DNA of 53,015 nt from positions 1 to 53,015 of the forward strand of contig LSSJ01000020.1 in the NCBI GenBank assembly GCA_001595785.1. The letters are read 5' to 3'. The notes under the pieces are model-generated. The model made no database searches. It had not been told where the DNA came from and was given only the letters and a program-made list of their open reading frames with translations. The stretch is from Euryarchaeota archaeon SM23-78. Lineage in GTDB: Archaea; Nanobdellota; Nanobdellia; Woesearchaeales; SM23-78. The position numbers and the translations under genes were made by a program. Shown here one piece after another: positions 1 to 53,015 of the stretch; positions within the stretch are counted from its first letter, which is position 1; each line of letters starts with the position of its first letter.

Positions 1-1
1 T

Positions 2-1411
2 GAGGCTTCGGCAGGTCTCTATGAGCCGGGGGTTTTTACTAGACACAGTCACCTTGAACCTCTTGCTTTAGAGTATCTAGCCAGTGTTTTAAAAAAAGAA
101 GGTTATAAAACAAATATTTTACAGCAAAGAGAAGAACCAGCGGATAAATTTTTGAAGAAAATATTAGGAACAAAACCAAACCTAGTTGCATTTTCAACAT
201 TTACCTACTCTTTCCCCTACTCTAAGAACTTAGCAGGAATGATTAAAGGAACTAACAACAAAATTTATACTGTTTTTGGTGGAGTTCATGTTAGCTCTTA
301 TCCTCAAAGTATAGATGACAAAGCAATTGACTTTATTGTTTTAGGGGAGGGAGAGCATACCCTATTAGATTTAGTAAAAACTTTAGATAATGGTGGAAGA
401 TTAGAAAATGTAAATGGCATAGCTTATTGGGATGATGGGATTAAAATCACAGAACCAAGAAAAAGAATTGAGAATTTGGATGAATTACCATTCCCGTTGA
501 GACCAAAAACAATCTTGGAAAAAACAAGAATTAATACTTTGATGTACCCAACAAAATCTGAACAAAAAGGAGTGGCTTCTATAGCTTACTCTAGGGGTTG
601 TTCATATGGTTGTTCTTTCTGTGCTTCTAAAAATATTTGGGGAAAAACAGTAAACTGGCGTTCTGTCAAGAGTATAGTTGATGAAATAGAAGAGCTACAA
701 AGACAATTCAGAACCAATACAATCTTTTTTACAGATTTAACATTTAATCTTGATAAAGGAAAGGTTTTGGAATTATGCGATGAACTAACAAAACAAAAAA
801 TCTCTGTGAGCTGGGATGCTATGTTAAGAGCCACTTCACCAGATGGCTCTTTGCTTGTTGATAAAGGATTATTAGAAGCAATGAAAAAAGCTAAATGTGC
901 AAAAGTAAGTTATGGGCTAGAAAGTTTAATCTCTGAAATTCAAGAAGTATATAACAAAAAGGGAGAGATTAATGCACTCAAACAAATTCTAGAGTTAGGA
1001 AATAGTATAGGATTAATTAACAAAGGGTATTTGATTATAGGAGAACCAAAACTAGAAACAAAAGAGACTTTAGACTACACTAAAGAAATTTTAAAAGAAT
1101 TATCTTTAGATGAACTAAGAATAAGTTTTTTAACACCATTTCCAAATACCTCAACTTATTTTGAATGTGAACAAGAAAAAAGAATAATAACAAAGAATTG
1201 GGCAAAATATACTTCGGATGAACCAATTTTAGAATTAGACCATTTAAACAAAGAAGAGTTAATAGAAGCAAGAAAAAAAATTTTTAGAGAATTCTATCAA
1301 AACTCAAGTTATGAAAAAAGAATGAAGTCAAAGATAAAGAGATTTCCTCACCTGAAAAAATCATATGATGAACATCTCCAATTTTTAGAACAAAAAGAGG
1401 TGTTAGAATGA
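2..1411 (+). CDS. Radical SAM protein with B12-binding-like N-terminus, 5'-truncated by window edge
   Basis: The frame is open from base 2. The upstream residues align with the N-terminus of the next gene (shared pattern LEYLxxVL), so the TTG at 152 is internal and the true start lies before the window. A Rossmann-like cobalamin-binding-type domain comes first, then a radical SAM core with the [4Fe-4S] motif CSYGCSFC (Cx3Cx2C, about 150 residues after the TTG) following SRGC. Later GEP and TPFPNTS segments also match this class. The DxHxxG cobalamin motif is not visible, so B12 binding is uncertain. The stop overlaps the next start by ATGA, implying translational coupling. Substrate unknown; oxygen-sensitive radical chemistry is inferred from the family. 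Confidence 0.85.
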   Translation, partial: EASAGLYEPGVFTRHSHLEPLALEYLASVLKKEGYKTNILQQREEPADKFLKKILGTKPNLVAFSTFTYSFPYSKNLAGMIKGTNNKIYTVFGGVHVSSYPQSIDDKAIDFIVLGEGEHTLLDLVKTLDNGGRLENVNGIAYWDDGIKITEPRKRIENLDELPFPLRPKTILEKTRINTLMYPTKSEQKGVASIAYSRGCSYGCSFCASKNIWGKTVNWRSVKSIVDEIEELQRQFRTNTIFFTDLTFNLDKGKVLELCDELTKQKISVSWDAMLRATSPDGSLLVDKGLLEAMKKAKCAKVSYGLESLISEIQEVYNKKGEINALKQILELGNSIGLINKGYLIIGEPKLETKETLDYTKEILKELSLDELRISFLTPFPNTSTYFECEQEKRIITKNWAKYTSDEPILELDHLNKEELIEARKKIFREFYQNSSYEKRMKSKIKRFPHLKKSYDEHLQFLEQKEVLE

Positions 1412-2832
1412 AAAACATAACCTTGGTTGAAGCTGCAAAAGGAATGAGTGAATTGGGTGTTTATCAAAGACATGGCAGCTTTGACCCTATTGGGTTAGAA
1501 TATTTAGGAGCTGTTTTAGACGGAAGTGGTTATAATATATTTATTCTGAAACAAAGAAAAGAATCTTCAAAAGAATTCTTAGAAAAAATTCTTAGCACAA
1601 ACCCAGATTTGGTTGGTTTTTCTACATATTCCTATAATTTTCAACATTCAAAGAATTTAGCTGCAATGATTAAAGGAACTAATCCAGAGGTTTATACTGT
1701 TTTTGGAAATGTTCATATTTCGTCTCACCCCACTGATGTAGATGATACCTCTATTGATTTTGGAATTATGGGAGAAGGAGAATATGTTATTAGAGATCTT
1801 GTAAAGGCCCTTGACAAAGGCTATGATGTTAGGAATCTTGAAAGCCTGGTTTATTGGAGTAAGGGGGTAAAAATAAATCCTAGAAGAGGAAGGATAGAAA
1901 ATTTAGATGAGTTACCATTTCCCCTAAGGACAGAAGATCTTATTAAGGAAAATAAGACTGTTTTAATGTATCCATCAACAAAAGAACAAAAACTTGCTGC
2001 TATAAACTATTCAAGAGGGTGTACCTTTGCATGTCCTTACTGTAGCTCTGATAATATTTGGGGTAAAAACGTTAATTGGCGTTCTGCTAAAAATCTTGTT
2101 GATGAAATAGAATACTTAAAGAAAAAATATGATATTAACACTTTATTCTTCACAGACTTGACTTTTAATTTGAATAAAGAAAAAATAAGTGAACTTTGTG
2201 ATGAGATTATAGACAGAGATATAGAGATAAGCTGGTATTCTATGCTAAGATTAGAAGATATGAAAGGAAAACCAATGATTAATAGAGAATTACTTGAAAG
2301 AATGAGAAGAGCTGGTTGTAACAAAGTTGCTTTTGGCATTGAAACCTTTAATGAAGAAATACTTACTTCATATAACAAAAAAGTTTCTTTTGAAAACACA
2401 AGAGATATTTTAGATTTAACTCATCAACTCGGAATAATAAATAAAGGATACTTTATGATTGGTGAACCCTTCCTTGAAACAAAAAAAACCATAAATGAAA
2501 TAAAGAGGAATTTAACTGAATTACCATTTGATATTATAAGAATTGTTTATTTAACGCCCTTTCCAGGAACCTCTATTTATGATAGATATAAAGAAAAGAT
2601 TATTACAAAGGACTGGGCAAGATATACGAGTGAAGAGCCGATATTCTCTCTTAACAATTTAAACCAAGAAGAACTAATGGAAGCTAGGAAAGATATTTTA
2701 TCTTCTTTTTATACAAGTGAGAACTATTTAAAAACAATAAGATCAAAGATAAGAAGATTTCCTCATTTAAGAGAAGCTTTTGAAGAATTCTTTGAATTTC
2801 TTAGTTGTGAAGGAATAAGGGTGAGTTTATGA
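1408..2832 (+). CDS. Radical SAM protein with B12-binding-like N-terminus (tandem paralog)
   Basis: This 474-residue protein is a full-length paralog of the preceding gene, alike along its whole length. Residues 1-140 form a cobalamin-binding-like domain without an obvious DxHxxG motif. The radical SAM motif CTFACPYC lies near residues 204-211 after YSRG, followed by the usual half-barrel segments (FTDLTFNL, GIET, GYFMIGEP). The start overlaps the upstream stop by 4 nt, and its own stop overlaps nadA in the same way, so the three genes look like one polycistron. Tandem copies suggest two related substrates or a heterodimer. The reaction cannot be read from sequence. Confidence 0.88.
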   Translation: MKNITLVEAAKGMSELGVYQRHGSFDPIGLEYLGAVLDGSGYNIFILKQRKESSKEFLEKILSTNPDLVGFSTYSYNFQHSKNLAAMIKGTNPEVYTVFGNVHISSHPTDVDDTSIDFGIMGEGEYVIRDLVKALDKGYDVRNLESLVYWSKGVKINPRRGRIENLDELPFPLRTEDLIKENKTVLMYPSTKEQKLAAINYSRGCTFACPYCSSDNIWGKNVNWRSAKNLVDEIEYLKKKYDINTLFFTDLTFNLNKEKISELCDEIIDRDIEISWYSMLRLEDMKGKPMINRELLERMRRAGCNKVAFGIETFNEEILTSYNKKVSFENTRDILDLTHQLGIINKGYFMIGEPFLETKKTINEIKRNLTELPFDIIRIVYLTPFPGTSIYDRYKEKIITKDWARYTSEEPIFSLNNLNQEELMEARKDILSSFYTSENYLKTIRSKIRRFPHLREAFEEFFEFLSCEGIRVSL

Positions 2833-3839
2833 GAACCTTGGAAAAACATATTCAGGAACTAAGAAAAGAAATCTTTGAATTAAAGAAAAAAAGAAATGCA
2901 GTAATTCTTGCACATAGTTACCAAAATCCTTATGTCCAAGATACTTCTGATTTCGTAGGTTCTTCTTTACAGCTTGCTCAAAAAGCTAAGAACCTGGATT
3001 GCGATGTTGTTGTTTTTGCAGGTGTTGATTTTATGGCAGCCACAACCAAGATTCTTAATCCAGAAAAAATAGTTTTAATTCCAGATAATAGAGCAAAGTG
3101 CCCTCTTGCAAGAATGTTAACTGTAGAAGATTTAAAAGAAGCCAAAAAAAGATATCCTAAGGCACCCATTCTACTTTATACAAATACAACAGCAGAATGC
3201 CAGGCACAAGCAGACATAATCTATACTGCTGGAAATGCAATTGAAATTGTTGATAAAATGGCCAAAAAAACAGGTTCTGATGTTATAATTTATGGTCCTG
3301 ATGTTAATATGGCATACTTTGTTGGAAAAAGATTGAAGTGCCAGGTATTGGTAAAAACAGCAAGTGGAGTAAAGAAGATAAAAGGACTTGAAAGAGACAA
3401 TAGATTAATCTATGTCCCAAGCCAAGGGTACTGTGCTCCACATATTAGAATACTTCCAGAAACAATTGAAAAGATGAAGCAGAAATATCCAAATGCCAAG
3501 GTTCTTACACATTCTGAGTGTTATCCAGGTGTTCAAGAAATATCTGATTTTGTTGGTTCAACAGGGGATATGATTAGATTTGTGAAACATAGCAAAGCAA
3601 AAGAATTTTTAGTAGGGACTGAAAAAGATTTTTGTTATAAATTAAAAAAAGAAGTTCCAGGTAAGAAATACCATCCAATTGGAAAAATAGATAATACAGA
3701 GATAATCTGCCCTTATATGAAGATGCATTCTTTAGAAAAAATTAAAGATTCATTAAAGTATAACATATATGAAGTTCATGTATCTCAAAGCATTGCAAAA
3801 AGAGCTAGGAAGGCAATAGAGCGAATGTTAGAGATATGA
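2829..3839 (+). CDS. nadA: Quinolinate synthase NadA
   Basis: NadA condenses iminoaspartate with dihydroxyacetone phosphate to quinolinate, the pyridine ring precursor of NAD, using a [4Fe-4S] cluster. The N-terminal signature reads AHSYQNPYVQDTSDFVGSSL; most relatives have AHYYQ, so one aromatic is replaced by Ser. Probable cluster cysteines are C91 (KCPLA), C202 (GYCAPH) and C294 (ICPYMKM). THSECYPGV and GSTGDMI match the substrate-binding region. At 336 residues it is slightly long, with about 20 extra residues before C202. It starts inside the stop of the radical SAM gene (ATGA). No nadB or nadC is visible here. Confidence 0.92.
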   Translation: MRTLEKHIQELRKEIFELKKKRNAVILAHSYQNPYVQDTSDFVGSSLQLAQKAKNLDCDVVVFAGVDFMAATTKILNPEKIVLIPDNRAKCPLARMLTVEDLKEAKKRYPKAPILLYTNTTAECQAQADIIYTAGNAIEIVDKMAKKTGSDVIIYGPDVNMAYFVGKRLKCQVLVKTASGVKKIKGLERDNRLIYVPSQGYCAPHIRILPETIEKMKQKYPNAKVLTHSECYPGVQEISDFVGSTGDMIRFVKHSKAKEFLVGTEKDFCYKLKKEVPGKKYHPIGKIDNTEIICPYMKMHSLEKIKDSLKYNIYEVHVSQSIAKRARKAIERMLEI

Positions 3840-3861
3840 ACCTACTCTTGTTTACACAACC

Positions 3862-3870
3862 TTTTTAAAT
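3862..3870 (+). promoter_or_regulatory. TATA box and SD of srp54
   Basis: The A/T-rich box TTTTTAAAT lies about 40 nt before the GTG start of srp54. Transcription would begin near 3893, leaving a leader of about a dozen bases that carries the SD-like AGGTG at 3893-3897, 8 nt before GTG 3906. Confidence 0.5.
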
Positions 3871-3905
3871 CTTCTTCTTATCCTCTATTCATAGGTGAAA
3901 AAAGA

Positions 3906-5267
3906 GTGGTTTTAGACAAACTCTCAGATTCATTGAAAAACACCTTGAAAAAGATTACTGGCGCGAGTTTTGTAGATGAAAAACTAGTGAATGAGTTGGT
4001 TAAAGATATTCAGCGCGCATTTTTGCAAGGAGATGTTAATGTAAAACTGGTTTTTGAGATTACCCAGAAGATAAAGGAAAGAGCTCTTAAGGAGGAGCCT
4101 CCTAAGGGTGTTACTCGTAAAGAGTTTCTTATCAAGATTGTTTATGATGAGCTGGTTAACTTTTTAGGAGGTCCTGGTGCTAAAATCTTGGTTAAGGGCA
4201 AGCCTTTTAAGATGATGCTGGTGGGCTTGTTTGGGAGTGGTAAGAGTACTAGTGCTGGTAAACTAGCTGCTTTTTATAAGAAGCGAGGCTTAAAAGTGGC
4301 TCTAGTGCAAACAGATACTTGGAGGCCTGCTGCTTATGACCAATTAGAAACCTTGGCTAAAAAGGTAAAGGTTGATTTCTTTGGAGTTAAAGGGGAGAAA
4401 AATGCTATTAAAATCTATAAGAAGTTTGAGAAGGAGTATAAAAAATATGATATGATTATTATTGACACTGCTGGTAGAGATGCTCTTAGCAAGGACCTTA
4501 TTAAAGAGCTTAATGATATTCATAAAGCTGTTAAGCCTGATGAGAATCTATTAGTGACTAGTGCTGATATTGGTCAGGCAGCTGAGAAGCAAGCAAAGAA
4601 ATTCCATGAGACTTGTAAGGTAACAGGTGTATTCATTGCTAAGCTTGAAGGTACTGCTAAGGGTGGTGGTGCTTTGATTGCTTGTGCTGTTACTGGTGCT
4701 CCTGTCAAGTTCATTGGTATTGGCGAGAAGATGCCTGATCTTGAGGAGTTCAAGCCAGAAGGCTTTGTGGGCAGGCTTCTTGGCATGGGTGATTTAGAGG
4801 CTTTGCTTGAAAAGGCTAAAGAGGCTATTACTGAGGAAGAAGCCCAAGATTTGGGTAGGAAGTTCTTAAAAGGCGAGTTCAATCTATTAGATTTGTATGA
4901 GCAGATGCGTGCTTTAAAGAAAATGGGTCCTTTGAAAAAAGTGATGGACATGGTTCCTGGCATGAGCCAGATAAAGCTACCTAAAGAAGCCCTTCAAGTC
5001 CAGGAGAAGAAACTTGAGATTTGGCGTCATGTAATGGATAGCATGACCAAAGAAGAGCTTGAAGACCCTGAAACAGTCACAGGCAAAAGGATTGAAAGAA
5101 TTGCCAAAGGCGCTGGCACAACAACCCAGGAAGTAAGAGGGCTTTTAAAACAATACCGTCAGAGCAAGAAGCTAGTCAAATTAATGAAAGGCGCTGATTC
5201 TGAGAAGGGCATGCAAAAAGCTCTTCAAAGAATGCAGAAAGGAGGGCAGGTTAAGTTTAAGATGTAG
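3906..5267 (+). CDS. srp54: Signal recognition particle GTPase SRP54
   Basis: SRP54 binds signal peptides and SRP RNA and delivers ribosomes to the membrane receptor FtsY. The order is canonical: N helical domain (1-95), G domain with G1 GLFGSGKST (107-115), DTAGRD (187-192) and the AKLEGTAKGGG loop, then a Met-rich M domain from about 320. The RNA-binding segment RIERIAKGAGTTTQEV is in the M domain. The length of 453 aa is usual. The start is GTG with AGGTG 8 nt upstream. It has its own promoter after nadA and is followed by a T-rich stretch that may terminate transcription. Confidence 0.97.
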   Translation: MVLDKLSDSLKNTLKKITGASFVDEKLVNELVKDIQRAFLQGDVNVKLVFEITQKIKERALKEEPPKGVTRKEFLIKIVYDELVNFLGGPGAKILVKGKPFKMMLVGLFGSGKSTSAGKLAAFYKKRGLKVALVQTDTWRPAAYDQLETLAKKVKVDFFGVKGEKNAIKIYKKFEKEYKKYDMIIIDTAGRDALSKDLIKELNDIHKAVKPDENLLVTSADIGQAAEKQAKKFHETCKVTGVFIAKLEGTAKGGGALIACAVTGAPVKFIGIGEKMPDLEEFKPEGFVGRLLGMGDLEALLEKAKEAITEEEAQDLGRKFLKGEFNLLDLYEQMRALKKMGPLKKVMDMVPGMSQIKLPKEALQVQEKKLEIWRHVMDSMTKEELEDPETVTGKRIERIAKGAGTTTQEVRGLLKQYRQSKKLVKLMKGADSEKGMQKALQRMQKGGQVKFKM

Positions 5268-5278
5268 TTTTCACTAAA

Positions 5279-5303
5279 GTCTTTTTCTTGCACATTGTTT
5301 TTA
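5279..5303 (+). terminator. T-rich probable terminator of srp54
   Basis: Two T-runs (CTTTTTCTT and GTTTTTAA) begin 12 nt after the srp54 stop. U-tracts are the usual archaeal intrinsic termination signal. There is no strong hairpin, as expected in Archaea. Confidence 0.4.
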
Positions 5304-5322
5304 ACTAGTTAGAAATTAGTTG

Positions 5323-5402
5323 GTAACACAGAGAGGAGGAATGTATAGGGTTAAGGGTGGGTGAGGTGATCTTAAGAACCTAGTGTTCCCCCTCTGTGTT
5401 AC
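5323..5402. ncRNA. Long hairpin, candidate structured RNA
   Basis: The arms GTAACACAGAG (5323-5333) and CTCTGTGTTAC (5392-5402) pair perfectly over 11 bp. The helix extends inward through GG, GGAA and TTCC, CC with two bulged A's to about 17 bp. A G-rich loop (GGGTGGGTGAGG) follows. A small hairpin ACAC-GAAG-GTGT lies just downstream. No ORF covers it. It sits between srp54 and a convergent tldD-like gene. I do not recognise an SRP RNA, RNase P or box C/D pattern. Confidence 0.4.
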
Positions 5403-5644
5403 AGGATAAACACGAAGGTGTGTAAGTATTATCTTTTGGATCATCCCCAAAACCTTGTTATGTTATTACTGTGTGGTAGTACTTATATTTAAATGTTTCG
5501 GTTTTGGGGGCGAAACACTCAAAAACTTGTTTTTGTTGTGTTTTGATTTTTTTATCGAAATGTTCAAAAATCGTTTTTGATTTTTGTTGGGTTTTGGTTA
5601 GATAATTTATTTTCAATATAGAACAATATTATAAATAAAAAAAT
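5403..5644. other. AT-rich intergenic stretch with inverted repeats
   Basis: This part of the 377-nt gap between srp54 and the tldD-like gene has no credible ORF. It holds a spaced inverted repeat CCCCAAAACC / GGTTTTGGGG (about 5454-5463 and 5500-5510), an outer TAAGTA/TACTTA pair, and two imperfect copies of a TTCAAAAA...TTTTTG palindrome between 5510 and 5600, of the kind scattered through other gaps in this window. Confidence 0.4.
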
Positions 5645-7255
5645 TTATGCTATTTTGGGAAGAATTCTTTTAGTAAGTCTTGTAGGTGATATCTTGTTAA
5701 AAGATACTTCTTTTAGAAAAGCAGAAGGTGCTTTTCCAGCAACAGGAATCACACCAGAGAGAGAATCGCAAAATCCCTGCTCAAAAGAATAGGTGTTACT
5801 GCAACAGGTTATTTGGTCAAGCAAATAATAAGGGCTTCCATGAAGATATGCGCCTGTTACTAATTCTTTATTCCCATTAGGATAAATCTTATATAAACGG
5901 TTAGGATACAACTCAAATTCTCCTGTCTCAGGATCAACATAACCACTACCACTATCTATATATAAGCCAAAATCATGGTTTTTTTTCTCACAATAATGCA
6001 TTATTTTCTTCATCAGCCCTTGCTCGCTCACACCAGAAGGGGCCTGAATAAATACGTTGGTTATTCTAGGTTCAGGTATAAGAGTCACATAATTTGAATC
6101 CTCATCTTCTCCAATAACCCATTCGCTTCTTGCATGACCATTTGAATGTAATTTCAGCTTTCCAGCACTAGGGCGGTCAAGAAGAAAATTTTTCAGAACT
6201 CCGTTCTCAACAAGAACAGCCCTTTGTGCCTGAACACCTTCTTCATCATAAACAATATGACCAAAACCATTGCGATAAGTTGGGTCATCTATAATAGTTA
6301 GAAAAGAAGGCATAATCTGTTTGCCTATCTTATCTGCAAAAACATTTGATTCTCCTTCATAAATATATTTACCAGACAATAAATGGGCTGCTAAGGCTTC
6401 ATGAAAAAAGATGTAAAAAGCTTTTCCATTTAAAAAAACAGGATAATGCCCTGATTCTAAAAGAGGAGCATTAGCCAGAGCATTAATATGATTTATTATT
6501 GAATTAACCTTCCTGCCATTCAAATACTCGAACTTCTTCATTTGACTTGGATTCATAGCAAGATGAATGTATACTGCATGCTCTATTATTGCAGAATCCT
6601 TTCCTTTAATAATTATCTCCAACTTACACCGCCCTCTAAAACTATGGCTTCTTATTTGGGTGCCTTCTGAATTCACATATCTTCTTAAAACATCTTCAAA
6701 CTTTATGCAAGCCTCTACCTGTTCAATAATAGGTTTAGTCTCTTTGTAAATTATGCCTGTAAGTTCTGCTAATCTTGTAATGCCTTTTTCAGAGATTAGA
6801 TCATCCTCTTGCTTAAGATAAGAAGATATGCTTTTAACAACAGGTTCTTTTGAAAGTGCAAAAAAGATTTTTGGATCTATACGCGCCTGTGAGTCACCTT
6901 TCTGCTTTAGATAATCACTTACAGCTTCTTTCAAAGATGAATCCAGAGTTCTGTCAAGCACTCTTTTCATAGCAGTCTCATCCTTAGGGAGTTCTTCTTC
7001 ACCATATGTGTATCTTCCTAATCCTTCTGCACCACCTATGAACACATCTGCTAAGAAGCCTTTCTCATCAATTGTTTTATCATCAGATAAAGCACCATTC
7101 TTGGCACATACAATTCTGCCTTTTTTCTCTTTGAATGTTAAAGAAATAAAACTAGGTTTTTTTTGGACAGGGTTATCAAAAACCTTAAGCTTCACCTCGG
7201 GTTGCATCCACTTCTGAACAAGTTCATTTAAAGTCTGTAATATTTTATCGCCCAT
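5645..7255 (-). CDS. TldD/PmbA family protein (putative metalloprotease)
   Basis: The 536-residue protein resembles the TldD/PmbA family, which processes modified peptides and CcdA-type antitoxins in bacteria. The C-terminal half matches best: SGSGYVDPETG, then GAYLHGSP and a Cys-containing tail CDSLSGVIPVAGKAP like the family CGKxGQxVPV block. The metal site is unusual: H285-E286-A-L-A-A-H291 has four residues between HE and the second H, where TldD has HExxxH. This may be a one-residue insertion with realigned ligands or a changed metal site. The N-terminal 150 residues are less typical. An AAGGGG SD precedes the ATG. Substrate unknown. Confidence 0.8.
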   Translation of the reverse strand: MGDKILQTLNELVQKWMQPEVKLKVFDNPVQKKPSFISLTFKEKKGRIVCAKNGALSDDKTIDEKGFLADVFIGGAEGLGRYTYGEEELPKDETAMKRVLDRTLDSSLKEAVSDYLKQKGDSQARIDPKIFFALSKEPVVKSISSYLKQEDDLISEKGITRLAELTGIIYKETKPIIEQVEACIKFEDVLRRYVNSEGTQIRSHSFRGRCKLEIIIKGKDSAIIEHAVYIHLAMNPSQMKKFEYLNGRKVNSIINHINALANAPLLESGHYPVFLNGKAFYIFFHEALAAHLLSGKYIYEGESNVFADKIGKQIMPSFLTIIDDPTYRNGFGHIVYDEEGVQAQRAVLVENGVLKNFLLDRPSAGKLKLHSNGHARSEWVIGEDEDSNYVTLIPEPRITNVFIQAPSGVSEQGLMKKIMHYCEKKNHDFGLYIDSGSGYVDPETGEFELYPNRLYKIYPNGNKELVTGAYLHGSPYYLLDQITCCSNTYSFEQGFCDSLSGVIPVAGKAPSAFLKEVSFNKISPTRLTKRILPKIA

Positions 7256-7358
7256 TATTTATCCCCTTAAATCCAGTGCCTTGTTTTGGGGGAGCAGAGA
7301 ATATAAAAACCTTTCGGAAAATAACTATTATTGAATGGTTAAAGAAGTTCGAAGCTTC

Positions 7359-8390
7359 TTAAAGCTGCCCCCTTATATTCCCTACAAACCTCTCAAAATC
7401 CTTTATCTTTACACATGCCCCTGCTGCATGGTCATGGCCTCCCCCATAGCCTGTTATGCCTTCAAGAGCCTTGTTGATGATAGGAGGAAGCTTAATCTTT
7501 GTAGACCTTAAAGAGCACTTATACTCATCATTGTACTCCCAGGCAACAAGAAACACTTTATCAGGGTGCTTATATATTAACTCATTACTTATCTCCTTGG
7601 AAAAAGAGTAGTCAGGACTACTATAAACAAACAACACCAACTTGTCCTGAGGCTTAACCTTTACTCTCTTAATAATCTCAGTGTACTTCTCCATTAATCT
7701 GTTATACTTCTTATATATGAACTTGCCTCCAGAAGATTTCTGGTCAAGAATCTCATAAGGGTCTTTTATCCTGGTAAACACTTTTATTGACTTAATCACA
7801 TCAGAAGTCTTACCCTTGAGATTAAAAGAAACAATCTTTATAAGCTCTCCAAATCTTGAAGTGAATAATGCAACTTCTGGTTTTTTTATGAGAGGTGAGA
7901 GTAAATCAGGGTATTTGGCTCTGAACTCATCTAGTATCTTATCCTCTGGAAAAAACCAGTCACCTACCATACCTATCATTGCTATCCAAAGATGCTTTTT
8001 TAAAGCCTTGTAAATCCAGTAAGAGGTTGGACTGTTATCATCAGGGTCTAAAGCCCTTGGATTATAATACTCAACTTTATGTCTTTTAACAACAGGATGA
8101 TGATCTATCCACACAATTCTTGTCTTAATCTTGTCAATGAATTCTTGATTAACAATAGGAACATCAACGATGAATACAAGGTCAGGTCCATAGTCATTAA
8201 CCTTTTGAGCCATCTCAGGGCCTAGTTCAGGAGCATTCTTTACTGGTATGCCTCGACCTTCTTTTATGTGCTTATAAATTAAAAGAAAACTGGCTAAGCC
8301 ATCAGGATCATCATCAAACAGAATAACAGGCCTGGTGCATGAATCAAATATGTTTCTTAGTTCTTGTAACTGGTTTTCTGTTAATGGCAT
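7359..8390 (-). CDS. DHH family phosphoesterase (RecJ/GAN-like or nanoRNase-like)
   Basis: The metal-binding DHH motifs are in order: DDDPDG (26-31), a following Asp block (IVDVP), and DHH (96-98). A C-terminal DHHA1 domain ends with GGGHDHAAG near 316-324. At 343 residues it is closer to compact archaeal DHH exonucleases than to full bacterial RecJ. Such enzymes degrade single-stranded DNA/RNA or short oligonucleotides with Mn2+. The exact substrate cannot be told. The ATG has an AGGAG SD. Upstream on the same strand lies a structured element and then the ThiF-like gene, so cotranscription is possible. Confidence 0.88.
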   Translation of the reverse strand: MPLTENQLQELRNIFDSCTRPVILFDDDPDGLASFLLIYKHIKEGRGIPVKNAPELGPEMAQKVNDYGPDLVFIVDVPIVNQEFIDKIKTRIVWIDHHPVVKRHKVEYYNPRALDPDDNSPTSYWIYKALKKHLWIAMIGMVGDWFFPEDKILDEFRAKYPDLLSPLIKKPEVALFTSRFGELIKIVSFNLKGKTSDVIKSIKVFTRIKDPYEILDQKSSGGKFIYKKYNRLMEKYTEIIKRVKVKPQDKLVLFVYSSPDYSFSKEISNELIYKHPDKVFLVAWEYNDEYKCSLRSTKIKLPPIINKALEGITGYGGGHDHAAGACVKIKDFERFVGNIRGQL

Positions 8391-8415
8391 TGTTTTCTCC
8401 TAGGTTACTGATTTT

Positions 8416-8540
8416 AAGGCATTTTTGACCGTCTGTGCCTTTGAGTGCATTGCCAATTTTGTTTTTTATTGGCATGCAATGGCCAGACAGAGCTTTGCGA
8501 ATAGTTTTGTGAGCAAAGCGGAGTAGGGCAAAAATGCCTT
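8416..8540 (-). repeat. Three-way-junction element, copy 1 (structured RNA or palindromic mobile element)
   Basis: The outer stem P1 is a perfect 12-bp inverted repeat, AAGGCATTTTTG (8416-8427) with 8529-8540. Read on the minus strand, P1 is followed by CCCTACTC (8521-8528), then hairpin P2 GCTTTGC/GCAAAGC (8513-8519 with 8492-8498). Next comes P3, built from GTCTG/CAGAC (8484-8488 with 8431-8435), GCC/GGC (8481-8483 with 8437-8439) and an inner GCAT(T)GCCAAT/ATTGGCATGC helix (8447-8457 with 8468-8477). The joiner GACGGT (8428-8433) returns to P1. The same layout recurs at 40335-40474. It has no coding potential and lies between two minus-strand genes. Confidence 0.7.
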
Positions 8541-8558
8541 TGAAATAATGATTAAAGC

Positions 8559-8643
8559 TTTTGCTTTTGTATACGCAATATACAATTCAAAAATTATTTT
8601 TACAGTTTTTGCTTTTGTATACGCAATATACAATTCAAAAATT
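8559..8643. repeat. Direct repeat, 2 copies of 37 nt at a 48-nt period
   Basis: An identical 37-nt unit occurs at 8559-8595 and 8607-8643. Each unit contains the imperfect palindrome GTATACGCAATATAC followed by AATTCAAAAATT. The copies are separated by 11 nt. They lie just after the end of the ThiF-like gene and next to the three-way-junction element. This is a local tandem duplication; two copies are too few to suggest CRISPR. Confidence 0.85.
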
Positions 8644-8645
8644 GT

Positions 8646-9308
8646 TTACAATTTTTGTTTTCTCATTGTATCCTTCCATACATCAAATACAACTACATCT
8701 TTGTGATACTGTTTTTTAAGAAGGATTTTAAAGATTTTTTTAACAATAATAGCTGCTGCCATATGAACAGCTGGACTAATAATACCTGCTTCATCTATGG
8801 GTTTCATCTTGTTAACAAGGGCTTTTAGTTTTTCAAAGTTGATGCCTTTGTCACTAGTAATAACTAGTCCTTGGCTTCCTGAATCAACAGCAAAGATTAA
8901 GGGTATCTTCTTCTTTTTTGCATGTTCTGCTATTAGTTTGCTTGTCTCTAAGTCTCCTGTGGCATCAATAATAATATCTGCTTCTATTAAGAATATATTA
9001 TTCTTGGTAAGGTCCTCATGAAAGGTTTTTACCTTTAGCTTTGGATTCATTTTTTCTAAATGCTTTTTGGCTTGTTTTGCTTTAAACCTAGTATCATCTT
9101 CTTCTAAGTAAATTGACTGGGAGGATAAGTCTTGTATAAAGCATCTGCCTTTATCTATAAGTCTTAGATTTATTCCTGACCTTGCTAGCATTACAGCTAC
9201 TGTTGAGCCAATATTGCCTAGCCCTATAATTGTAACTGTCTTAGAGTTCAGGGTTTTTTGTCCTTTTTCCTCGATTTCTTTGAATTTGGCTAATTGTGCA
9301 TATCTCAT
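8646..9308 (-). CDS. ThiF/MoeB/HesA-type E1-like adenylyltransferase
   Basis: A Rossmann ATP-binding start, VTIIGLGNIGSTVAVMLARSG, and the following DxxRCxxxDL-like segment (IDKGRCFIQDLSSQ) place it in the E1/ThiF superfamily. This family adenylates the C-terminus of ubiquitin-like or sulfur-carrier proteins. DATGD and FAVDSGSQG match later conserved blocks. No CxxC zinc pairs and no clear catalytic Cys loop are seen, so it is a minimal E1 domain of about 220 aa. I chose ATG 9308 because GGGGTGA sits 7-8 nt upstream; the longer frame to 9389 runs into a TATA-like ATATATATA region. A JAMM protease lies 16 kb away; no ubiquitin-like partner is visible. Confidence 0.85.
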   Translation of the reverse strand: MRYAQLAKFKEIEEKGQKTLNSKTVTIIGLGNIGSTVAVMLARSGINLRLIDKGRCFIQDLSSQSIYLEEDDTRFKAKQAKKHLEKMNPKLKVKTFHEDLTKNNIFLIEADIIIDATGDLETSKLIAEHAKKKKIPLIFAVDSGSQGLVITSDKGINFEKLKALVNKMKPIDEAGIISPAVHMAAAIIVKKIFKILLKKQYHKDVVVFDVWKDTMRKQKL

Positions 9309-9425
9309 ATGTTTGTCACCCCTTCTTCTTTTTACTATAAGAAGAGAAATGGGAGAGCAGAGGAGATATATATATTTAACCCAAAACAAGTATTTTGTTA
9401 CTTACCGGTGGTAAAAAACGAAAGA

Positions 9426-9433
9426 TTTATAAA
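9426..9433 (+). promoter_or_regulatory. TATA box of the transglycosylase-like gene
   Basis: GATTTATAAATG lies about 47 nt upstream of the ATG at 9478. It leaves a short leader with a G-run (GGGGG) before the start. It is divergent from the ThiF-like gene, whose own TATATATA is near 9368-9376. Confidence 0.45.
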
Positions 9434-9477
9434 TGATTAAGTTCATAATAGAGTGAAAAGGGGGTTTTATACTTAAA

Positions 9478-10956
9478 ATGCACAAAGCTTATACTGTAAA
9501 GATAGGAATCAAACAAAAACCTCTCATCCCAAGAAGGAAGAGAGAGATAAAGAGTTTAAAAACCAAAAAGAGTTCTGAACCTAGAAAACCACTACATAAA
9601 ATAATTGATGCTAAGCAGTACAAGATAAACCAGTTTGTAGGTCCTGTAATCTATGGAACCCTAGTAGCAGGGGTGGGAATAAAAGGACTTGATTATATAA
9701 TTGATAAAATCTCATTAATAAAAGAAAGCACACCAGTAGTAGGAAGCACAGAAGGAAAAATCGTCTTAGCAACCCTAAGCGGGGTCTTGCTATATGAAAT
9801 AGGAAAAGATGTGTTATTAGGAACCAAAAAATCCAGAATCCCAATTATAAATAAAATCAAATATGATGGAATATGGAGAATAGGAAATAGAAAAAACAAG
9901 GAGCTATATAAAAAAGATAAAAAGAAGCAGATTGGCAGAGCAAGAAAAACCCTTGGATATCTAAAGAACCTGAGCTTAGCTGGTCTAATGTCAGCTGTAA
10001 TTGTTACAGGAGCGGGTAAAAACACTTCTGAAAACCTAAGATTCAACTTATCAGAAGTTTTATATCAGCCCAAAGGAATAACTCAACTAGACCAAAAACA
10101 AGCAGATACTTTGGAAAATATATTGGAGTATAATCTAGGTACTGCAACAGATAGTAAAATAAAACAAGCAATGATTGAAGCAGAGCTGTACAGGATGACT
10201 AATACTCGAGCAAACAGAAGATCAGCATGGACTAAGAAAAGAAGAGTAAAAAAATATGAGCCAATAATAAGAAAATGGGTTGAACACTTTGGACTTCTAC
10301 CTAACACATCTGAAGGAGTCAAACTAGTAGAAGGATTGATATTTCAGGAATCAGGAGGAAACAGATATGCTAAGTCAAATAAAGATGCAAAGGGGCTCAT
10401 GCAATTAATGTGGACAACAGCCAAAGATTATAAAGTAGAAGACATATATGATCCTAACCAGAACATAAGAGGAGGGGTTAACAAGTTAAAAGACCTTCTA
10501 ATCCAATGTAAAGGAAACATAGGCTTAGCCCTAACTCTATACAACTGCAGAAAAGATGCTGTTGAATGGGCAATAGCAAAATCAGGGAGTGATGATCCAT
10601 TTGTATTTGTACACTGGCTACAGAAAGAACCCAGAGAATACGCAGTCAAGGTATTAGCAGCAGCAACCTACATGGTTAATGGGGATGAACCTACAAAAAC
10701 CCAAAGTACAGGAAAAGGTGATAGTGGAAATTTCCATTATATTAGAACTAACTCTACAGGTGAAGAGGTTTTTAGCTATATAGTGCAAAAAGGTGATAGT
10801 GCTTCAGAGATTGCAGACCTATTTAACATAAAAGACGAGGAAAAAGACGAATATAAACCTGTAACTTACAAAGATGTTGTGTATGGAGATGGCAAATTTG
10901 TAGGCAACACAATAACACCAGGAGATGACGTGTGTGTATTAGCATCAAAAAAATAA
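9478..10956 (+). CDS. Membrane-anchored lytic-transglycosylase-like protein with LysM-like C-terminus
   Basis: Residues 1-45 are very basic. Hydrophobic segments lie at about 51-70, 94-106 and 163-180. An SLT/goose-lysozyme-like domain follows: catalytic-type Glu291 in FQESGGN, GLMQLMWTTA (306-315), DPNQNIRGG (325-333) and ALTLYN (351-356). Together these are the signature of soluble lytic transglycosylases, which cleave the MurNAc-GlcNAc bond of peptidoglycan. A LysM-like stretch YIVQKGDSASEIADLF lies near the C-terminus. Archaea lack murein, so the target may be a bacterial partner or another glycan. This is inference; the fold assignment is solid. Confidence 0.82.
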   Translation: MHKAYTVKIGIKQKPLIPRRKREIKSLKTKKSSEPRKPLHKIIDAKQYKINQFVGPVIYGTLVAGVGIKGLDYIIDKISLIKESTPVVGSTEGKIVLATLSGVLLYEIGKDVLLGTKKSRIPIINKIKYDGIWRIGNRKNKELYKKDKKKQIGRARKTLGYLKNLSLAGLMSAVIVTGAGKNTSENLRFNLSEVLYQPKGITQLDQKQADTLENILEYNLGTATDSKIKQAMIEAELYRMTNTRANRRSAWTKKRRVKKYEPIIRKWVEHFGLLPNTSEGVKLVEGLIFQESGGNRYAKSNKDAKGLMQLMWTTAKDYKVEDIYDPNQNIRGGVNKLKDLLIQCKGNIGLALTLYNCRKDAVEWAIAKSGSDDPFVFVHWLQKEPREYAVKVLAAATYMVNGDEPTKTQSTGKGDSGNFHYIRTNSTGEEVFSYIVQKGDSASEIADLFNIKDEEKDEYKPVTYKDVVYGDGKFVGNTITPGDDVCVLASKK

Positions 10957-10968
10957 ATGGTTTCAAAA

Positions 10969-10978
10969 CTTTTTTATT
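10969..10978 (+). promoter_or_regulatory. TATA box of nreA
   Basis: CTTTTTTATTC is centred about 28 nt before the ATG at 11001. No SD lies between, so a leaderless transcript is likely. Confidence 0.5.
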
Positions 10979-11000
10979 CTTAACCTAATTCTTATAATGA

Positions 11001-12221
11001 ATGAACATCCGCTGTATTAAGTGCAAAGGCCGTGACCCTAGTATTTGTGGTCGTACGTTCTGTCCTATCATGGTAAAGATTGGGGCTCAGAAAAAAGTGA
11101 ATATAGAGGCAAAGCAGGATTTCTTTGGCCAGAGCCCGAATGTATTTGTTGGAAGATATGGCTATCCAGAGGTTAATGTTGGTATTCTAAGTGTTGAGGA
11201 TTATAAGGAGCATGATAATCCTCTCTTATGGTCAAAAGAGAACTACAGCATTGCAAAGGTTATAAGGCTAAGAAGCAGCTTAATCAACTCTAACTTTAAA
11301 GCCCAGATAACAGGTTTTAAAGAGCGCTTCATGGAGATGAGCAAAGAGGTTGGCATGGCAAAGCAGCCTGTTGATGTAGAGATTGGTCTTTCAAAAAAAC
11401 CAAAATTTTCTCTTAGCTTTGAACAAGACACCATGCCTCATGGTCCAAGAGTAAAGCTCAAAAAAGCTAGAATTACAGAGAACCCAAAGATACCTCGTCT
11501 TATTGATAAAGTTGTTGATGATATTGATTTTAAAGCTAACCATGCCATTAATTACCTCTACAAAAAAGAGATTGATGAACACTACCTTACACGACTGCTA
11601 AGTATTGGTACTTTGGGTGTTAAAAAGCAGAGAAAGCTGGTGCCGACTCGCTTTGCGATAACCGCAGTGGATAGTAATTTAGGAAATGAACTTGTAAAGG
11701 AAATAAAGAATTATCCTCAAACAGGATACTTAGCATATTTTGGAGGACACCTAGGCAATTATTATATTGCTTTGTTCTTCCCAGAGGTTTGGAGCTATGA
11801 ATTATTTGAAACCTATGTTGGTAAGAGCACTTGGCATGATTCAGAAGGCATAACCACAATGACAGATTATGAAGGGTATAATGGAAGAAAGACTTATGCC
11901 AGTAACACAGTGGGAGGCTACTATGCAGCAAGATTACCAGTTCTTGAATACCTAAAAAAGATAAAGAGACAAGCATTAGTGCTTTTATTGCGCTTTATAA
12001 CAGGAGAATACTATGCACCTTTAGGGGTATGGGTTGTAAGAGAAGCTGTTAGAAAAACCCTATCCAACAAACCCTTGAATTTTGGCTCAAAAGAATTAAT
12101 GCTAAAGTATACCAAGGTCCTTGTTAAGAAGAAGTTTGGGATAAATGTTGATTTTATCTTGAAAAGGAGCATGTTGCTAAATAAGATTAAGACCCAGAAA
12201 AAACTAGTTGAGTACTGGTAA
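11001..12221 (+). CDS. nreA: Archaeal DNA repair protein NreA
   Basis: The N-terminal zinc knuckle has C5, C8, C16 and C21 (CIKCKGRDPSICGRTFC). The pattern GRYGYPEVNVG and the long C-terminal domain with GGYYAARLPVLE fit the archaeal Nre family (406 aa, usual size). Nre proteins act in repair of alkylation or mitomycin damage and carry a C-terminal PCNA-interacting (PIP) motif. Here the last residues are QKKLVEYW, a QxxLxx(Y)W PIP box. The start is the second of two close ATGs, downstream of a TATA box. nucS follows 42 nt later and ends in a similar motif. Confidence 0.92.
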   Translation: MNIRCIKCKGRDPSICGRTFCPIMVKIGAQKKVNIEAKQDFFGQSPNVFVGRYGYPEVNVGILSVEDYKEHDNPLLWSKENYSIAKVIRLRSSLINSNFKAQITGFKERFMEMSKEVGMAKQPVDVEIGLSKKPKFSLSFEQDTMPHGPRVKLKKARITENPKIPRLIDKVVDDIDFKANHAINYLYKKEIDEHYLTRLLSIGTLGVKKQRKLVPTRFAITAVDSNLGNELVKEIKNYPQTGYLAYFGGHLGNYYIALFFPEVWSYELFETYVGKSTWHDSEGITTMTDYEGYNGRKTYASNTVGGYYAARLPVLEYLKKIKRQALVLLLRFITGEYYAPLGVWVVREAVRKTLSNKPLNFGSKELMLKYTKVLVKKKFGINVDFILKRSMLLNKIKTQKKLVEYW

Positions 12222-12229
12222 CCCAAACC

Positions 12230-12240
12230 TTTTTATTATA
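12230..12240 (+). promoter_or_regulatory. TATA box of nucS
   Basis: CTTTTTATTATAC is centred about 28 nt before ATG 12264. No SD is present, suggesting a leaderless nucS transcript separate from nreA. Confidence 0.5.
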
Positions 12241-12263
12241 CATATGTATCCTTTCTTTTTCTC

Positions 12264-13001
12264 ATGGAACTAACTGATTTTAAGGTGAGGTTTGAAGAAG
12301 CCCTTGCAAGGAATGAGTCTATGGTATTCTTTTGCAACTGCGAGATTAGGTATAGTGGAAGAGCAGAGGCTTTTCTTGCAAGAGGGGATAGAATGATTAT
12401 TGTTAAGAGTGATAATACTGTTTTAGTGCATCAGCCTGAAGGAGGTAATCCTATTAATTATATGAAACCTAATTCTAAGATTGATTTAGAGCATTTAGAG
12501 CAGCATTTTGTGCTTAGAGTAAGAAACCTTGATTACAAAGATTACTTAGATATAGAGATTTTCAGGGTTTATAATTTTATGAATCATAAATTAGAAGACG
12601 GTATTAAGCAGGAACTCGCTGGGAGTGAAAAAGACATGAGTGACATGATAAAGGCAAAGCCAGAGCTAATCAGTCCTGATTTTAAGCCTCTAAGCAGAGA
12701 AGAACATACCAAATTTGGATTTATCGATGTGTTTGGACACGATAAAAAAGGAAATTTAGTAGTGGTTGAGTGCAAAAGGTATAGTGCAAGTCTACAATGC
12801 GTAACCCAGCTCAGAAGATACGTGGAGAAGATAAAAGAGCTAAAAGGCACAGATAAGGTTAAAGGAATACTTGCAAGCCCAAAGATAAGTCCGAATGCAA
12901 AGGAAATGCTAGAGAAATGGAAATTCAAATGGGTGCGGGTGCATCCGCCAAAGAGATTGGAACGCTATACTAAAGATCAGAAAAGTTTGTATGAGTGGTG
13001 A
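12264..13001 (+). CDS. nucS: Mismatch/flap endonuclease NucS (EndoMS)
   Basis: NucS/EndoMS cuts both strands at mismatches or branched DNA and works with PCNA. The N-terminal beta domain binds DNA. The C-terminal RecB-like nuclease shows GFID155 and the E169-C-K171 pair (VVVECKR), followed by QLRRYVEKIK. Length is 245 aa, standard for the family. The C-terminus QKSLYEW is a PIP-like QxxLxxW, matching the tail of NreA upstream. The same-strand neighbour NreA is also PCNA-dependent, so a joint repair function is plausible. The 3' end abuts a convergent gene at 13004. Confidence 0.95.
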   Translation: MELTDFKVRFEEALARNESMVFFCNCEIRYSGRAEAFLARGDRMIIVKSDNTVLVHQPEGGNPINYMKPNSKIDLEHLEQHFVLRVRNLDYKDYLDIEIFRVYNFMNHKLEDGIKQELAGSEKDMSDMIKAKPELISPDFKPLSREEHTKFGFIDVFGHDKKGNLVVVECKRYSASLQCVTQLRRYVEKIKELKGTDKVKGILASPKISPNAKEMLEKWKFKWVRVHPPKRLERYTKDQKSLYEW

Positions 13002-13003
13002 AT

Positions 13004-13315
13004 TTATTTTCTAAAATAATCAATAATCGCTTCAGAATATTTTTTCTTCTGTTCTAAAGCCGAATTATATTCTGCTGTGTTCACCCATACTTGTATTGAA
13101 TCAGTTCCTCTTTGCTGAATAAAAAATTTAGTGCCTAGGCTAGCCCTATATTCTAATACACCTTCTTTTTTGAGACCTTTAAAACCACGGTTTTTTAAGA
13201 ATCTTACATCCCTAGCAGTCATTTCTAGTTCAAAAGAGTCACAGAATATTTTAAACAAATCTATAATATTTTCTAAGGTTAGTTCTCTGATTGGAATATT
13301 TATTATAGTAGACAT
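13004..13315 (-). CDS. Small hypothetical protein
   Basis: This 103-residue protein of unknown function is mostly helical, with an aromatic, basic segment (FLKNRGFKGLKK) and VWVNTAEY near the C-terminus. I place the start at ATG 13315, which has AAGGAA about 9 nt upstream; ATG 13324 overlaps the previous stop and is an alternative. The longer 119-aa version would overlap the upstream zinc protein by over 40 nt. It is the last gene of a four-gene minus-strand run (14950 to 13004). Confidence 0.6.
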   Translation of the reverse strand: MSTIINIPIRELTLENIIDLFKIFCDSFELEMTARDVRFLKNRGFKGLKKEGVLEYRASLGTKFFIQQRGTDSIQVWVNTAEYNSALEQKKKYSEAIIDYFRK

Positions 13316-13320
13316 GAAAT

Positions 13321-13566
13321 TCATTTCCTTGATATCAACGCCGCATATGCATGATACTGGCATAATCTTGTATCATAAATCGATTTTTCTACTTTGTCTA
13401 TACGTACTTGTTTACATAGCCAGCAATCCTCTTTTGAATATTCTGGTCTTTTAGTTATCAAGTCATGCGCTCTTAATCTTTCCTCTGGGGTTAATCCTAC
13501 GCCACAAGCATTTTTTTCTAATAATAATTCAAGTTCAGACTTCGGTTCTTTAATGTCTTCAGTCAT
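13321..13566 (-). CDS. Small zinc-binding hypothetical protein
   Basis: The 81-residue protein has CWLC and CQYH, a Cx2C...Cx2H arrangement that could bind zinc, after an acidic N-terminus. The start overlaps the stop of the upstream gene by ATGA, which supports expression. Function unknown; it could bind a nucleic acid or serve as an adaptor. Confidence 0.62.
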   Translation of the reverse strand: MTEDIKEPKSELELLLEKNACGVGLTPEERLRAHDLITKRPEYSKEDCWLCKQVRIDKVEKSIYDTRLCQYHAYAALISRK

Positions 13567-13931
13567 CCTTGTTTATTTGTTTGCTTTTGTGGTTTAATAT
13601 CCATCTCTTTGTAGCACTCTAAAAAGAAAAGTTCAGCTCTTACTGCACCAGGATATCCATCAACTCTTCTTGCTTCTGGATGCACATATATTAAACTTTC
13701 AGCATAATGCTTTTCTAATTTATCCATGAATTCATCAAATCTTCCTCTTTCTGCAGCATATCTAAGAACAGAAAGAGCATTTACATCTTGACCAACATAT
13801 TTATTAATAATATCAATGACCTTAGGTCTAGCAAATTCTCTTTCATCCTCAGGTAAGATTGCAATAATCTTTTCTTCAATGAATTCAGCCCTGGTTTTGG
13901 GGCCAGTCTGAAAAAATTCTTCTACAGCCAT
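13563..13931 (-). CDS. Small hypothetical protein
   Basis: This protein of about 122 residues is of unknown function, charged and helical (KTRAEFIEEKI, DEREFARPKVIDIINKY), with no recognised domain. ATG 13931 is chosen because a perfect GGAGGT lies 7 nt upstream; the in-frame ATG at 13952 would precede that SD. It starts 11 nt after the membrane coiled-coil gene and couples by ATGA to the zinc protein downstream. Confidence 0.68.
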   Translation of the reverse strand: MAVEEFFQTGPKTRAEFIEEKIIAILPEDEREFARPKVIDIINKYVGQDVNALSVLRYAAERGRFDEFMDKLEKHYAESLIYVHPEARRVDGYPGAVRAELFFLECYKEMDIKPQKQTNKQG

Positions 13932-13942
13932 TTTATTACCTC

Positions 13943-14950
13943 CTATCCACAAATATCACATGCTTTCAGCTTCTTCTTCCTTGCTTCTTTAGAATTAGCA
14001 TACGTTGCAAAGTTCTTTTTACTCACTCTCTTCAACCCAAGACAATTCCTATCATAATGATACTTGGTTCCTGTTTTTGAAGCATAAACTTTCATCTCGC
14101 TCTTTTTTGGTTTTACTTTTTTTTCCATTTCTTTTTTCTTTTTTTCTTCTTTCTTTTTCTTTTCTATTTCTTTTATTTTTTTCTCTGCTCCTTCCAGTAT
14201 TGCTTTCTCGCTTATTAGGCGTATCTTATCACTAATTGTTTTTACGCCGGTATCTATCTTTTCAAGGTCTCTTTTTACTTTCTCAAAATCTACTTTAGGT
14301 GCTTCTTTTAGCTCTCTTACCCTTGGCTTTTCCTTAGGAGTTTCTTCTGCATAATTAAATATGGTTGATTTAGGCAGGTTTTTTAACCAGTCTTCTTCTA
14401 GCTTCTCCTTTTTTTTCTTCTCCTTTTTTTTCTTTGCTTTTTTTTCTTCTTTTACTTCTTCTACTATTATCTTCTCTATCTTTGGCTCTTTTATATCAAC
14501 AACTTCTGCTTTGGGCTCCATTCCTACTTCAAAAAAATCTACTAGCTCCTGGAGCTCATCCTTTATTCTAAAATCTTCATAATCCTTTTCTGTAACTGTT
14601 TTTTTCCTGGATTTTCTATAAGTAGCTATCAATGGCTTTCTAAACAGTAAGATTATTAAACCTATAAAATAAATTAAGAACAGAATTAGTCCTAGTAACT
14701 CTGAGGTTACCTTCCTTCCAATCAGGATAACCACCAGCAGAAAAGTCAAGCTAAGAATTGCTGACCAAAAAGCATACCACTCCTCAACCCCAACCCTTTT
14801 TTTTATAGAGAACAAGTAAATCATTATTATCTGTGCCAAGACGAACAAAGCAATAAAGATTCCTACCAAGATTAGTTCTTGAGTTATGAATATCAAAGGC
14901 ACCAGTATTGCACTGATTACTATTATGAATATTGCATTGTCCCTGAACAT
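13943..14950 (-). CDS. Four-TM membrane protein with charged coiled coil and C-terminal zinc motif
   Basis: Four hydrophobic segments occupy residues 1-110 (from NAIFIIVISAILVPLIFI to LILFLIYFIGLIILLF). A long Lys/Glu-rich region of about 150 residues, probably coiled coil, follows. The C-terminal module contains YHYDRNCLGL and ends in CDIC. This HxxxxC...CxxC pattern is the short metal-binding module found at the ends of many surface or secreted proteins. ATG 14950 has a GGGGGGGT SD, and a TATA-like TATATATAAAA lies upstream. It heads the operon of three small unknown genes. Role unknown. Confidence 0.72.
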   Translation of the reverse strand: MFRDNAIFIIVISAILVPLIFITQELILVGIFIALFVLAQIIMIYLFSIKKRVGVEEWYAFWSAILSLTFLLVVILIGRKVTSELLGLILFLIYFIGLIILLFRKPLIATYRKSRKKTVTEKDYEDFRIKDELQELVDFFEVGMEPKAEVVDIKEPKIEKIIVEEVKEEKKAKKKKEKKKKEKLEEDWLKNLPKSTIFNYAEETPKEKPRVRELKEAPKVDFEKVKRDLEKIDTGVKTISDKIRLISEKAILEGAEKKIKEIEKKKKEEKKKKEMEKKVKPKKSEMKVYASKTGTKYHYDRNCLGLKRVSKKNFATYANSKEARKKKLKACDICG

Positions 14951-15069
14951 GTTACCCCCCCTTGTTATAAGAGAAATGAATTTTATATATAAAACTTTTC
15001 TTTTCAATACTACTTTAAAGTGGTCTAATAATACGAGGGCAACTTAAGACCTTCGCAACCAGAGGTATA

Positions 15070-15078
15070 TTTATAAAT
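15070..15078 (+). promoter_or_regulatory. TATA box of the M50 protease gene
   Basis: TTTATAAAT is centred about 29 nt before ATG 15103, with no SD; the transcript is probably leaderless. Confidence 0.6.
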
Positions 15079-15102
15079 CACCTCCTCTTTCTTCCTCTTA
15101 GA

Positions 15103-15684
15103 ATGAAACTAACCTTTGAATTCAAAGAATTAATAAAAGCCTGGGCTGCTATAAGCATAGCTTTTGGAATACTCATGTATGTATATTATGATGTTGTTTT
15201 AGGGCTGGGCATAATCATAGCAGCACTCACAGTAGGTTTAGGGTTTATTGTGCATGAGTTGGCTCACAGATACTTTGCAAGAAAGTTTGGTAAGCATGCT
15301 GAGTTCAGAGCGAATAATATGATGTTAATAATAGCCATTCTTATGAGTTTATTAGGAGTAGTAATAGCTGCTCCTGGAGCTGTTATCATATCAGGTTTTG
15401 TATCTAAGAGGCAAGGAGGGATTATTGCAAGTGCAGGACCAGCAGCCAATCTGTTACTAGCACTCGTTTTCCTTCCTTTGATTTTTGTAATCCCAGAAAT
15501 AGCGTTTTATGGCTTAATGATAAATGCTTGGCTGGCTTTGTTTAATCTCATACCTTTCAGAGGTTTTGATGGTCACAGAATACTTGAATGGAATAAACTA
15601 ACATACCTTGGATTAATAGTAGCAGCCATAATAATGAACTTATTCCATATAATCACATATAACTTTACAAGCATGATAGGATGA
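15103..15684 (+). CDS. Site-2-protease-like M50 metalloprotease
   Basis: This multi-span membrane protein has HELAH in VHELAHRYFARKFG (zinc ligands and catalytic Glu), ASAGPAANLLLAL, and NLIPFRGFDGHRILEW, the intramembrane third ligand block (NPDG-like with Asp). It is a compact 193-residue S2P of the archaeal/sporulation SpoIVFB type without PDZ or CBS domains. It would cleave membrane proteins within the bilayer. A small acidic protein follows after 4 nt, so the two are likely cotranscribed; the substrate is unknown. Confidence 0.92.
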   Translation: MKLTFEFKELIKAWAAISIAFGILMYVYYDVVLGLGIIIAALTVGLGFIVHELAHRYFARKFGKHAEFRANNMMLIIAILMSLLGVVIAAPGAVIISGFVSKRQGGIIASAGPAANLLLALVFLPLIFVIPEIAFYGLMINAWLALFNLIPFRGFDGHRILEWNKLTYLGLIVAAIIMNLFHIITYNFTSMIG

Positions 15685-15688
15685 AAAA

Positions 15689-16006
15689 ATGATCTTAGAT
15701 CCTTATGATATAAGTGATGAAGAGATTATGAGAAAAGAATTTGATGACTATGAACTGCCAGCGCATGACAAGCACTCAATAAACGAGATAAGGAAAAAAA
15801 TAGATGCTAATGGATATAATGCTTTAGAAGAGATAGAGTCACACCAGGAATTCCTAGAAGACATGTGCAACAGGCTTAGAACAATCCTGCGAAATGAGAG
15901 GAGTATTGGAGAGGCTAACTGGGAGTTGGAACGACAGATAGATGATATAAAAGCCTTGTATTTTGAGCTTGAAAGGCTGAAAAAGACTAAGGTAAAGAAG
16001 AAGTAA
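15689..16006 (+). CDS. Small charged hypothetical protein
   Basis: The 105-residue protein is acidic in the first third and helical in the rest (LEDMCNRLRTILRNERS, ELERQIDDIKALYFELERL), suggesting a coiled coil. It lies 4 nt after the M50 protease and just before a 50-residue zinc-ribbon gene, in one probable operon. No family recognised. Confidence 0.7.
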   Translation: MILDPYDISDEEIMRKEFDDYELPAHDKHSINEIRKKIDANGYNALEEIESHQEFLEDMCNRLRTILRNERSIGEANWELERQIDDIKALYFELERLKKTKVKKK

Positions 16007-16023
16007 GAAGGAGAAAATAAAAA

Positions 16024-16176
16024 ATGAAGTGTAGTGTTTGCGGCAAAAAAATAGAAACCACCTTTCTAAACAAACTAGTAGGCACTATGATGAAGGATAA
16101 GAAAGGAAAAAAGAAAGCTGTTTGTAGCCAGTGCCAGAAAAAGCACACGACGACCGAGTTAAAAGAGAAACTTTAA
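16024..16176 (+). CDS. 50-residue zinc-ribbon protein
   Basis: The short frame begins MKCSVCGKKI and ends CSQCQKKHTTTELKEKL. Two CxxC pairs form a zinc ribbon. GAAGGAG lies about 12 nt before the ATG, and the gene follows the preceding stop closely, so it is probably the last gene of the M50 operon. Archaeal mini zinc ribbons often bind RNA or ribosomes; here the function is unknown. Confidence 0.75.
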   Translation: MKCSVCGKKIETTFLNKLVGTMMKDKKGKKKAVCSQCQKKHTTTELKEKL

Positions 16177-16205
16177 GAGGTTGCTCTTTCTATTAATGTT
16201 TTAAT

Positions 16206-16278
16206 GCCTCTGTAGCTCAGTGGCTAGAGCAGCGCTCTCGTAAAGCGCAGGTCAAGGGTTCGAATCCCTTCAGAGGCT
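16206..16278 (+). tRNA. tRNA-Thr (anticodon CGU)
   Basis: A 73-nt cloverleaf: acceptor GCCTCTG/CAGAGGC (7 bp), D arm GCTC/GAGC, anticodon stem GCGCT/AGCGC with loop CTCGTAA (anticodon CGT), and T arm AAGGG-TTCGAAT-CCCTT. The discriminator is T, normal for archaeal tRNA-Thr. CCA is not encoded, consistent with the cca gene at 38.3 kb. No intron. Confidence 0.96.
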
Positions 16279-16285
16279 TATAAGG

Positions 16286-16403
16286 GGTTCCGGCACGTTT
16301 TTGTGCTAGGAACCACTTGCCTTTAGTCAAGTTTCAACAAAAGCTTTGCTTTTGAGTTACAGAAAAACCTTATATTTTTTCTGTATTCAAAAATCAAAGA
16401 TTT
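16286..16403. repeat. Cluster of short palindromes between tRNA-Thr and HAD gene
   Basis: GGTTCC-GGCAC...GTGC-TA-GGAACC (16286-16314) is a strong hairpin 8 nt after the tRNA and may help end its transcript. ACTTG/CAAGT, CAAAAGCTTTGCTTTTG, ACAGAAAAA/TTTTTTCTGT and TTCAAAAATCAAAGATTTTTG follow in series. The last palindrome touches the apparent start of the HAD gene. Confidence 0.65.
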
Positions 16404-17057
16404 TTGTATGCCAAAAACAAAGTTTTTGAGCATTTCATTAAGTCAGAGCCTTGGAAAAAAGCCCATGTTCTTTGGTTTAAAAGAGCAGCTGAAGAGCTTG
16501 AAGACTCAAAAGTCAAGGAGTATGCAGATAAGGATGATTATTTTAAGTACGTTGATAAAGTAATGCAAAGGCTTCATCCTCATAAAATGTTTGAGAGGCA
16601 GAGGACTGCTAAGGCCAGAAGCATATATTTTGAATATGTGTGCAGCATTATATCAAAGCAACCTAACAAATTTGTTAACAAAGACGTTGTTGAGTACTTT
16701 AAGAGCCTTAAGAATAATTACAGGCTTGCGCTAATCACAACTAATACAAGGGAATCTATTGATAAAATCTTTTCTTATACAAAACTAGAAGGCTTGTTCA
16801 ACCTAATAGAGCTCTCATATGAGGATGAAAAAGACGATAAAACAGTTGTTTTTGACAGGTTTATAAGAAACTATGGGAAGCCTGTTGTGTATATCGGCGG
16901 CGACCGAAAAGACAGCTTTGAGTACTGCATGGATAACAGCATACCCTGTATTTTTGCAAACCTGGAAGGAGATGAAGGTTCGGATTATGCAGAGACCGTT
17001 CATACTCTAGAAGAATTAAAGAAAAGTTTAGAAGAAAAAGGGATTAATAATGAGTGA
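16404..17057 (+). CDS. HAD-superfamily protein lacking motif I, possibly truncated
   Basis: HAD-like motif II (ALITTNTRES) and motif IV (VYIGGDRKDSFEYC) are present, but the N-terminal nucleophile motif DxDGT is absent. The only start-like codon before the conserved part is TTG 16404, inside a palindromic repeat; no ATG is available back to the stop at 16353. Either the 5' end was replaced by the repeat, or this is a catalytically dead HAD partner. It overlaps the complete HAD gene downstream by 8 nt, so it is probably translated and may act with it. Confidence 0.6.
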   Translation: MYAKNKVFEHFIKSEPWKKAHVLWFKRAAEELEDSKVKEYADKDDYFKYVDKVMQRLHPHKMFERQRTAKARSIYFEYVCSIISKQPNKFVNKDVVEYFKSLKNNYRLALITTNTRESIDKIFSYTKLEGLFNLIELSYEDEKDDKTVVFDRFIRNYGKPVVYIGGDRKDSFEYCMDNSIPCIFANLEGDEGSDYAETVHTLEELKKSLEEKGINNE

Positions 17058-17766
17058 AAAAATTGTGATGCTTGATTTTGCAGGTACTTTGGTAAAAGCA
17101 CAGATTATTGAAGAAGCTAATGAGTTAAGAGCAAATATTTTGCAAAGAGCTTTTCCAAGCAAAAAAGAGCATTCAGATCCAGAATCCCTATACAAGACTA
17201 ATAGAGTGTTTGTGGAAAAGCTCACTGGCTTAAAAGCAGATTTTGTGATTAGATACAGAAAAAACGACATGGAGTTCATGGATCTAAGTGGTGAAGATGT
17301 GCAGAACCAGATCTCTGCCAATCTGTTTCAAATAGGGATGTATATGGCTGCAAAAAAACACGAACACAAGATTGTTCCGGATGGATTAATAGAGCAATTA
17401 CAAAGAATTAAAAAGCTTGGTTACAAATTAGCTATTATTTCTGGGGTAAGAACAGATATTATATCTGGTATGTTAAAAATCGCAAATATACCTGTTGAGT
17501 TTGATTATATCTATGGACAACCACCCAAGCTTGGGGCTGAGAATCAAGAGGATGATATTGAAGAACTAAAATCCCTTGGCTCAATAGTTTATTCTTTAGG
17601 AGATAAGATGAGTGATTTAGAAAGGGGTAATCTAAAAGCAAGGGGAGCCAAGCTCATCTTTGTAACTTGGGGTCATCCTTCTGGTGGAGAAGAAGAATTT
17701 GCAGATTATGTTGTTAATGAGCCTGAAGAATTAGAGAAGATAATTCATTCTCTTTCCACCCCATAA
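17050..17766 (+). CDS. HAD-superfamily hydrolase
   Basis: A Rossmannoid HAD phosphatase of 238 aa. Motif I is LDFAGTL (nucleophile Asp near residue 9), motif II ISGVRTD and motif IV SLGDKMSDLE. A helical cap of about 90 residues sits between motifs I and II, as in phosphoglycolate phosphatase relatives. Substrate unknown. It overlaps the motif-I-less HAD gene by 8 nt and the convergent pyrE by 22 bp at the 3' end. Confidence 0.85.
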   Translation: MSEKIVMLDFAGTLVKAQIIEEANELRANILQRAFPSKKEHSDPESLYKTNRVFVEKLTGLKADFVIRYRKNDMEFMDLSGEDVQNQISANLFQIGMYMAAKKHEHKIVPDGLIEQLQRIKKLGYKLAIISGVRTDIISGMLKIANIPVEFDYIYGQPPKLGAENQEDDIEELKSLGSIVYSLGDKMSDLERGNLKARGAKLIFVTWGHPSGGEEEFADYVVNEPEELEKIIHSLSTP

Positions 17767-18560
17767 ACCTCCATGTACTCATTAAATATATTATAAGCAA
17801 CCTCATCCATCGGCTGTTTTTTATTATTTATTAGCAAAGGATACTGTGATTCATACAAGTGATTCACAGCTTCTGTGATCCCAAGTATTGAAGTAACAGG
17901 AATATTGGTTTCTTTTACAAAATCACCAATTGCATCCTCTCCTCTTGCTCCTAGTACTATGTGTTCTCTCTTCCAGTTAGCCTGAGCTTTTTTATCTAAT
18001 CCTGAAGGCATTTCAGAATCATAAACAGGACCAACTTGCTCCCTATCAACTCCTACACCTATACCCGCAACCTGGGTTTTGATCCCAGGTATCTGTGATT
18101 CAAGAGTTATTGTTTCAATACTATCTCTCTTTGTAGTCATTGAAGTAGCCACATCATCTACTATGTAAATATTACATCCATCAAAGAGCTTGGCTCCTAC
18201 AAGCCTGCTTTCAGTACCAGAAGCTTCACCATGAGTCTTTTCTTCTTTTCTATCATAGCAACAACCAAGGTTAATTCCATATTCATGAAGCAAAGCAAGA
18301 GTAGTGTCTCCTGCAATTAAACTTGCTTTGTATGAAGGACCAAAAATAATATCTATGTTAGTGCCCTTGTTTATTATATCTACAATCATGCCAGCATATG
18401 CCTTTGCAAGGTCCCATCTATAACTTGCTTTTTCTGCAAATGCACCTGTATTATAAAAATAAGGTGTTGGTCTCCCATCTTTTAGAAAAAGTTTATCTTT
18501 AAAGAATAATGCACCAATATCAGCTGATTGTTTTAAGAATACTTGTTTATATTCCTCCAT
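17745..18560 (-). CDS. pyrE: Orotate phosphoribosyltransferase
   Basis: OPRT joins orotate and PRPP to give OMP in pyrimidine synthesis. The PRPP-binding motif is IYIVDDVATSMTTK, and FGPSYKASLIAG and YDRKEEKTHGE match the family loops. At about 271 residues it is longer than typical archaeal PyrE (about 180 to 200) because of an insert after the PRPP motif (GVGVDREQVGPVYDSEMP), a layout closer to larger bacterial/eukaryal forms. Start chosen at ATG 18560, with GGGGTGG 6-7 nt upstream; GTG 18569 overlaps that SD. A TTTATATAA box lies near 18597-18605. Confidence 0.85.
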   Translation of the reverse strand: MEEYKQVFLKQSADIGALFFKDKLFLKDGRPTPYFYNTGAFAEKASYRWDLAKAYAGMIVDIINKGTNIDIIFGPSYKASLIAGDTTLALLHEYGINLGCCYDRKEEKTHGEASGTESRLVGAKLFDGCNIYIVDDVATSMTTKRDSIETITLESQIPGIKTQVAGIGVGVDREQVGPVYDSEMPSGLDKKAQANWKREHIVLGARGEDAIGDFVKETNIPVTSILGITEAVNHLYESQYPLLINNKKQPMDEVAYNIFNEYMEVYGVERE

Positions 18561-18644
18561 TATATCCACCCCCCCTCGAACAAGGATTTGCTCTTAATTA
18601 TATAAATTTATCTATTATAAAATGGTTACAAACCATGCCAATAA

Positions 18645-18653
18645 CTATATAAA
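18645..18653 (+). promoter_or_regulatory. TATA box of the UbiB-like gene
   Basis: CTATATAAA is centred about 29 nt before ATG 18678 with no SD, giving a leaderless transcript. This supports the ATG over the TTG at 18675. It is divergent from the pyrE promoter. Confidence 0.6.
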
Positions 18654-18677
18654 CCCTGGACCACCTTATATTTCTTG

Positions 18678-20312
18678 ATGTTTAAAATACCCAAGCGTTT
18701 CCGCGGGATTAAGAGGTTTGAGCAGGTTCTGAGGGTAATTACCAAGCACGAGCTAGGCTTTTTTCTAGAGAAATTAAAGCTCAAGAAAAAATCGCTTAGG
18801 CTTAAGAAAAAGAAGACCAGACCTATAGAGTTAAGATTAATATTTGAAGAACTAGGAGGCACTTTTATCAAGCTTGGACAACTCTTAAGCCTAAGACCTG
18901 ACCTTATACCAAAGGAGTATTGCGATGAGCTGAGCAAGCTGCAGGATGATGTTGAGCCTTTTCCTTATGAAGAAGTAGAGCATATTATCAAGGCAGAGCT
19001 TAAAAAACCTGTTAAAAAATTGTTCAAAAAGTTTGATAAAAAGCCAATAGCTGCTGCTAGTATAGGCCAGGTGCACGTTGCACAATTAAAGAACGGAAAA
19101 AAGGTTGCTGTTAAGGTGATGAGACCTGGTATCAAGGCTCTTATAGAAACAGACCTTGAGATTCTTGAATACCTAGCAAGGATTTTTAAGCATAACGTAA
19201 AGCAGAGCATTATTGAGCCTGAGGAAATCTTTGAGGAGTTCAAGCAGTACACCGAGAACGAGCTTGACTATCTAAAAGAAGCATCTAATATTAAAGCATT
19301 TTGTAATAATTTTAAGGATGACAGACAGGTAAAAATTCCAAGAGTGTATGATAGCCTTACGACGTGCAGAGTACTAACCATGGAGTTTGTAGAAGGGGTT
19401 AAGCTCAGAGAAATAATCATGCATCCAAAGAGGTATAAGAGGTTTAATAAGAAAAAAATCTCAGAGTTGATAGTTAACAGTGTTCTAAAACAAATCTTTA
19501 TTCATGGCTTGTTCCATGCAGACCCTCACCCGAGTAATATATTGATAAAGGATAAGACCATCGGCTTCATAGACTTTGGTATTGTTGGAAAAATTAGCAA
19601 GCAACTAAAAGAAAAGATTAGCTTCTTGTTCATAAGCCTTATACATAGAGACCCTGATGACATTGTGAAAGCCTTTATCAACCTTAACCTGGTAAACACA
19701 GGTATTGATACTGAGAGTCTGAAAAAAGACCTGAGTGAAACCCTAGGAAAATACTATAACACTCGTCTTGACAGGATTGACATGACAGAACTCTTTTTTA
19801 AAAGCCTAAGAGTTGCAAAAAAACATAAGATAAAGATTTCAAGGGATTTTGTGCTTTTAGGCAAAGCCTTAGTAACCCTGCAAGGAGTAGGTATTGAGCT
19901 TAACCCAGACTTTAATCTGGTGCAAGAAACCCAGCCCTTTATTAAGAAGCTGGTAAAGCAAAAACACAAACCTTCATATATTCTTAAGAGAATGGCAAGA
20001 GAAACAAAAAGGTTTGCAGAATTTATTCACAGCCTGCCTGAGGATTCTAAAATGGTTTACAAGAACATGGAAAAAGCAGACCTAGCTCTTGAGCAGATAA
20101 ACAAAGACTTACAAGGCCTTACAAAGGAATTAAGGGTTGAGACTTTCAGAGTAATCATGGCAATGATAATAGCATCTCTAATCATAGGAGCAAGCCTTAC
20201 CTATAGAACAGATGCCTGGTTAAGTAACAGCTTAATAGCACTTGCCTTGCTTCTTCTCATCTATGTCTTGTTCACAATAATAAGGGATGGTTTGAGAAAA
20301 AGAAAGCAGTGA
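18678..20312 (+). CDS. UbiB/ABC1/AarF-family atypical kinase
   Basis: The protein kinase-like fold of the UbiB family is clear: the KxGQ motif FIKLGQLLSLRPDLIP, the Ala-rich loop AAASIGQVH, VAVKVMRPG with the ATP lysine, HADPHPSNI (catalytic loop) and DFGIVG (metal). Two C-terminal transmembrane helices (about 490-540) anchor it. Family members support isoprenoid quinone or other prenyl-lipid metabolism as ATPases. Whether this organism makes quinones cannot be told; a role in archaeal isoprenoid lipids is possible. Length 544 aa, usual. Confidence 0.93.
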   Translation: MFKIPKRFRGIKRFEQVLRVITKHELGFFLEKLKLKKKSLRLKKKKTRPIELRLIFEELGGTFIKLGQLLSLRPDLIPKEYCDELSKLQDDVEPFPYEEVEHIIKAELKKPVKKLFKKFDKKPIAAASIGQVHVAQLKNGKKVAVKVMRPGIKALIETDLEILEYLARIFKHNVKQSIIEPEEIFEEFKQYTENELDYLKEASNIKAFCNNFKDDRQVKIPRVYDSLTTCRVLTMEFVEGVKLREIIMHPKRYKRFNKKKISELIVNSVLKQIFIHGLFHADPHPSNILIKDKTIGFIDFGIVGKISKQLKEKISFLFISLIHRDPDDIVKAFINLNLVNTGIDTESLKKDLSETLGKYYNTRLDRIDMTELFFKSLRVAKKHKIKISRDFVLLGKALVTLQGVGIELNPDFNLVQETQPFIKKLVKQKHKPSYILKRMARETKRFAEFIHSLPEDSKMVYKNMEKADLALEQINKDLQGLTKELRVETFRVIMAMIIASLIIGASLTYRTDAWLSNSLIALALLLLIYVLFTIIRDGLRKRKQ

Positions 20313-20313
20313 T

Positions 20314-20841
20314 TTATTTATTATGGGCATATCTTCCTTGATAACCTTTAGGTATAATTAATCCTCCAATATAATCTTGTCTATACACCTCTACTCCTCT
20401 AAAAAAAATTCTCTCAGTTCCTTTAAAATTTGTAATATCTCCTTCACTTTCATCATGATACTTAAAATTACCATCTGTAAATCTTTCAGGTCCTCTAAAA
20501 GGTCTTTCAGGCTTTACCTCTGCTAAGGCTTTTTTTAAGAACTCATAGGTCTTCTTGGAAAACTCTAAATCTCCATGAAACCTAAGAAGCATACCACCAT
20601 TATATGACATGTTCCATACAGGAGCCTCTTTATATCGTATCACTTCTTGGCCAGGAGCATAGTAGTAGCCTGCATAGCTATCAACATACTCAAAATCTCC
20701 TTTAACATAAGGCTGAAATTCCTTAAAACCAGGCCTCTGAGGCTTTATTAATTTCTCTGCTCCTCCTACATACCCATGCTTTCTTGCTCTTAAGATAAAG
20801 TTGGTTAACTCTCCAAGATCAAAGCCAAGCTTAAATGTCAT
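20314..20841 (-). CDS. DUF5680-like protein
   Basis: The 175-residue protein matches the pattern of DUF5680 proteins: FILRARKHGYVGG, then FEYVDSYAGYYYAPGQEVI and PVWNMSYNGG, with a C-terminal helix region and RYAHNK. The function of the family is unknown; the many aromatic and Gly residues suggest a compact beta domain. It is convergent with the UbiB gene (1 nt gap). Confidence 0.75.
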   Translation of the reverse strand: MTFKLGFDLGELTNFILRARKHGYVGGAEKLIKPQRPGFKEFQPYVKGDFEYVDSYAGYYYAPGQEVIRYKEAPVWNMSYNGGMLLRFHGDLEFSKKTYEFLKKALAEVKPERPFRGPERFTDGNFKYHDESEGDITNFKGTERIFFRGVEVYRQDYIGGLIIPKGYQGRYAHNK

Positions 20842-20894
20842 GGCAAACAGGGAAGAAGAAGAGACTTATAAAACTTGTGAGCATTAAATAAAAA

Positions 20895-21095
20895 CTAATA
20901 ATGCCCAGAATTAAGTACCTCTGTTTTCAGGAAAATCTTGTATCCACAATCACATAGAAGAGTTTTGTAGTGGTCATGCTTCCAGAACTCAGGCTTCCAG
21001 CCACCATTACCATTATTACCATTATGTTGTGTTTTACAGAGAGGACAAACCAGTTCTAGGTGTGGTGCTCTGAACATGTGAACCATATTACCCAT
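20895..21095 (-). CDS. Small zinc-finger hypothetical protein
   Basis: The 66-residue frame has CPLC and CDCG separated by about 33 residues that are rich in Asn, Gly, His and Trp; four Cys could bind zinc. A TATA-like ATTTATAAATAA lies about 75-95 nt upstream on the minus strand, shared with the divergent gene at 21286. It lies upstream of the DUF5680 gene. Moderate confidence because it is short. Confidence 0.55.
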   Translation of the reverse strand: MGNMVHMFRAPHLELVCPLCKTQHNGNNGNGGWKPEFWKHDHYKTLLCDCGYKIFLKTEVLNSGHY

Positions 21096-21285
21096 CTTTT
21101 CAGTTTTCCCTTTTCCACTACTGAAAGCGTCTCTTGCTAAAACAAGAGAAAACAGTATAAACTATTATATGGGTTATTTATAAATTTAATGGAAATGTAA
21201 TTCATAATGTAGTATAAAACAACAAATTATTTATATGAAGAATACCAGATAATAAATAACACTTAAAAGCTTAGGGGTGGTTTTT

Positions 21286-21594
21286 ATGGCTAAATTTTTC
21301 AAGGATGTAGTTGACTTCTTAATAGGTTTCTTTATGGGAGAAGGAATTGATAAGATTAAGAAAAAGGTTGATAGCACTATAAAGAATGTTGAAGAAAGAA
21401 TTGAGAAAGCAACCATCAAGGTCATCAAGACATCAATACTTTTCTTGATGATGATTGTGGGATTTATCTTTGTGTTGGTAGGTCTTGCTAATTACCTCAA
21501 TGAGAATGTGTATGCTCTCAGAGACGGACTAGGAACAATAGTAATAGGAGCAGTAATTATTTTACTAGGCTTGTTTGTGAGGGTTATGAAGTAA
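21286..21594 (+). CDS. Small membrane protein
   Basis: The 102-residue protein has a charged amphipathic N-terminal half (KKKVDSTIKNVEERIEKA) and two transmembrane helices (SILFLMMIVGFIFVLVGLA and GTIVIGAVIILLGLFV). ATG 21286 is preferred over GTG 21277, because the GTG is part of the SD-like GGGGTGG 7 nt upstream. It resembles short phage-holin/YtxH-type membrane proteins only in layout. The methyltransferase gene follows after 15 nt. Confidence 0.75.
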   Translation: MAKFFKDVVDFLIGFFMGEGIDKIKKKVDSTIKNVEERIEKATIKVIKTSILFLMMIVGFIFVLVGLANYLNENVYALRDGLGTIVIGAVIILLGLFVRVMK

Positions 21595-21609
21595 ATTCAG
21601 GATAGGACA

Positions 21610-22308
21610 ATGAACTATTACGCAGAAATCTCTCCTTTTTATGATGATATTACGCGTGGCGGATATTATAATTATTCTAGAATATGCTTTGAATTCATGA
21701 AACTAATAAAGGGAAAGAAAATACTTGAGATTGGTATGGGCACTGGTACGCTTACAAAATTACTTTCTAAGAAAGGATTTGAGATAACGGGCATAGATTG
21801 TTCTAAAGCCCTGCTTGATAAAGCAAGAAAAAAACTGAAAAATACAAAAGTTAAGATTATACAAAAGAACATATTAAAATTCAAAAGCAAAGAAAGGTTT
21901 GATAGTGTAATAAGCCAAGCATCTATTTTTGTTGTTATTGACTCAAAAGAAGGACACGTAGTAGAATCCTTTGTAACAAACAAAAAAGATATTTACAAGT
22001 CCTTGAAAAATATTTACCTTCAGTTAAAGAAGGGCGGGCGGTTCATTTTTGACTTCTATCCAGAGCACGATCCCTCTAAAAGATTTTTTTCATTTGGTAA
22101 ATATAGGTATGAATTTGAAATAAAGCAAAAAAACGGTATGTGGGACTTTGTCAAAGTCCATCATATTAAGAAGGGCAAAAAGATTATTGCAACCTCTAAG
22201 GTTCATAAAATAAGGTTACCTGTTGGAAAGTTCAAAAAGATTGCAAAAAAAGTTGGGTTTGCTAAGATTCAAGTGAGATTAAGAAAATATTTAGTTTTAG
22301 AGAAATAA
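21610..22308 (+). CDS. Class I SAM-dependent methyltransferase
   Basis: Motif I ILEIGMGTGTLTKLL, the acidic post-I loop ITGIDCS and a motif IV-like SVISQASIF mark a Rossmann-fold methyltransferase of 232 aa. The C-terminal region is a basic beta-rich segment (KKIIATSKVHKIRLPVGKFK). Substrate unknown. It is probably cotranscribed with the small membrane protein upstream and ends 3 nt from convergent alaS. Confidence 0.88.
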   Translation: MNYYAEISPFYDDITRGGYYNYSRICFEFMKLIKGKKILEIGMGTGTLTKLLSKKGFEITGIDCSKALLDKARKKLKNTKVKIIQKNILKFKSKERFDSVISQASIFVVIDSKEGHVVESFVTNKKDIYKSLKNIYLQLKKGGRFIFDFYPEHDPSKRFFSFGKYRYEFEIKQKNGMWDFVKVHHIKKGKKIIATSKVHKIRLPVGKFKKIAKKVGFAKIQVRLRKYLVLEK

Positions 22309-22311
22309 TAC

Positions 22312-24861
22312 TCACTTCGGTTTCTTCTTATACTCCTCCAACTCTGTAAGAAACCTCTTAACTGTCTTAATAACATGCTCTGGCTGGGTTTTCAGAATAT
22401 CTGCTATTTTCATTAAGATATCTTCTCCTTTATAAGCAACTGTGCTGGTTAACTCCAAACTTTTGGCTCTTAGTTTCTTTTTCTTCTTAACTGCTTTTCT
22501 TGCCTTTTTCCACTTCTCAAACAACTCTTCTACTCTTGCTGGCAACTGATCTATATCTACTTTGAGCATTTTAGCTGTTTGTTTTAAGATTTTATCCTCT
22601 GCTCTTTGGGTCTTAACAGCTGCATTGCCTGCTGTGAACTCAATCCTTACAACACCGTCCTGTATCTTGCTGGTTCTCAGTATCTTGATAAGCTTGACTT
22701 CTCCTGTGAGGTTCAGATGGGTTCCTCCGCATGCCTCTACATCAAGCCCAGCAATAGCCACCACTCTTATCTCTTTGCCAGGCACAGCCCCTCCTTGGTA
22801 CAAGGTAAAGCCATACTTAGCTTCGGCAACGTTTCTCTTCATAAAACTTTTGTAAATAGGAATGTTATTTTTAATTATCTCGTTTGCTCCTTGCTCTATC
22901 TTAGCAACCTCTTCATCTGTTAATGATTCATAATGAGTTATATCTAATCTTGCTTTTTGCATTGACTTGGCTGCTCCTGCCTGCCACACATGATTACCCA
23001 AGATTCTTCTAGCCACTCCGTTAATGATATGAGCTGCTGTGTGATGCTGAGTTAGTTGTAACCTTGTATCAAAGTCTATTTTGCCAACAACCGAGTCGCC
23101 TTGGTTAAAATCAGGTTTTCTCAGAGTAACATGCACAATAGCATTACCCTGTTTAAAAACCTCAACAACTTCTGTCTTATTTAGGAAACCTTTGTCATGC
23201 AACTGGCCACCGCTTGTTGGATAAAATGCTGTTCTGTCAAGAACCACATACCACTCATGAGCTTCCTCAACTATCCTAAACACTTTTGCCTCAAAATCAA
23301 TATAGTCATATGAGTCATAATAAAGGGCTTGGGTAGCAGGAACATCACCTAGAGCTACCTCTTTTTGTTTTTGGGTCTGGGCTTTTTGCTCTGCTTTAGC
23401 ATGCTTCTCAGCTATTAAGGCATAGAAGTTCTCAGGAACCTCAATTTTTATTTTGAGCTTTAAAGCTTCTTCTCTTACCTGCTCTGGGCTAATACCATGG
23501 CTGTCATAGAGCTTAACAAGAACATCAGGTGTTATTTCCTTTTTGCTCTTAAGCAATTGCTCAACAACTTGTTTGCCTTTTCTCTTGTTATGATAATACT
23601 TCTTCTTCTCAACCTCTAATATCTTCTTAACATCATCAAGACCTTTAATCAGTTCTGGATAAATAGGTTTTAGATACTCAGCATGCCACTCACAGATCTC
23701 AGGCATCTCAATCTCCCACCTGAATTTGTCAATGAACTCCATGGCTCTTCTAAAAATAACCCTTAAGTTATAATAGCCGCCAACATTAGAAGGCAAGCCA
23801 CCATCAACAATAGCAAACAACAAAGCCCTGGCATGCTCTGCTACAGAGTAAAGAGCAGTCATAGGTAAAATCTTTTCTTTAAGTTCATAAGCCGTGGTTT
23901 TAAGCTCTTGTGCAATGTCCAGCCATTGCTTATCAATATCATCTGCTTCATCAAGGTTAAGCTTTGAAGCAAGAGGAGCAAACTTCTTGTAAAGCCCTTG
24001 GTCAAACCTTACCTTAAGCTTTTTCTTTAATTTCTCAATAACTAGGGGAAAAGCAGCATCATAAAGCGTGAGGGCTCCTTGGCTGAACCAAGCAACACGC
24101 TCCATGCCAAGACCCATGTCAAGCACTTTCAGAGTAAGCTCCTTATCGCCTTGGTCTGTGTGTTCAAACATCATATAGACCTGGTTAAAGAGCTCAACCC
24201 CTCTGCTAAAGAACTCCATACAAGGACCATAGTTGCCGCCACCAGCCCAAGACTCCTCATGCAAGGTTAGTTCTTGCTTAGGCACACCCACCTCTTTGGT
24301 AATATAATCATAGATATCCTTGAAAAGCTCATCCTGATCCCATTCCTCAGGATTTACAAACACGTGCTGACCAATCATAACAAAGCCTGTGCAATGACTA
24401 CCAGTAACACCCACATTATCAACATCTCCAAAACGAAGACAGAACTGAGGTATCACTAGTTTTTTTGCAGGAGGAGGGCTTTCTCCACTAATAACATAAG
24501 GCTGGAAAGCAGCAATAGAAGCATTGGTGAAATCAATAGTAGGATTCCAGCGAGCAATAACAGGGTAGCGGTGAACTGCTTTATAGCCACGTTTCTCAAA
24601 GAATCTTTTGTAACCAAGCCAGACATCAATAAAGCTGAGCTTCTTCTTAACAGGAGCTCCTCTAAAAATATCAACCCCTCCCATGCACACAGGATCGCCA
24701 CAAGTCTCTTGTTCCTTGTTAACAGCCCAGAACCAGGTGCCACACCTGCACTGCTTTCTTGAGAAACCTTCATCTATCAGCACAGCAGTAGCATAGTACT
24801 TATCAGGATGAGCACTAGCAATGGCTTTAAACTTCATTTTTAGCTCCTTATCTGATAGCAT
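22312..24861 (-). CDS. alaS: Alanyl-tRNA synthetase, archaeal type, lacking the C-Ala glycine-rich end
   Basis: It charges tRNA-Ala. The archaeal N-terminal zinc module is present (CRCGTWFWAVNKEQETCGDPVC region, four Cys). The class II catalytic core has RWNPTIDFTNASIAAFQP and GLGMERVAW. The editing domain has HHTAAHIINGVARR and the CGGTH motif (EACGGTHLNLTGE). The protein ends at 849 aa. After a Lys-rich helix the usual glycine-rich C-Ala/DHHA1 module is absent, replaced by about 45 helical residues ending EEYKKKPK. Archaeal relatives are about 900 residues. It is convergent with the methyltransferase. Confidence 0.96.
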   Translation of the reverse strand: MLSDKELKMKFKAIASAHPDKYYATAVLIDEGFSRKQCRCGTWFWAVNKEQETCGDPVCMGGVDIFRGAPVKKKLSFIDVWLGYKRFFEKRGYKAVHRYPVIARWNPTIDFTNASIAAFQPYVISGESPPPAKKLVIPQFCLRFGDVDNVGVTGSHCTGFVMIGQHVFVNPEEWDQDELFKDIYDYITKEVGVPKQELTLHEESWAGGGNYGPCMEFFSRGVELFNQVYMMFEHTDQGDKELTLKVLDMGLGMERVAWFSQGALTLYDAAFPLVIEKLKKKLKVRFDQGLYKKFAPLASKLNLDEADDIDKQWLDIAQELKTTAYELKEKILPMTALYSVAEHARALLFAIVDGGLPSNVGGYYNLRVIFRRAMEFIDKFRWEIEMPEICEWHAEYLKPIYPELIKGLDDVKKILEVEKKKYYHNKRKGKQVVEQLLKSKKEITPDVLVKLYDSHGISPEQVREEALKLKIKIEVPENFYALIAEKHAKAEQKAQTQKQKEVALGDVPATQALYYDSYDYIDFEAKVFRIVEEAHEWYVVLDRTAFYPTSGGQLHDKGFLNKTEVVEVFKQGNAIVHVTLRKPDFNQGDSVVGKIDFDTRLQLTQHHTAAHIINGVARRILGNHVWQAGAAKSMQKARLDITHYESLTDEEVAKIEQGANEIIKNNIPIYKSFMKRNVAEAKYGFTLYQGGAVPGKEIRVVAIAGLDVEACGGTHLNLTGEVKLIKILRTSKIQDGVVRIEFTAGNAAVKTQRAEDKILKQTAKMLKVDIDQLPARVEELFEKWKKARKAVKKKKKLRAKSLELTSTVAYKGEDILMKIADILKTQPEHVIKTVKRFLTELEEYKKKPK

Positions 24862-24955
24862 GCTAAGAATAAGGGTAGAAAAGGATTATTAAAAGTTTTT
24901 CCATTTAATAAGGTTTTTCGTAAAATTAATAAAGAACTAGGATACTAGCCTTCCT

Positions 24956-25513
24956 ATGCCAAGAAAAATTACTACAGCAGTTATCCAGGAGCAGGCCTTT
25001 GTGGCTCTTTTAACAGCAGCCCTTGAAGTGTATAACAAAGAGACTTTTGGACTTCTTGTTGGCACTGTAAAGGAAGGCAGATACAAGTCCCAGCTTATTA
25101 TAAAAAATGCTCTTACCTATCAGAACGCCACTAGAAAAAAAGGAGAGGTCAGTGTATGGCCTTCCAGAGATGCCAAGATTAGGTATGTCATTAATTATCT
25201 TTCTGGGTGCAAGATTATAGGAGAGTTCCACTCTCACACATACGGTGTTGATTATCTTACTGAACATGACATAAAGGATATGATAGAGGATGGAGAGCGC
25301 TTCTCACTCCTTATCTGCGTTGACCCTGTTGAGGAAAGAGAGGAATGGTATTATGATAAGAAAAAAAAGAGCCTGCACGGAACAGTGAATGATAATTATT
25401 ATATAACCATAAAAGTGTATGCAAGAGAGTATGACAAGAAGGTTGTAAGGAAATTAAAGATTGAGTGCCCTTATATTAAGAAGTTGAATAAAGAGTATGA
25501 GGAGTCTTTATAG
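24956..25513 (+). CDS. JAMM/MPN+ metalloprotease
   Basis: The JAMM signature is complete: Glu29 in KETFGLLVG, then H92-S-H94 in GEFHSHTYGVDYLTEHD with Asp105, Thr replacing the usual Ser. Such zinc enzymes cleave isopeptide bonds to ubiquitin-like modifiers (SAMPs in haloarchaea) or process sulfur carriers. At 185 aa it has a C-terminal extension of about 60 basic residues. Together with the E1-like gene at 8.6 kb it hints at a ubiquitin-like system; no modifier gene is seen here. A hairpin overlaps its stop. Confidence 0.85.
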   Translation: MPRKITTAVIQEQAFVALLTAALEVYNKETFGLLVGTVKEGRYKSQLIIKNALTYQNATRKKGEVSVWPSRDAKIRYVINYLSGCKIIGEFHSHTYGVDYLTEHDIKDMIEDGERFSLLICVDPVEEREEWYYDKKKKSLHGTVNDNYYITIKVYAREYDKKVVRKLKIECPYIKKLNKEYEESL

Positions 25514-25518
25514 ACTCC
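25501..25518. terminator. Hairpin over the JAMM gene stop codon
   Basis: GGAGTCT-TTAT-AGACTCC is a perfect 7-bp stem with a 4-nt loop that includes the TAG stop. An AT-rich stretch follows. It may end or stabilise the transcript. Confidence 0.4.
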
Positions 25519-25543
25519 AAATTTATTTGTTTCTACGCAAAAC

Positions 25544-25553
25544 TTTTTAAATA
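25544..25553 (+). promoter_or_regulatory. TATA box of the membrane-anchored protein gene
   Basis: TTTTTAAATA is centred about 25 nt before ATG 25574, without an SD; leaderless. Confidence 0.55.
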
Positions 25554-25573
25554 CCCTGTTTATCCTTCTGCCC

Positions 25574-26158
25574 ATGGGAAGACGAGAAAGAAAAATAGAG
25601 AAGAGAAAACAACTATGGATGGCTGTAATACTTGTGTCTTTAATGGTAGCCTCTGGTTTTGGAGTAATCATTGGTAGTAGGACTTCTCAGTTGCGCTATG
25701 GTGATTACAAGTTTATTATTAAGGATAATCGTTATGTTACAAAAATTAATGGTAATGAGATGCCTTTTTTCTTCTTACCCCAAGAAACAGAGTATATCAA
25801 TCTCTCAAACACAGTTACTAATAAGCTCAGAGAGGCCTATTTTATTATGGTAACCTTTGACCCAGAGGATGAGGCAAATCTGCAAGTAATAGAAGTTACC
25901 AGGTTTGACCTATCCCAATACCTAGGAAAGGTTGTTGTTAATGGTGTGCTTGCAGAAACAGAAGAATATGAAGAGTTGCCTGAGATTACCTGTGCTAATG
26001 CCACTCTTAAAACTCCTGTAATCTTGTTTAACAAGACTGATTTTCCAAGCATTGTAGAGGATGAGAACTGCATCTACCTTAATGCCAGGGGAAGAGAGTT
26101 CCTAAGGTTAAGAGATAGGATACTCTATTCCTACTATGGTGTAATAGAGGAAGAATGA
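25574..26158 (+). CDS. Membrane-anchored extracytoplasmic protein, paralog A
   Basis: A basic N-terminus (GRRERKIEKRKQ) is followed by one transmembrane helix (about 14-36) and a 155-residue outside domain. The YGDYKFIIKDNRYVT start of the domain, the ITCANAT segment and a second Cys near the end (DENCIYL) correspond to YNNFEFVKDEDGFWIT, ITCMHAS and NGYCVIL in the gene at 26280. The two conserved Cys could form a disulfide. Family unknown; the paired genes suggest a heteromeric surface complex. Confidence 0.75.
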   Translation: MGRRERKIEKRKQLWMAVILVSLMVASGFGVIIGSRTSQLRYGDYKFIIKDNRYVTKINGNEMPFFFLPQETEYINLSNTVTNKLREAYFIMVTFDPEDEANLQVIEVTRFDLSQYLGKVVVNGVLAETEEYEELPEITCANATLKTPVILFNKTDFPSIVEDENCIYLNARGREFLRLRDRILYSYYGVIEEE

Positions 26159-26160
26159 AG

Positions 26161-26277
26161 AAGCCTGTCCGGCATTTGAGTACTCAAGACTTATTGTTTA
26201 AAATTTTAAAGTTAATAAAAATAAAATTTCATTGCTCGCTCACTGCGTTCGCGAGGGGGAAAAGCTCGCGAGGGGAA
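26161..26277 (+). repeat. Dispersed ~90-bp repeat, copy A
   Basis: The segment AGCCTGT...TTTGAGTACTCAAGACTTA...ATTGCTCGCTCACTGCGTTCGCGAG matches the reverse complement of 30653-30738 along most of its length. It has a near-perfect TTGAGTACTCAA palindrome at one end and a CTCGC/GCGAG hairpin at the other, with an AT-rich middle. Its right end supplies the GAGGGGA SD used by the next gene. Confidence 0.75.
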
Positions 26278-26279
26278 AA

Positions 26280-26942
26280 ATGGTTAAGAAGAAAGAGAAA
26301 AAACCTCTTAGCAGTACTACCAAATTCTTAATATTCGCAGGAATACTTGTGATACTCTTCCTAGGCTTGGTTATTGTTCCAAAACTAATAGCAAAAGCCA
26401 AGATTAACAAGTACAAGTACAACAATTTTGAGTTTGTCAAAGATGAAGATGGGTTCTGGATTACTGTTGTGCAAAAAGAAGACCAACCTTACTATATACC
26501 CTTCTACTACCACCCCTTAGAACTAGAAGACATTCCTGTTGAAAAAGATTTAAGAGCCAAGTTCTTTGAAATAAGAGATAATAATGGAAGCATCTTCATA
26601 ACCCTTGACCCTGACTCTGAGAGTAATAAAATAGTTATTGCAGGAGTAGAGATTTCCAGGATTACAGGGGGCAGGTATGATTTGCTCAATGTTCCTACCA
26701 GGTCTGCGTTTATTAAGCCTCCAACAGAGATTGCTAGTGAGACAAACATACCCATAATTACATGCATGCATGCTAGTGATAAGACTATGGTTATCTGGCT
26801 TACTCTGAGTGATATCAACATTGCTTATTCCAATGGTTACTGTGTAATACTCGAAGCAAAAACTTATGATGACATGATACGGGTTGCTGATAGATTAATG
26901 TTTCATTTGCTTGGGATTATGGATTTGGAGAACAAGGTATAA
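26280..26942 (+). CDS. Membrane-anchored extracytoplasmic protein, paralog B
   Basis: A Lys-rich N-terminus is followed by one transmembrane helix (about 14-35: FLIFAGILVILFLGLVIVP) and a 185-residue outside domain related to the preceding paralog, including two Cys (ITCMHAS, NGYCVIL). The start is set at ATG 26280, with GAGGGG 5-6 nt upstream; the longer frame reads through the repeat and is not believed. The nitroreductase gene follows 2 nt after the stop. Function unknown. Confidence 0.75.
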   Translation: MVKKKEKKPLSSTTKFLIFAGILVILFLGLVIVPKLIAKAKINKYKYNNFEFVKDEDGFWITVVQKEDQPYYIPFYYHPLELEDIPVEKDLRAKFFEIRDNNGSIFITLDPDSESNKIVIAGVEISRITGGRYDLLNVPTRSAFIKPPTEIASETNIPIITCMHASDKTMVIWLTLSDINIAYSNGYCVILEAKTYDDMIRVADRLMFHLLGIMDLENKV

Positions 26943-26944
26943 AA

Positions 26945-27442
26945 ATGAATGAGGTTATTAAAGCAATAAAGAGAAGGAGAAGCTATCGCTCATATACAGA
27001 TAAGAAGATTAGCAAGAACATCCTTAAAGAAATAATTGACTGTGCAAGACTCGCACCAACAGCTATTAATGTTCAACCCTCGGAGTTTGTGGTAATTACT
27101 AATAAAGAAATGTTAAAAAAAGTGGCAGACATTACTGATTATGGCAAGTTCATAAAAAACGCTGCTGCCTGTATAATAGTTCTTTGCAAAGAGACAAAAT
27201 ATTATTTAGAAGACGGGTGCGCTGCAACAGAAAACATATTAATCGCTGCTGAGAGCTTTAGTATTGGCAGCTGCTGGGTTGCAGGTGATAAAAAGGCTTA
27301 TTGCAAGAAAATTCTTGAACTAATAGGTGCACCTGAGACATATAAAGTTGTAAGCATACTGTCCCTTGGTTATTATGATAAACCAATAGAAGCTCATGGA
27401 AAAAGAAAATTAAAAGGTGTTATTCATTGGGAGAAGTTCTGA
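26945..27442 (+). CDS. Nitroreductase-family FMN oxidoreductase
   Basis: A compact 165-residue member. RRRSYRSYTDKKI at the N-terminus binds FMN phosphate, followed by ARLAPTAINVQPSEFVVI, the Gly/Ala stretch AATENILIAAESFSIGSCWV, and a C-terminal basic patch GKRKLKGVIHWEKF. Such enzymes reduce flavins, nitro groups or iodotyrosine using NAD(P)H. It shares a transcript with the membrane paralogs; the substrate is unknown. Confidence 0.9.
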   Translation: MNEVIKAIKRRRSYRSYTDKKISKNILKEIIDCARLAPTAINVQPSEFVVITNKEMLKKVADITDYGKFIKNAAACIIVLCKETKYYLEDGCAATENILIAAESFSIGSCWVAGDKKAYCKKILELIGAPETYKVVSILSLGYYDKPIEAHGKRKLKGVIHWEKF

Positions 27443-27457
27443 GAATTCAAGAGAAAA

Positions 27458-27577
27458 TTAATTGGAGTTTGAGGCCGAGTTCTTATGAGAAGGAATCAAA
27501 CTCTTTTTGATCTTTTAGAAAAACAGCCTCAGTTTTCACCTTTCTTGTCTTCAGATTGCCTTGTGAAAGCCAATTAA
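27458..27577. ncRNA. Candidate structured RNA with closing stem and two hairpins
   Basis: TTAATTGG (27458-27465) and CCAATTAA (27570-27577) form a perfect 8-bp closing stem. Inside are hairpin GAGTTTGA/TCAAACTC (27465-27472 with 27496-27503, followed by TTTTT) and hairpin TTTCAC/GTGAAA (27533-27538 with 27563-27568). No gene covers the 145-nt gap. It lies between convergent genes, so its own promoter or read-through would be needed. It lacks the CCCTACTC and GACGGT joiners of the other elements. Confidence 0.4.
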
Positions 27578-27587
27578 AAAGGATAAC

Positions 27588-27947
27588 TCATACCTCAACT
27601 ATTTCTTCCTCTTCAACACTAACAAACCTCAGAGCAAGCCCTAGCTTCATGAGTGCTGTAATGATGGCTGTGTGCTCCTTTCCACTCCCAGAATCAATAT
27701 TAACAGCCACTTCAAAATCCTTGATTTTGCCGTTTAGAGCATTGATTATTTTATCCCTAATTACGTTTACCTTATCATTTGGATTAACAACAATCATGTG
27801 CAGATTTTTTCTCTCAAGCTTTAGATTGTCTTTTGCCCACTGATTAACAATTAGATATATGTTTTCAAACTCCTCTTTCTTAACCAGCTGTAATACATTA
27901 GTCCAGGTTCCTTTGCCAGTGCTAAGGCAGGCTACTAGGTCAGTCAT
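27588..27947 (-). CDS. Conserved archaeal Rossmann-like protein (CARF-like?)
   Basis: The 119-residue protein opens with a beta strand and a Gly/Ser/Thr loop (DLVACLSTGKGTW). A repeated alpha/beta pattern follows, with NIDSGSGKEHTAIITALMKLGLALRFV, like the small archaeal single-domain proteins with a CARF-type Rossmann fold that bind nucleotides. No effector domain and no cas genes are nearby, so a CRISPR role is not supported. A TTTATAAAA box about 27 nt before the ATG suggests a leaderless mRNA. Confidence 0.65.
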   Translation of the reverse strand: MTDLVACLSTGKGTWTNVLQLVKKEEFENIYLIVNQWAKDNLKLERKNLHMIVVNPNDKVNVIRDKIINALNGKIKDFEVAVNIDSGSGKEHTAIITALMKLGLALRFVSVEEEEIVEV

Positions 27948-28020
27948 ACAATCAAAGAAAAAATGTTTTTTTTATAAAAGTTGTGGAAGGATTATTAGAA
28001 AATAAAAAAATAAAAAAATT

Positions 28021-30186
28021 TTAATATATCGGATAAGGCCCATCCTCGCTCTTTAGCTCTATGTTCTTAACACTCTTAAGGTCATCTAGCTCGTTTATTC
28101 TTAAGAGGGTTGGTGACTTGGTGTAGAGCAGTTCTTCAATGTATAAGCTTCTCTCTACTAAGGGGCCATAGTAGTATTTGCCTGCTGCCATTGAGTGGTC
28201 TATTATTCCTCTTAAATCAATGTCATTCCTGGTTATTTCAAATACCATTGCTCCGTTATAGCCTTGGCTTCCTTCCTCATCCCATCTGTAGTCTGCGCTG
28301 TAAACAGGTATCACTAGCAGTTCCTTCTCCTTGGAGAACAAGAAGGCTTTGTGCTCATACTCTGCTGTGCTCTGAGCATATCTCTCTTCTGTCACAAACT
28401 TGGCAATTTCCTCTGGGTTCTCTACATCACTCACATCAAACAAGCTTATCTTTAATCCACGGGTCCTGCCTGTCTCTGTAGCATCCCTTCCAATGCCTAT
28501 GATGGTGTCTTCATCATAGGGGTGTAGGTATCTGCTAAAGCCTGGTATCTTGAGCTTTCCAAGCTCCTTTATCTTATTAGGATTGCTTAGGTCTATCACA
28601 AAGAAGGGGTCTACCTGTCTAAATGTTACCATGTAGAGCCTGTCTCCCATGAACCTAGTTGAATAAATTTGCTCTCCTTCTGCAAGTCCTTTGAATTCAT
28701 CCATAACATCCAAGTCACTATCTAAGGTATAGATGTTATTGGTTGATTCTGTTCTCTCCTTTAGTGTTGACCACCATCTCCCGCTTACTGTTGTTGCTAT
28801 TCTAAAAACATCTTCATACTCATCCATTGAGAACTGGTTAATAATCTTTCCTGGTACTTTGCCATCAGCACCTATGCTTATATCATCCTTATCAACACTT
28901 ATCTTATGGATGACTGTGTATTCCATATAATCGTACTCTTCTAGTTTTTCCTTTAATTCCTCTTCAACCTTGTCTTCAAAGTCATCTCTCTCATCTTGAT
29001 CCATGTAATTAATATAGGTCTGTATTATCTGGAAAATCTTGTTTTCTTTTTCACTCTGCGAGAGCACATCATTATCTGTTATCTTTATCTTTTCAATCAG
29101 TTCCTTGTCAGCCTCTGTTAATTCATCCTCCATTAAGTCAATGATTATCTCTCTTCTCAAATCCCACTCATTAATGTACTTGGTATAGGTTATGTATATA
29201 TTATTCTTAGACATGTACATGTTCTGGCTGCCCTCAACAGCAACTGTTTTTGAGCTAACATCCTCATCAGGGTCTGTTATTTCTATGGCATGTATGTTTG
29301 CAAACTGTGTGGAGTCATAAGGGATTGGATAATAATATATATCTCTCACAGGCACTGTTCTAACAACCACATCCTCAATAACAACTGGGGTTGGATATAT
29401 TCTTCGGTACTCAGGCCCGGTGGTTGTTATGAAATACACATAATCCCCTATCATTCTTGCCTGGAAATAATTACCTTCGAATTTGTACTCTTTTACAAGC
29501 TCAAGATCATCCCTGTCACTTATGTCATAGATGTTAAAGAAGGTCATGCCCTGCCTTGGAGTAAAATCAATTTCTTTGAAAAAGTCAAGGTCATGGTAGT
29601 TTCCAAAAACAGCCATGTAATCTCCATTAACAAAAAGGCTTGCAGGCCTATTATCAAATTCAAGGGTTGAGACTATTTCTGCATCTTCTCCAGGATAGGC
29701 CTTGATTATAAACAAGGTTTTCCCAGTGATTGTATATATATAATTTCCATCTGTTTTTAAGATGTCTGCCTCATCAACACCTTCTACTTGTATATTGGTC
29801 TCAGAGTAGTCTGTCACTTCTACACTCTTAGCTTCTCCAGTAGCTATTGCCTGGGGAGCAGCAGCTTCTTCCATGGCCATATCCATCATTCTGACGTCGC
29901 CACCAAGCAGACCATAGTAAGCAGTGCTTCTAGGTTGAGCATTCATCTTAACAAAGTCATTGAACTCTGCCACTGTCTTAAAGCTCTTTGCACTCAATTC
30001 TTCATCTGGGTTAAATATCTCTACTTCCTGATAAGTTCCTGTCTCCAAGGTTCCTGTTCCAGTGCCTGTCCCAGGCCCAGGTCCTGGGCCAGGTCCAGGG
30101 GGTACTTCACATCCTGCCACTAACAAAAACAAGGCTAGCACTAGAACTCCTAAAACAAATACCAAATTAAGCTTTTTTTGGTCCAT
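28021..30186 (-). CDS. Secreted lipoprotein with beta-propeller domain
   Basis: The signal peptide ends in a lipobox (LLVAGC, Cys26), then a GPGPGPG/GTGTGT linker. The body of about 650 residues matches the archaeal/bacterial Beta_propel family (TNIQVEGVDEADILKTDG, then repeated blades and FVIDLSNPNKIKELG). An acidic helical insert (about 370-450) interrupts the propeller. Homologs are extracytoplasmic and of unknown function. ATG 30186 is preferred: AAAGGTGA lies 6-7 nt upstream. That SD sits in the 3' arm of a 10-bp palindrome, so translation may be controlled by RNA folding. Confidence 0.88.
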   Translation of the reverse strand: MDQKKLNLVFVLGVLVLALFLLVAGCEVPPGPGPGPGPGTGTGTGTLETGTYQEVEIFNPDEELSAKSFKTVAEFNDFVKMNAQPRSTAYYGLLGGDVRMMDMAMEEAAAPQAIATGEAKSVEVTDYSETNIQVEGVDEADILKTDGNYIYTITGKTLFIIKAYPGEDAEIVSTLEFDNRPASLFVNGDYMAVFGNYHDLDFFKEIDFTPRQGMTFFNIYDISDRDDLELVKEYKFEGNYFQARMIGDYVYFITTTGPEYRRIYPTPVVIEDVVVRTVPVRDIYYYPIPYDSTQFANIHAIEITDPDEDVSSKTVAVEGSQNMYMSKNNIYITYTKYINEWDLRREIIIDLMEDELTEADKELIEKIKITDNDVLSQSEKENKIFQIIQTYINYMDQDERDDFEDKVEEELKEKLEEYDYMEYTVIHKISVDKDDISIGADGKVPGKIINQFSMDEYEDVFRIATTVSGRWWSTLKERTESTNNIYTLDSDLDVMDEFKGLAEGEQIYSTRFMGDRLYMVTFRQVDPFFVIDLSNPNKIKELGKLKIPGFSRYLHPYDEDTIIGIGRDATETGRTRGLKISLFDVSDVENPEEIAKFVTEERYAQSTAEYEHKAFLFSKEKELLVIPVYSADYRWDEEGSQGYNGAMVFEITRNDIDLRGIIDHSMAAGKYYYGPLVERSLYIEELLYTKSPTLLRINELDDLKSVKNIELKSEDGPYPIY

Positions 30187-30194
30187 CAATATCA

Positions 30195-30216
30195 CCTTTA
30201 AAATTTATTTTAAAGG
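30195..30216 (-). promoter_or_regulatory. Palindrome sequestering the SD of the lipoprotein gene
   Basis: CCTTTAAAAT-TT-ATTTTAAAGG is a perfect 10-bp inverted repeat. In the minus-strand mRNA its 3' arm contains AAAGG of the AAAGGTGA SD, 6-7 nt before ATG 30186. A second hairpin (CAAAAACTTTGTTTTTG type) lies next to it. An AT-only stem could melt with temperature; this is inference. Confidence 0.5.
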
Positions 30217-30342
30217 CCCAAAAACTTTGTTTTTGATGCCTTTTATATTCTTTTTACTAACTATGAAGATACTCTTATTAATATATTTTGTTTAGACTTT
30301 GATTTAAGTTGAAGTTATAATGTGAAAAAGGGGTAGAAAACC

Positions 30343-30558
30343 TTATTTCTTCTCAGTATACCCACACTTACCACAGCTCCACCTATCGCTATGAGAGGCC
30401 ATGAACACTCCTGTGCCACACTTTGGGCAGGTATGGTTCTTTCTGTTAAGAGTGCCTCCGCTTATCTCATAGACCCTGCCTATCTTGTGGGCTGGCTTCT
30501 TTCTCTTTGGCTTTTTGCCTTTTCTCTCTTTTGCTTTTGCTTTCTTTTTCTTAGCCAT
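30343..30558 (-). CDS. rps27ae: Ribosomal protein eS31 (S27ae)
   Basis: The 71-residue protein has a Lys-rich N-terminal tail (about 25 residues) and the zinc ribbon TCPKCGTG...[11 protein letters not shown] typical of archaeal eS31. There is no ubiquitin fusion, as in all Archaea. It is the last gene of the PIN-rpoE-spt4-eS24-eS31 run, but a 190-nt repeat-filled gap separates it from eS24. A possible SD is GAG in ACAGAGTG before the ATG. Confidence 0.96.
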
Positions 30559-30589
30559 TTTTCACTCTGTAAAAATTAAAAATCTTTGA

Positions 30590-30640
30590 TTTTTATTTTC
30601 AGAAGCTTTGCTTCTGCAAAATTCAAAAATTTTATTTTTG
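30590..30640. repeat. Tandem short palindromes upstream of eS31
   Basis: AAAATCTTTGATTTTTATTTT, CAGAAGCTTTGCTTCTG and AAAATTCAAAAATTTTATTTTT follow one another. They are the same palindrome type (AAAGC-TTTGC-TTT core) seen at 16.3, 30.2 and 31.4 kb. Confidence 0.6.
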
Positions 30641-30652
30641 TTATTTTTTCTT

Positions 30653-30738
30653 CTCGCGAGCGAAGTGAGCGAGCAATAAAAATTTTAAATTAAATTTCAA
30701 TTAACTTAAGTCTTGAGTTCTCAAACAGGAACAGGCTT
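30653..30738 (-). repeat. Dispersed ~90-bp repeat, copy B
   Basis: Reverse-complement match to 26161-26257. It shares the AGCCTGT start, TTTGAG-AA-CTCAAGACTTA, the AT-rich middle and the ATTGCTCGCTCACTTCGCTCGCGAG hairpin end; here the CTCGC/GCGAG stem is preserved although the loop differs. It is inserted between rps24e and rps27ae. Confidence 0.75.
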
Positions 30739-30748
30739 ACTGTTTCTT

Positions 30749-31156
30749 TTATTTCTTTTCTTCTTCCTTTTTAGGTTCTTCTTTTTTCTCTTCTGGCTTT
30801 TTTTCTTCTTTGCCTTCCTCTTTCTTAACTTCTTCTTTCTTTTCTTCTTCTATCTCTGCAGCCGCAGTTTCCTTCTTCTCTTTTGACAAATGCCTGCTAA
30901 CCATGTATTCTTCTTCTATTTCTTTTAAGGTTTTCTCATCATCATAAATATTGAACTCCAGCTCTGCTGCAGGAGTCCCATAATCAGGTTTTATCCTTTT
31001 AACAACAATTAGTTCTTCTTTCACACCTAGCTTCTTAGCTATCTGTTTTCTTATCTCAAGCCTACTAGGAGTTTTATTATCATAGCCTAGTTTTGCTTTT
31101 ACCTCTCTTCTTTTAAATAATGGGTTCTTCTCATCATTAGCTATCTTTATGTTCAT
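30749..31156 (-). CDS. rps24e: Ribosomal protein eS24
   Basis: The N-terminal 90 residues match eS24: KNPLFKRREVKAKLGYDNKTPSRLEIRKQIAKKL... in several conserved blocks, ending with YDDEKTLKEIE. A Glu/Lys-rich low-complexity tail of about 40 residues is added. Start chosen at the second ATG (31156), giving MNIKIAND like other eS24 proteins and an AAGGG SD at proper spacing; ATG 31162 is the alternative. It lies 10 nt after the spt4 stop. Confidence 0.95.
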   Translation of the reverse strand: MNIKIANDEKNPLFKRREVKAKLGYDNKTPSRLEIRKQIAKKLGVKEELIVVKRIKPDYGTPAAELEFNIYDDEKTLKEIEEEYMVSRHLSKEKKETAAAEIEEEKKEEVKKEEGKEEKKPEEKKEEPKKEEEKK

Positions 31157-31166
31157 AAGCATCCCT

Positions 31167-31352
31167 TTATCTTACTTTTATAGCGTATTCTCCTTCTTTT
31201 TCCACTTCCATCTTTTTAGCAATGCTCGATTTCTTGGTGTTTAGAAAGTGTATTCTGCCTTGCCACACTGTTGCAAAGCTTTTCTTCTTGCATATAGGAC
31301 AGGTATCTCCTTCAATAAAGATTTTGCATGTTCTGCATACCTGCTTTTTCAT
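31167..31352 (-). CDS. spt4: Transcription elongation factor Spt4 (RpoE'')
   Basis: The 61-residue zinc protein has CRTC and CPIC pairs and the conserved TVWQGRIHFLNTKKSSIAKK region. Spt4 partners Spt5 to form the processivity clamp on archaeal RNA polymerase. It sits in the classic rpoE-spt4-eS24-eS31 order. The start ATG and much of its SD (GAGGTG) lie within a perfect palindrome (31351-31373), and a 33-codon frame overlaps the start by ATGA, so its translation is probably coupled or folded off. Confidence 0.95.
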   Translation of the reverse strand: MKKQVCRTCKIFIEGDTCPICKKKSFATVWQGRIHFLNTKKSSIAKKMEVEKEGEYAIKVR

Positions 31353-31450
31353 TTAAACACCTCGTGTTTAAATGGAACCCAAAAAGTTCCTTTTTGTTGT
31401 GACAAAATTGAAAATTTTGGCACCCAAAAGCTTTGCTTTTGTTGTTTCAT
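31349..31450 (-). CDS. 33-codon ORF made of palindromic repeats, upstream of spt4
   Basis: This frame starts at an ATG with a well-placed AAGGTGA SD, 7 nt spacing, right after the rpoE stop. It ends in an ATGA overlap with spt4. The peptide contains two related units, QQKQSFWVPKF and QQKGTFWVPFK, encoded by repeated DNA palindromes (CAAAAGC-AAA-GCTTTTG and GGAAC/GTTCC). It may be a repeat insertion that captured the original spt4 SD and now couples spt4 translation. Expression not proven. Confidence 0.45.
   Translation of the reverse strand: MKQQKQSFWVPKFSILSQQKGTFWVPFKHEVFK
31351..31373 (-). promoter_or_regulatory. Palindrome over the spt4 start codon
   Basis: ATTTAAACAC-CTC-GTGTTTAAAT is a perfect 10-bp inverted repeat. 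In the mRNA the loop is GAG of the GAGGTG SD, and the 3' arm includes AAAT of the start AAATG. A folded leader would hide the spt4 start unless a ribosome reads the upstream frame. Confidence 0.55.
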
Positions 31451-31461
31451 ATACTATCACC

Positions 31462-32049
31462 TTATTTCTTTTTCTTTTCTTCTGGTTTGGCTTTCCTAGT
31501 CTTTGCCGGACCTTCTTTTAAGTCCTGCTCTATCCATTCATCTTTGCCAAGCCCAGCCTGTCTCATGGTTAAGCCTAGCTTTGGATTGGCTATATCTTTA
31601 TAAGATATGGCTATAATCCTTGCCCTGCACTTCTCATTAACCTTAAGACTTCTTTTAGTCTCCTTGCCTTGCAATACCTTTTCCTTGCTAAAACTCACAT
31701 AGTCATTCATGGTCTGGCTGATGTGTATCATCCCATCTATGGGTCCTAGGGAGAAGAACACTCCAAAGTCTGCTATGTCTTTTATCTTGCCTCTCACAAC
31801 CTCTTGCATCTCTGGCTCAAAGGTTAATAAGTTAAAGGTGGTGTCATAGTATGAGGCCCCATCTCCTGGTATAATTATACCTTCTCCTATATCTTCAACT
31901 CCTGATACATCAATTATTAGGCCCAAGTCTTTTGATATATATCCTGAATACTTGTTCTTTATCTCTGTTATTACTGCTTGTCTTAGCTCCATGCCAAACT
32001 TGTCAGGTGCTACTCTGATATGGTCCTTTATTTTTACTTTGTAAAACAT
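31462..32049 (-). CDS. rpoE: RNA polymerase subunit RpoE (Rpo7/RpoE')
   Basis: Rpo7 forms the stalk with Rpo4 and binds nascent RNA. The N-terminal tip domain (MFYKVKIKDHIRVAPDKFG) and the S1-like OB domain (VVRGKIKDIADFGVFFSLGPIDGMIHISQ) are clear. Length is 195 aa with a Lys-rich tail. The start overlaps the PIN gene stop (TAATG). The next downstream gene is the short ORF and spt4. Confidence 0.97.
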   Translation of the reverse strand: MFYKVKIKDHIRVAPDKFGMELRQAVITEIKNKYSGYISKDLGLIIDVSGVEDIGEGIIIPGDGASYYDTTFNLLTFEPEMQEVVRGKIKDIADFGVFFSLGPIDGMIHISQTMNDYVSFSKEKVLQGKETKRSLKVNEKCRARIIAISYKDIANPKLGLTMRQAGLGKDEWIEQDLKEGPAKTRKAKPEEKKKK

Positions 32050-32441
32050 TATATTATCACCAGGTATTTTTTTTGGCGCATCCCAATGATTTTAGCCTTT
32101 TTTTCTCTTAACCTTTTTCTTAGGGCTTTGTCCTGGGTTGCAACATATGTATTATTATCTGCCTTTCTGACTATAATATCATCCACGCTCCTTTTAGTTG
32201 CGAAACTATTCAGGGTTTTTAAGTTTTTCTGTCTTATCAGCACGAGAGCTAGTTTTGCTGCAAATCTGTCTTTTTCCTTGCCTACCACTGCTAGTTGGTT
32301 AAGCTCTTTTATGCTCTTATTAATTATGCACAGTACAATTGGCTCTTTTACCAGGTTTTCAATCTGTGTAAATATATCTATCTTAAACTGGCCTGGTATT
32401 AGCAGGAAGTTAGTATCTAATATGACTTTTTTCTTTTTCAT
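32049..32441 (-). CDS. PIN-domain ribonuclease (Fcf1/Utp24-like)
   Basis: A PIN nuclease fold: ILDTNFLLIP (first Asp), the conserved Glu in SIKEL, then SVDDIIVRKA and YVATQDKALRKRLREKKAKII with the acidic active-site residues. This VATQDxxLRxxLR pattern is characteristic of the archaeal PIN protein that precedes rpoE and is related to the rRNA-processing nuclease Fcf1/Utp24. ATG 32441 (MKKKKVILDTN) fits the family better than 32459. Overlaps rpoE by one nucleotide. Confidence 0.9.
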   Translation of the reverse strand: MKKKKVILDTNFLLIPGQFKIDIFTQIENLVKEPIVLCIINKSIKELNQLAVVGKEKDRFAAKLALVLIRQKNLKTLNSFATKRSVDDIIVRKADNNTYVATQDKALRKRLREKKAKIIGMRQKKYLVII

Positions 32442-32511
32442 ACAGAACAGAATAATCAAGCGCTTTTAAAAGGTTATGGTAAGATAAAGTAAAAGAAAAA
32501 AATTTAAACAC

Positions 32512-32754
32512 TTATTTTTCTGCTTGGGCTTTTGCAGAAACCCTTCCTATCCAGATTGCTGCTATTACTGCAATTATGGTCACAATAAGTGCATACACCC
32601 ATACACCACCTGCTGCAATAAAGTGCAATGGTCCTCCTTCTGCAAACAAGCTCTTGATTGCTTCATTCCATGCCAGGGCTGCTACTAAACCAAAGGCAAC
32701 TGTGATTAGAGCAGCCAGTTTTTCTATTACTTCTTTCCTTGCTATTATAACCAC
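32512..32754 (-). CDS. DUF5654-like small membrane protein
   Basis: The 80-residue protein has two transmembrane helices and the block ITVAFGLVAALAWNEAIKSLF typical of the archaeal DUF5654 family (function unknown). The start is awkward: GTG 32754 lies inside the SD-like AAGGGGGGTGG, so the ribosome may begin a few codons later, where only AUA codons stand at normal SD distance. The frame call is firm, the exact start is not. Confidence 0.75.
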   Translation of the reverse strand: MVIIARKEVIEKLAALITVAFGLVAALAWNEAIKSLFAEGGPLHFIAAGGVWVYALIVTIIAVIAAIWIGRVSAKAQAEK

Positions 32755-32828
32755 CCCCCTTATGTTTCTGTGTTGCAGGAACTTAAGGCTTTTTTTAAAT
32801 ATTGTTAATTTCTTATTTGAAACATAAC

Positions 32829-32839
32829 TTTTTTAAATA
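32829..32839 (+). promoter_or_regulatory. TATA box of the 60-residue membrane protein gene
   Basis: TTTTTTAAATA is centred about 28 nt before ATG 32862; leaderless arrangement. Confidence 0.5.
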
Positions 32840-32861
32840 AAACCAGATTTCAGTAGCTACT

Positions 32862-33044
32862 ATGGGGGGGAAACAAGGAAATCTTCAAGTAAGTATGTTT
32901 GTAGTAGGATTTATATTAGCAGCTCTTGCTATTATCTTTTTGTTCCATGAAACTATGGGTGGTTTTAGCAAGATAATTATTGCTATTGTTGCCTTGAGCT
33001 TTATGAGTGTTGTCGGATGGTTTATTCTAGATCACATGCATTGA
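32862..33044 (+). CDS. Small two-TM membrane protein
   Basis: A 60-residue protein: a short Gly/Asn-rich head, helix SMFVVGFILAALAIIFLF, a GGF turn, then helix IIIAIVALSFMSVVGWFIL and a short tail. A correctly spaced TATA box supports it. Function unknown. Confidence 0.6.
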   Translation: MGGKQGNLQVSMFVVGFILAALAIIFLFHETMGGFSKIIIAIVALSFMSVVGWFILDHMH

Positions 33045-33101
33045 TAAGAAATGATAATTAAGAGAAAATTAAAAAATATTTTTTAACTAAGGTTTTTTAT
33101 T

Positions 33102-33419
33102 TCAATGATATAACTTTTCTATCTCATAAAACTGAACTAACTTATCCTCGCTCTTATAACCCCTTGGAGTTATAATCTCAAAGGCATTAGCTCGACAACC
33201 CTCTCTCTTTTCAGAACTTACAACAAATCTAGGGAATCTCTCTATTACTGAATTATAGTCTGCATGAAACATAGGTATTGGACCTCTAAGAGGTTTAAGG
33301 TCCTTTTTCTCTAGTTTAACCGGCTTTTCTTTTAGGGCTTTTGGTTTTACTGCAATTATTGAATCATTCTTTCTCTGAATTAAGTAATAATCTTTTTGCA
33401 CTTGATTATCAAGGGCCAT
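33102..33419 (-). CDS. Small hypothetical protein
   Basis: A 105-residue basic protein of unknown function with a Lys-rich middle (KPKALKEKPVKLEKKDLK) followed by PRFVVSSEKREG and EIITPRGYKS. The strong SD AAGGAGGT favours ATG 33419 (9 nt spacing) over ATG 33425 (3 nt). A TTTATAAAGG box lies about 45 nt upstream. Confidence 0.65.
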   Translation of the reverse strand: MALDNQVQKDYYLIQRKNDSIIAVKPKALKEKPVKLEKKDLKPLRGPIPMFHADYNSVIERFPRFVVSSEKREGCRANAFEIITPRGYKSEDKLVQFYEIEKLYH

Positions 33420-33582
33420 TTTCATTTACCTCCTTGTTTTACTAGAATAAATATTTTTCCTTTATAAAACTTTCGATTTTGTTACCACTATACAATAGAT
33501 ACTCGTGTGGGTTTGATAAGTGCCTGACTTGAATAGCTAATATTAAGCTTATATAATTAAGTTAACCCTCACTATCAAAACC

Positions 33583-33593
33583 TTTATAAAATA
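33583..33593 (+). promoter_or_regulatory. TATA box of the PAC2 gene
   Basis: CCTTTATAAAATA lies about 40 nt before TTG 33628. The short leader carries AGAGGTGA, 7 nt before the start. Confidence 0.55.
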
Positions 33594-33627
33594 CCTTCCT
33601 TTAATTAATACCAAGAGGTGAACCAGT

Positions 33628-34317
33628 TTGAAAATAGTTCTAAAAAAGACTCCAAAAAAGCCAATAATAATAGAAGGCTTTCCTAGTTTTGGATTGGTAG
33701 GCACCATAACCACAGAATTTCTTCTAGAACACCTAAAAGCTGAGCTAATAGGAGAGTTCCATTACACTGAGTTAAGCCCGATAGTAGCGATACATAAAGG
33801 AAAGCTAGTCAACCCCATGGCAATATGGCATGTACCCAGCAAGAACATAGTAATCCTACACACCATCCTCAATGTGAAAGGCTATGAATGGGAGATTTCA
33901 AATAACATACTTAAAATGGCAAAAAAAATGGATGCTAAAGAAATAATAAGCCTGGAAGGAGTGGCCACAGACGACCTCTCAGATGAGATAAAAATATATT
34001 ATTATGGTAATAAAAAACTCCAAGAACTAGGAGCACATCCTGTGAAAGAAAGCATCATAATGGGGGTAAGTGCGTCTTTAATGCTAAGGTATAATAAACT
34101 AAGTTGCTTGTTTGCTGCTGCACACAGCCAGCTACCAGACAGCAAAGCAGCTGCAAAACTAATAGAAATCCTGGACAAATACTTAGGCCTAAAAGTGGAT
34201 TACCATCCTCTACTAAAACAAGCAGAGGAGTTTGAGAACAAGATAAAAACCATAATCCAGCAGAGCAGCAAGACCTTAAAAGAAGCTGACAAAAAAAGTA
34301 TGAGCTACCTTGGATAA
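33628..34317 (+). CDS. PAC2-family protein (proteasome assembly chaperone-like)
   Basis: IIIEGFPSFGLVGTITTEFLLEHLKAE is the family N-terminal signature, followed by VILHT, the EIISLEGVATD block and GVSASLMLRYNKL. Archaeal PAC2/PbaB-type proteins are ATP-independent chaperones that can tether substrates to the proteasome ring. It is 229 aa with a helical C-terminus. It starts with TTG after an AGGTGA SD and converges with the antiporter gene (6 nt gap). Confidence 0.9.
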   Translation: MKIVLKKTPKKPIIIEGFPSFGLVGTITTEFLLEHLKAELIGEFHYTELSPIVAIHKGKLVNPMAIWHVPSKNIVILHTILNVKGYEWEISNNILKMAKKMDAKEIISLEGVATDDLSDEIKIYYYGNKKLQELGAHPVKESIIMGVSASLMLRYNKLSCLFAAAHSQLPDSKAAAKLIEILDKYLGLKVDYHPLLKQAEEFENKIKTIIQQSSKTLKEADKKSMSYLG

Positions 34318-34323
34318 ATTATA

Positions 34324-35631
34324 CTAAGCAGATTTCTTTGATTTGCTTGCCTTATTCTCACTTTTAAGTTTGGGATGAGGAATCTCTTCTTCTAGTTCAG
34401 CAGAAGCATTGGCATCTATACTAATGAATTTCTTGGATAAGCGCTCCACCACAGCTGATAATACTAAAGAGTATATCATAAATACAAGGATAAGATTAAG
34501 AATAACTCCTAGCTGTATAAATGCCTCTTCATAAAGAGAAAAGAAAGTAAAAGCAACTACTGCCACTGCTATGCCCTTAGGCATGTTCAGACTCAGGAAA
34601 AGCTTTTCTTTAAGGGAATAATCAGTCTTTTTTAGAGACACAAATACAGCGCCTGCTCTGGCAAGTATTAAGAGACAGAACAATAAAAATGATTTAATAA
34701 AGAAGGATATGGTTAAAGGAAATTTTATTATCAAGCCCACAAGTACAAACACCAGGATTTCAAGAGCATTAGAGAGCATGTAGCTGAACTCCTGGAGCTG
34801 GCCCTTCTCCTTAACATAAAAGTTGCCAAACATCAAGCCAAGAGTAGCAACAGCAAGCACCCCATTACCCCTAAGATTCTCTGCTAATATATAAGCAAGC
34901 AGAGTAGCAGTTATTATAGCAACAGGTGAGAACTGATGAGAATAAGCCTTCTGCATTGTCTTAAAAACAATCAAACCAATAACTAAGCCTGAACCAATAC
35001 CTACTACTATCTGAGCCAAAAAAGCAGGAATCTGAGCAATGAATGAAGAAACAAAATCACCCTGCCCTAATTGAAGAATATTTATAAGGTCAAGAAGTAC
35101 AAAAGGGATAAGCACAATAAGAGGAGTGTTAATAATTGCCTCTATTTGTAACAAGCCAAAAATTTTCTTGGCCTTGTCGCTCACATAATCCTTGATAACA
35201 GCAAAAACAGAACCAGGATCTGTACCAACAAGAATTACAGAGAATATAAGTGAGAACAAAATATTATTAACCTCGATACCTTCAAAGAACAATAAGTTAG
35301 TAAAGGAGGTAATAAGCAAGATACTGAATAAAAGGAAGTAGCCAATAACTTTAAGAGAGTACATTGATAAAGCATCTATTTCTTTAAACCTAAACCTTGA
35401 AGAGCCATCAAAAACAATCATTACCAAAGCCAAAATACCAATACCAACCAGGAAAGGAGGGTCAAAAAAAAACAAAGGCTTGCCATTGTAAGAAATTCTG
35501 CCCAGAACTATACCTAAGACAACAAGCACCAAGATGTTTGATATTTTAAGTTTTTTAGAAAGCAAAGAGCAAAGAATACCAAATAAAAGAATAATTGCAA
35601 TATTAGTCAACACAATAAGAGCAGTATCCAT
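34324..35631 (-). CDS. Cation:proton antiporter (CPA superfamily)
   Basis: About 12 transmembrane helices. The CPA signatures are LVMIVFDGSSRFRF (TM3), LVGTDPGSVFAVIKD (the TDP unwound helix) and EAIINTPLIVLIPFVLLD. In the last, the ion-binding ND of classical NhaP is NT, so the acidic ligand is missing or moved. GSGLVIGL and KGIAVAVVAF match later helices. ATG 35631 has GAGGA at 9 nt and a TTTATAAA box near 35677; the longer start at 35664 would precede the predicted transcript. Ion specificity unknown. Confidence 0.88.
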   Translation of the reverse strand: MDTALIVLTNIAIILLFGILCSLLSKKLKISNILVLVVLGIVLGRISYNGKPLFFFDPPFLVGIGILALVMIVFDGSSRFRFKEIDALSMYSLKVIGYFLLFSILLITSFTNLLFFEGIEVNNILFSLIFSVILVGTDPGSVFAVIKDYVSDKAKKIFGLLQIEAIINTPLIVLIPFVLLDLINILQLGQGDFVSSFIAQIPAFLAQIVVGIGSGLVIGLIVFKTMQKAYSHQFSPVAIITATLLAYILAENLRGNGVLAVATLGLMFGNFYVKEKGQLQEFSYMLSNALEILVFVLVGLIIKFPLTISFFIKSFLLFCLLILARAGAVFVSLKKTDYSLKEKLFLSLNMPKGIAVAVVAFTFFSLYEEAFIQLGVILNLILVFMIYSLVLSAVVERLSKKFISIDANASAELEEEIPHPKLKSENKASKSKKSA

Positions 35632-35726
35632 GGGTTTATCCTCTTTTTCGTATGAGGAATACATTTTATTAGGTGTTTATAAATTTATTGGTAAAGCAAA
35701 AAAATGAAGAAGCGAGCTGAATGGGC

Positions 35727-37016
35727 TTACCTCTTCTTAGAAAAAACCACTCTTTCAATATTATATGTCCCTAGCTTAGGTGCTTCTAGGAAGCCTTCAA
35801 AAGCAGCTTCTGCTAGTCTTCCGCTTTCAAGCCAATCATACAGCCATTCATTGGTGTACTCTGGTTTTTCCTGGTTAAAGCCACTGCCAACATTCCTAAT
35901 CCATTTCTGATTATAATATTCTTGAGAACCTATTGGAGGAGCCATTATTATGGGCAATCCCAGGGCTGTGTAGAAGCATAACTCGCTTGGCTTGGTCCAA
36001 AGAATATCAGTGGTGTGTAGAACATAGTTGAAGTTTCTAAAATAGGTTGGCTTGTTCCAGGCAAAGATTATGTTCAGATTTTTTCCAAGCTTTGCTTTTA
36101 AACCCATGCTTATTATATGTTCTCTGTAATACTCTGCTATCTCTAGCCTTGTGCCTGCAACCAGGTTTATCCTTATCTTGTTTTTCATTATATATTTTTT
36201 TAGGCTCTTAAGCATTTCCAAGCCAATCTCTCTCTGAGCTCCTGCACCTCCAATCATAAATGTAAGGGTTAACACATGATTACTCTTGGTCTTATAATAC
36301 CTGCCTAGTTTTCCTTTAATGACTTTCTTGTAATGAGAGATGTATCTTTTATTAGGATCAAGATTAGGAAGTCTGTTTCCGAGGTCTCTTTTTAAGACAT
36401 GCAGATCTCTTCCTCCTAGGTTTTCTTTGGGCAAAGGAAATCCTGTTAACACAATCCTGTTCTTAGGAGTACCGTACTGTTTTAATCTTTTAAAAGCATG
36501 TTCGCATGGCGCCAGGTATGTTATTCTTGTTTTCTTAGGTTCTTTTGGCAACCATGCCCTGTTAATATCTGTGTCTGTTACAACACAATAGATGTCAGTC
36601 AATCCGTTATACTCTGCTATTAGAGCAGGAATGAGATGTGTGGCAACAAAAGGTAGTTTATTCCTCTTAATAAACTCGATTAAACTCTGATTAAGCTTCT
36701 TCTTCTTAATCAAGCGATACAAATAAAGGGCCTGCAGGTTTGGTTTTGACAGGTCTCTGCTAGGATAAAAGTCTGATATTGCTTGCAGTTTATCAAAAAG
36801 CTTGAACAAGGAAGAGCCTAGTACTGGCATAGAAGTGAATCTGCTCACAACTTCATAGAAGCCTTGACTTCTCCTCCATAATCTCTGTTCCTTCTCTGTT
36901 ACTAGCTTATCACTGTTAACAGTAATTATTCTCTTATAAGCAATATCTTTTAGAGGATAAGCAGCTCTCTGATGCCCATACCCCATATCCACTGTTACAA
37001 CCCAGGCTTTTTTCAC
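35727..37016 (-). CDS. GT-B glycosyltransferase-like protein (MGDG-synthase-like N-terminus)
   Basis: VVTVDMGYGHQRAAYPL at the N-terminus is the GHxxA loop of GT-B enzymes related to monogalactosyldiacylglycerol synthase and MurG. The C-terminal half has TFMIGGAGAQREIG, GTRLEIAEYY and the donor-site region TKPSELCFYTALGLPIIMAPPIGSQE. At 429 aa it is full length. It may glycosylate a lipid or dolichol carrier. It is divergent from another GT-B gene at 37153, with 136 nt between them. Confidence 0.75.
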   Translation of the reverse strand: MKKAWVVTVDMGYGHQRAAYPLKDIAYKRIITVNSDKLVTEKEQRLWRRSQGFYEVVSRFTSMPVLGSSLFKLFDKLQAISDFYPSRDLSKPNLQALYLYRLIKKKKLNQSLIEFIKRNKLPFVATHLIPALIAEYNGLTDIYCVVTDTDINRAWLPKEPKKTRITYLAPCEHAFKRLKQYGTPKNRIVLTGFPLPKENLGGRDLHVLKRDLGNRLPNLDPNKRYISHYKKVIKGKLGRYYKTKSNHVLTLTFMIGGAGAQREIGLEMLKSLKKYIMKNKIRINLVAGTRLEIAEYYREHIISMGLKAKLGKNLNIIFAWNKPTYFRNFNYVLHTTDILWTKPSELCFYTALGLPIIMAPPIGSQEYYNQKWIRNVGSGFNQEKPEYTNEWLYDWLESGRLAEAAFEGFLEAPKLGTYNIERVVFSKKR

Positions 37017-37152
37017 AAAACCACCTTCTTTTTAAAATGAATAATAGTCTAAGAATATAAAAAGGTTTTGTATTATATACATAATTAAAGGAATAAAAAA
37101 GCTTTTAAACAAGCTTATAGTAATCCTGTTCATTTAGAAGGGGGGTTTTAAG

Positions 37153-38253
37153 TTGGCAAAGATTCTTTACTCTTTAGCCCAAGACGGAAGAGGCCATGCA
37201 TCTAGGGGTTATGAGATTATCCGAAGGCTGGCTAAGAAGAATCATAAGATTATGGTTTTGACAGGAGGAGACACCTATGAGCCTCTTGAAAAAACCCTTG
37301 CCAAAATGAAAAATGTTTCTATGCATAGACTGCTAGGGTTTCAATGCGTTTATAATAAAAAAGGAAATATTAATTATATTAAAACAGCTTCAAAAAACAT
37401 CCCTAGTTTTGTGTTTGCAGAGATAATTATTAAAAAACTTAAGAAGCTAATTGATAGGTATAAGTTTGATTTTGCAATAAGTGATTTTGAACCTTTTCTT
37501 CCAAGAGCTGCTAAGAGCAAAAAGCTTAACTTCATAACCATTGATAATCAGCACAGATTGCTATGGGAAAAAATCAAAGCCAGACACATTCCTTTCAAGC
37601 ACATACCTAGTTATATTGTAACTCTAGGTTTGGTTTTCTCAATACACCCTTTAAGCAGAAAGTGTATTATCACCTCTGTTTTTCAGCCAGAGCTTAGAAA
37701 GAAAAAGGTTAGAGGAACAGAGATAATTGTGACTGGGCCTTTAATTAGGAAAGAGATTGAAGACCTAAAAAACCAGGTTAAGAAACAGGACTTTGTGCTT
37801 GTATATGTGAAGCCTGTACTTGAAAAAGCCGTTATCCCTGTTCTTAAGAAGGTTAACCACAAGTTTATTATGTATGTGAGTAATCCTAGGAAATACAAGA
37901 AGAACAAGAACCTTAAGTACAAGAGGCACTCGCACACCGGCTTTGCAAAGGACATGGCCAGGTGCAAGACAGTAATCTCAAGTGCTGGAGAGCAATTAAT
38001 GTCAGAAGCCCTTTATCTTGGAAAACCCCTCTTCCTAATGCCAGAGGTAGGTACTTTTGAGCAAACCCTTAATGGCCGCTCTGTTAAAAACGCCTACGTA
38101 GGTGATTACAAGGATATTACTCGCGTAAAAAAAGAGCACATAACCAGGTTTTTAAAGAACCTGGAGTTTTATGAGAAGAATATTAAGAAGATGAAAATCA
38201 GGAACAGCATAGATAAGATAATGAAGATTATATATGAGGAGATGAATAAATAA
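37153..38253 (+). CDS. MJ1255-like GT-B glycosyltransferase
   Basis: The N-terminus ILYSLAQDGRGHASRGYEIIRRLA and the C-terminal donor-binding block VISSAGEQLMSEALYLGKPLFLMPEVGTFEQTLNG are characteristic of the archaeal MJ1255 family, GT28/MurG-related enzymes that transfer sugars to lipids or glycans. The start is TTG with AAGGGGGG about 9 nt upstream. Length 366 aa. It pairs with the divergent GT-B gene and may share a promoter region with it. Confidence 0.85.
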   Translation: MAKILYSLAQDGRGHASRGYEIIRRLAKKNHKIMVLTGGDTYEPLEKTLAKMKNVSMHRLLGFQCVYNKKGNINYIKTASKNIPSFVFAEIIIKKLKKLIDRYKFDFAISDFEPFLPRAAKSKKLNFITIDNQHRLLWEKIKARHIPFKHIPSYIVTLGLVFSIHPLSRKCIITSVFQPELRKKKVRGTEIIVTGPLIRKEIEDLKNQVKKQDFVLVYVKPVLEKAVIPVLKKVNHKFIMYVSNPRKYKKNKNLKYKRHSHTGFAKDMARCKTVISSAGEQLMSEALYLGKPLFLMPEVGTFEQTLNGRSVKNAYVGDYKDITRVKKEHITRFLKNLEFYEKNIKKMKIRNSIDKIMKIIYEEMNK

Positions 38254-38271
38254 CCCTGTTAATTCTAATAA

Positions 38272-38281
38272 AATTTAAATA
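38272..38281 (+). promoter_or_regulatory. TATA box of cca
   Basis: AATTTAAATA is centred about 29 nt before ATG 38306, without an SD; leaderless. Confidence 0.5.
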
Positions 38282-38305
38282 ACATCAAAACATTCTATTA
38301 TTTTA

Positions 38306-39562
38306 ATGGAAAAGAACAAAGTAAAAATAATTTGTGAAAAAATCATAAAAAAGATTAGGCCTGAGAAACAGGAGTTTATAGAAGTAGATAATATAATAAA
38401 AAAGATCAATACCATTCTTAAAAAGAATAGAATAAAAGCTGAGGGTGTTGCTGGAGGCAGCTATGCTAAGGGAACTATTCTTAAGAATGATTTTGATATT
38501 GATTTGTTTGTTAGGTTTGCTCTTAGTTATAAAAAAAATGATATTTCAAAAATGCTTGGGCAGGTGCTAAAGCCCTTAAAGGTTGAACTAGTGCATGGCA
38601 GTAGGGACTACTATCAATTAAGAAAGAATAATCTTTTATTTGAGATAGTGCCTGTTCTTAAGATAAATAATTACAAGCAGGTTTTTAATGTCACTGATAT
38701 GAGCCCTTTGCATGTTGATTATGTGAAGAAGCACTTAGTAAAAAAGCCTTTGCTTGGTGATGAGATAAGGCTTGCAAAGCAGTTCTGTAAAGCTGCCAGG
38801 GTGTATGGGGCAGAGAGCTATATACAAGGTTTTTCTGGTCATGTGCTTGACTTATTAATAATATATTATGGTGGTTTTGAGAATTTGTTGATGCAGGCAA
38901 GTGTGTGGGGTAGCAGGGTTATTATTGATCCTGAAAATCATTTAAGAGATCCTTTAAGTGAGTTGAACAAGTCAAAGATACAATCGCCTTTAATCATTGT
39001 TGACCCTGTTCAGCCTGATAGGAATGCTGCAGCAGCTGTGAGCAAGGAAAAGTTTGAGGTGTTTAAGGAAAAGGCAAAGCAGCTCTTGAATAAGCCAAGT
39101 GAAAAGTTCTTTGAGATCAAAAAGCTAAGCATTAATGAGCTTAAAGACAAGGCTAAGAATAATTGGTTAATAATTGCAAAGGCAAAGCCTTTGAAAGGCA
39201 AGGATGATATTGTAGGTACAAAGATAATGAAGTGTTTTGAGCACATTGAAAAACACCTGAAGAAAAACGATTTTACTGTTCTTGAAGCAGGATGGGAATT
39301 TGATATTAAAGAAAGTATTATATATTATATTATAAATAAGGAAAAGCTTTCAGATAAAATAGTGTTAAAAGGACCTCCGGTCAAAGTAAAAATAAACGCA
39401 AAAATGTTTAAGAGCAAACACAAAAACGTGTTTGAGAAAAAAGAGAGGTTGTATGCCGAGGAAAAGAGGGAATATAAGACTCCAGAGAAACTGGTTAAGG
39501 ATTTGATTAAAAAAGATTATATCAAGGAAAGGGTTGCAAAAATCCTGATAAAGGAAAAATGA
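38306..39562 (+). CDS. cca: CCA-adding enzyme, archaeal class I
   Basis: It adds CCA to tRNA 3' ends without a nucleic acid template. The nucleotidyltransferase signature is GGSYAKGT with D64 and D66 in DFDIDLF; archaeal class I features follow (YIQGFSGHVLDLLIIYYGGF, IIVDPVQPDRNAAAAVS). Length 418 aa is slightly short of the usual 430-450. It is needed because the tRNA-Thr gene here lacks CCA. The stop overlaps the phosphatase gene start by ATGA. Confidence 0.96.
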   Translation: MEKNKVKIICEKIIKKIRPEKQEFIEVDNIIKKINTILKKNRIKAEGVAGGSYAKGTILKNDFDIDLFVRFALSYKKNDISKMLGQVLKPLKVELVHGSRDYYQLRKNNLLFEIVPVLKINNYKQVFNVTDMSPLHVDYVKKHLVKKPLLGDEIRLAKQFCKAARVYGAESYIQGFSGHVLDLLIIYYGGFENLLMQASVWGSRVIIDPENHLRDPLSELNKSKIQSPLIIVDPVQPDRNAAAAVSKEKFEVFKEKAKQLLNKPSEKFFEIKKLSINELKDKAKNNWLIIAKAKPLKGKDDIVGTKIMKCFEHIEKHLKKNDFTVLEAGWEFDIKESIIYYIINKEKLSDKIVLKGPPVKVKINAKMFKSKHKNVFEKKERLYAEEKREYKTPEKLVKDLIKKDYIKERVAKILIKEK

Positions 39563-40344
39563 AACTAATTATTTTTACAGACCTAGACGGTACCTTGCTT
39601 GACCATAATACTTATGCTTTTGAAGCTGCAAAGCTAGGTCTAGAGCTTGTTAAGGAAAAAAATATTCCTCTGGTTCTGTGCACCAGTAAAACCTTCGATG
39701 AAACTGTTTATTATCAAAAGCTGCTTGGCATTAATGAACCATTCATAGTAGAGGATGGAGGAGCAATTTATATTCCTCAGAATTATTTTAATTTTGGATT
39801 TGAGTGTCAGGAAAAAAAAGGTCATCTAGTTATTGAGCTTGGAACTGATTATGGTAATTTAAGACGAGCATTACTTGAAATAAAAGAGCAGGGGTTTGAA
39901 ATAACAGGGTTTGGAGACTTGGGTTTTGAACAAATATCCCAGGACACTGGTTTAAGCCTTGAGATGGCAAAGCTAGCAGCAGAGAGAGAATATGATGAGC
40001 CCTTTAAACTTATCAAAGGAGATGAATCCGTACTAAAAAAACTTATTGAGGAAAGAAGTCTAAAACTTTCAAAGGGAGGAAGATACTATCATATAACTGG
40101 TAAGAATGATAAGGGAAAAACAGTAGCTTTATTAACTAGTTTGTTCAAAAAACAGTATGGAGAGGAAGAAGTGGTAACTCTTGGTATTGGTGATTCTGAG
40201 AATGATTTTGCAATGCTTGATGCTGTTGATAAAGGTTATCTTGTAAAAAAAACTGATAATAGTTATGCTTCAGAAGATTATGAAAAAGCAGAAGGCATAG
40301 GGCCTGATGGGTGGAGATTTGTTATTGAAAAAGAGATTTCCTGA
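39559..40344 (+). CDS. mpgP: Mannosyl-3-phosphoglycerate phosphatase (MPGP-type HAD)
   Basis: A Cof-type HAD of 261 aa: nucleophile motif FTDLDGTLLDH (D8, D10), CTSKTFDE (motif II), Lys in KGKTVALL, and GIGDSENDFAMLDAV (motif IV). FIVEDGGAIYIP and GFGDLGFEQISQDTGLSLEMA are hallmarks of MPGP/GPGP. It removes phosphate from mannosyl- or glucosyl-3-phosphoglycerate to give the compatible solute. The synthase-like gene at 41771 supports the role. Its last codons form part of the 5' arm of the structured element at 40335. Confidence 0.9.
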   Translation: MKLIIFTDLDGTLLDHNTYAFEAAKLGLELVKEKNIPLVLCTSKTFDETVYYQKLLGINEPFIVEDGGAIYIPQNYFNFGFECQEKKGHLVIELGTDYGNLRRALLEIKEQGFEITGFGDLGFEQISQDTGLSLEMAKLAAEREYDEPFKLIKGDESVLKKLIEERSLKLSKGGRYYHITGKNDKGKTVALLTSLFKKQYGEEEVVTLGIGDSENDFAMLDAVDKGYLVKKTDNSYASEDYEKAEGIGPDGWRFVIEKEIS

Positions 40345-40474
40345 ATGCCCTACTCGTCTTACCATACCCATATACTTTGTATATGAACATGGTAAGCCTC
40401 GTCGCGCCACCATTATTGCCTCATTGCATTCGGCAATAATGGTAATAAAGGCGGCGACGGTCATTCAGGAAATC
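40335..40474 (+). repeat. Three-way-junction element, copy 2 (structured RNA or palindromic mobile element)
   Basis: P1 is a perfect 13-bp repeat GATTTCCTGAATG (40335-40347) with 40462-40474. The joiner CCCTACTC (40348-40355) leads to P2: CTTACCAT/ATGGTAAG (40358-40365 with 40389-40396), topped by CATATAC/GTATATG. P3 is CGTCGC-GCC with GGC-GGCGACG plus a perfect 12-bp ACCATTATTGCC/GGCAATAATGGT (40409-40420 with 40432-40443) and a 3'-side AATAAA bulge. GACGGT closes to P1. The layout equals 8416-8540 with unrelated stem sequences. The 5' arm includes the mpgP stop codon. Confidence 0.75.
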
Positions 40475-40515
40475 TTAACGAAAAGAGGTGAGGAAACATT
40501 CTACACCACGAAAGC

Positions 40516-41670
40516 ATGGAGAAACTCTACAACAAGAGCATAGAGGTTCTTAAGAGTGTGCAGTTAGAGAACGGTGGCTGTCTTGCTTCTCCTAAAGGAA
40601 CCAGATACCCTCATGTTTATACAAGAGACCATGCTTTTTGCACTCTTGGTTTTGTATCTGCTGGTTTGTTTGAGAATGCTAAGAAGGCTTTGGAGTTTGT
40701 GTGGGACAGGCAGCTTGATAATGGTACTTTTCCTCAGCGCTATGACTTAGAGGGAAGGGATTCTAGCTACAAGCCTTTGCAGGTTGGTGAGATTGGGCTG
40801 ATGACTGTTGCTTTGTACGAGTATATCAAGGCTACGAATGATTTGGGTTTTATTAAGAAGTATTGGGATAATCTTGAGAAGGGAATGAGTTATATTGAGA
40901 GCGATATTTCTAAGAATCGTGGTTTAGTGTACAGCCCTAATTCTATTCATGAGTTCCCTCCTTATGAAAATGGATGGGAAATATGGGCTAACGCTGTTAG
41001 CTACGGTGCTTTGCAAAGAGCTTATGAATTAGGTAAATTAATTCACAAAAAAACGAATTATAATGAATTAGCCAAAAGTATGAAGAATGGAATTAATAAT
41101 TATATGTGGAATTCAAGGGTTAAAAGTTATATTAAAACTATCAGGCTTAAGGATAGTAGTTCTGTTGCTACTGATGCTGATGCTAGCACTATTGGTTTGT
41201 CAGAGTTCGGAGTGATTGCTGATAATGAGGATAAGATGATACTCACTGTTAAGAGGCTTGAGAAGGAACTTTGGCATTCAGAACTAGGAGGTATTTGCAG
41301 ATATCCTAAGTATATTGGCAGGAATAATGGTGGCTGGGGTCCTTGGCCTCACTTTACATTAATGGTTGCTAAGCATTTTATTAGGCGTGGCATTAGAGAA
41401 GAGGCTAACATGTATCTGAAATGGGTGCTTGCCAACACGTATGACTTCTTAATTCCTGAACACATTGCTACCAAGGATGAGTTTGAGGATTATGTCCAGG
41501 ACTTCACAGAAGCAGGTATTCTTAGAGAGGACAGGCTGGTTATGATAGAGAATGTTAAGAAACATCCCAAGTTTATTAAGGAAGGCTTGGCTTTGGTTAC
41601 TATTCCTCTTGCCTGGCCTCATGCAGAGCTTATAAGGACCTGGAATTTATATAAGAGTAAGTTCTACTAA
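40516..41670 (+). CDS. GH15-like alpha/alpha-barrel glycoside hydrolase
   Basis: A 384-residue (alpha/alpha)6-barrel protein resembling the catalytic domain of GH15 glucoamylases: GGCLASPKGTRYPHVYTRDHAF, then QVGEIGLMTVALYEY and WEIWANAVSYGAL, with acidic residues in the usual places, and GGICRYPKY. No signal peptide, so it is cytoplasmic. Between a solute-phosphate phosphatase and a GpgS-like synthase it could hydrolyse or recycle glucosylglycerate or short glucans; this is inference. ATG 40516 is used; GAGGTGAGG lies about 25 nt upstream, further than usual. Confidence 0.78.
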   Translation: MEKLYNKSIEVLKSVQLENGGCLASPKGTRYPHVYTRDHAFCTLGFVSAGLFENAKKALEFVWDRQLDNGTFPQRYDLEGRDSSYKPLQVGEIGLMTVALYEYIKATNDLGFIKKYWDNLEKGMSYIESDISKNRGLVYSPNSIHEFPPYENGWEIWANAVSYGALQRAYELGKLIHKKTNYNELAKSMKNGINNYMWNSRVKSYIKTIRLKDSSSVATDADASTIGLSEFGVIADNEDKMILTVKRLEKELWHSELGGICRYPKYIGRNNGGWGPWPHFTLMVAKHFIRRGIREEANMYLKWVLANTYDFLIPEHIATKDEFEDYVQDFTEAGILREDRLVMIENVKKHPKFIKEGLALVTIPLAWPHAELIRTWNLYKSKFY

Positions 41671-41698
41671 AAGTCTACCAGTAGGGAAAAATAGAAAA

Positions 41699-41708
41699 CT
41701 ATATATAT
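41699..41708 (+). promoter_or_regulatory. TATA-like box of the GpgS-like gene
   Basis: ACTATATATATC lies 65-70 nt before ATG 41771, leaving a leader of about 40 nt without a strong SD. Confidence 0.4.
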
Positions 41709-41770
41709 CTGTTTTACCTAAAAGTAAGATAAAGTAATATAATTATAGTGGTAGCGCAGGTAAACAGAGA

Positions 41771-42982
41771 ATGAACATCAAAGCCTCCCTTGGTATGGAA
41801 AAAACAGATATTATCGTGGGAATACCAAGTTATAATGAGGAAGGCACTATAGACTTTGTGACCTGGCAGGTGGCGCGAGGCTTAAAAAAATTTTATTCTC
41901 AATATTCGTGTTTAATAATAAACGTTGATAATAATTCAAAAGATAATACTAAACATATCTTTTTAAACACAGACACCCAAGGCATACCAAAGGTGTATGT
42001 TACAACATCCCCAGGAGTAAAAGGAAAAGGCAATAACTTCTATAACTTGTTCAAGATTGTAAAAGAACTCAAGCCAAAAGCTGTAGCAGTTGTTGATGCT
42101 GACCTAAAAAGCATAACCCCTGAATGGATAAAAAAGCTGTGCCAACCCATACTTGAAGGATATGATCTTGCAACTCCTCTTTATGCAAGGCACAAATATG
42201 ATGGTACTATTACTAACAACATTGTTTATCCCTTAATTGTAGGCTTGTTCTGCAGAGACATAAGACAGCCTATAGGTGGAGACTTTAGTTTTTCAACCAG
42301 ACTAGCAGAGCACTGGCTTGAACAAGAGTGGAGTGAGACCATAAAGCAGTATGGTATAGACATCTTCATGACAACCCATGCCTTGCTAGGAAACTTTAAG
42401 GTGTGCTCAACAAGGCTTGGAGCAAAGATACACAAAGTAAAAGACCCTGGTGAGAGCCTAGGACCCATGTTCAAACAAGTAATAGGCACTCTATTTAGTA
42501 TACTTAATAAAAAACCAGAAGCTCTTCTTAACAGAGGAATAGCTCACACAACCATCTTTGGGGAGGAAGAGACACAAGAACCAGCAATGATGTGTATTAA
42601 CACAGAAAAGCTTAGGAAAACCTTTAACAATGGAATGAACAAATACAATGGTTTACTAAGAGAACACCTCTCAAAAGAAACTTATTCAGAACTAAGAGAA
42701 GTATGTCTTGAACTAGGGGGTCTTGATTCTGAGCTATGGACAAAAATCCTTTATGACCTGCTAGCTGCATATCCAAAAGCAGAGAGCAAAGAATTACTCA
42801 TAGAAGCAGTTCAACCACTATATTTTGGTAGGGTTTATTCATTTGCAAAAGAAACTGCTGGCATGCCTCATCACCAAGCAGAAGCAGAAGTAGTAAAGCA
42901 AGCAAATACCTTTTTCAAGCAAAGAGACTATGCACTTAGAAAATTAGTGGGAACCCCTGTTGTGAGAGAGATAAACCAATAA
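41771..42982 (+). CDS. Glucosyl-3-phosphoglycerate synthase-like glycosyltransferase (GT-A)
   Basis: The GT-A fold has VGIPSYNEEGTID (18-28), NVDNNSKDNT (51-60), a Lys/Gly loop GVKGKGNNF and the metal motif DAD (109-111) in VVDADLKSITPEWI, as in GpgS/GT81 enzymes. GGDFSFSTRL and a later IDIFMTTHAL match the acceptor site. GpgS transfers glucose from NDP-glucose to 3-phosphoglycerate. Length 403 aa fits. With the MPGP-type phosphatase upstream it would make glucosyl- or mannosylglycerate as an osmolyte. Confidence 0.82.
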   Translation: MNIKASLGMEKTDIIVGIPSYNEEGTIDFVTWQVARGLKKFYSQYSCLIINVDNNSKDNTKHIFLNTDTQGIPKVYVTTSPGVKGKGNNFYNLFKIVKELKPKAVAVVDADLKSITPEWIKKLCQPILEGYDLATPLYARHKYDGTITNNIVYPLIVGLFCRDIRQPIGGDFSFSTRLAEHWLEQEWSETIKQYGIDIFMTTHALLGNFKVCSTRLGAKIHKVKDPGESLGPMFKQVIGTLFSILNKKPEALLNRGIAHTTIFGEEETQEPAMMCINTEKLRKTFNNGMNKYNGLLREHLSKETYSELREVCLELGGLDSELWTKILYDLLAAYPKAESKELLIEAVQPLYFGRVYSFAKETAGMPHHQAEAEVVKQANTFFKQRDYALRKLVGTPVVREINQ

Positions 42983-43013
42983 ATATTTTAATACCTTCCT
43001 TCTATTTAAGCTT

Positions 43014-43386
43014 ATGCAAGAGATAATAAGAGATTTAATAATAATTGCAGTCCTCACCTTGTTCCCATTCCTAGAAAAAATTAATACATTTACTAAGATG
43101 GATTAAGTTCATTGATAAATTATATCATAAAACAATTAAGAGAGTGCAAAAGAAGAGCAAGAAATATGTTGAGAAGTACGGAGAGCTAGGATTAGCCATC
43201 TTCATAGGCATACCCCTGCCTGGCTCGGGGGTGTGGTCAGGAGCACTCGCAGCAAATATATTTGGATTAAAGTTCAGGAAGTATTTGGTAGCCAGTATTA
43301 TAGGAGTGCTAATAGCAGGAATCATGGTCACTATTATCATGGTATCAGGTGCAGAAGTGTTTGGAGTGTTTGTTAAGGCAGGGTGA
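43014..43386 (+). pseudogene. Decayed small multidrug export (COG2426) gene
   Basis: The 3' part (from about 43087, frame 1) encodes KKSKKYVEKYGELGLAIFIG, IPLPGSGVWSGALAANIFGL and GVLIAGIMVTIIMVSG, the conserved C-terminal half of the COG2426 membrane family. A separate 30-codon frame at 43014-43106 ends after FLEKINTFTKMD, and the matching sequence continues in the next frame (LRWIKFIDKL). Intact members have about 60 more N-terminal residues. So a deletion plus a frameshift near 43090-43105 appears to have broken the gene; a short product from GTG 43144 is possible. Confidence 0.7.
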
Positions 43387-43403
43387 AGTAGGAGAATTCA
43401 GAT

Positions 43404-45074
43404 TTAGTCACAAAAAAATTTATCAAATACTTCTTCATCAGTCATTCTCACTATTTCAGGAAGATTCTTCATTATTTCTGGTAAGTGTTTCTGAGCAGCT
43501 CGATATCCATATTGATGTTCAATTTCTCGAAGGTATTCAAAATAGTCGTCAACTTTTACTTCTCTAAGTGCGTCAGGCAGCCCCTTAAAGAATTTGTTTA
43601 CCACAGCAACTATCTCTTTTGCAGTAAGCTCAAACACCTTGGCTTTAAGGGTTTCTTTATCTGCGGCTTTAGCCAAAGCCACAAGGTCAGGGTGGGCTTT
43701 TAGAAACTCTTCTTTATAGGATTTATCCCATTCATTAATCTTTTTTCCTTGCAAATATTTCATATATTTATCTAATGAATATTTATAATCAAAAATTTCT
43801 TCTATTCCACCAATAGACTCGATGTGAAAATACATGTATATCTTTCTTTCTAATATATCATCAGATTCATGCCCCCACCCCTTTAAGTCATTAATAATAT
43901 CATATATTTCATCCTCATACTTTGAAAACTCTTCCTTTGTTTTAATAACCTTGCTTCCAAGTTCTTGTGCTTTTTTTATTGCTGGTCCAATTTTTTCTTT
44001 AATCATTTCTTCTCTTCTTTTTCTCTCTGTTTCTTTAGCTTTCTCATCAAAGAGTTCATACGACAACTTAATAGAAGGATTAAAAGCATCTCTAAAAACA
44101 TACCTACCTATCCATCCAAAGAACTCGTGTACCATGCGATAATGCATAAATCGTCCGCGCTGATGCTCTAAGCGGTCAACTAAATAATCTGCGTACCTAT
44201 CATAATACCTTTTTTTCCTTTTTTCATCTAAACTATCATAATCCACTTTTGTCATTAACTTCTCTCTAAAGATATGGCCTATCTCTTCACCTAGAGTCTC
44301 GATTAATGCTAAGTGATTTTCTTGTACCAAGTAAAGTGAAAATTGAACAATAGAAAGACTTACATCATTACCTTCAAATGTTGAGACTGAACTCAAATTA
44401 TGATCAAAATAAAGATTAAACTTTAAGCCAGGTTTTTCTACACCAGAGCCTTCTTTAGAATCAGGACTCACACCATACTTCTTTGCCATTTTAGGAAAAG
44501 CTTCATGAATAATCCTCCTTAAACCTATTGTTGCCTGAGTGGTTGGTTGTGACATTATATATTCAAAATAATTTCCTTTTTCTAAAACTTCAATTGCATT
44601 GTATTCATACAGAGTCTCTTCTAAATCATCTGCTACTTCCGTATTTTTTATAATAAAAGCCCTAAAATCCTTTGGCCGAAGCTCTATGTTAACATCACTA
44701 ATATCAACCACTTCTAACCCCTCATCAACATGAAAATACAAAGAGTCCCTTATATCTTGTCTAAGGTTATCCAACTCTTGTTCAGACTTCCAGCCCTGAT
44801 TTTTAACTGCATAGATTAAATCATGAAATGTTTGCGGCTTAATTTTACCACCAACTTTACTGAATCTCATCAACAACCATTTACTTTCATTATTTAGTGA
44901 TCTGTTCTCATAAACACCCGGCTGCCACAACATTGCATAGCAAAGGTCTGGTTTGGTTTTAGAAGGAGCAAATTCAATAACAGAAAAGTTATCAGAACCT
45001 ATGAAATAATCAATAGTATCTTTAAATATATCTTTATGAATACCATGCTTTGCCACAATGTCTGATAATTCCAT
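43404..45074 (-). CDS. Large orphan protein with EExxH zincin-like motif
   Basis: The 556-residue protein has no recognised family. Near residues 264-276 it reads ETLGEEIGHIFREKL: an EExxH variant of the HExxH metallopeptidase motif. It is followed about 70 residues later by HYRMVHEFFGWIGRY, which could supply further ligands. The rest is highly charged and helical (KAKETERKRREEMIKEKIG), suggesting coiled coils. It has no signal peptide or TM segment. It is a single gene convergent with the decayed exporter and divergent from the MoxR gene. It may be a degenerate or novel peptidase-like protein. Confidence 0.72.
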   Translation of the reverse strand: MELSDIVAKHGIHKDIFKDTIDYFIGSDNFSVIEFAPSKTKPDLCYAMLWQPGVYENRSLNNESKWLLMRFSKVGGKIKPQTFHDLIYAVKNQGWKSEQELDNLRQDIRDSLYFHVDEGLEVVDISDVNIELRPKDFRAFIIKNTEVADDLEETLYEYNAIEVLEKGNYFEYIMSQPTTQATIGLRRIIHEAFPKMAKKYGVSPDSKEGSGVEKPGLKFNLYFDHNLSSVSTFEGNDVSLSIVQFSLYLVQENHLALIETLGEEIGHIFREKLMTKVDYDSLDEKRKKRYYDRYADYLVDRLEHQRGRFMHYRMVHEFFGWIGRYVFRDAFNPSIKLSYELFDEKAKETERKRREEMIKEKIGPAIKKAQELGSKVIKTKEEFSKYEDEIYDIINDLKGWGHESDDILERKIYMYFHIESIGGIEEIFDYKYSLDKYMKYLQGKKINEWDKSYKEEFLKAHPDLVALAKAADKETLKAKVFELTAKEIVAVVNKFFKGLPDALREVKVDDYFEYLREIEHQYGYRAAQKHLPEIMKNLPEIVRMTDEEVFDKFFCD

Positions 45075-45134
45075 TTTTCAGTGGTAAAAAGATTAAGTAT
45101 ATATGCTTTGCGGTGGTTAGTGGGGTTTGTAAAA

Positions 45135-45143
45135 CTTTATAAA
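45135..45143 (+). promoter_or_regulatory. TATA box of the MoxR-like gene
   Basis: CTTTATAAA is centred about 30 nt before ATG 45169. The out-of-frame ATG at 45162 opens only a 17-codon frame. Confidence 0.6.
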
Positions 45144-45168
45144 CCCCTCTTTCTTCCCTTAATGGCAT

Positions 45169-46161
45169 ATGCTATCAGAACAATTCAAGAACAAGCTGTT
45201 GGAATCAGATTTTGAAGATATATTGGGCCAGAATAGAGTTAAGGCTCAGCTAAAGAGACATATTATTCTGGTGGGGCAGCCTGGTATTGGCAAGACTACT
45301 TTGGCTAAGAATGTTGCTAAGCTTATGCCTGAGAAGACTGTTTGTGAGTGTAGTTTTAATTGTTTGCCTGATAATCCTTGTTGTCCTGAGTGCTTGGAAA
45401 AAAAGAAGAAAGGACAAAAAATAAGAACAAAAACCTTGAAAGGCAAGGACTTGTTTGTTAGGGTGCAGGGAAGCCCTGACCTAACAGCAGAAGACCTTAT
45501 TGGTGATATTGATCCTGTGAAAGCATTAAAGTTTGGTCCTCTTAGTGTTGAGGCTTTTAGTCCTGGAAAAATCTTTAAGGCTAATCAAGGGGTTATGTTC
45601 TTTGATGAAATTAATAGGTGCAGTGAGAAGCTTCAGAATGCTCTTCTTCAGGTCTTGGAAGAAAAGAAAATCACAATCGGCAGTTACTCATTTGACTTTG
45701 ATGTAAGCTTTATATTCATAGGCACTATGAACCCTGATGATAAAAGCACAGAGCCGCTCAGTGATGTGTTTTTGGATAGGTTTGACTTAATATATATGGA
45801 ATACCCTGAAACCACAGAGCTAGAAGTTGAGATTGTTAGAAAGTCTGGTAAACAGATTGTTGAGTTTCCAAATCAATTATTATTTAATGTTATTCAGTTC
45901 ATTCGCGATTTAAGAGCTGATACTGATGTTGAGAAAAAGCCTAGTGTAAGGGCAAGCCTTGGCTTGTATGAAAGAGCTCAGAGCAATGCCTACATTAAGA
46001 GTAAGAACAAGGTATCACTCAAGGATGTCCAAGATGTTATTGTAAGTGTGCTCAGCCACAGGATTGGTCTTAAGCCAAGTATCAAGTTCTTGAAAACTCC
46101 TGAAGATTATATTAAGGAGGAGTTTGAAAAGTTTTCTAACCAGATGGGTGGTGGCCGGTAG
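45169..46161 (+). CDS. MoxR/ChlI-like AAA+ ATPase with cysteine cluster
   Basis: An AAA+ protein of the MoxR/Mg-chelatase branch: Walker A GQPGIGKT (36-43), Walker B VMFFDEIN, sensor 1 FIGTMNPDD, and the arginine-finger region SDVFLDRFD. The helix-2 insert (SPDLTAEDLIGDIDPVKAL) is typical. An unusual loop after Walker A holds six cysteines at 59, 61, 65, 71, 72 and 75 (CECSFNC...CCPEC), likely a zinc or Fe-S site. The VWA-domain gene overlaps the 3' end, forming a chaperone pair as in BchI/BchD or MoxR/CoxE. Confidence 0.9.
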   Translation: MLSEQFKNKLLESDFEDILGQNRVKAQLKRHIILVGQPGIGKTTLAKNVAKLMPEKTVCECSFNCLPDNPCCPECLEKKKKGQKIRTKTLKGKDLFVRVQGSPDLTAEDLIGDIDPVKALKFGPLSVEAFSPGKIFKANQGVMFFDEINRCSEKLQNALLQVLEEKKITIGSYSFDFDVSFIFIGTMNPDDKSTEPLSDVFLDRFDLIYMEYPETTELEVEIVRKSGKQIVEFPNQLLFNVIQFIRDLRADTDVEKKPSVRASLGLYERAQSNAYIKSKNKVSLKDVQDVIVSVLSHRIGLKPSIKFLKTPEDYIKEEFEKFSNQMGGGR

Positions 46162-47350
46162 CATAGAGCCAGTAGAGTATAAGCGTGGCAAAGAAAAGTT
46201 TTCTAAGCTTGAAAAAGCAGAGGAGCTTAGTGGAAAACTCTCAAAACAGCAAAAAGAGAATAAGTTGATGCATAGTGTTCTTGAAAGTGACAAAGAAATA
46301 ATTGAAGAAGGAAAACTACTAACTGAGAGTGTTAATCAGAATCTTTCAAGCTTTGTGCCAGACCTTATCTTCAAGAACCTTGTTAATGATTACAAGCTTG
46401 CAAAGCAGTTGTATGGAGAAGTCATTATCAGGAAACTAACTGGCTATGACCCTGGTTTTGTTGAAAAAAATATTAAGATACCAGAGTTCAGAGAAGAGCT
46501 GAAAAAAAATATTGAGGAGAACATTAAGAAGCTTAAACAAAAGGATTTGCTTAACAAAGGAGGAGAGATAACAGACCAAGGTCTGAAATTAAGTTCTCTT
46601 ATTCTTTACACAGAAGAGCTTGATAAATTAAGAATAAAAGGGCTTGGTGAAAAAAAAGAAAAGAAAAAAGATATTTATGGTGATAAAAAGGATTATGTTC
46701 CTTATAAAAAAACAAGATATCGTGATATTGCTGTTAGGCAGAGTGTTAAAACAGCTATTAGAAGACAGCACACCCAGCTTTTAAAAGAAGATTTGCGTAT
46801 TTTTGAAAGACAAAAAAAAGGAGGCATAAGCATAATCTATGCTCTTGATGCAAGTGGAAGTATGAAAGGAGAAAAGATAGGAGTGGGTAAAAGAGCAGGG
46901 GTTGCTCTTGCCTACAAAGTCATCAATGAGAAGAACAAAGTCGGCCTTATTGTTTTTGGAGAAGACGTAAAAAAAATTGTTCCTCCAACCCTTGACTTTG
47001 ATGACATATTAAGAAGCATTACAAGTATTAGAGCAAGAGCAGAGACAGATATTGCAAAGACAGTTCAAAAGGCTATTGAGCTCTTCGGGGCTAGCAAAGA
47101 AACAAAGCACCTGATTCTGCTTACAGATGTACTTCCAACTAAAGGCAAAAAGCCTGAGGAGGAAACCCTCAGAGCAGTAAGCATAGCTAGGGATCAGGAT
47201 ATCACAATATCTGTGGTTGGAATAAACCTAGATAAACAAGGAGAAAAACTTGCAAAAAGGATTATAGAGATAAGCGATGGCAGGTTGTACACAGTGAAGA
47301 ACCTTGAAGTATTAGATACTGTTATACTTGAGGATTATTATATGGTTTAG
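46124..47350 (+). CDS. VWA-domain protein, partner of the MoxR ATPase
   Basis: A helical N-terminal region of about 230 residues with a basic linker precedes a von Willebrand A domain carrying the MIDAS motif DASGSMKG (D242, S244, S246) and later Thr/Asp ligands (ETDIAKT, LLTDVLP). Such proteins work with MoxR ATPases as metal-ion-dependent chelatase-like or chaperone complexes. The start is uncertain: TTG 46124 with AAGGAGG 3 nt upstream, or GTG 46142/46145; both overlap the ATPase gene. The 3' end overlaps a convergent gene by 29 bp. Confidence 0.85.
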   Translation: MKSFLTRWVVAGSIEPVEYKRGKEKFSKLEKAEELSGKLSKQQKENKLMHSVLESDKEIIEEGKLLTESVNQNLSSFVPDLIFKNLVNDYKLAKQLYGEVIIRKLTGYDPGFVEKNIKIPEFREELKKNIEENIKKLKQKDLLNKGGEITDQGLKLSSLILYTEELDKLRIKGLGEKKEKKKDIYGDKKDYVPYKKTRYRDIAVRQSVKTAIRRQHTQLLKEDLRIFERQKKGGISIIYALDASGSMKGEKIGVGKRAGVALAYKVINEKNKVGLIVFGEDVKKIVPPTLDFDDILRSITSIRARAETDIAKTVQKAIELFGASKETKHLILLTDVLPTKGKKPEEETLRAVSIARDQDITISVVGINLDKQGEKLAKRIIEISDGRLYTVKNLEVLDTVILEDYYMV

Positions 47351-48032
47351 ATTGTTTACTTTTGCATTTCTGTATAAAATACTTGAAAAGTTTAAAGAAA
47401 AAAGGCTTATGCAACAATGTTTCTGGATGGAACTGAACTCCAATAACAGGGCTGCCTTTTTTATTTTCAAAAGCCTCAACAAAACCGTCAATACTTTTAG
47501 CTGATACTTGAAAATAAGTAGGCACTGAACAAATCCCTTTGTGATGATTGCTATTCACCTTTATTTTATCACACCGAGCAAGTTTTCTAAGGAAACTCCC
47601 TTTTAATAAATTAATTGAGTGGAATGCTTTTTGATGATTTATCTTTTGAATCTTTGTAATATCATTTATTATTTCACCACCAAAAACATCAATCAGCATC
47701 TGAGCTCCTCTGCAAATTCCAAAAACAGGTTTCCTAGCTTTTACAATTTGCATAATAAGCTTTTTTTCAAAAGCATAGCGTTTAGGATTTGTAAAAGACA
47801 ATGGTTTATTAACAAATTTTTTTGGGTTTGCGCCTTTGTCATAGATTCCGCCGCCCACAAGAAGAAAACCAGCAATCATTTGAAATAAATTTTTATCTAT
47901 ATCAGAATATGATAGTAATATAGGAATAGCGCCTGCTTTACTTATGGCTTTAACATAATTACTGTTAACAATATGGCTTTCATCATGTCCTTTTTTTACT
48001 AAGTCAGGTAAAATACCTATTAAGGGCTTCAA
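47322..48032 (-). CDS. Class I glutamine amidotransferase-like hydrolase (peptidase C26, PuuD-like)
   Basis: The 236-residue GATase fold has the nucleophile elbow FGICRGAQ and the catalytic HPE in GVQFHPETL. The oxyanion strand LLVGGGIYDKG fits gamma-glutamyl-gamma-aminobutyrate hydrolase (PuuD) relatives, which cleave gamma-glutamyl amides. It starts with TTG after GGTGG, 9 nt behind the Lrp-type regulator, so the two form an operon. It is divergent from an ATP-grasp ligase unit; ligation and hydrolysis of a gamma-glutamyl-type bond could be opposite steps (inference). Confidence 0.88.
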   Translation of the reverse strand: MKPLIGILPDLVKKGHDESHIVNSNYVKAISKAGAIPILLSYSDIDKNLFQMIAGFLLVGGGIYDKGANPKKFVNKPLSFTNPKRYAFEKKLIMQIVKARKPVFGICRGAQMLIDVFGGEIINDITKIQKINHQKAFHSINLLKGSFLRKLARCDKIKVNSNHHKGICSVPTYFQVSAKSIDGFVEAFENKKGSPVIGVQFHPETLLHKPFFFKLFKYFIQKCKSKQSKPYNNPQV

Positions 48033-48041
48033 TTAACCACC

Positions 48042-49028
48042 TTATCTATGTTTTTCTATCTCCTCAAAATGATTCTTTGGCACAAACCTTAATTCTTCTA
48101 TTTTTAAAACTTTCATTATTTCAAAATCAGATATCATGTTTTCATATTTTTCTCTTATTTCTGTGAGAAATTTATTAAAATCCTTACTACCAGCACACTC
48201 TGTTGTTATTATCAAATCCCATTCTCCAAAACATTTCACAATCCCCACGACAGAAGGGTGTTCTCTACAAAAAGAAACAATCTGATCTTCTATTAGTAAC
48301 GCATGCTGATATTTGATAAAGAGTTTGTTGCATGTCAAACCTGCTTTCTCAAAATCAATGACTGGTTTAAACCCACGAATCAACTCTTCATCTTTCATGT
48401 AGTTAATAGCTTTGGTTATTGTCAAAAAACTCAGCCCTGTTTTTTTCGATATTTCCTTGATTTTGATTAAAGGATTCTCAAGAAGCAATCTACATATTTT
48501 CATCTGATTCTCAGTAAGATCTATCCTCCCCCTGTCTCCTCCCACAATAACATATTGTTTTTCAGAACTTTTTGAACCAAGCAAGTGACTCCTTGTAAAA
48601 CTATAAGTAACTACTGTTGTTATAATCATATCGTTCCTGATAACATTCTTATTATCCATCTTAACTTTTCTTAAGAGTTTGTTAAAGTAAGAAGGATTTG
48701 GGGCTAAAAACACAGCGTAAACATCCCATTTGCCTTCTAGAAGCTCAAATCTAGACAACTCTGGTACTTTTTTAAGATTATCAAGAAAGTTGTCTAGATC
48801 TGTTTTCTTAGTATAAAATAATCTAAAAAGAACTATATAAGAATTTAAATCAAATCTGCTGTAATCAAAAATGGTTGAAAAGCCTTGAATAATGTTCTTT
48901 TCTAAGAGTTGATGCATTACATAACTAACCATCTGCTGACTTGTTCGACAACTTCTGGCAATGTTTGATAAAGTTTCTCTTGCATTAAGGTCGAGTTCAT
49001 ATAATATTTTTTTGTATAATCTCCTCAT
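48042..49028 (-). CDS. Duplicated Lrp/AsnC-type transcription regulator
   Basis: Two full Lrp-like units in one chain: winged HTH LDLNARETLSNIARSCRTSQ (about 13-32) plus RAM-like domain, then a second HTH (IDLTENQMKICRLLLENPLI, about 168-187) and a second ligand domain ending KVLKIEELRF. Single Lrp proteins are about 150 aa; this one is 328. Lrp regulators sense amino acids. The gene is divergent from the OCD/ATP-grasp operon across a 174-nt region with inverted repeats, which suggests it controls both sides. Confidence 0.88.
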   Translation of the reverse strand: MRRLYKKILYELDLNARETLSNIARSCRTSQQMVSYVMHQLLEKNIIQGFSTIFDYSRFDLNSYIVLFRLFYTKKTDLDNFLDNLKKVPELSRFELLEGKWDVYAVFLAPNPSYFNKLLRKVKMDNKNVIRNDMIITTVVTYSFTRSHLLGSKSSEKQYVIVGGDRGRIDLTENQMKICRLLLENPLIKIKEISKKTGLSFLTITKAINYMKDEELIRGFKPVIDFEKAGLTCNKLFIKYQHALLIEDQIVSFCREHPSVVGIVKCFGEWDLIITTECAGSKDFNKFLTEIREKYENMISDFEIMKVLKIEELRFVPKNHFEEIEKHR

Positions 49029-49062
49029 ATTTTTTAAAAAATAACATCAATATATAAATTTT

Positions 49063-49180
49063 GTTAATTTTCACAAAAAAAATTAACGAAATTATTTTAT
49101 AAATATGATATGGTTACACACTAATAGTAAGATGGGATTTTCTCACACCTACCCCCATTAAATATCATCTTATTATATAA
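49063..49180. promoter_or_regulatory. Divergent control region with two inverted repeats
   Basis: GTTAATTT (49063-49070) pairs with AAATTAAC (49080-49087), an AT-rich palindrome of Lrp-operator style near the regulator start. TAAGATG (49128-49134) pairs with CATCTTA (49166-49172), overlapping the TATA element TATTATATAA (49171-49180) of the OCD gene. A minus-strand TATA (TTTATATATTGATG) lies at about 49046-49058. The OCD ATG is about 27 nt from its TATA, so leaderless. Confidence 0.5.
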
Positions 49181-49202
49181 CAGTTATGGAAAAGAAGAAA
49201 AA

Positions 49203-50231
49203 ATGAAAAGCCTAGAAGTTTTATACTTAGACCAATCTGATCTCATTAAGGCAGGTCTTCTGGATTTCAAAATGGTCTTATCAGAAATTGAGAAAGGCCT
49301 TATCTGGCATGCATCAAATGAATCCTTATCTGACAAAATAGTAATTGAACTTGACCCAATTCAAGACTGGAAAATTAATTCACTCATAGCTATTAATGGA
49401 GATTACAGTGCAAACAAATGGTTGGGCTCTAACCTTATAAAAACAGAGGACTTACCTAGAACCATTGCAACAATTACACTTAATGATAAAAATAACGGAC
49501 ACCCGCTCTGTATAATGGATGGAACGCTTATATCTGCAATCCGAACAGGAGCCTATGCTGCCTTAGGACTCAAGTATCTAGCTCAAGAGAAAAACAACAT
49601 AGGGATTATTGGTTCAGGAGTAATGGCCAAATCCTCACTCTTATTAATGACATCAAATCTAGCGGAAAGAATAAATGATATTTTTGTTTATTCACGCCAT
49701 CCTAAAAATTATAAAGCATTTGCAAAGCAAATGACAGAAAAAACAGGTATGAAAGTCACACCCATATCTGATGTAAGCAAACTTGTAAGATACTCTGACG
49801 TAACTGTTTCAGCAATAACCAAAAATGATGAAATCCTTGTAAAAAACAAAGACGTGAAGAGGGGTTCTACTCATATTCACATAGGAGGGTGGGACGATGA
49901 GGAACAATATCTTATTAGCTGTGCAAAAGAAGGTAAAATTATATGTGATGATTGGAATCTTATTAAAAAAAGAAACGCACATCCCTTACCCCTAGCACAT
50001 AATAAAGGGATAATCTTGGACCGCGATATTTATGCTGAGCTAGGACAAATAATCCTAGGGGAAAAGAAGGGAAGAGAAGCCAATGAAAACATATATTTTG
50101 ATACCGTTGGAATCGGAGAAATGGATTTGGTTCTAGCAATAAAAATATATGAGAAGGCAGTGCAAAGAGGAATTGGCAAACGTCTCAAAATTTGGGATTC
50201 TGCACATTGGATTTTAGAGGGATACAAATAA
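49203..50231 (+). CDS. Ornithine cyclodeaminase/mu-crystallin family NAD(P)-dependent enzyme
   Basis: The 342-residue protein shows the family order: SLIAINGDYSANKWLGSN, MDGTLISAIRTGAYAALGLKYLA (catalytic Asp/Arg region) and the Rossmann loop IGIIGSGVMAKSSLLL, with later SRHPKN and THIHIGGW. Members include ornithine and lysine cyclodeaminases, archaeal alanine dehydrogenase and SbnB-type enzymes of metallophore synthesis. Specificity cannot be read. TAATG coupling with an ATP-grasp ligase favours a biosynthetic role over simple catabolism. Confidence 0.9.
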   Translation: MKSLEVLYLDQSDLIKAGLLDFKMVLSEIEKGLIWHASNESLSDKIVIELDPIQDWKINSLIAINGDYSANKWLGSNLIKTEDLPRTIATITLNDKNNGHPLCIMDGTLISAIRTGAYAALGLKYLAQEKNNIGIIGSGVMAKSSLLLMTSNLAERINDIFVYSRHPKNYKAFAKQMTEKTGMKVTPISDVSKLVRYSDVTVSAITKNDEILVKNKDVKRGSTHIHIGGWDDEEQYLISCAKEGKIICDDWNLIKKRNAHPLPLAHNKGIILDRDIYAELGQIILGEKKGREANENIYFDTVGIGEMDLVLAIKIYEKAVQRGIGKRLKIWDSAHWILEGYK

Positions 50232-51313
50232 TGAGAGACGTTAAGTTTTTGGTAATGGGGGATACCAAGGAGAAGAGATTCCATACCTACACTGAGCTTT
50301 TAAAGAATTTTAACATACCTCATCAAGCCATTGATTATGTTGAACTAATTAATGGCAAAGCCGTGATTCCAGAAGTTGGAGGCAAAGTAATCGTAAGGCT
50401 GTGCTCTCCCTGGTATAATTCTGAACTTATTGATTATTTTCATCAAATAGGAAAAGATAAAGAAACTTTTGATTATGAAATAAAAAAAGGAGATGATTTT
50501 TATAGTAGCACTCCAAAAACCACCAACGGCTTTCTCAAGTTTTTGGAAACAATTGATTCGAAAATAAAGGAAAAAATTGAAACTCCTTTATTTGTAAACC
50601 CTTCAAATGAGATTTACATGGGAAGAAATAAAATACTTATGTATAAAAACTTTGAAAAGAAAAGCATCCCCCACCCTAAAACCTACCTTAATGTTAGAAA
50701 ACCTGCAGAGATTTTTAATCTTTATAATCAATCAAATCATTCTAGTTTGTTTGTTAAAATACACAGTGGCTCTCTTGGTAGAGGAATAGCAATAATAGAT
50801 CAAGAGGGGGTTTATACTGCAACTAAGAAAAAAAATGGAAGGTTTTTTTCAGGACAAAATATTAAAAAACTGAAAACCGATTCTGAGATAGAGGAAACAT
50901 TGCAGTTCTTACTTGACATGTACTCAGTTGTTCAAGAAGGAATTAATTTAGCTAAAATTAACAAAAAGAACTTTGATTTTAGACATTATGTATCCCACGA
51001 TCATTTTACAATATCCATACTGCGGGTGAGCAAGAAGAAGGTAACCAATGAAGCCATGGGAGGAGAAATTGTGAGGGGAGAAGATATAAGTAATTATTTG
51101 AGACAGGAGCAGATTAGCAGAAGTAAAGATCTTGCTACAAAGGCTTTTAAGGGTTTTGAAAGCCTTGATTTAGCAATAGATATTGGTTTTGATTCAGAAT
51201 TCAATAATGCTTATTGCCTTGAGGTTAACTTTCTTCCTGGACTTAATTATCCAGAGAAACCTTATACTTTTGAGATTCAAAGGAATTTAGAAATGTTAGG
51301 AAACAAAAGTTGA
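50231..51313 (+). CDS. ATP-grasp ligase
   Basis: A protein of about 360 residues with an ATP-grasp fold: SIPHPKTYLNVR (linker), FVKIHSGSLGRGIAII (phosphate loop lysine and glycines), DMYSVVQEGINLAKIN, FDFRHYVSHDHFTISILRVS, and the Mg-binding CLEVNFLPGLNYPE. Closest in style to RimK/YheC-type amino acid or peptide ligases. Start at ATG 50231 overlaps the OCD stop (TAATG); the longer frame from 50192 is unlikely. It probably ligates an amino acid-like product of the OCD enzyme. Confidence 0.85.
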   Translation: MRDVKFLVMGDTKEKRFHTYTELLKNFNIPHQAIDYVELINGKAVIPEVGGKVIVRLCSPWYNSELIDYFHQIGKDKETFDYEIKKGDDFYSSTPKTTNGFLKFLETIDSKIKEKIETPLFVNPSNEIYMGRNKILMYKNFEKKSIPHPKTYLNVRKPAEIFNLYNQSNHSSLFVKIHSGSLGRGIAIIDQEGVYTATKKKNGRFFSGQNIKKLKTDSEIEETLQFLLDMYSVVQEGINLAKINKKNFDFRHYVSHDHFTISILRVSKKKVTNEAMGGEIVRGEDISNYLRQEQISRSKDLATKAFKGFESLDLAIDIGFDSEFNNAYCLEVNFLPGLNYPEKPYTFEIQRNLEMLGNKS

Positions 51314-51347
51314 GAAGTTGACATGGAAGAATAAGTAAAGCATAAAT

Positions 51348-51947
51348 TCAAAAGATTATCATCCTGGGATCTCTTTTCTTCTTGGTCTCAAGGGTTTCAA
51401 AGGCTTCTCTTAGTAAGTCTTCACTAACATTAACAAGACCTTGCTTTGGATCCATTACTGAAAAGGCTTTATATTTATTATCAAACCCATGAACAACCAC
51501 ATACTTTGAAGTGCTCCCGCTTTCTCGCAACGCACCCTCGTTTAATCTGAGCATCAATATTTTTCCTAGCTTCACCAATTTTCTTACTTCTTTAAAATCA
51601 AACTCTTTCTCCTCTATTTTTATGCCTAGCTCTCTTGCTTTTTTATGATAAAGCTTTGAAGAGAACTTGGCTTCATCAATCTCTTTTTTGGTGTATCCTT
51701 TAAACCTGTAATCAGGATAATCATATTCTTTTTCTCCAAGCACAATGTTAGGGTTTAAGCCTTGTTGTTTTGCAAACACTGCTAATCCGTATATAGATGA
51801 CGCGCGCACAGGCAGGTTTACTGTGTTCTGCCAGATAAAGAACTCGTTCTCCCGTGATAGTTTGAAGTCTGGTTTGAAATGATTAATAACAGCCATTAGT
51901 GAAGATGCAGCTGTTGTATACTCTGTGGTTTGGATGTATGCTTGCAT
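51348..51947 (-). CDS. C39-like peptidase-fold protein with lost catalytic Cys
   Basis: The 199-residue protein aligns with the stand-alone C39-like family: QTTEYTTAASSLMAV at the N-terminus, KLSRENEFFIWQ, a middle helical region and KYVVVHGFDNKYKAFSVMDPKQG with the catalytic His and Asp. The Cys normally in TTEYTCGPAS is Thr12 here, so peptidase activity is probably lost. ATG 51947 is chosen because a TTTTAAAA box lies about 27 nt upstream. It is downstream of the cyclase-like gene on the same strand. Confidence 0.72.
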   Translation of the reverse strand: MQAYIQTTEYTTAASSLMAVINHFKPDFKLSRENEFFIWQNTVNLPVRASSIYGLAVFAKQQGLNPNIVLGEKEYDYPDYRFKGYTKKEIDEAKFSSKLYHKKARELGIKIEEKEFDFKEVRKLVKLGKILMLRLNEGALRESGSTSKYVVVHGFDNKYKAFSVMDPKQGLVNVSEDLLREAFETLETKKKRDPRMIIF

Positions 51948-51984
51948 GATTAGTAGAAAAAACACTTTGTTTTAAAAGTTTATG

Positions 51985-52758
51985 TTAAATAAGGTACATT
52001 GGAACTTTATCTGAAAGTTTTGGTGGCGGTGCAAGCACAGGCCCTAACTGATAATCAGATGTTTTTTTTTCTAAGGCTTGTTTTCTTTTGTAAGATAATG
52101 AATTCAAAAAGATTGCATATTTTGCAGGTATTTCTTGCGGAGTTTCTTTTGATAATATAATATCTCCTGCATGATATACCCTTATGTCCCCTGTTTGCTC
52201 ACTAAAGGTTAGGAAATAAGCATTTCTATCTTTATATGATGCTGCAATTGTGCTTGTGTGTCTTTTTGAAACAGGTCTTTTAAATCCCCAAACGTAATGA
52301 GGGACGTTCTTTTTGTTTTTTGCTAAGCCGAGTTCAACAGCCACCTCTTCATCAGTAAGAGCAAATTTTCTTTGATAAGATTTAATCTTACCTTTTTGAG
52401 TTATTTCTACTGCGCCGTCATGGTATTCTCCTGTTATTATTTCTTCTAACAACTGCTGTCCTTTTTTATCACTTATATTATGTTGGTTTTCAGGGGAAAG
52501 ATATGTTGCGCTGCCTCCGTTTATTTCTAGTTCTGATTCAGGTGAGTGATTAATGTAGAATATTGCGCCTTTTGCTCTTTTTTTGTGTCTGCTTCGTGGT
52601 TTTCTATCTTTGAAATATTTTTGTTGAAGATTTATAAGAAAAGAATAAGCATCTATTACTTTGCTTTGTAATTCCTTATTTTCTCTGTCTTCTAGATGAT
52701 ATATAAGGTTGCTTAACTCAGTAATACTCGTATCCTTCTTTTTTTTAGAACTGAACAT
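51985..52758 (-). CDS. Probable diadenylate cyclase (DisA_N/DacZ-like)
   Basis: DAC domains make cyclic di-AMP from two ATP. Seen here: HDGAVEI (DGA at 114-116), KRHTS (RH at 166-167, canonical RHR) and FLTFSEQTGDIRVYHAGDI, the VSEETGxI block. The N-terminal 110 residues are charged and unlike bacterial DisA, as in archaeal DacZ. An extra Lys/Asn-rich stretch separates DGA from RHT. ATG 52758 has AAGGTGG at 9 nt and a TATA (AGTATAAAAC, 52781-52789). c-di-AMP controls osmotic and potassium balance in haloarchaea, of interest beside the solute genes. Confidence 0.7.
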   Translation of the reverse strand: MFSSKKKKDTSITELSNLIYHLEDRENKELQSKVIDAYSFLINLQQKYFKDRKPRSRHKKRAKGAIFYINHSPESELEINGGSATYLSPENQHNISDKKGQQLLEEIITGEYHDGAVEITQKGKIKSYQRKFALTDEEVAVELGLAKNKKNVPHYVWGFKRPVSKRHTSTIAASYKDRNAYFLTFSEQTGDIRVYHAGDIILSKETPQEIPAKYAIFLNSLSYKRKQALEKKTSDYQLGPVLAPPPKLSDKVPMYLI

Positions 52759-52780
52759 TTCTATACCCACCTTAAAATAG

Positions 52781-52789
52781 GTTTTATAC
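52781..52789 (-). promoter_or_regulatory. TATA box of the diadenylate cyclase-like gene
   Basis: On the minus strand AGTATAAAAC is centred about 27 nt before ATG 52758. Confidence 0.5.
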
Positions 52790-53015
52790 TACCAGTATTG
52801 TTATTCATATATATAAATGTTTTGTTTTTTAAAAAAAAGAATAAATTTTATGGTTTAAATAGTGAAAAGACGACATAAATCTATGTGAAATTAAATAAAA
52901 AGTTCATTTTAAACTAATTTAATTTATAATATATTAAAAACGTGTCTTTTTACTTGTTCACTTCTGAGTTATTTTTAAATATAAAAAGAAAATATAAAAA
53001 TATATATAGTAAGAA
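52790..53015. other. AT-rich intergenic end of window
   Basis: No ORF or strong structure is seen. Several TTAAAT/TATAAA-like boxes near 52970-53010 could serve a plus-strand gene beyond the window. Confidence 0.4.

Follow-up and report, generated by a model that had tools for sequence, protein, structure and literature searches.

DPANN archaea are thought to be poor in biosynthesis. What, then, might a compact set of amino-acid-handling enzyme genes with its own regulator be doing in such an organism? The window analysed here is a 53,015-nucleotide stretch of contig LSSJ01000020.1 from the tiny, uncultured Euryarchaeota archaeon SM23-78. A first-pass annotation took it for DNA of a DPANN-like archaeon and proposed that it carries a dedicated small-molecule unit. 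The first proposal agrees with the name of a relative, G108 (Candidatus Woesearchaeota CSBr16_111R1), and the second with the conserved combination of reductase, ligase and amidase. The cassette is real and conserved; it is also rare, and belongs to a wider group of loci. Its function we infer below.

Gene layout and the four proteins

All four genes were found where the first-pass annotation had placed them, and in the families that it had named (Pfam). They form two divergent transcripts separated by 174 A+T-rich bases (49029..49202). On the minus strand, the gene for a double (tandem) Lrp/AsnC regulator of 328 aa, with two HTH and two AsnC domains (48042..49028), is followed 9 bases beyond its stop by that for a PuuD-like C26 amidase, a hydrolase of the class-I GATase fold (47322..48032), and because of this spacing the two look like one divergent operon. 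On the plus strand, a gene for an NAD(P)-dependent reductase of the OCD/mu-crystallin family (49203..50231) leads into that for a RimK-like (STM4014/YheCD-related) ATP-grasp ligase (50231..51313); the coupling through TAATG that had been described is present in the sequence, the OCD stop TAA and the ligase ATG having one base in common. Amidase and ligase genes thus lie on opposite strands. Promoter and terminator scans gave signals no higher than chance. Imperfect inverted repeats in the low-complexity DNA between the transcripts (e.g. 49124-49140/49160-49176, 82%) could conceivably be operator sites.

The reductase matches Pfam PF02423 (133.5 bits, 1.1e-38). Its identification as a plain alanine dehydrogenase or ornithine cyclodeaminase, which the first-pass annotation had named as fatal to its proposal, was considered and rejected, because the protein belongs to a clade without the GADGPGKxEL loop. 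In the alignment this loop, GAD(G)PGK-EL, which we take to carry the catalytic Asp in those two enzymes, is shortened to GGWDDEE, and the nearest Asp column holds Gly or Ala in the orthologues. The score against archaeal alanine dehydrogenase (TIGR02371) is 125 bits for a cut-off of 409. Lys45, Lys72 and Arg114 are retained and align with conserved alanine dehydrogenase and SbnB positions. SbnB (TIGR03944) is the best NCBIfam match, at 139.9 bits for a cut-off of 326.9, and the closest structures to the predicted model (pLDDT 83) are SbnB and, best of all, pyrroline-2-carboxylate reductase (6t3e), to which the protein is only 29% identical. For contrast, an ordinary alanine dehydrogenase-like OCD gene occurs at locus L070 (genome G258), near a contig end, and no ligase was seen beside it.

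The ligase matches the Pfam YheC/D model (PF14398, 59.8 bits, 3.2e-16) and falls below the cut-offs of the STM4014 family (NF038074, 93.2 for 175 bits) and, with the core ATP-grasp residues kept, of RimK (TIGR00768, 35.8 for 143.4 bits). The catalytic residues are intact (invariant K176, DxR at 249-251, D317 and E331), and a profile search of structures returned RimK and LysX. Model scores and profile matches together support a ligase of the amide-forming RimK/LysX kind. Structure prediction, which had been suggested as a check, served for the reductase; for the ligase the model, built from two sequences, had a mean pLDDT of 43, too poor for a fold search. No match to the ligase was found in the plasmids and phages searched, nor to the neighbouring C39-like protein in viral contigs and plasmids, and our search yielded no literature account of STM4014.

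The amidase scores 138.5 bits against PF07722 (3.6e-40; cut-off 20.5) and keeps its catalytic residues, the Cys of GICRG and the His and Glu of FHPE. Its nearest solved structures are Lin1909 (3fij), 7d4r and PuuD (6vtv), and it reaches 64.5 bits against the PuuD equivalog PRK11366, for which the cut-off is 266. It resembles gamma-glutamyl amide hydrolases. A ligase accompanied by such a hydrolase brings to mind PuuA/PuuD and EgtA/EgtC, the latter a transient-protection scheme in which gamma-glutamate is put on by the ligase and taken off by the amidase. The regulator carries the Lrp/AsnC ligand-binding domain (PF01037, 37.7 bits for a cut-off of 25) and, aligned from end to end, is about 27% identical to the products of double-Lrp genes that neighbour an ATP-grasp gene at loci L013 and L046. 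At L013 (5616-6497) a chorismatase FkbO/Hyg5-like N-domain protein lies two genes away from the double Lrp.

Recurrence, insertion site and exchange of enzymes

Both coupled genes are rare: among 353 genomes of the order, relatives of the reductase occur in 4 and of the ligase in 18, and none of six same-genus genomes has a close relative of the ligase. Despite this rarity, in G108, which belongs to another family, OCD, ATP-grasp and C26 genes are consecutive on one strand with overlapping ends, the contig ending within C26, so that the grouping is more than chance. Identity to the window is 59% for the reductase, 35% for the ligase and 37.5% for the amidase, and in the ligase tree the proteins of these two OCD loci group together as a clade (100/100). 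The G108 operon includes no Lrp. Conservation of a four-gene neighbourhood, which had been proposed as a test, therefore holds for three genes, together with a regulator type common to other variants. Elsewhere reductase relatives occur two together: those of G386 and G531 (50-55% identical) adjoin an amidohydrolase, with no ligase adjoining either pair, and those of G309 adjoin the C39-like gene. Bacterial relatives are undersampled because the GTDB contig scan, which found 9 loci, relied on two peptide patterns. In Muribaculaceae (L055:5530-9002, L056:5525-9002) the OCD gene overlaps one ATP-grasp gene, and a second, L-amino-acid-ligase-like in L056, lies just upstream. In Methylomonas/Methylococcaceae (L057:7983-12214 and L058) it accompanies sarcosine-oxidase-like and FAD amine-oxidase genes, with a RidA-type gene in L057.

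The cassette is flanked on one side by genes for a MoxR ATPase and a VWA protein (45169..47350, plus strand; Pfam), which we place outside the pathway, and on the other by a gene for a C39-like DUF3335 protein (51348..51965, minus strand; PF11814, 52.2 bits), next to which stands a DisA_N-like (diadenylate cyclase, DAC) gene (51985-52770). Two same-genus loci, L107 and L108, have DAC and C39-like genes beside VWA and MoxR genes, C39 and VWA being either directly adjacent or separated by a single small gene; the cassette is therefore an insert, or was lost in these two. Since the four genes occupy exactly the gap between VWA and C39, the extent given in the first-pass annotation coincides with what was inserted or lost. 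Cassette G+C is 32.4% as against 35.8% (4-kb windows), the second lowest value of 99.

The C39-like gene, just outside that extent, often accompanies variants of the cassette. Where a C39 peptidase has its catalytic Cys, the 24 relatives show Cys, Thr, Ser, Ala, Gly or Arg; the window has Thr. The catalytic His is not conserved either, so that the protein probably binds and is not a normal peptidase. Among the C39-like DUF3335 proteins of Woesearchaeales (window, L048, L068, L107-L126) absence of the catalytic Cys is frequent and no His is conserved, yet many of them adjoin ligase/amidase cassettes. At 10 of the 24 C39-like loci examined a ligase gene lies within three genes (nine labelled as such, plus the ATP-grasp gene of L126).

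These loci were selected for a ligase or a C39-like gene, and so are not a neutral sample, and the family queries derive partly from the same loci. We read them as the same reductase, ligase and amidase slots occupied by different families. One apparent operon (L122) consists of genes for an opine dehydrogenase, a B12-binding-domain protein, a Ddl-like ATP-grasp enzyme, C26 and C39; L121 has a GshB-like ATP-grasp enzyme, an opine dehydrogenase, an S66 peptidase and C39. Elsewhere the operon comprises a Ddl-like ATP-grasp enzyme, glutamate racemase, class-I GATase, C39 and class-II GATase (L123, 3096-6970), or, in another apparent operon, an SbnA-like PALP protein, a deacetylase-like protein, an ATP-grasp enzyme, two amidohydrolases and C39 (L126, 724-5904). 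A GCS2-like ligase, class-II GATase and C39 recur at L116-L118 and L124, the L116 and L118 ligases being assigned solely because they resemble the GCS2 proteins encoded at L117 and L124. ATP-grasp genes of the window's own group lie beside AlaDH/PNT dehydrogenase genes at L030, L043, L047 and L049, and several other loci of the group have such genes nearby, often with GATase and GNAT genes. No recognised reductase was found near the ligase/GATase genes of L048 or of L013 and L046 (family f41), where double Lrp, ATP-grasp and class-I GATase genes are flanked by MoxR/VWA. The reductase slot is thus filled by OCD, opine or AlaDH/PNT dehydrogenases, the ligase slot elsewhere by Ddl-, GshB- or GCS2-like enzymes, and the amidase slot elsewhere by class I or II GATases or S66. 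The single unit first described is real, but it is one of many order-wide variants that the first-pass annotation missed; no description of the broader set was found in the literature searched.

A possible conjugate pathway and its alternatives

We lean, by a modest degree, towards reading the cassette as a small pathway devoted to an amino-acid conjugate, which may be opine-like or gamma-glutamyl. With NAD(P)H the OCD-family enzyme would reduce an imine and so yield a non-standard amino acid, which would be either a cyclic imino acid or, as in opines, one with an N-carboxyalkyl group. The RimK-like ligase would then couple this product to a second amino acid (plausibly glutamate) as an amide, and C26 would cleave a gamma-glutamyl or similar amide, removing a protecting or activating group or recycling the product. 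The double Lrp may sense an amino acid and govern both divergent transcripts, and the C39-like protein would bind rather than cut. The sequences themselves show the genes, the intact residues of ligase and amidase, the conserved operon, the insertion site and the exchange of enzymes within slots; which way the reactions run and in what order, on which substrates and to what product, and how Lrp and C39 act, we infer. The opine-like guess is made because some members of the OCD, PNT and opine dehydrogenase families alike form or split N-carboxyalkyl amino acids. Support for the pathway comes from the overlapping operon of G108, the grouping of opine dehydrogenase, ATP-grasp, S66 or C26, and C39-like genes at L121 and L122, the association of ATP-grasp genes with AlaDH/PNT-type dehydrogenases and, in Muribaculaceae, with OCD, and the nearest relatives of the reductase model and ligase profile. 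It is weakened by the loci without a recognised reductase, by the OCD pairs of G386 and G531 without a ligase, by the opposite strands of amidase and ligase in the window and by the poor ligase model. A wider proposal, which we put forward tentatively as possible, is that the window holds one version of an undescribed modular Woesearchaeales system, in which a C39-like binding protein marks freely swapped reductase/ligase/amidase cassettes, each making its own opine-like or gamma-glutamyl conjugate.

The conjugate pathway has to be weighed against several other readings. Flanks that occur without the cassette, other genes at similar sites in other families, and low G+C would all suit a chance gathering of unrelated metabolic genes, with the interval from MoxR/VWA to C39/MPE serving as an insertion hot spot; this is improbable given that the overlapping operon recurs in G108 with no MoxR/VWA adjoining it and that the G108 ligase shares a clade with that of the window. 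A salvage route, in which C26 hydrolyses imported gamma-glutamyl-type amides, OCD oxidises the freed amino acid, the ligase makes the entry conjugate (PuuA/PuuD-type) and Lrp induces when amino acids are present, would fit an amidase nearest PuuD/SpuA-type hydrolases, the amine-oxidising and RidA-type neighbours of the Methylomonas relatives, and the reported shortage of amino-acid synthesis in Woesearchaeota (PMC8421398). The coupled partner of OCD is an ATP-consuming ligase, however, and the cassette holds neither a transporter nor an oxidase, so that we consider salvage rather unlikely. RimK, which modifies ribosomal protein S6, is among the best profile matches of the ligase and would allow reversible protein modification, in which a protein would receive either glutamate or the OCD product from the ligase and lose it again through the amidase; we hold this to be doubtful, as the amino-acid dehydrogenases, racemase or SbnA-like gene of many variants better fit the supply of a small molecule.

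A metallophore link had been suggested through SbnB, and a diaminopropionate-based metallophore or antibiotic system of the SbnB/dapdiamide kind would accord with SbnB being the best NCBIfam hit and one of the closest structures, with the SbnA-like gene grouped with ATP-grasp and C39-like genes at L126, and with the ATP-grasp ligase used to make dapdiamides (PMC12568646). SbnB is paired with SbnA (PMC3179956), and no SbnA-type PALP partner was found: the one PALP gene found in the window's own genome (G000) is CysK-like by inspection and none was found in G108, both genomes being about 90% complete. SbnB-type chemistry is therefore unlikely, and with the SbnB cut-off far from reached and a siderophore synthetase and transporter absent nearby, the metallophore or antibiotic reading is the least credible of all and a specific metallophore link is not supported.

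If the conjugate pathway is correct, a repeated, enzyme-swapping recipe for such conjugates in DPANN archaea would suggest that small molecules play a part in how these interact with hosts or neighbours. Its three-enzyme operons are small enough for in vitro testing, and it would hint at what DUF3335 C39-like proteins do.

Relation to known systems

The reductase shares its superfamily, top fold match and aligned Lys and Arg residues with SbnB of the SbnA-SbnB L-Dap synthase (staphyloferrin B), but scores far under the SbnB cut-off, has no SbnA partner that we could find and is coupled to an ATP-grasp gene. Fold and NAD(P) motif it shares with archaeal alanine dehydrogenase and the pyrroline-2-carboxylate reductase of T. 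litoralis, the former differing in its GADGPGKxEL loop. With the RimK/LysX/MptN glutamate ligases and the STM4014 family the window ligase shares the ATP-grasp core and the DxR and metal residues, yet it lies below all curated cut-offs save that of the broad YheC/D model. The amidase belongs with the PuuD and SpuA gamma-glutamyl amide hydrolases in family and intact Cys-His-Glu, and departs from them in its sub-cut-off PuuD equivalog score and its gene partners. Also comparable are the predicted amidoligase systems reportedly described by Iyer et al. in 2009, in which an ATP-grasp enzyme has GNAT and peptidase partners, said to be likewise small operons of ligase, amidase and modifying enzymes; the archaeal set differs in having a slot for an amino-acid reductase and, as a partner, a C39-like protein whose catalytic residues are not conserved.
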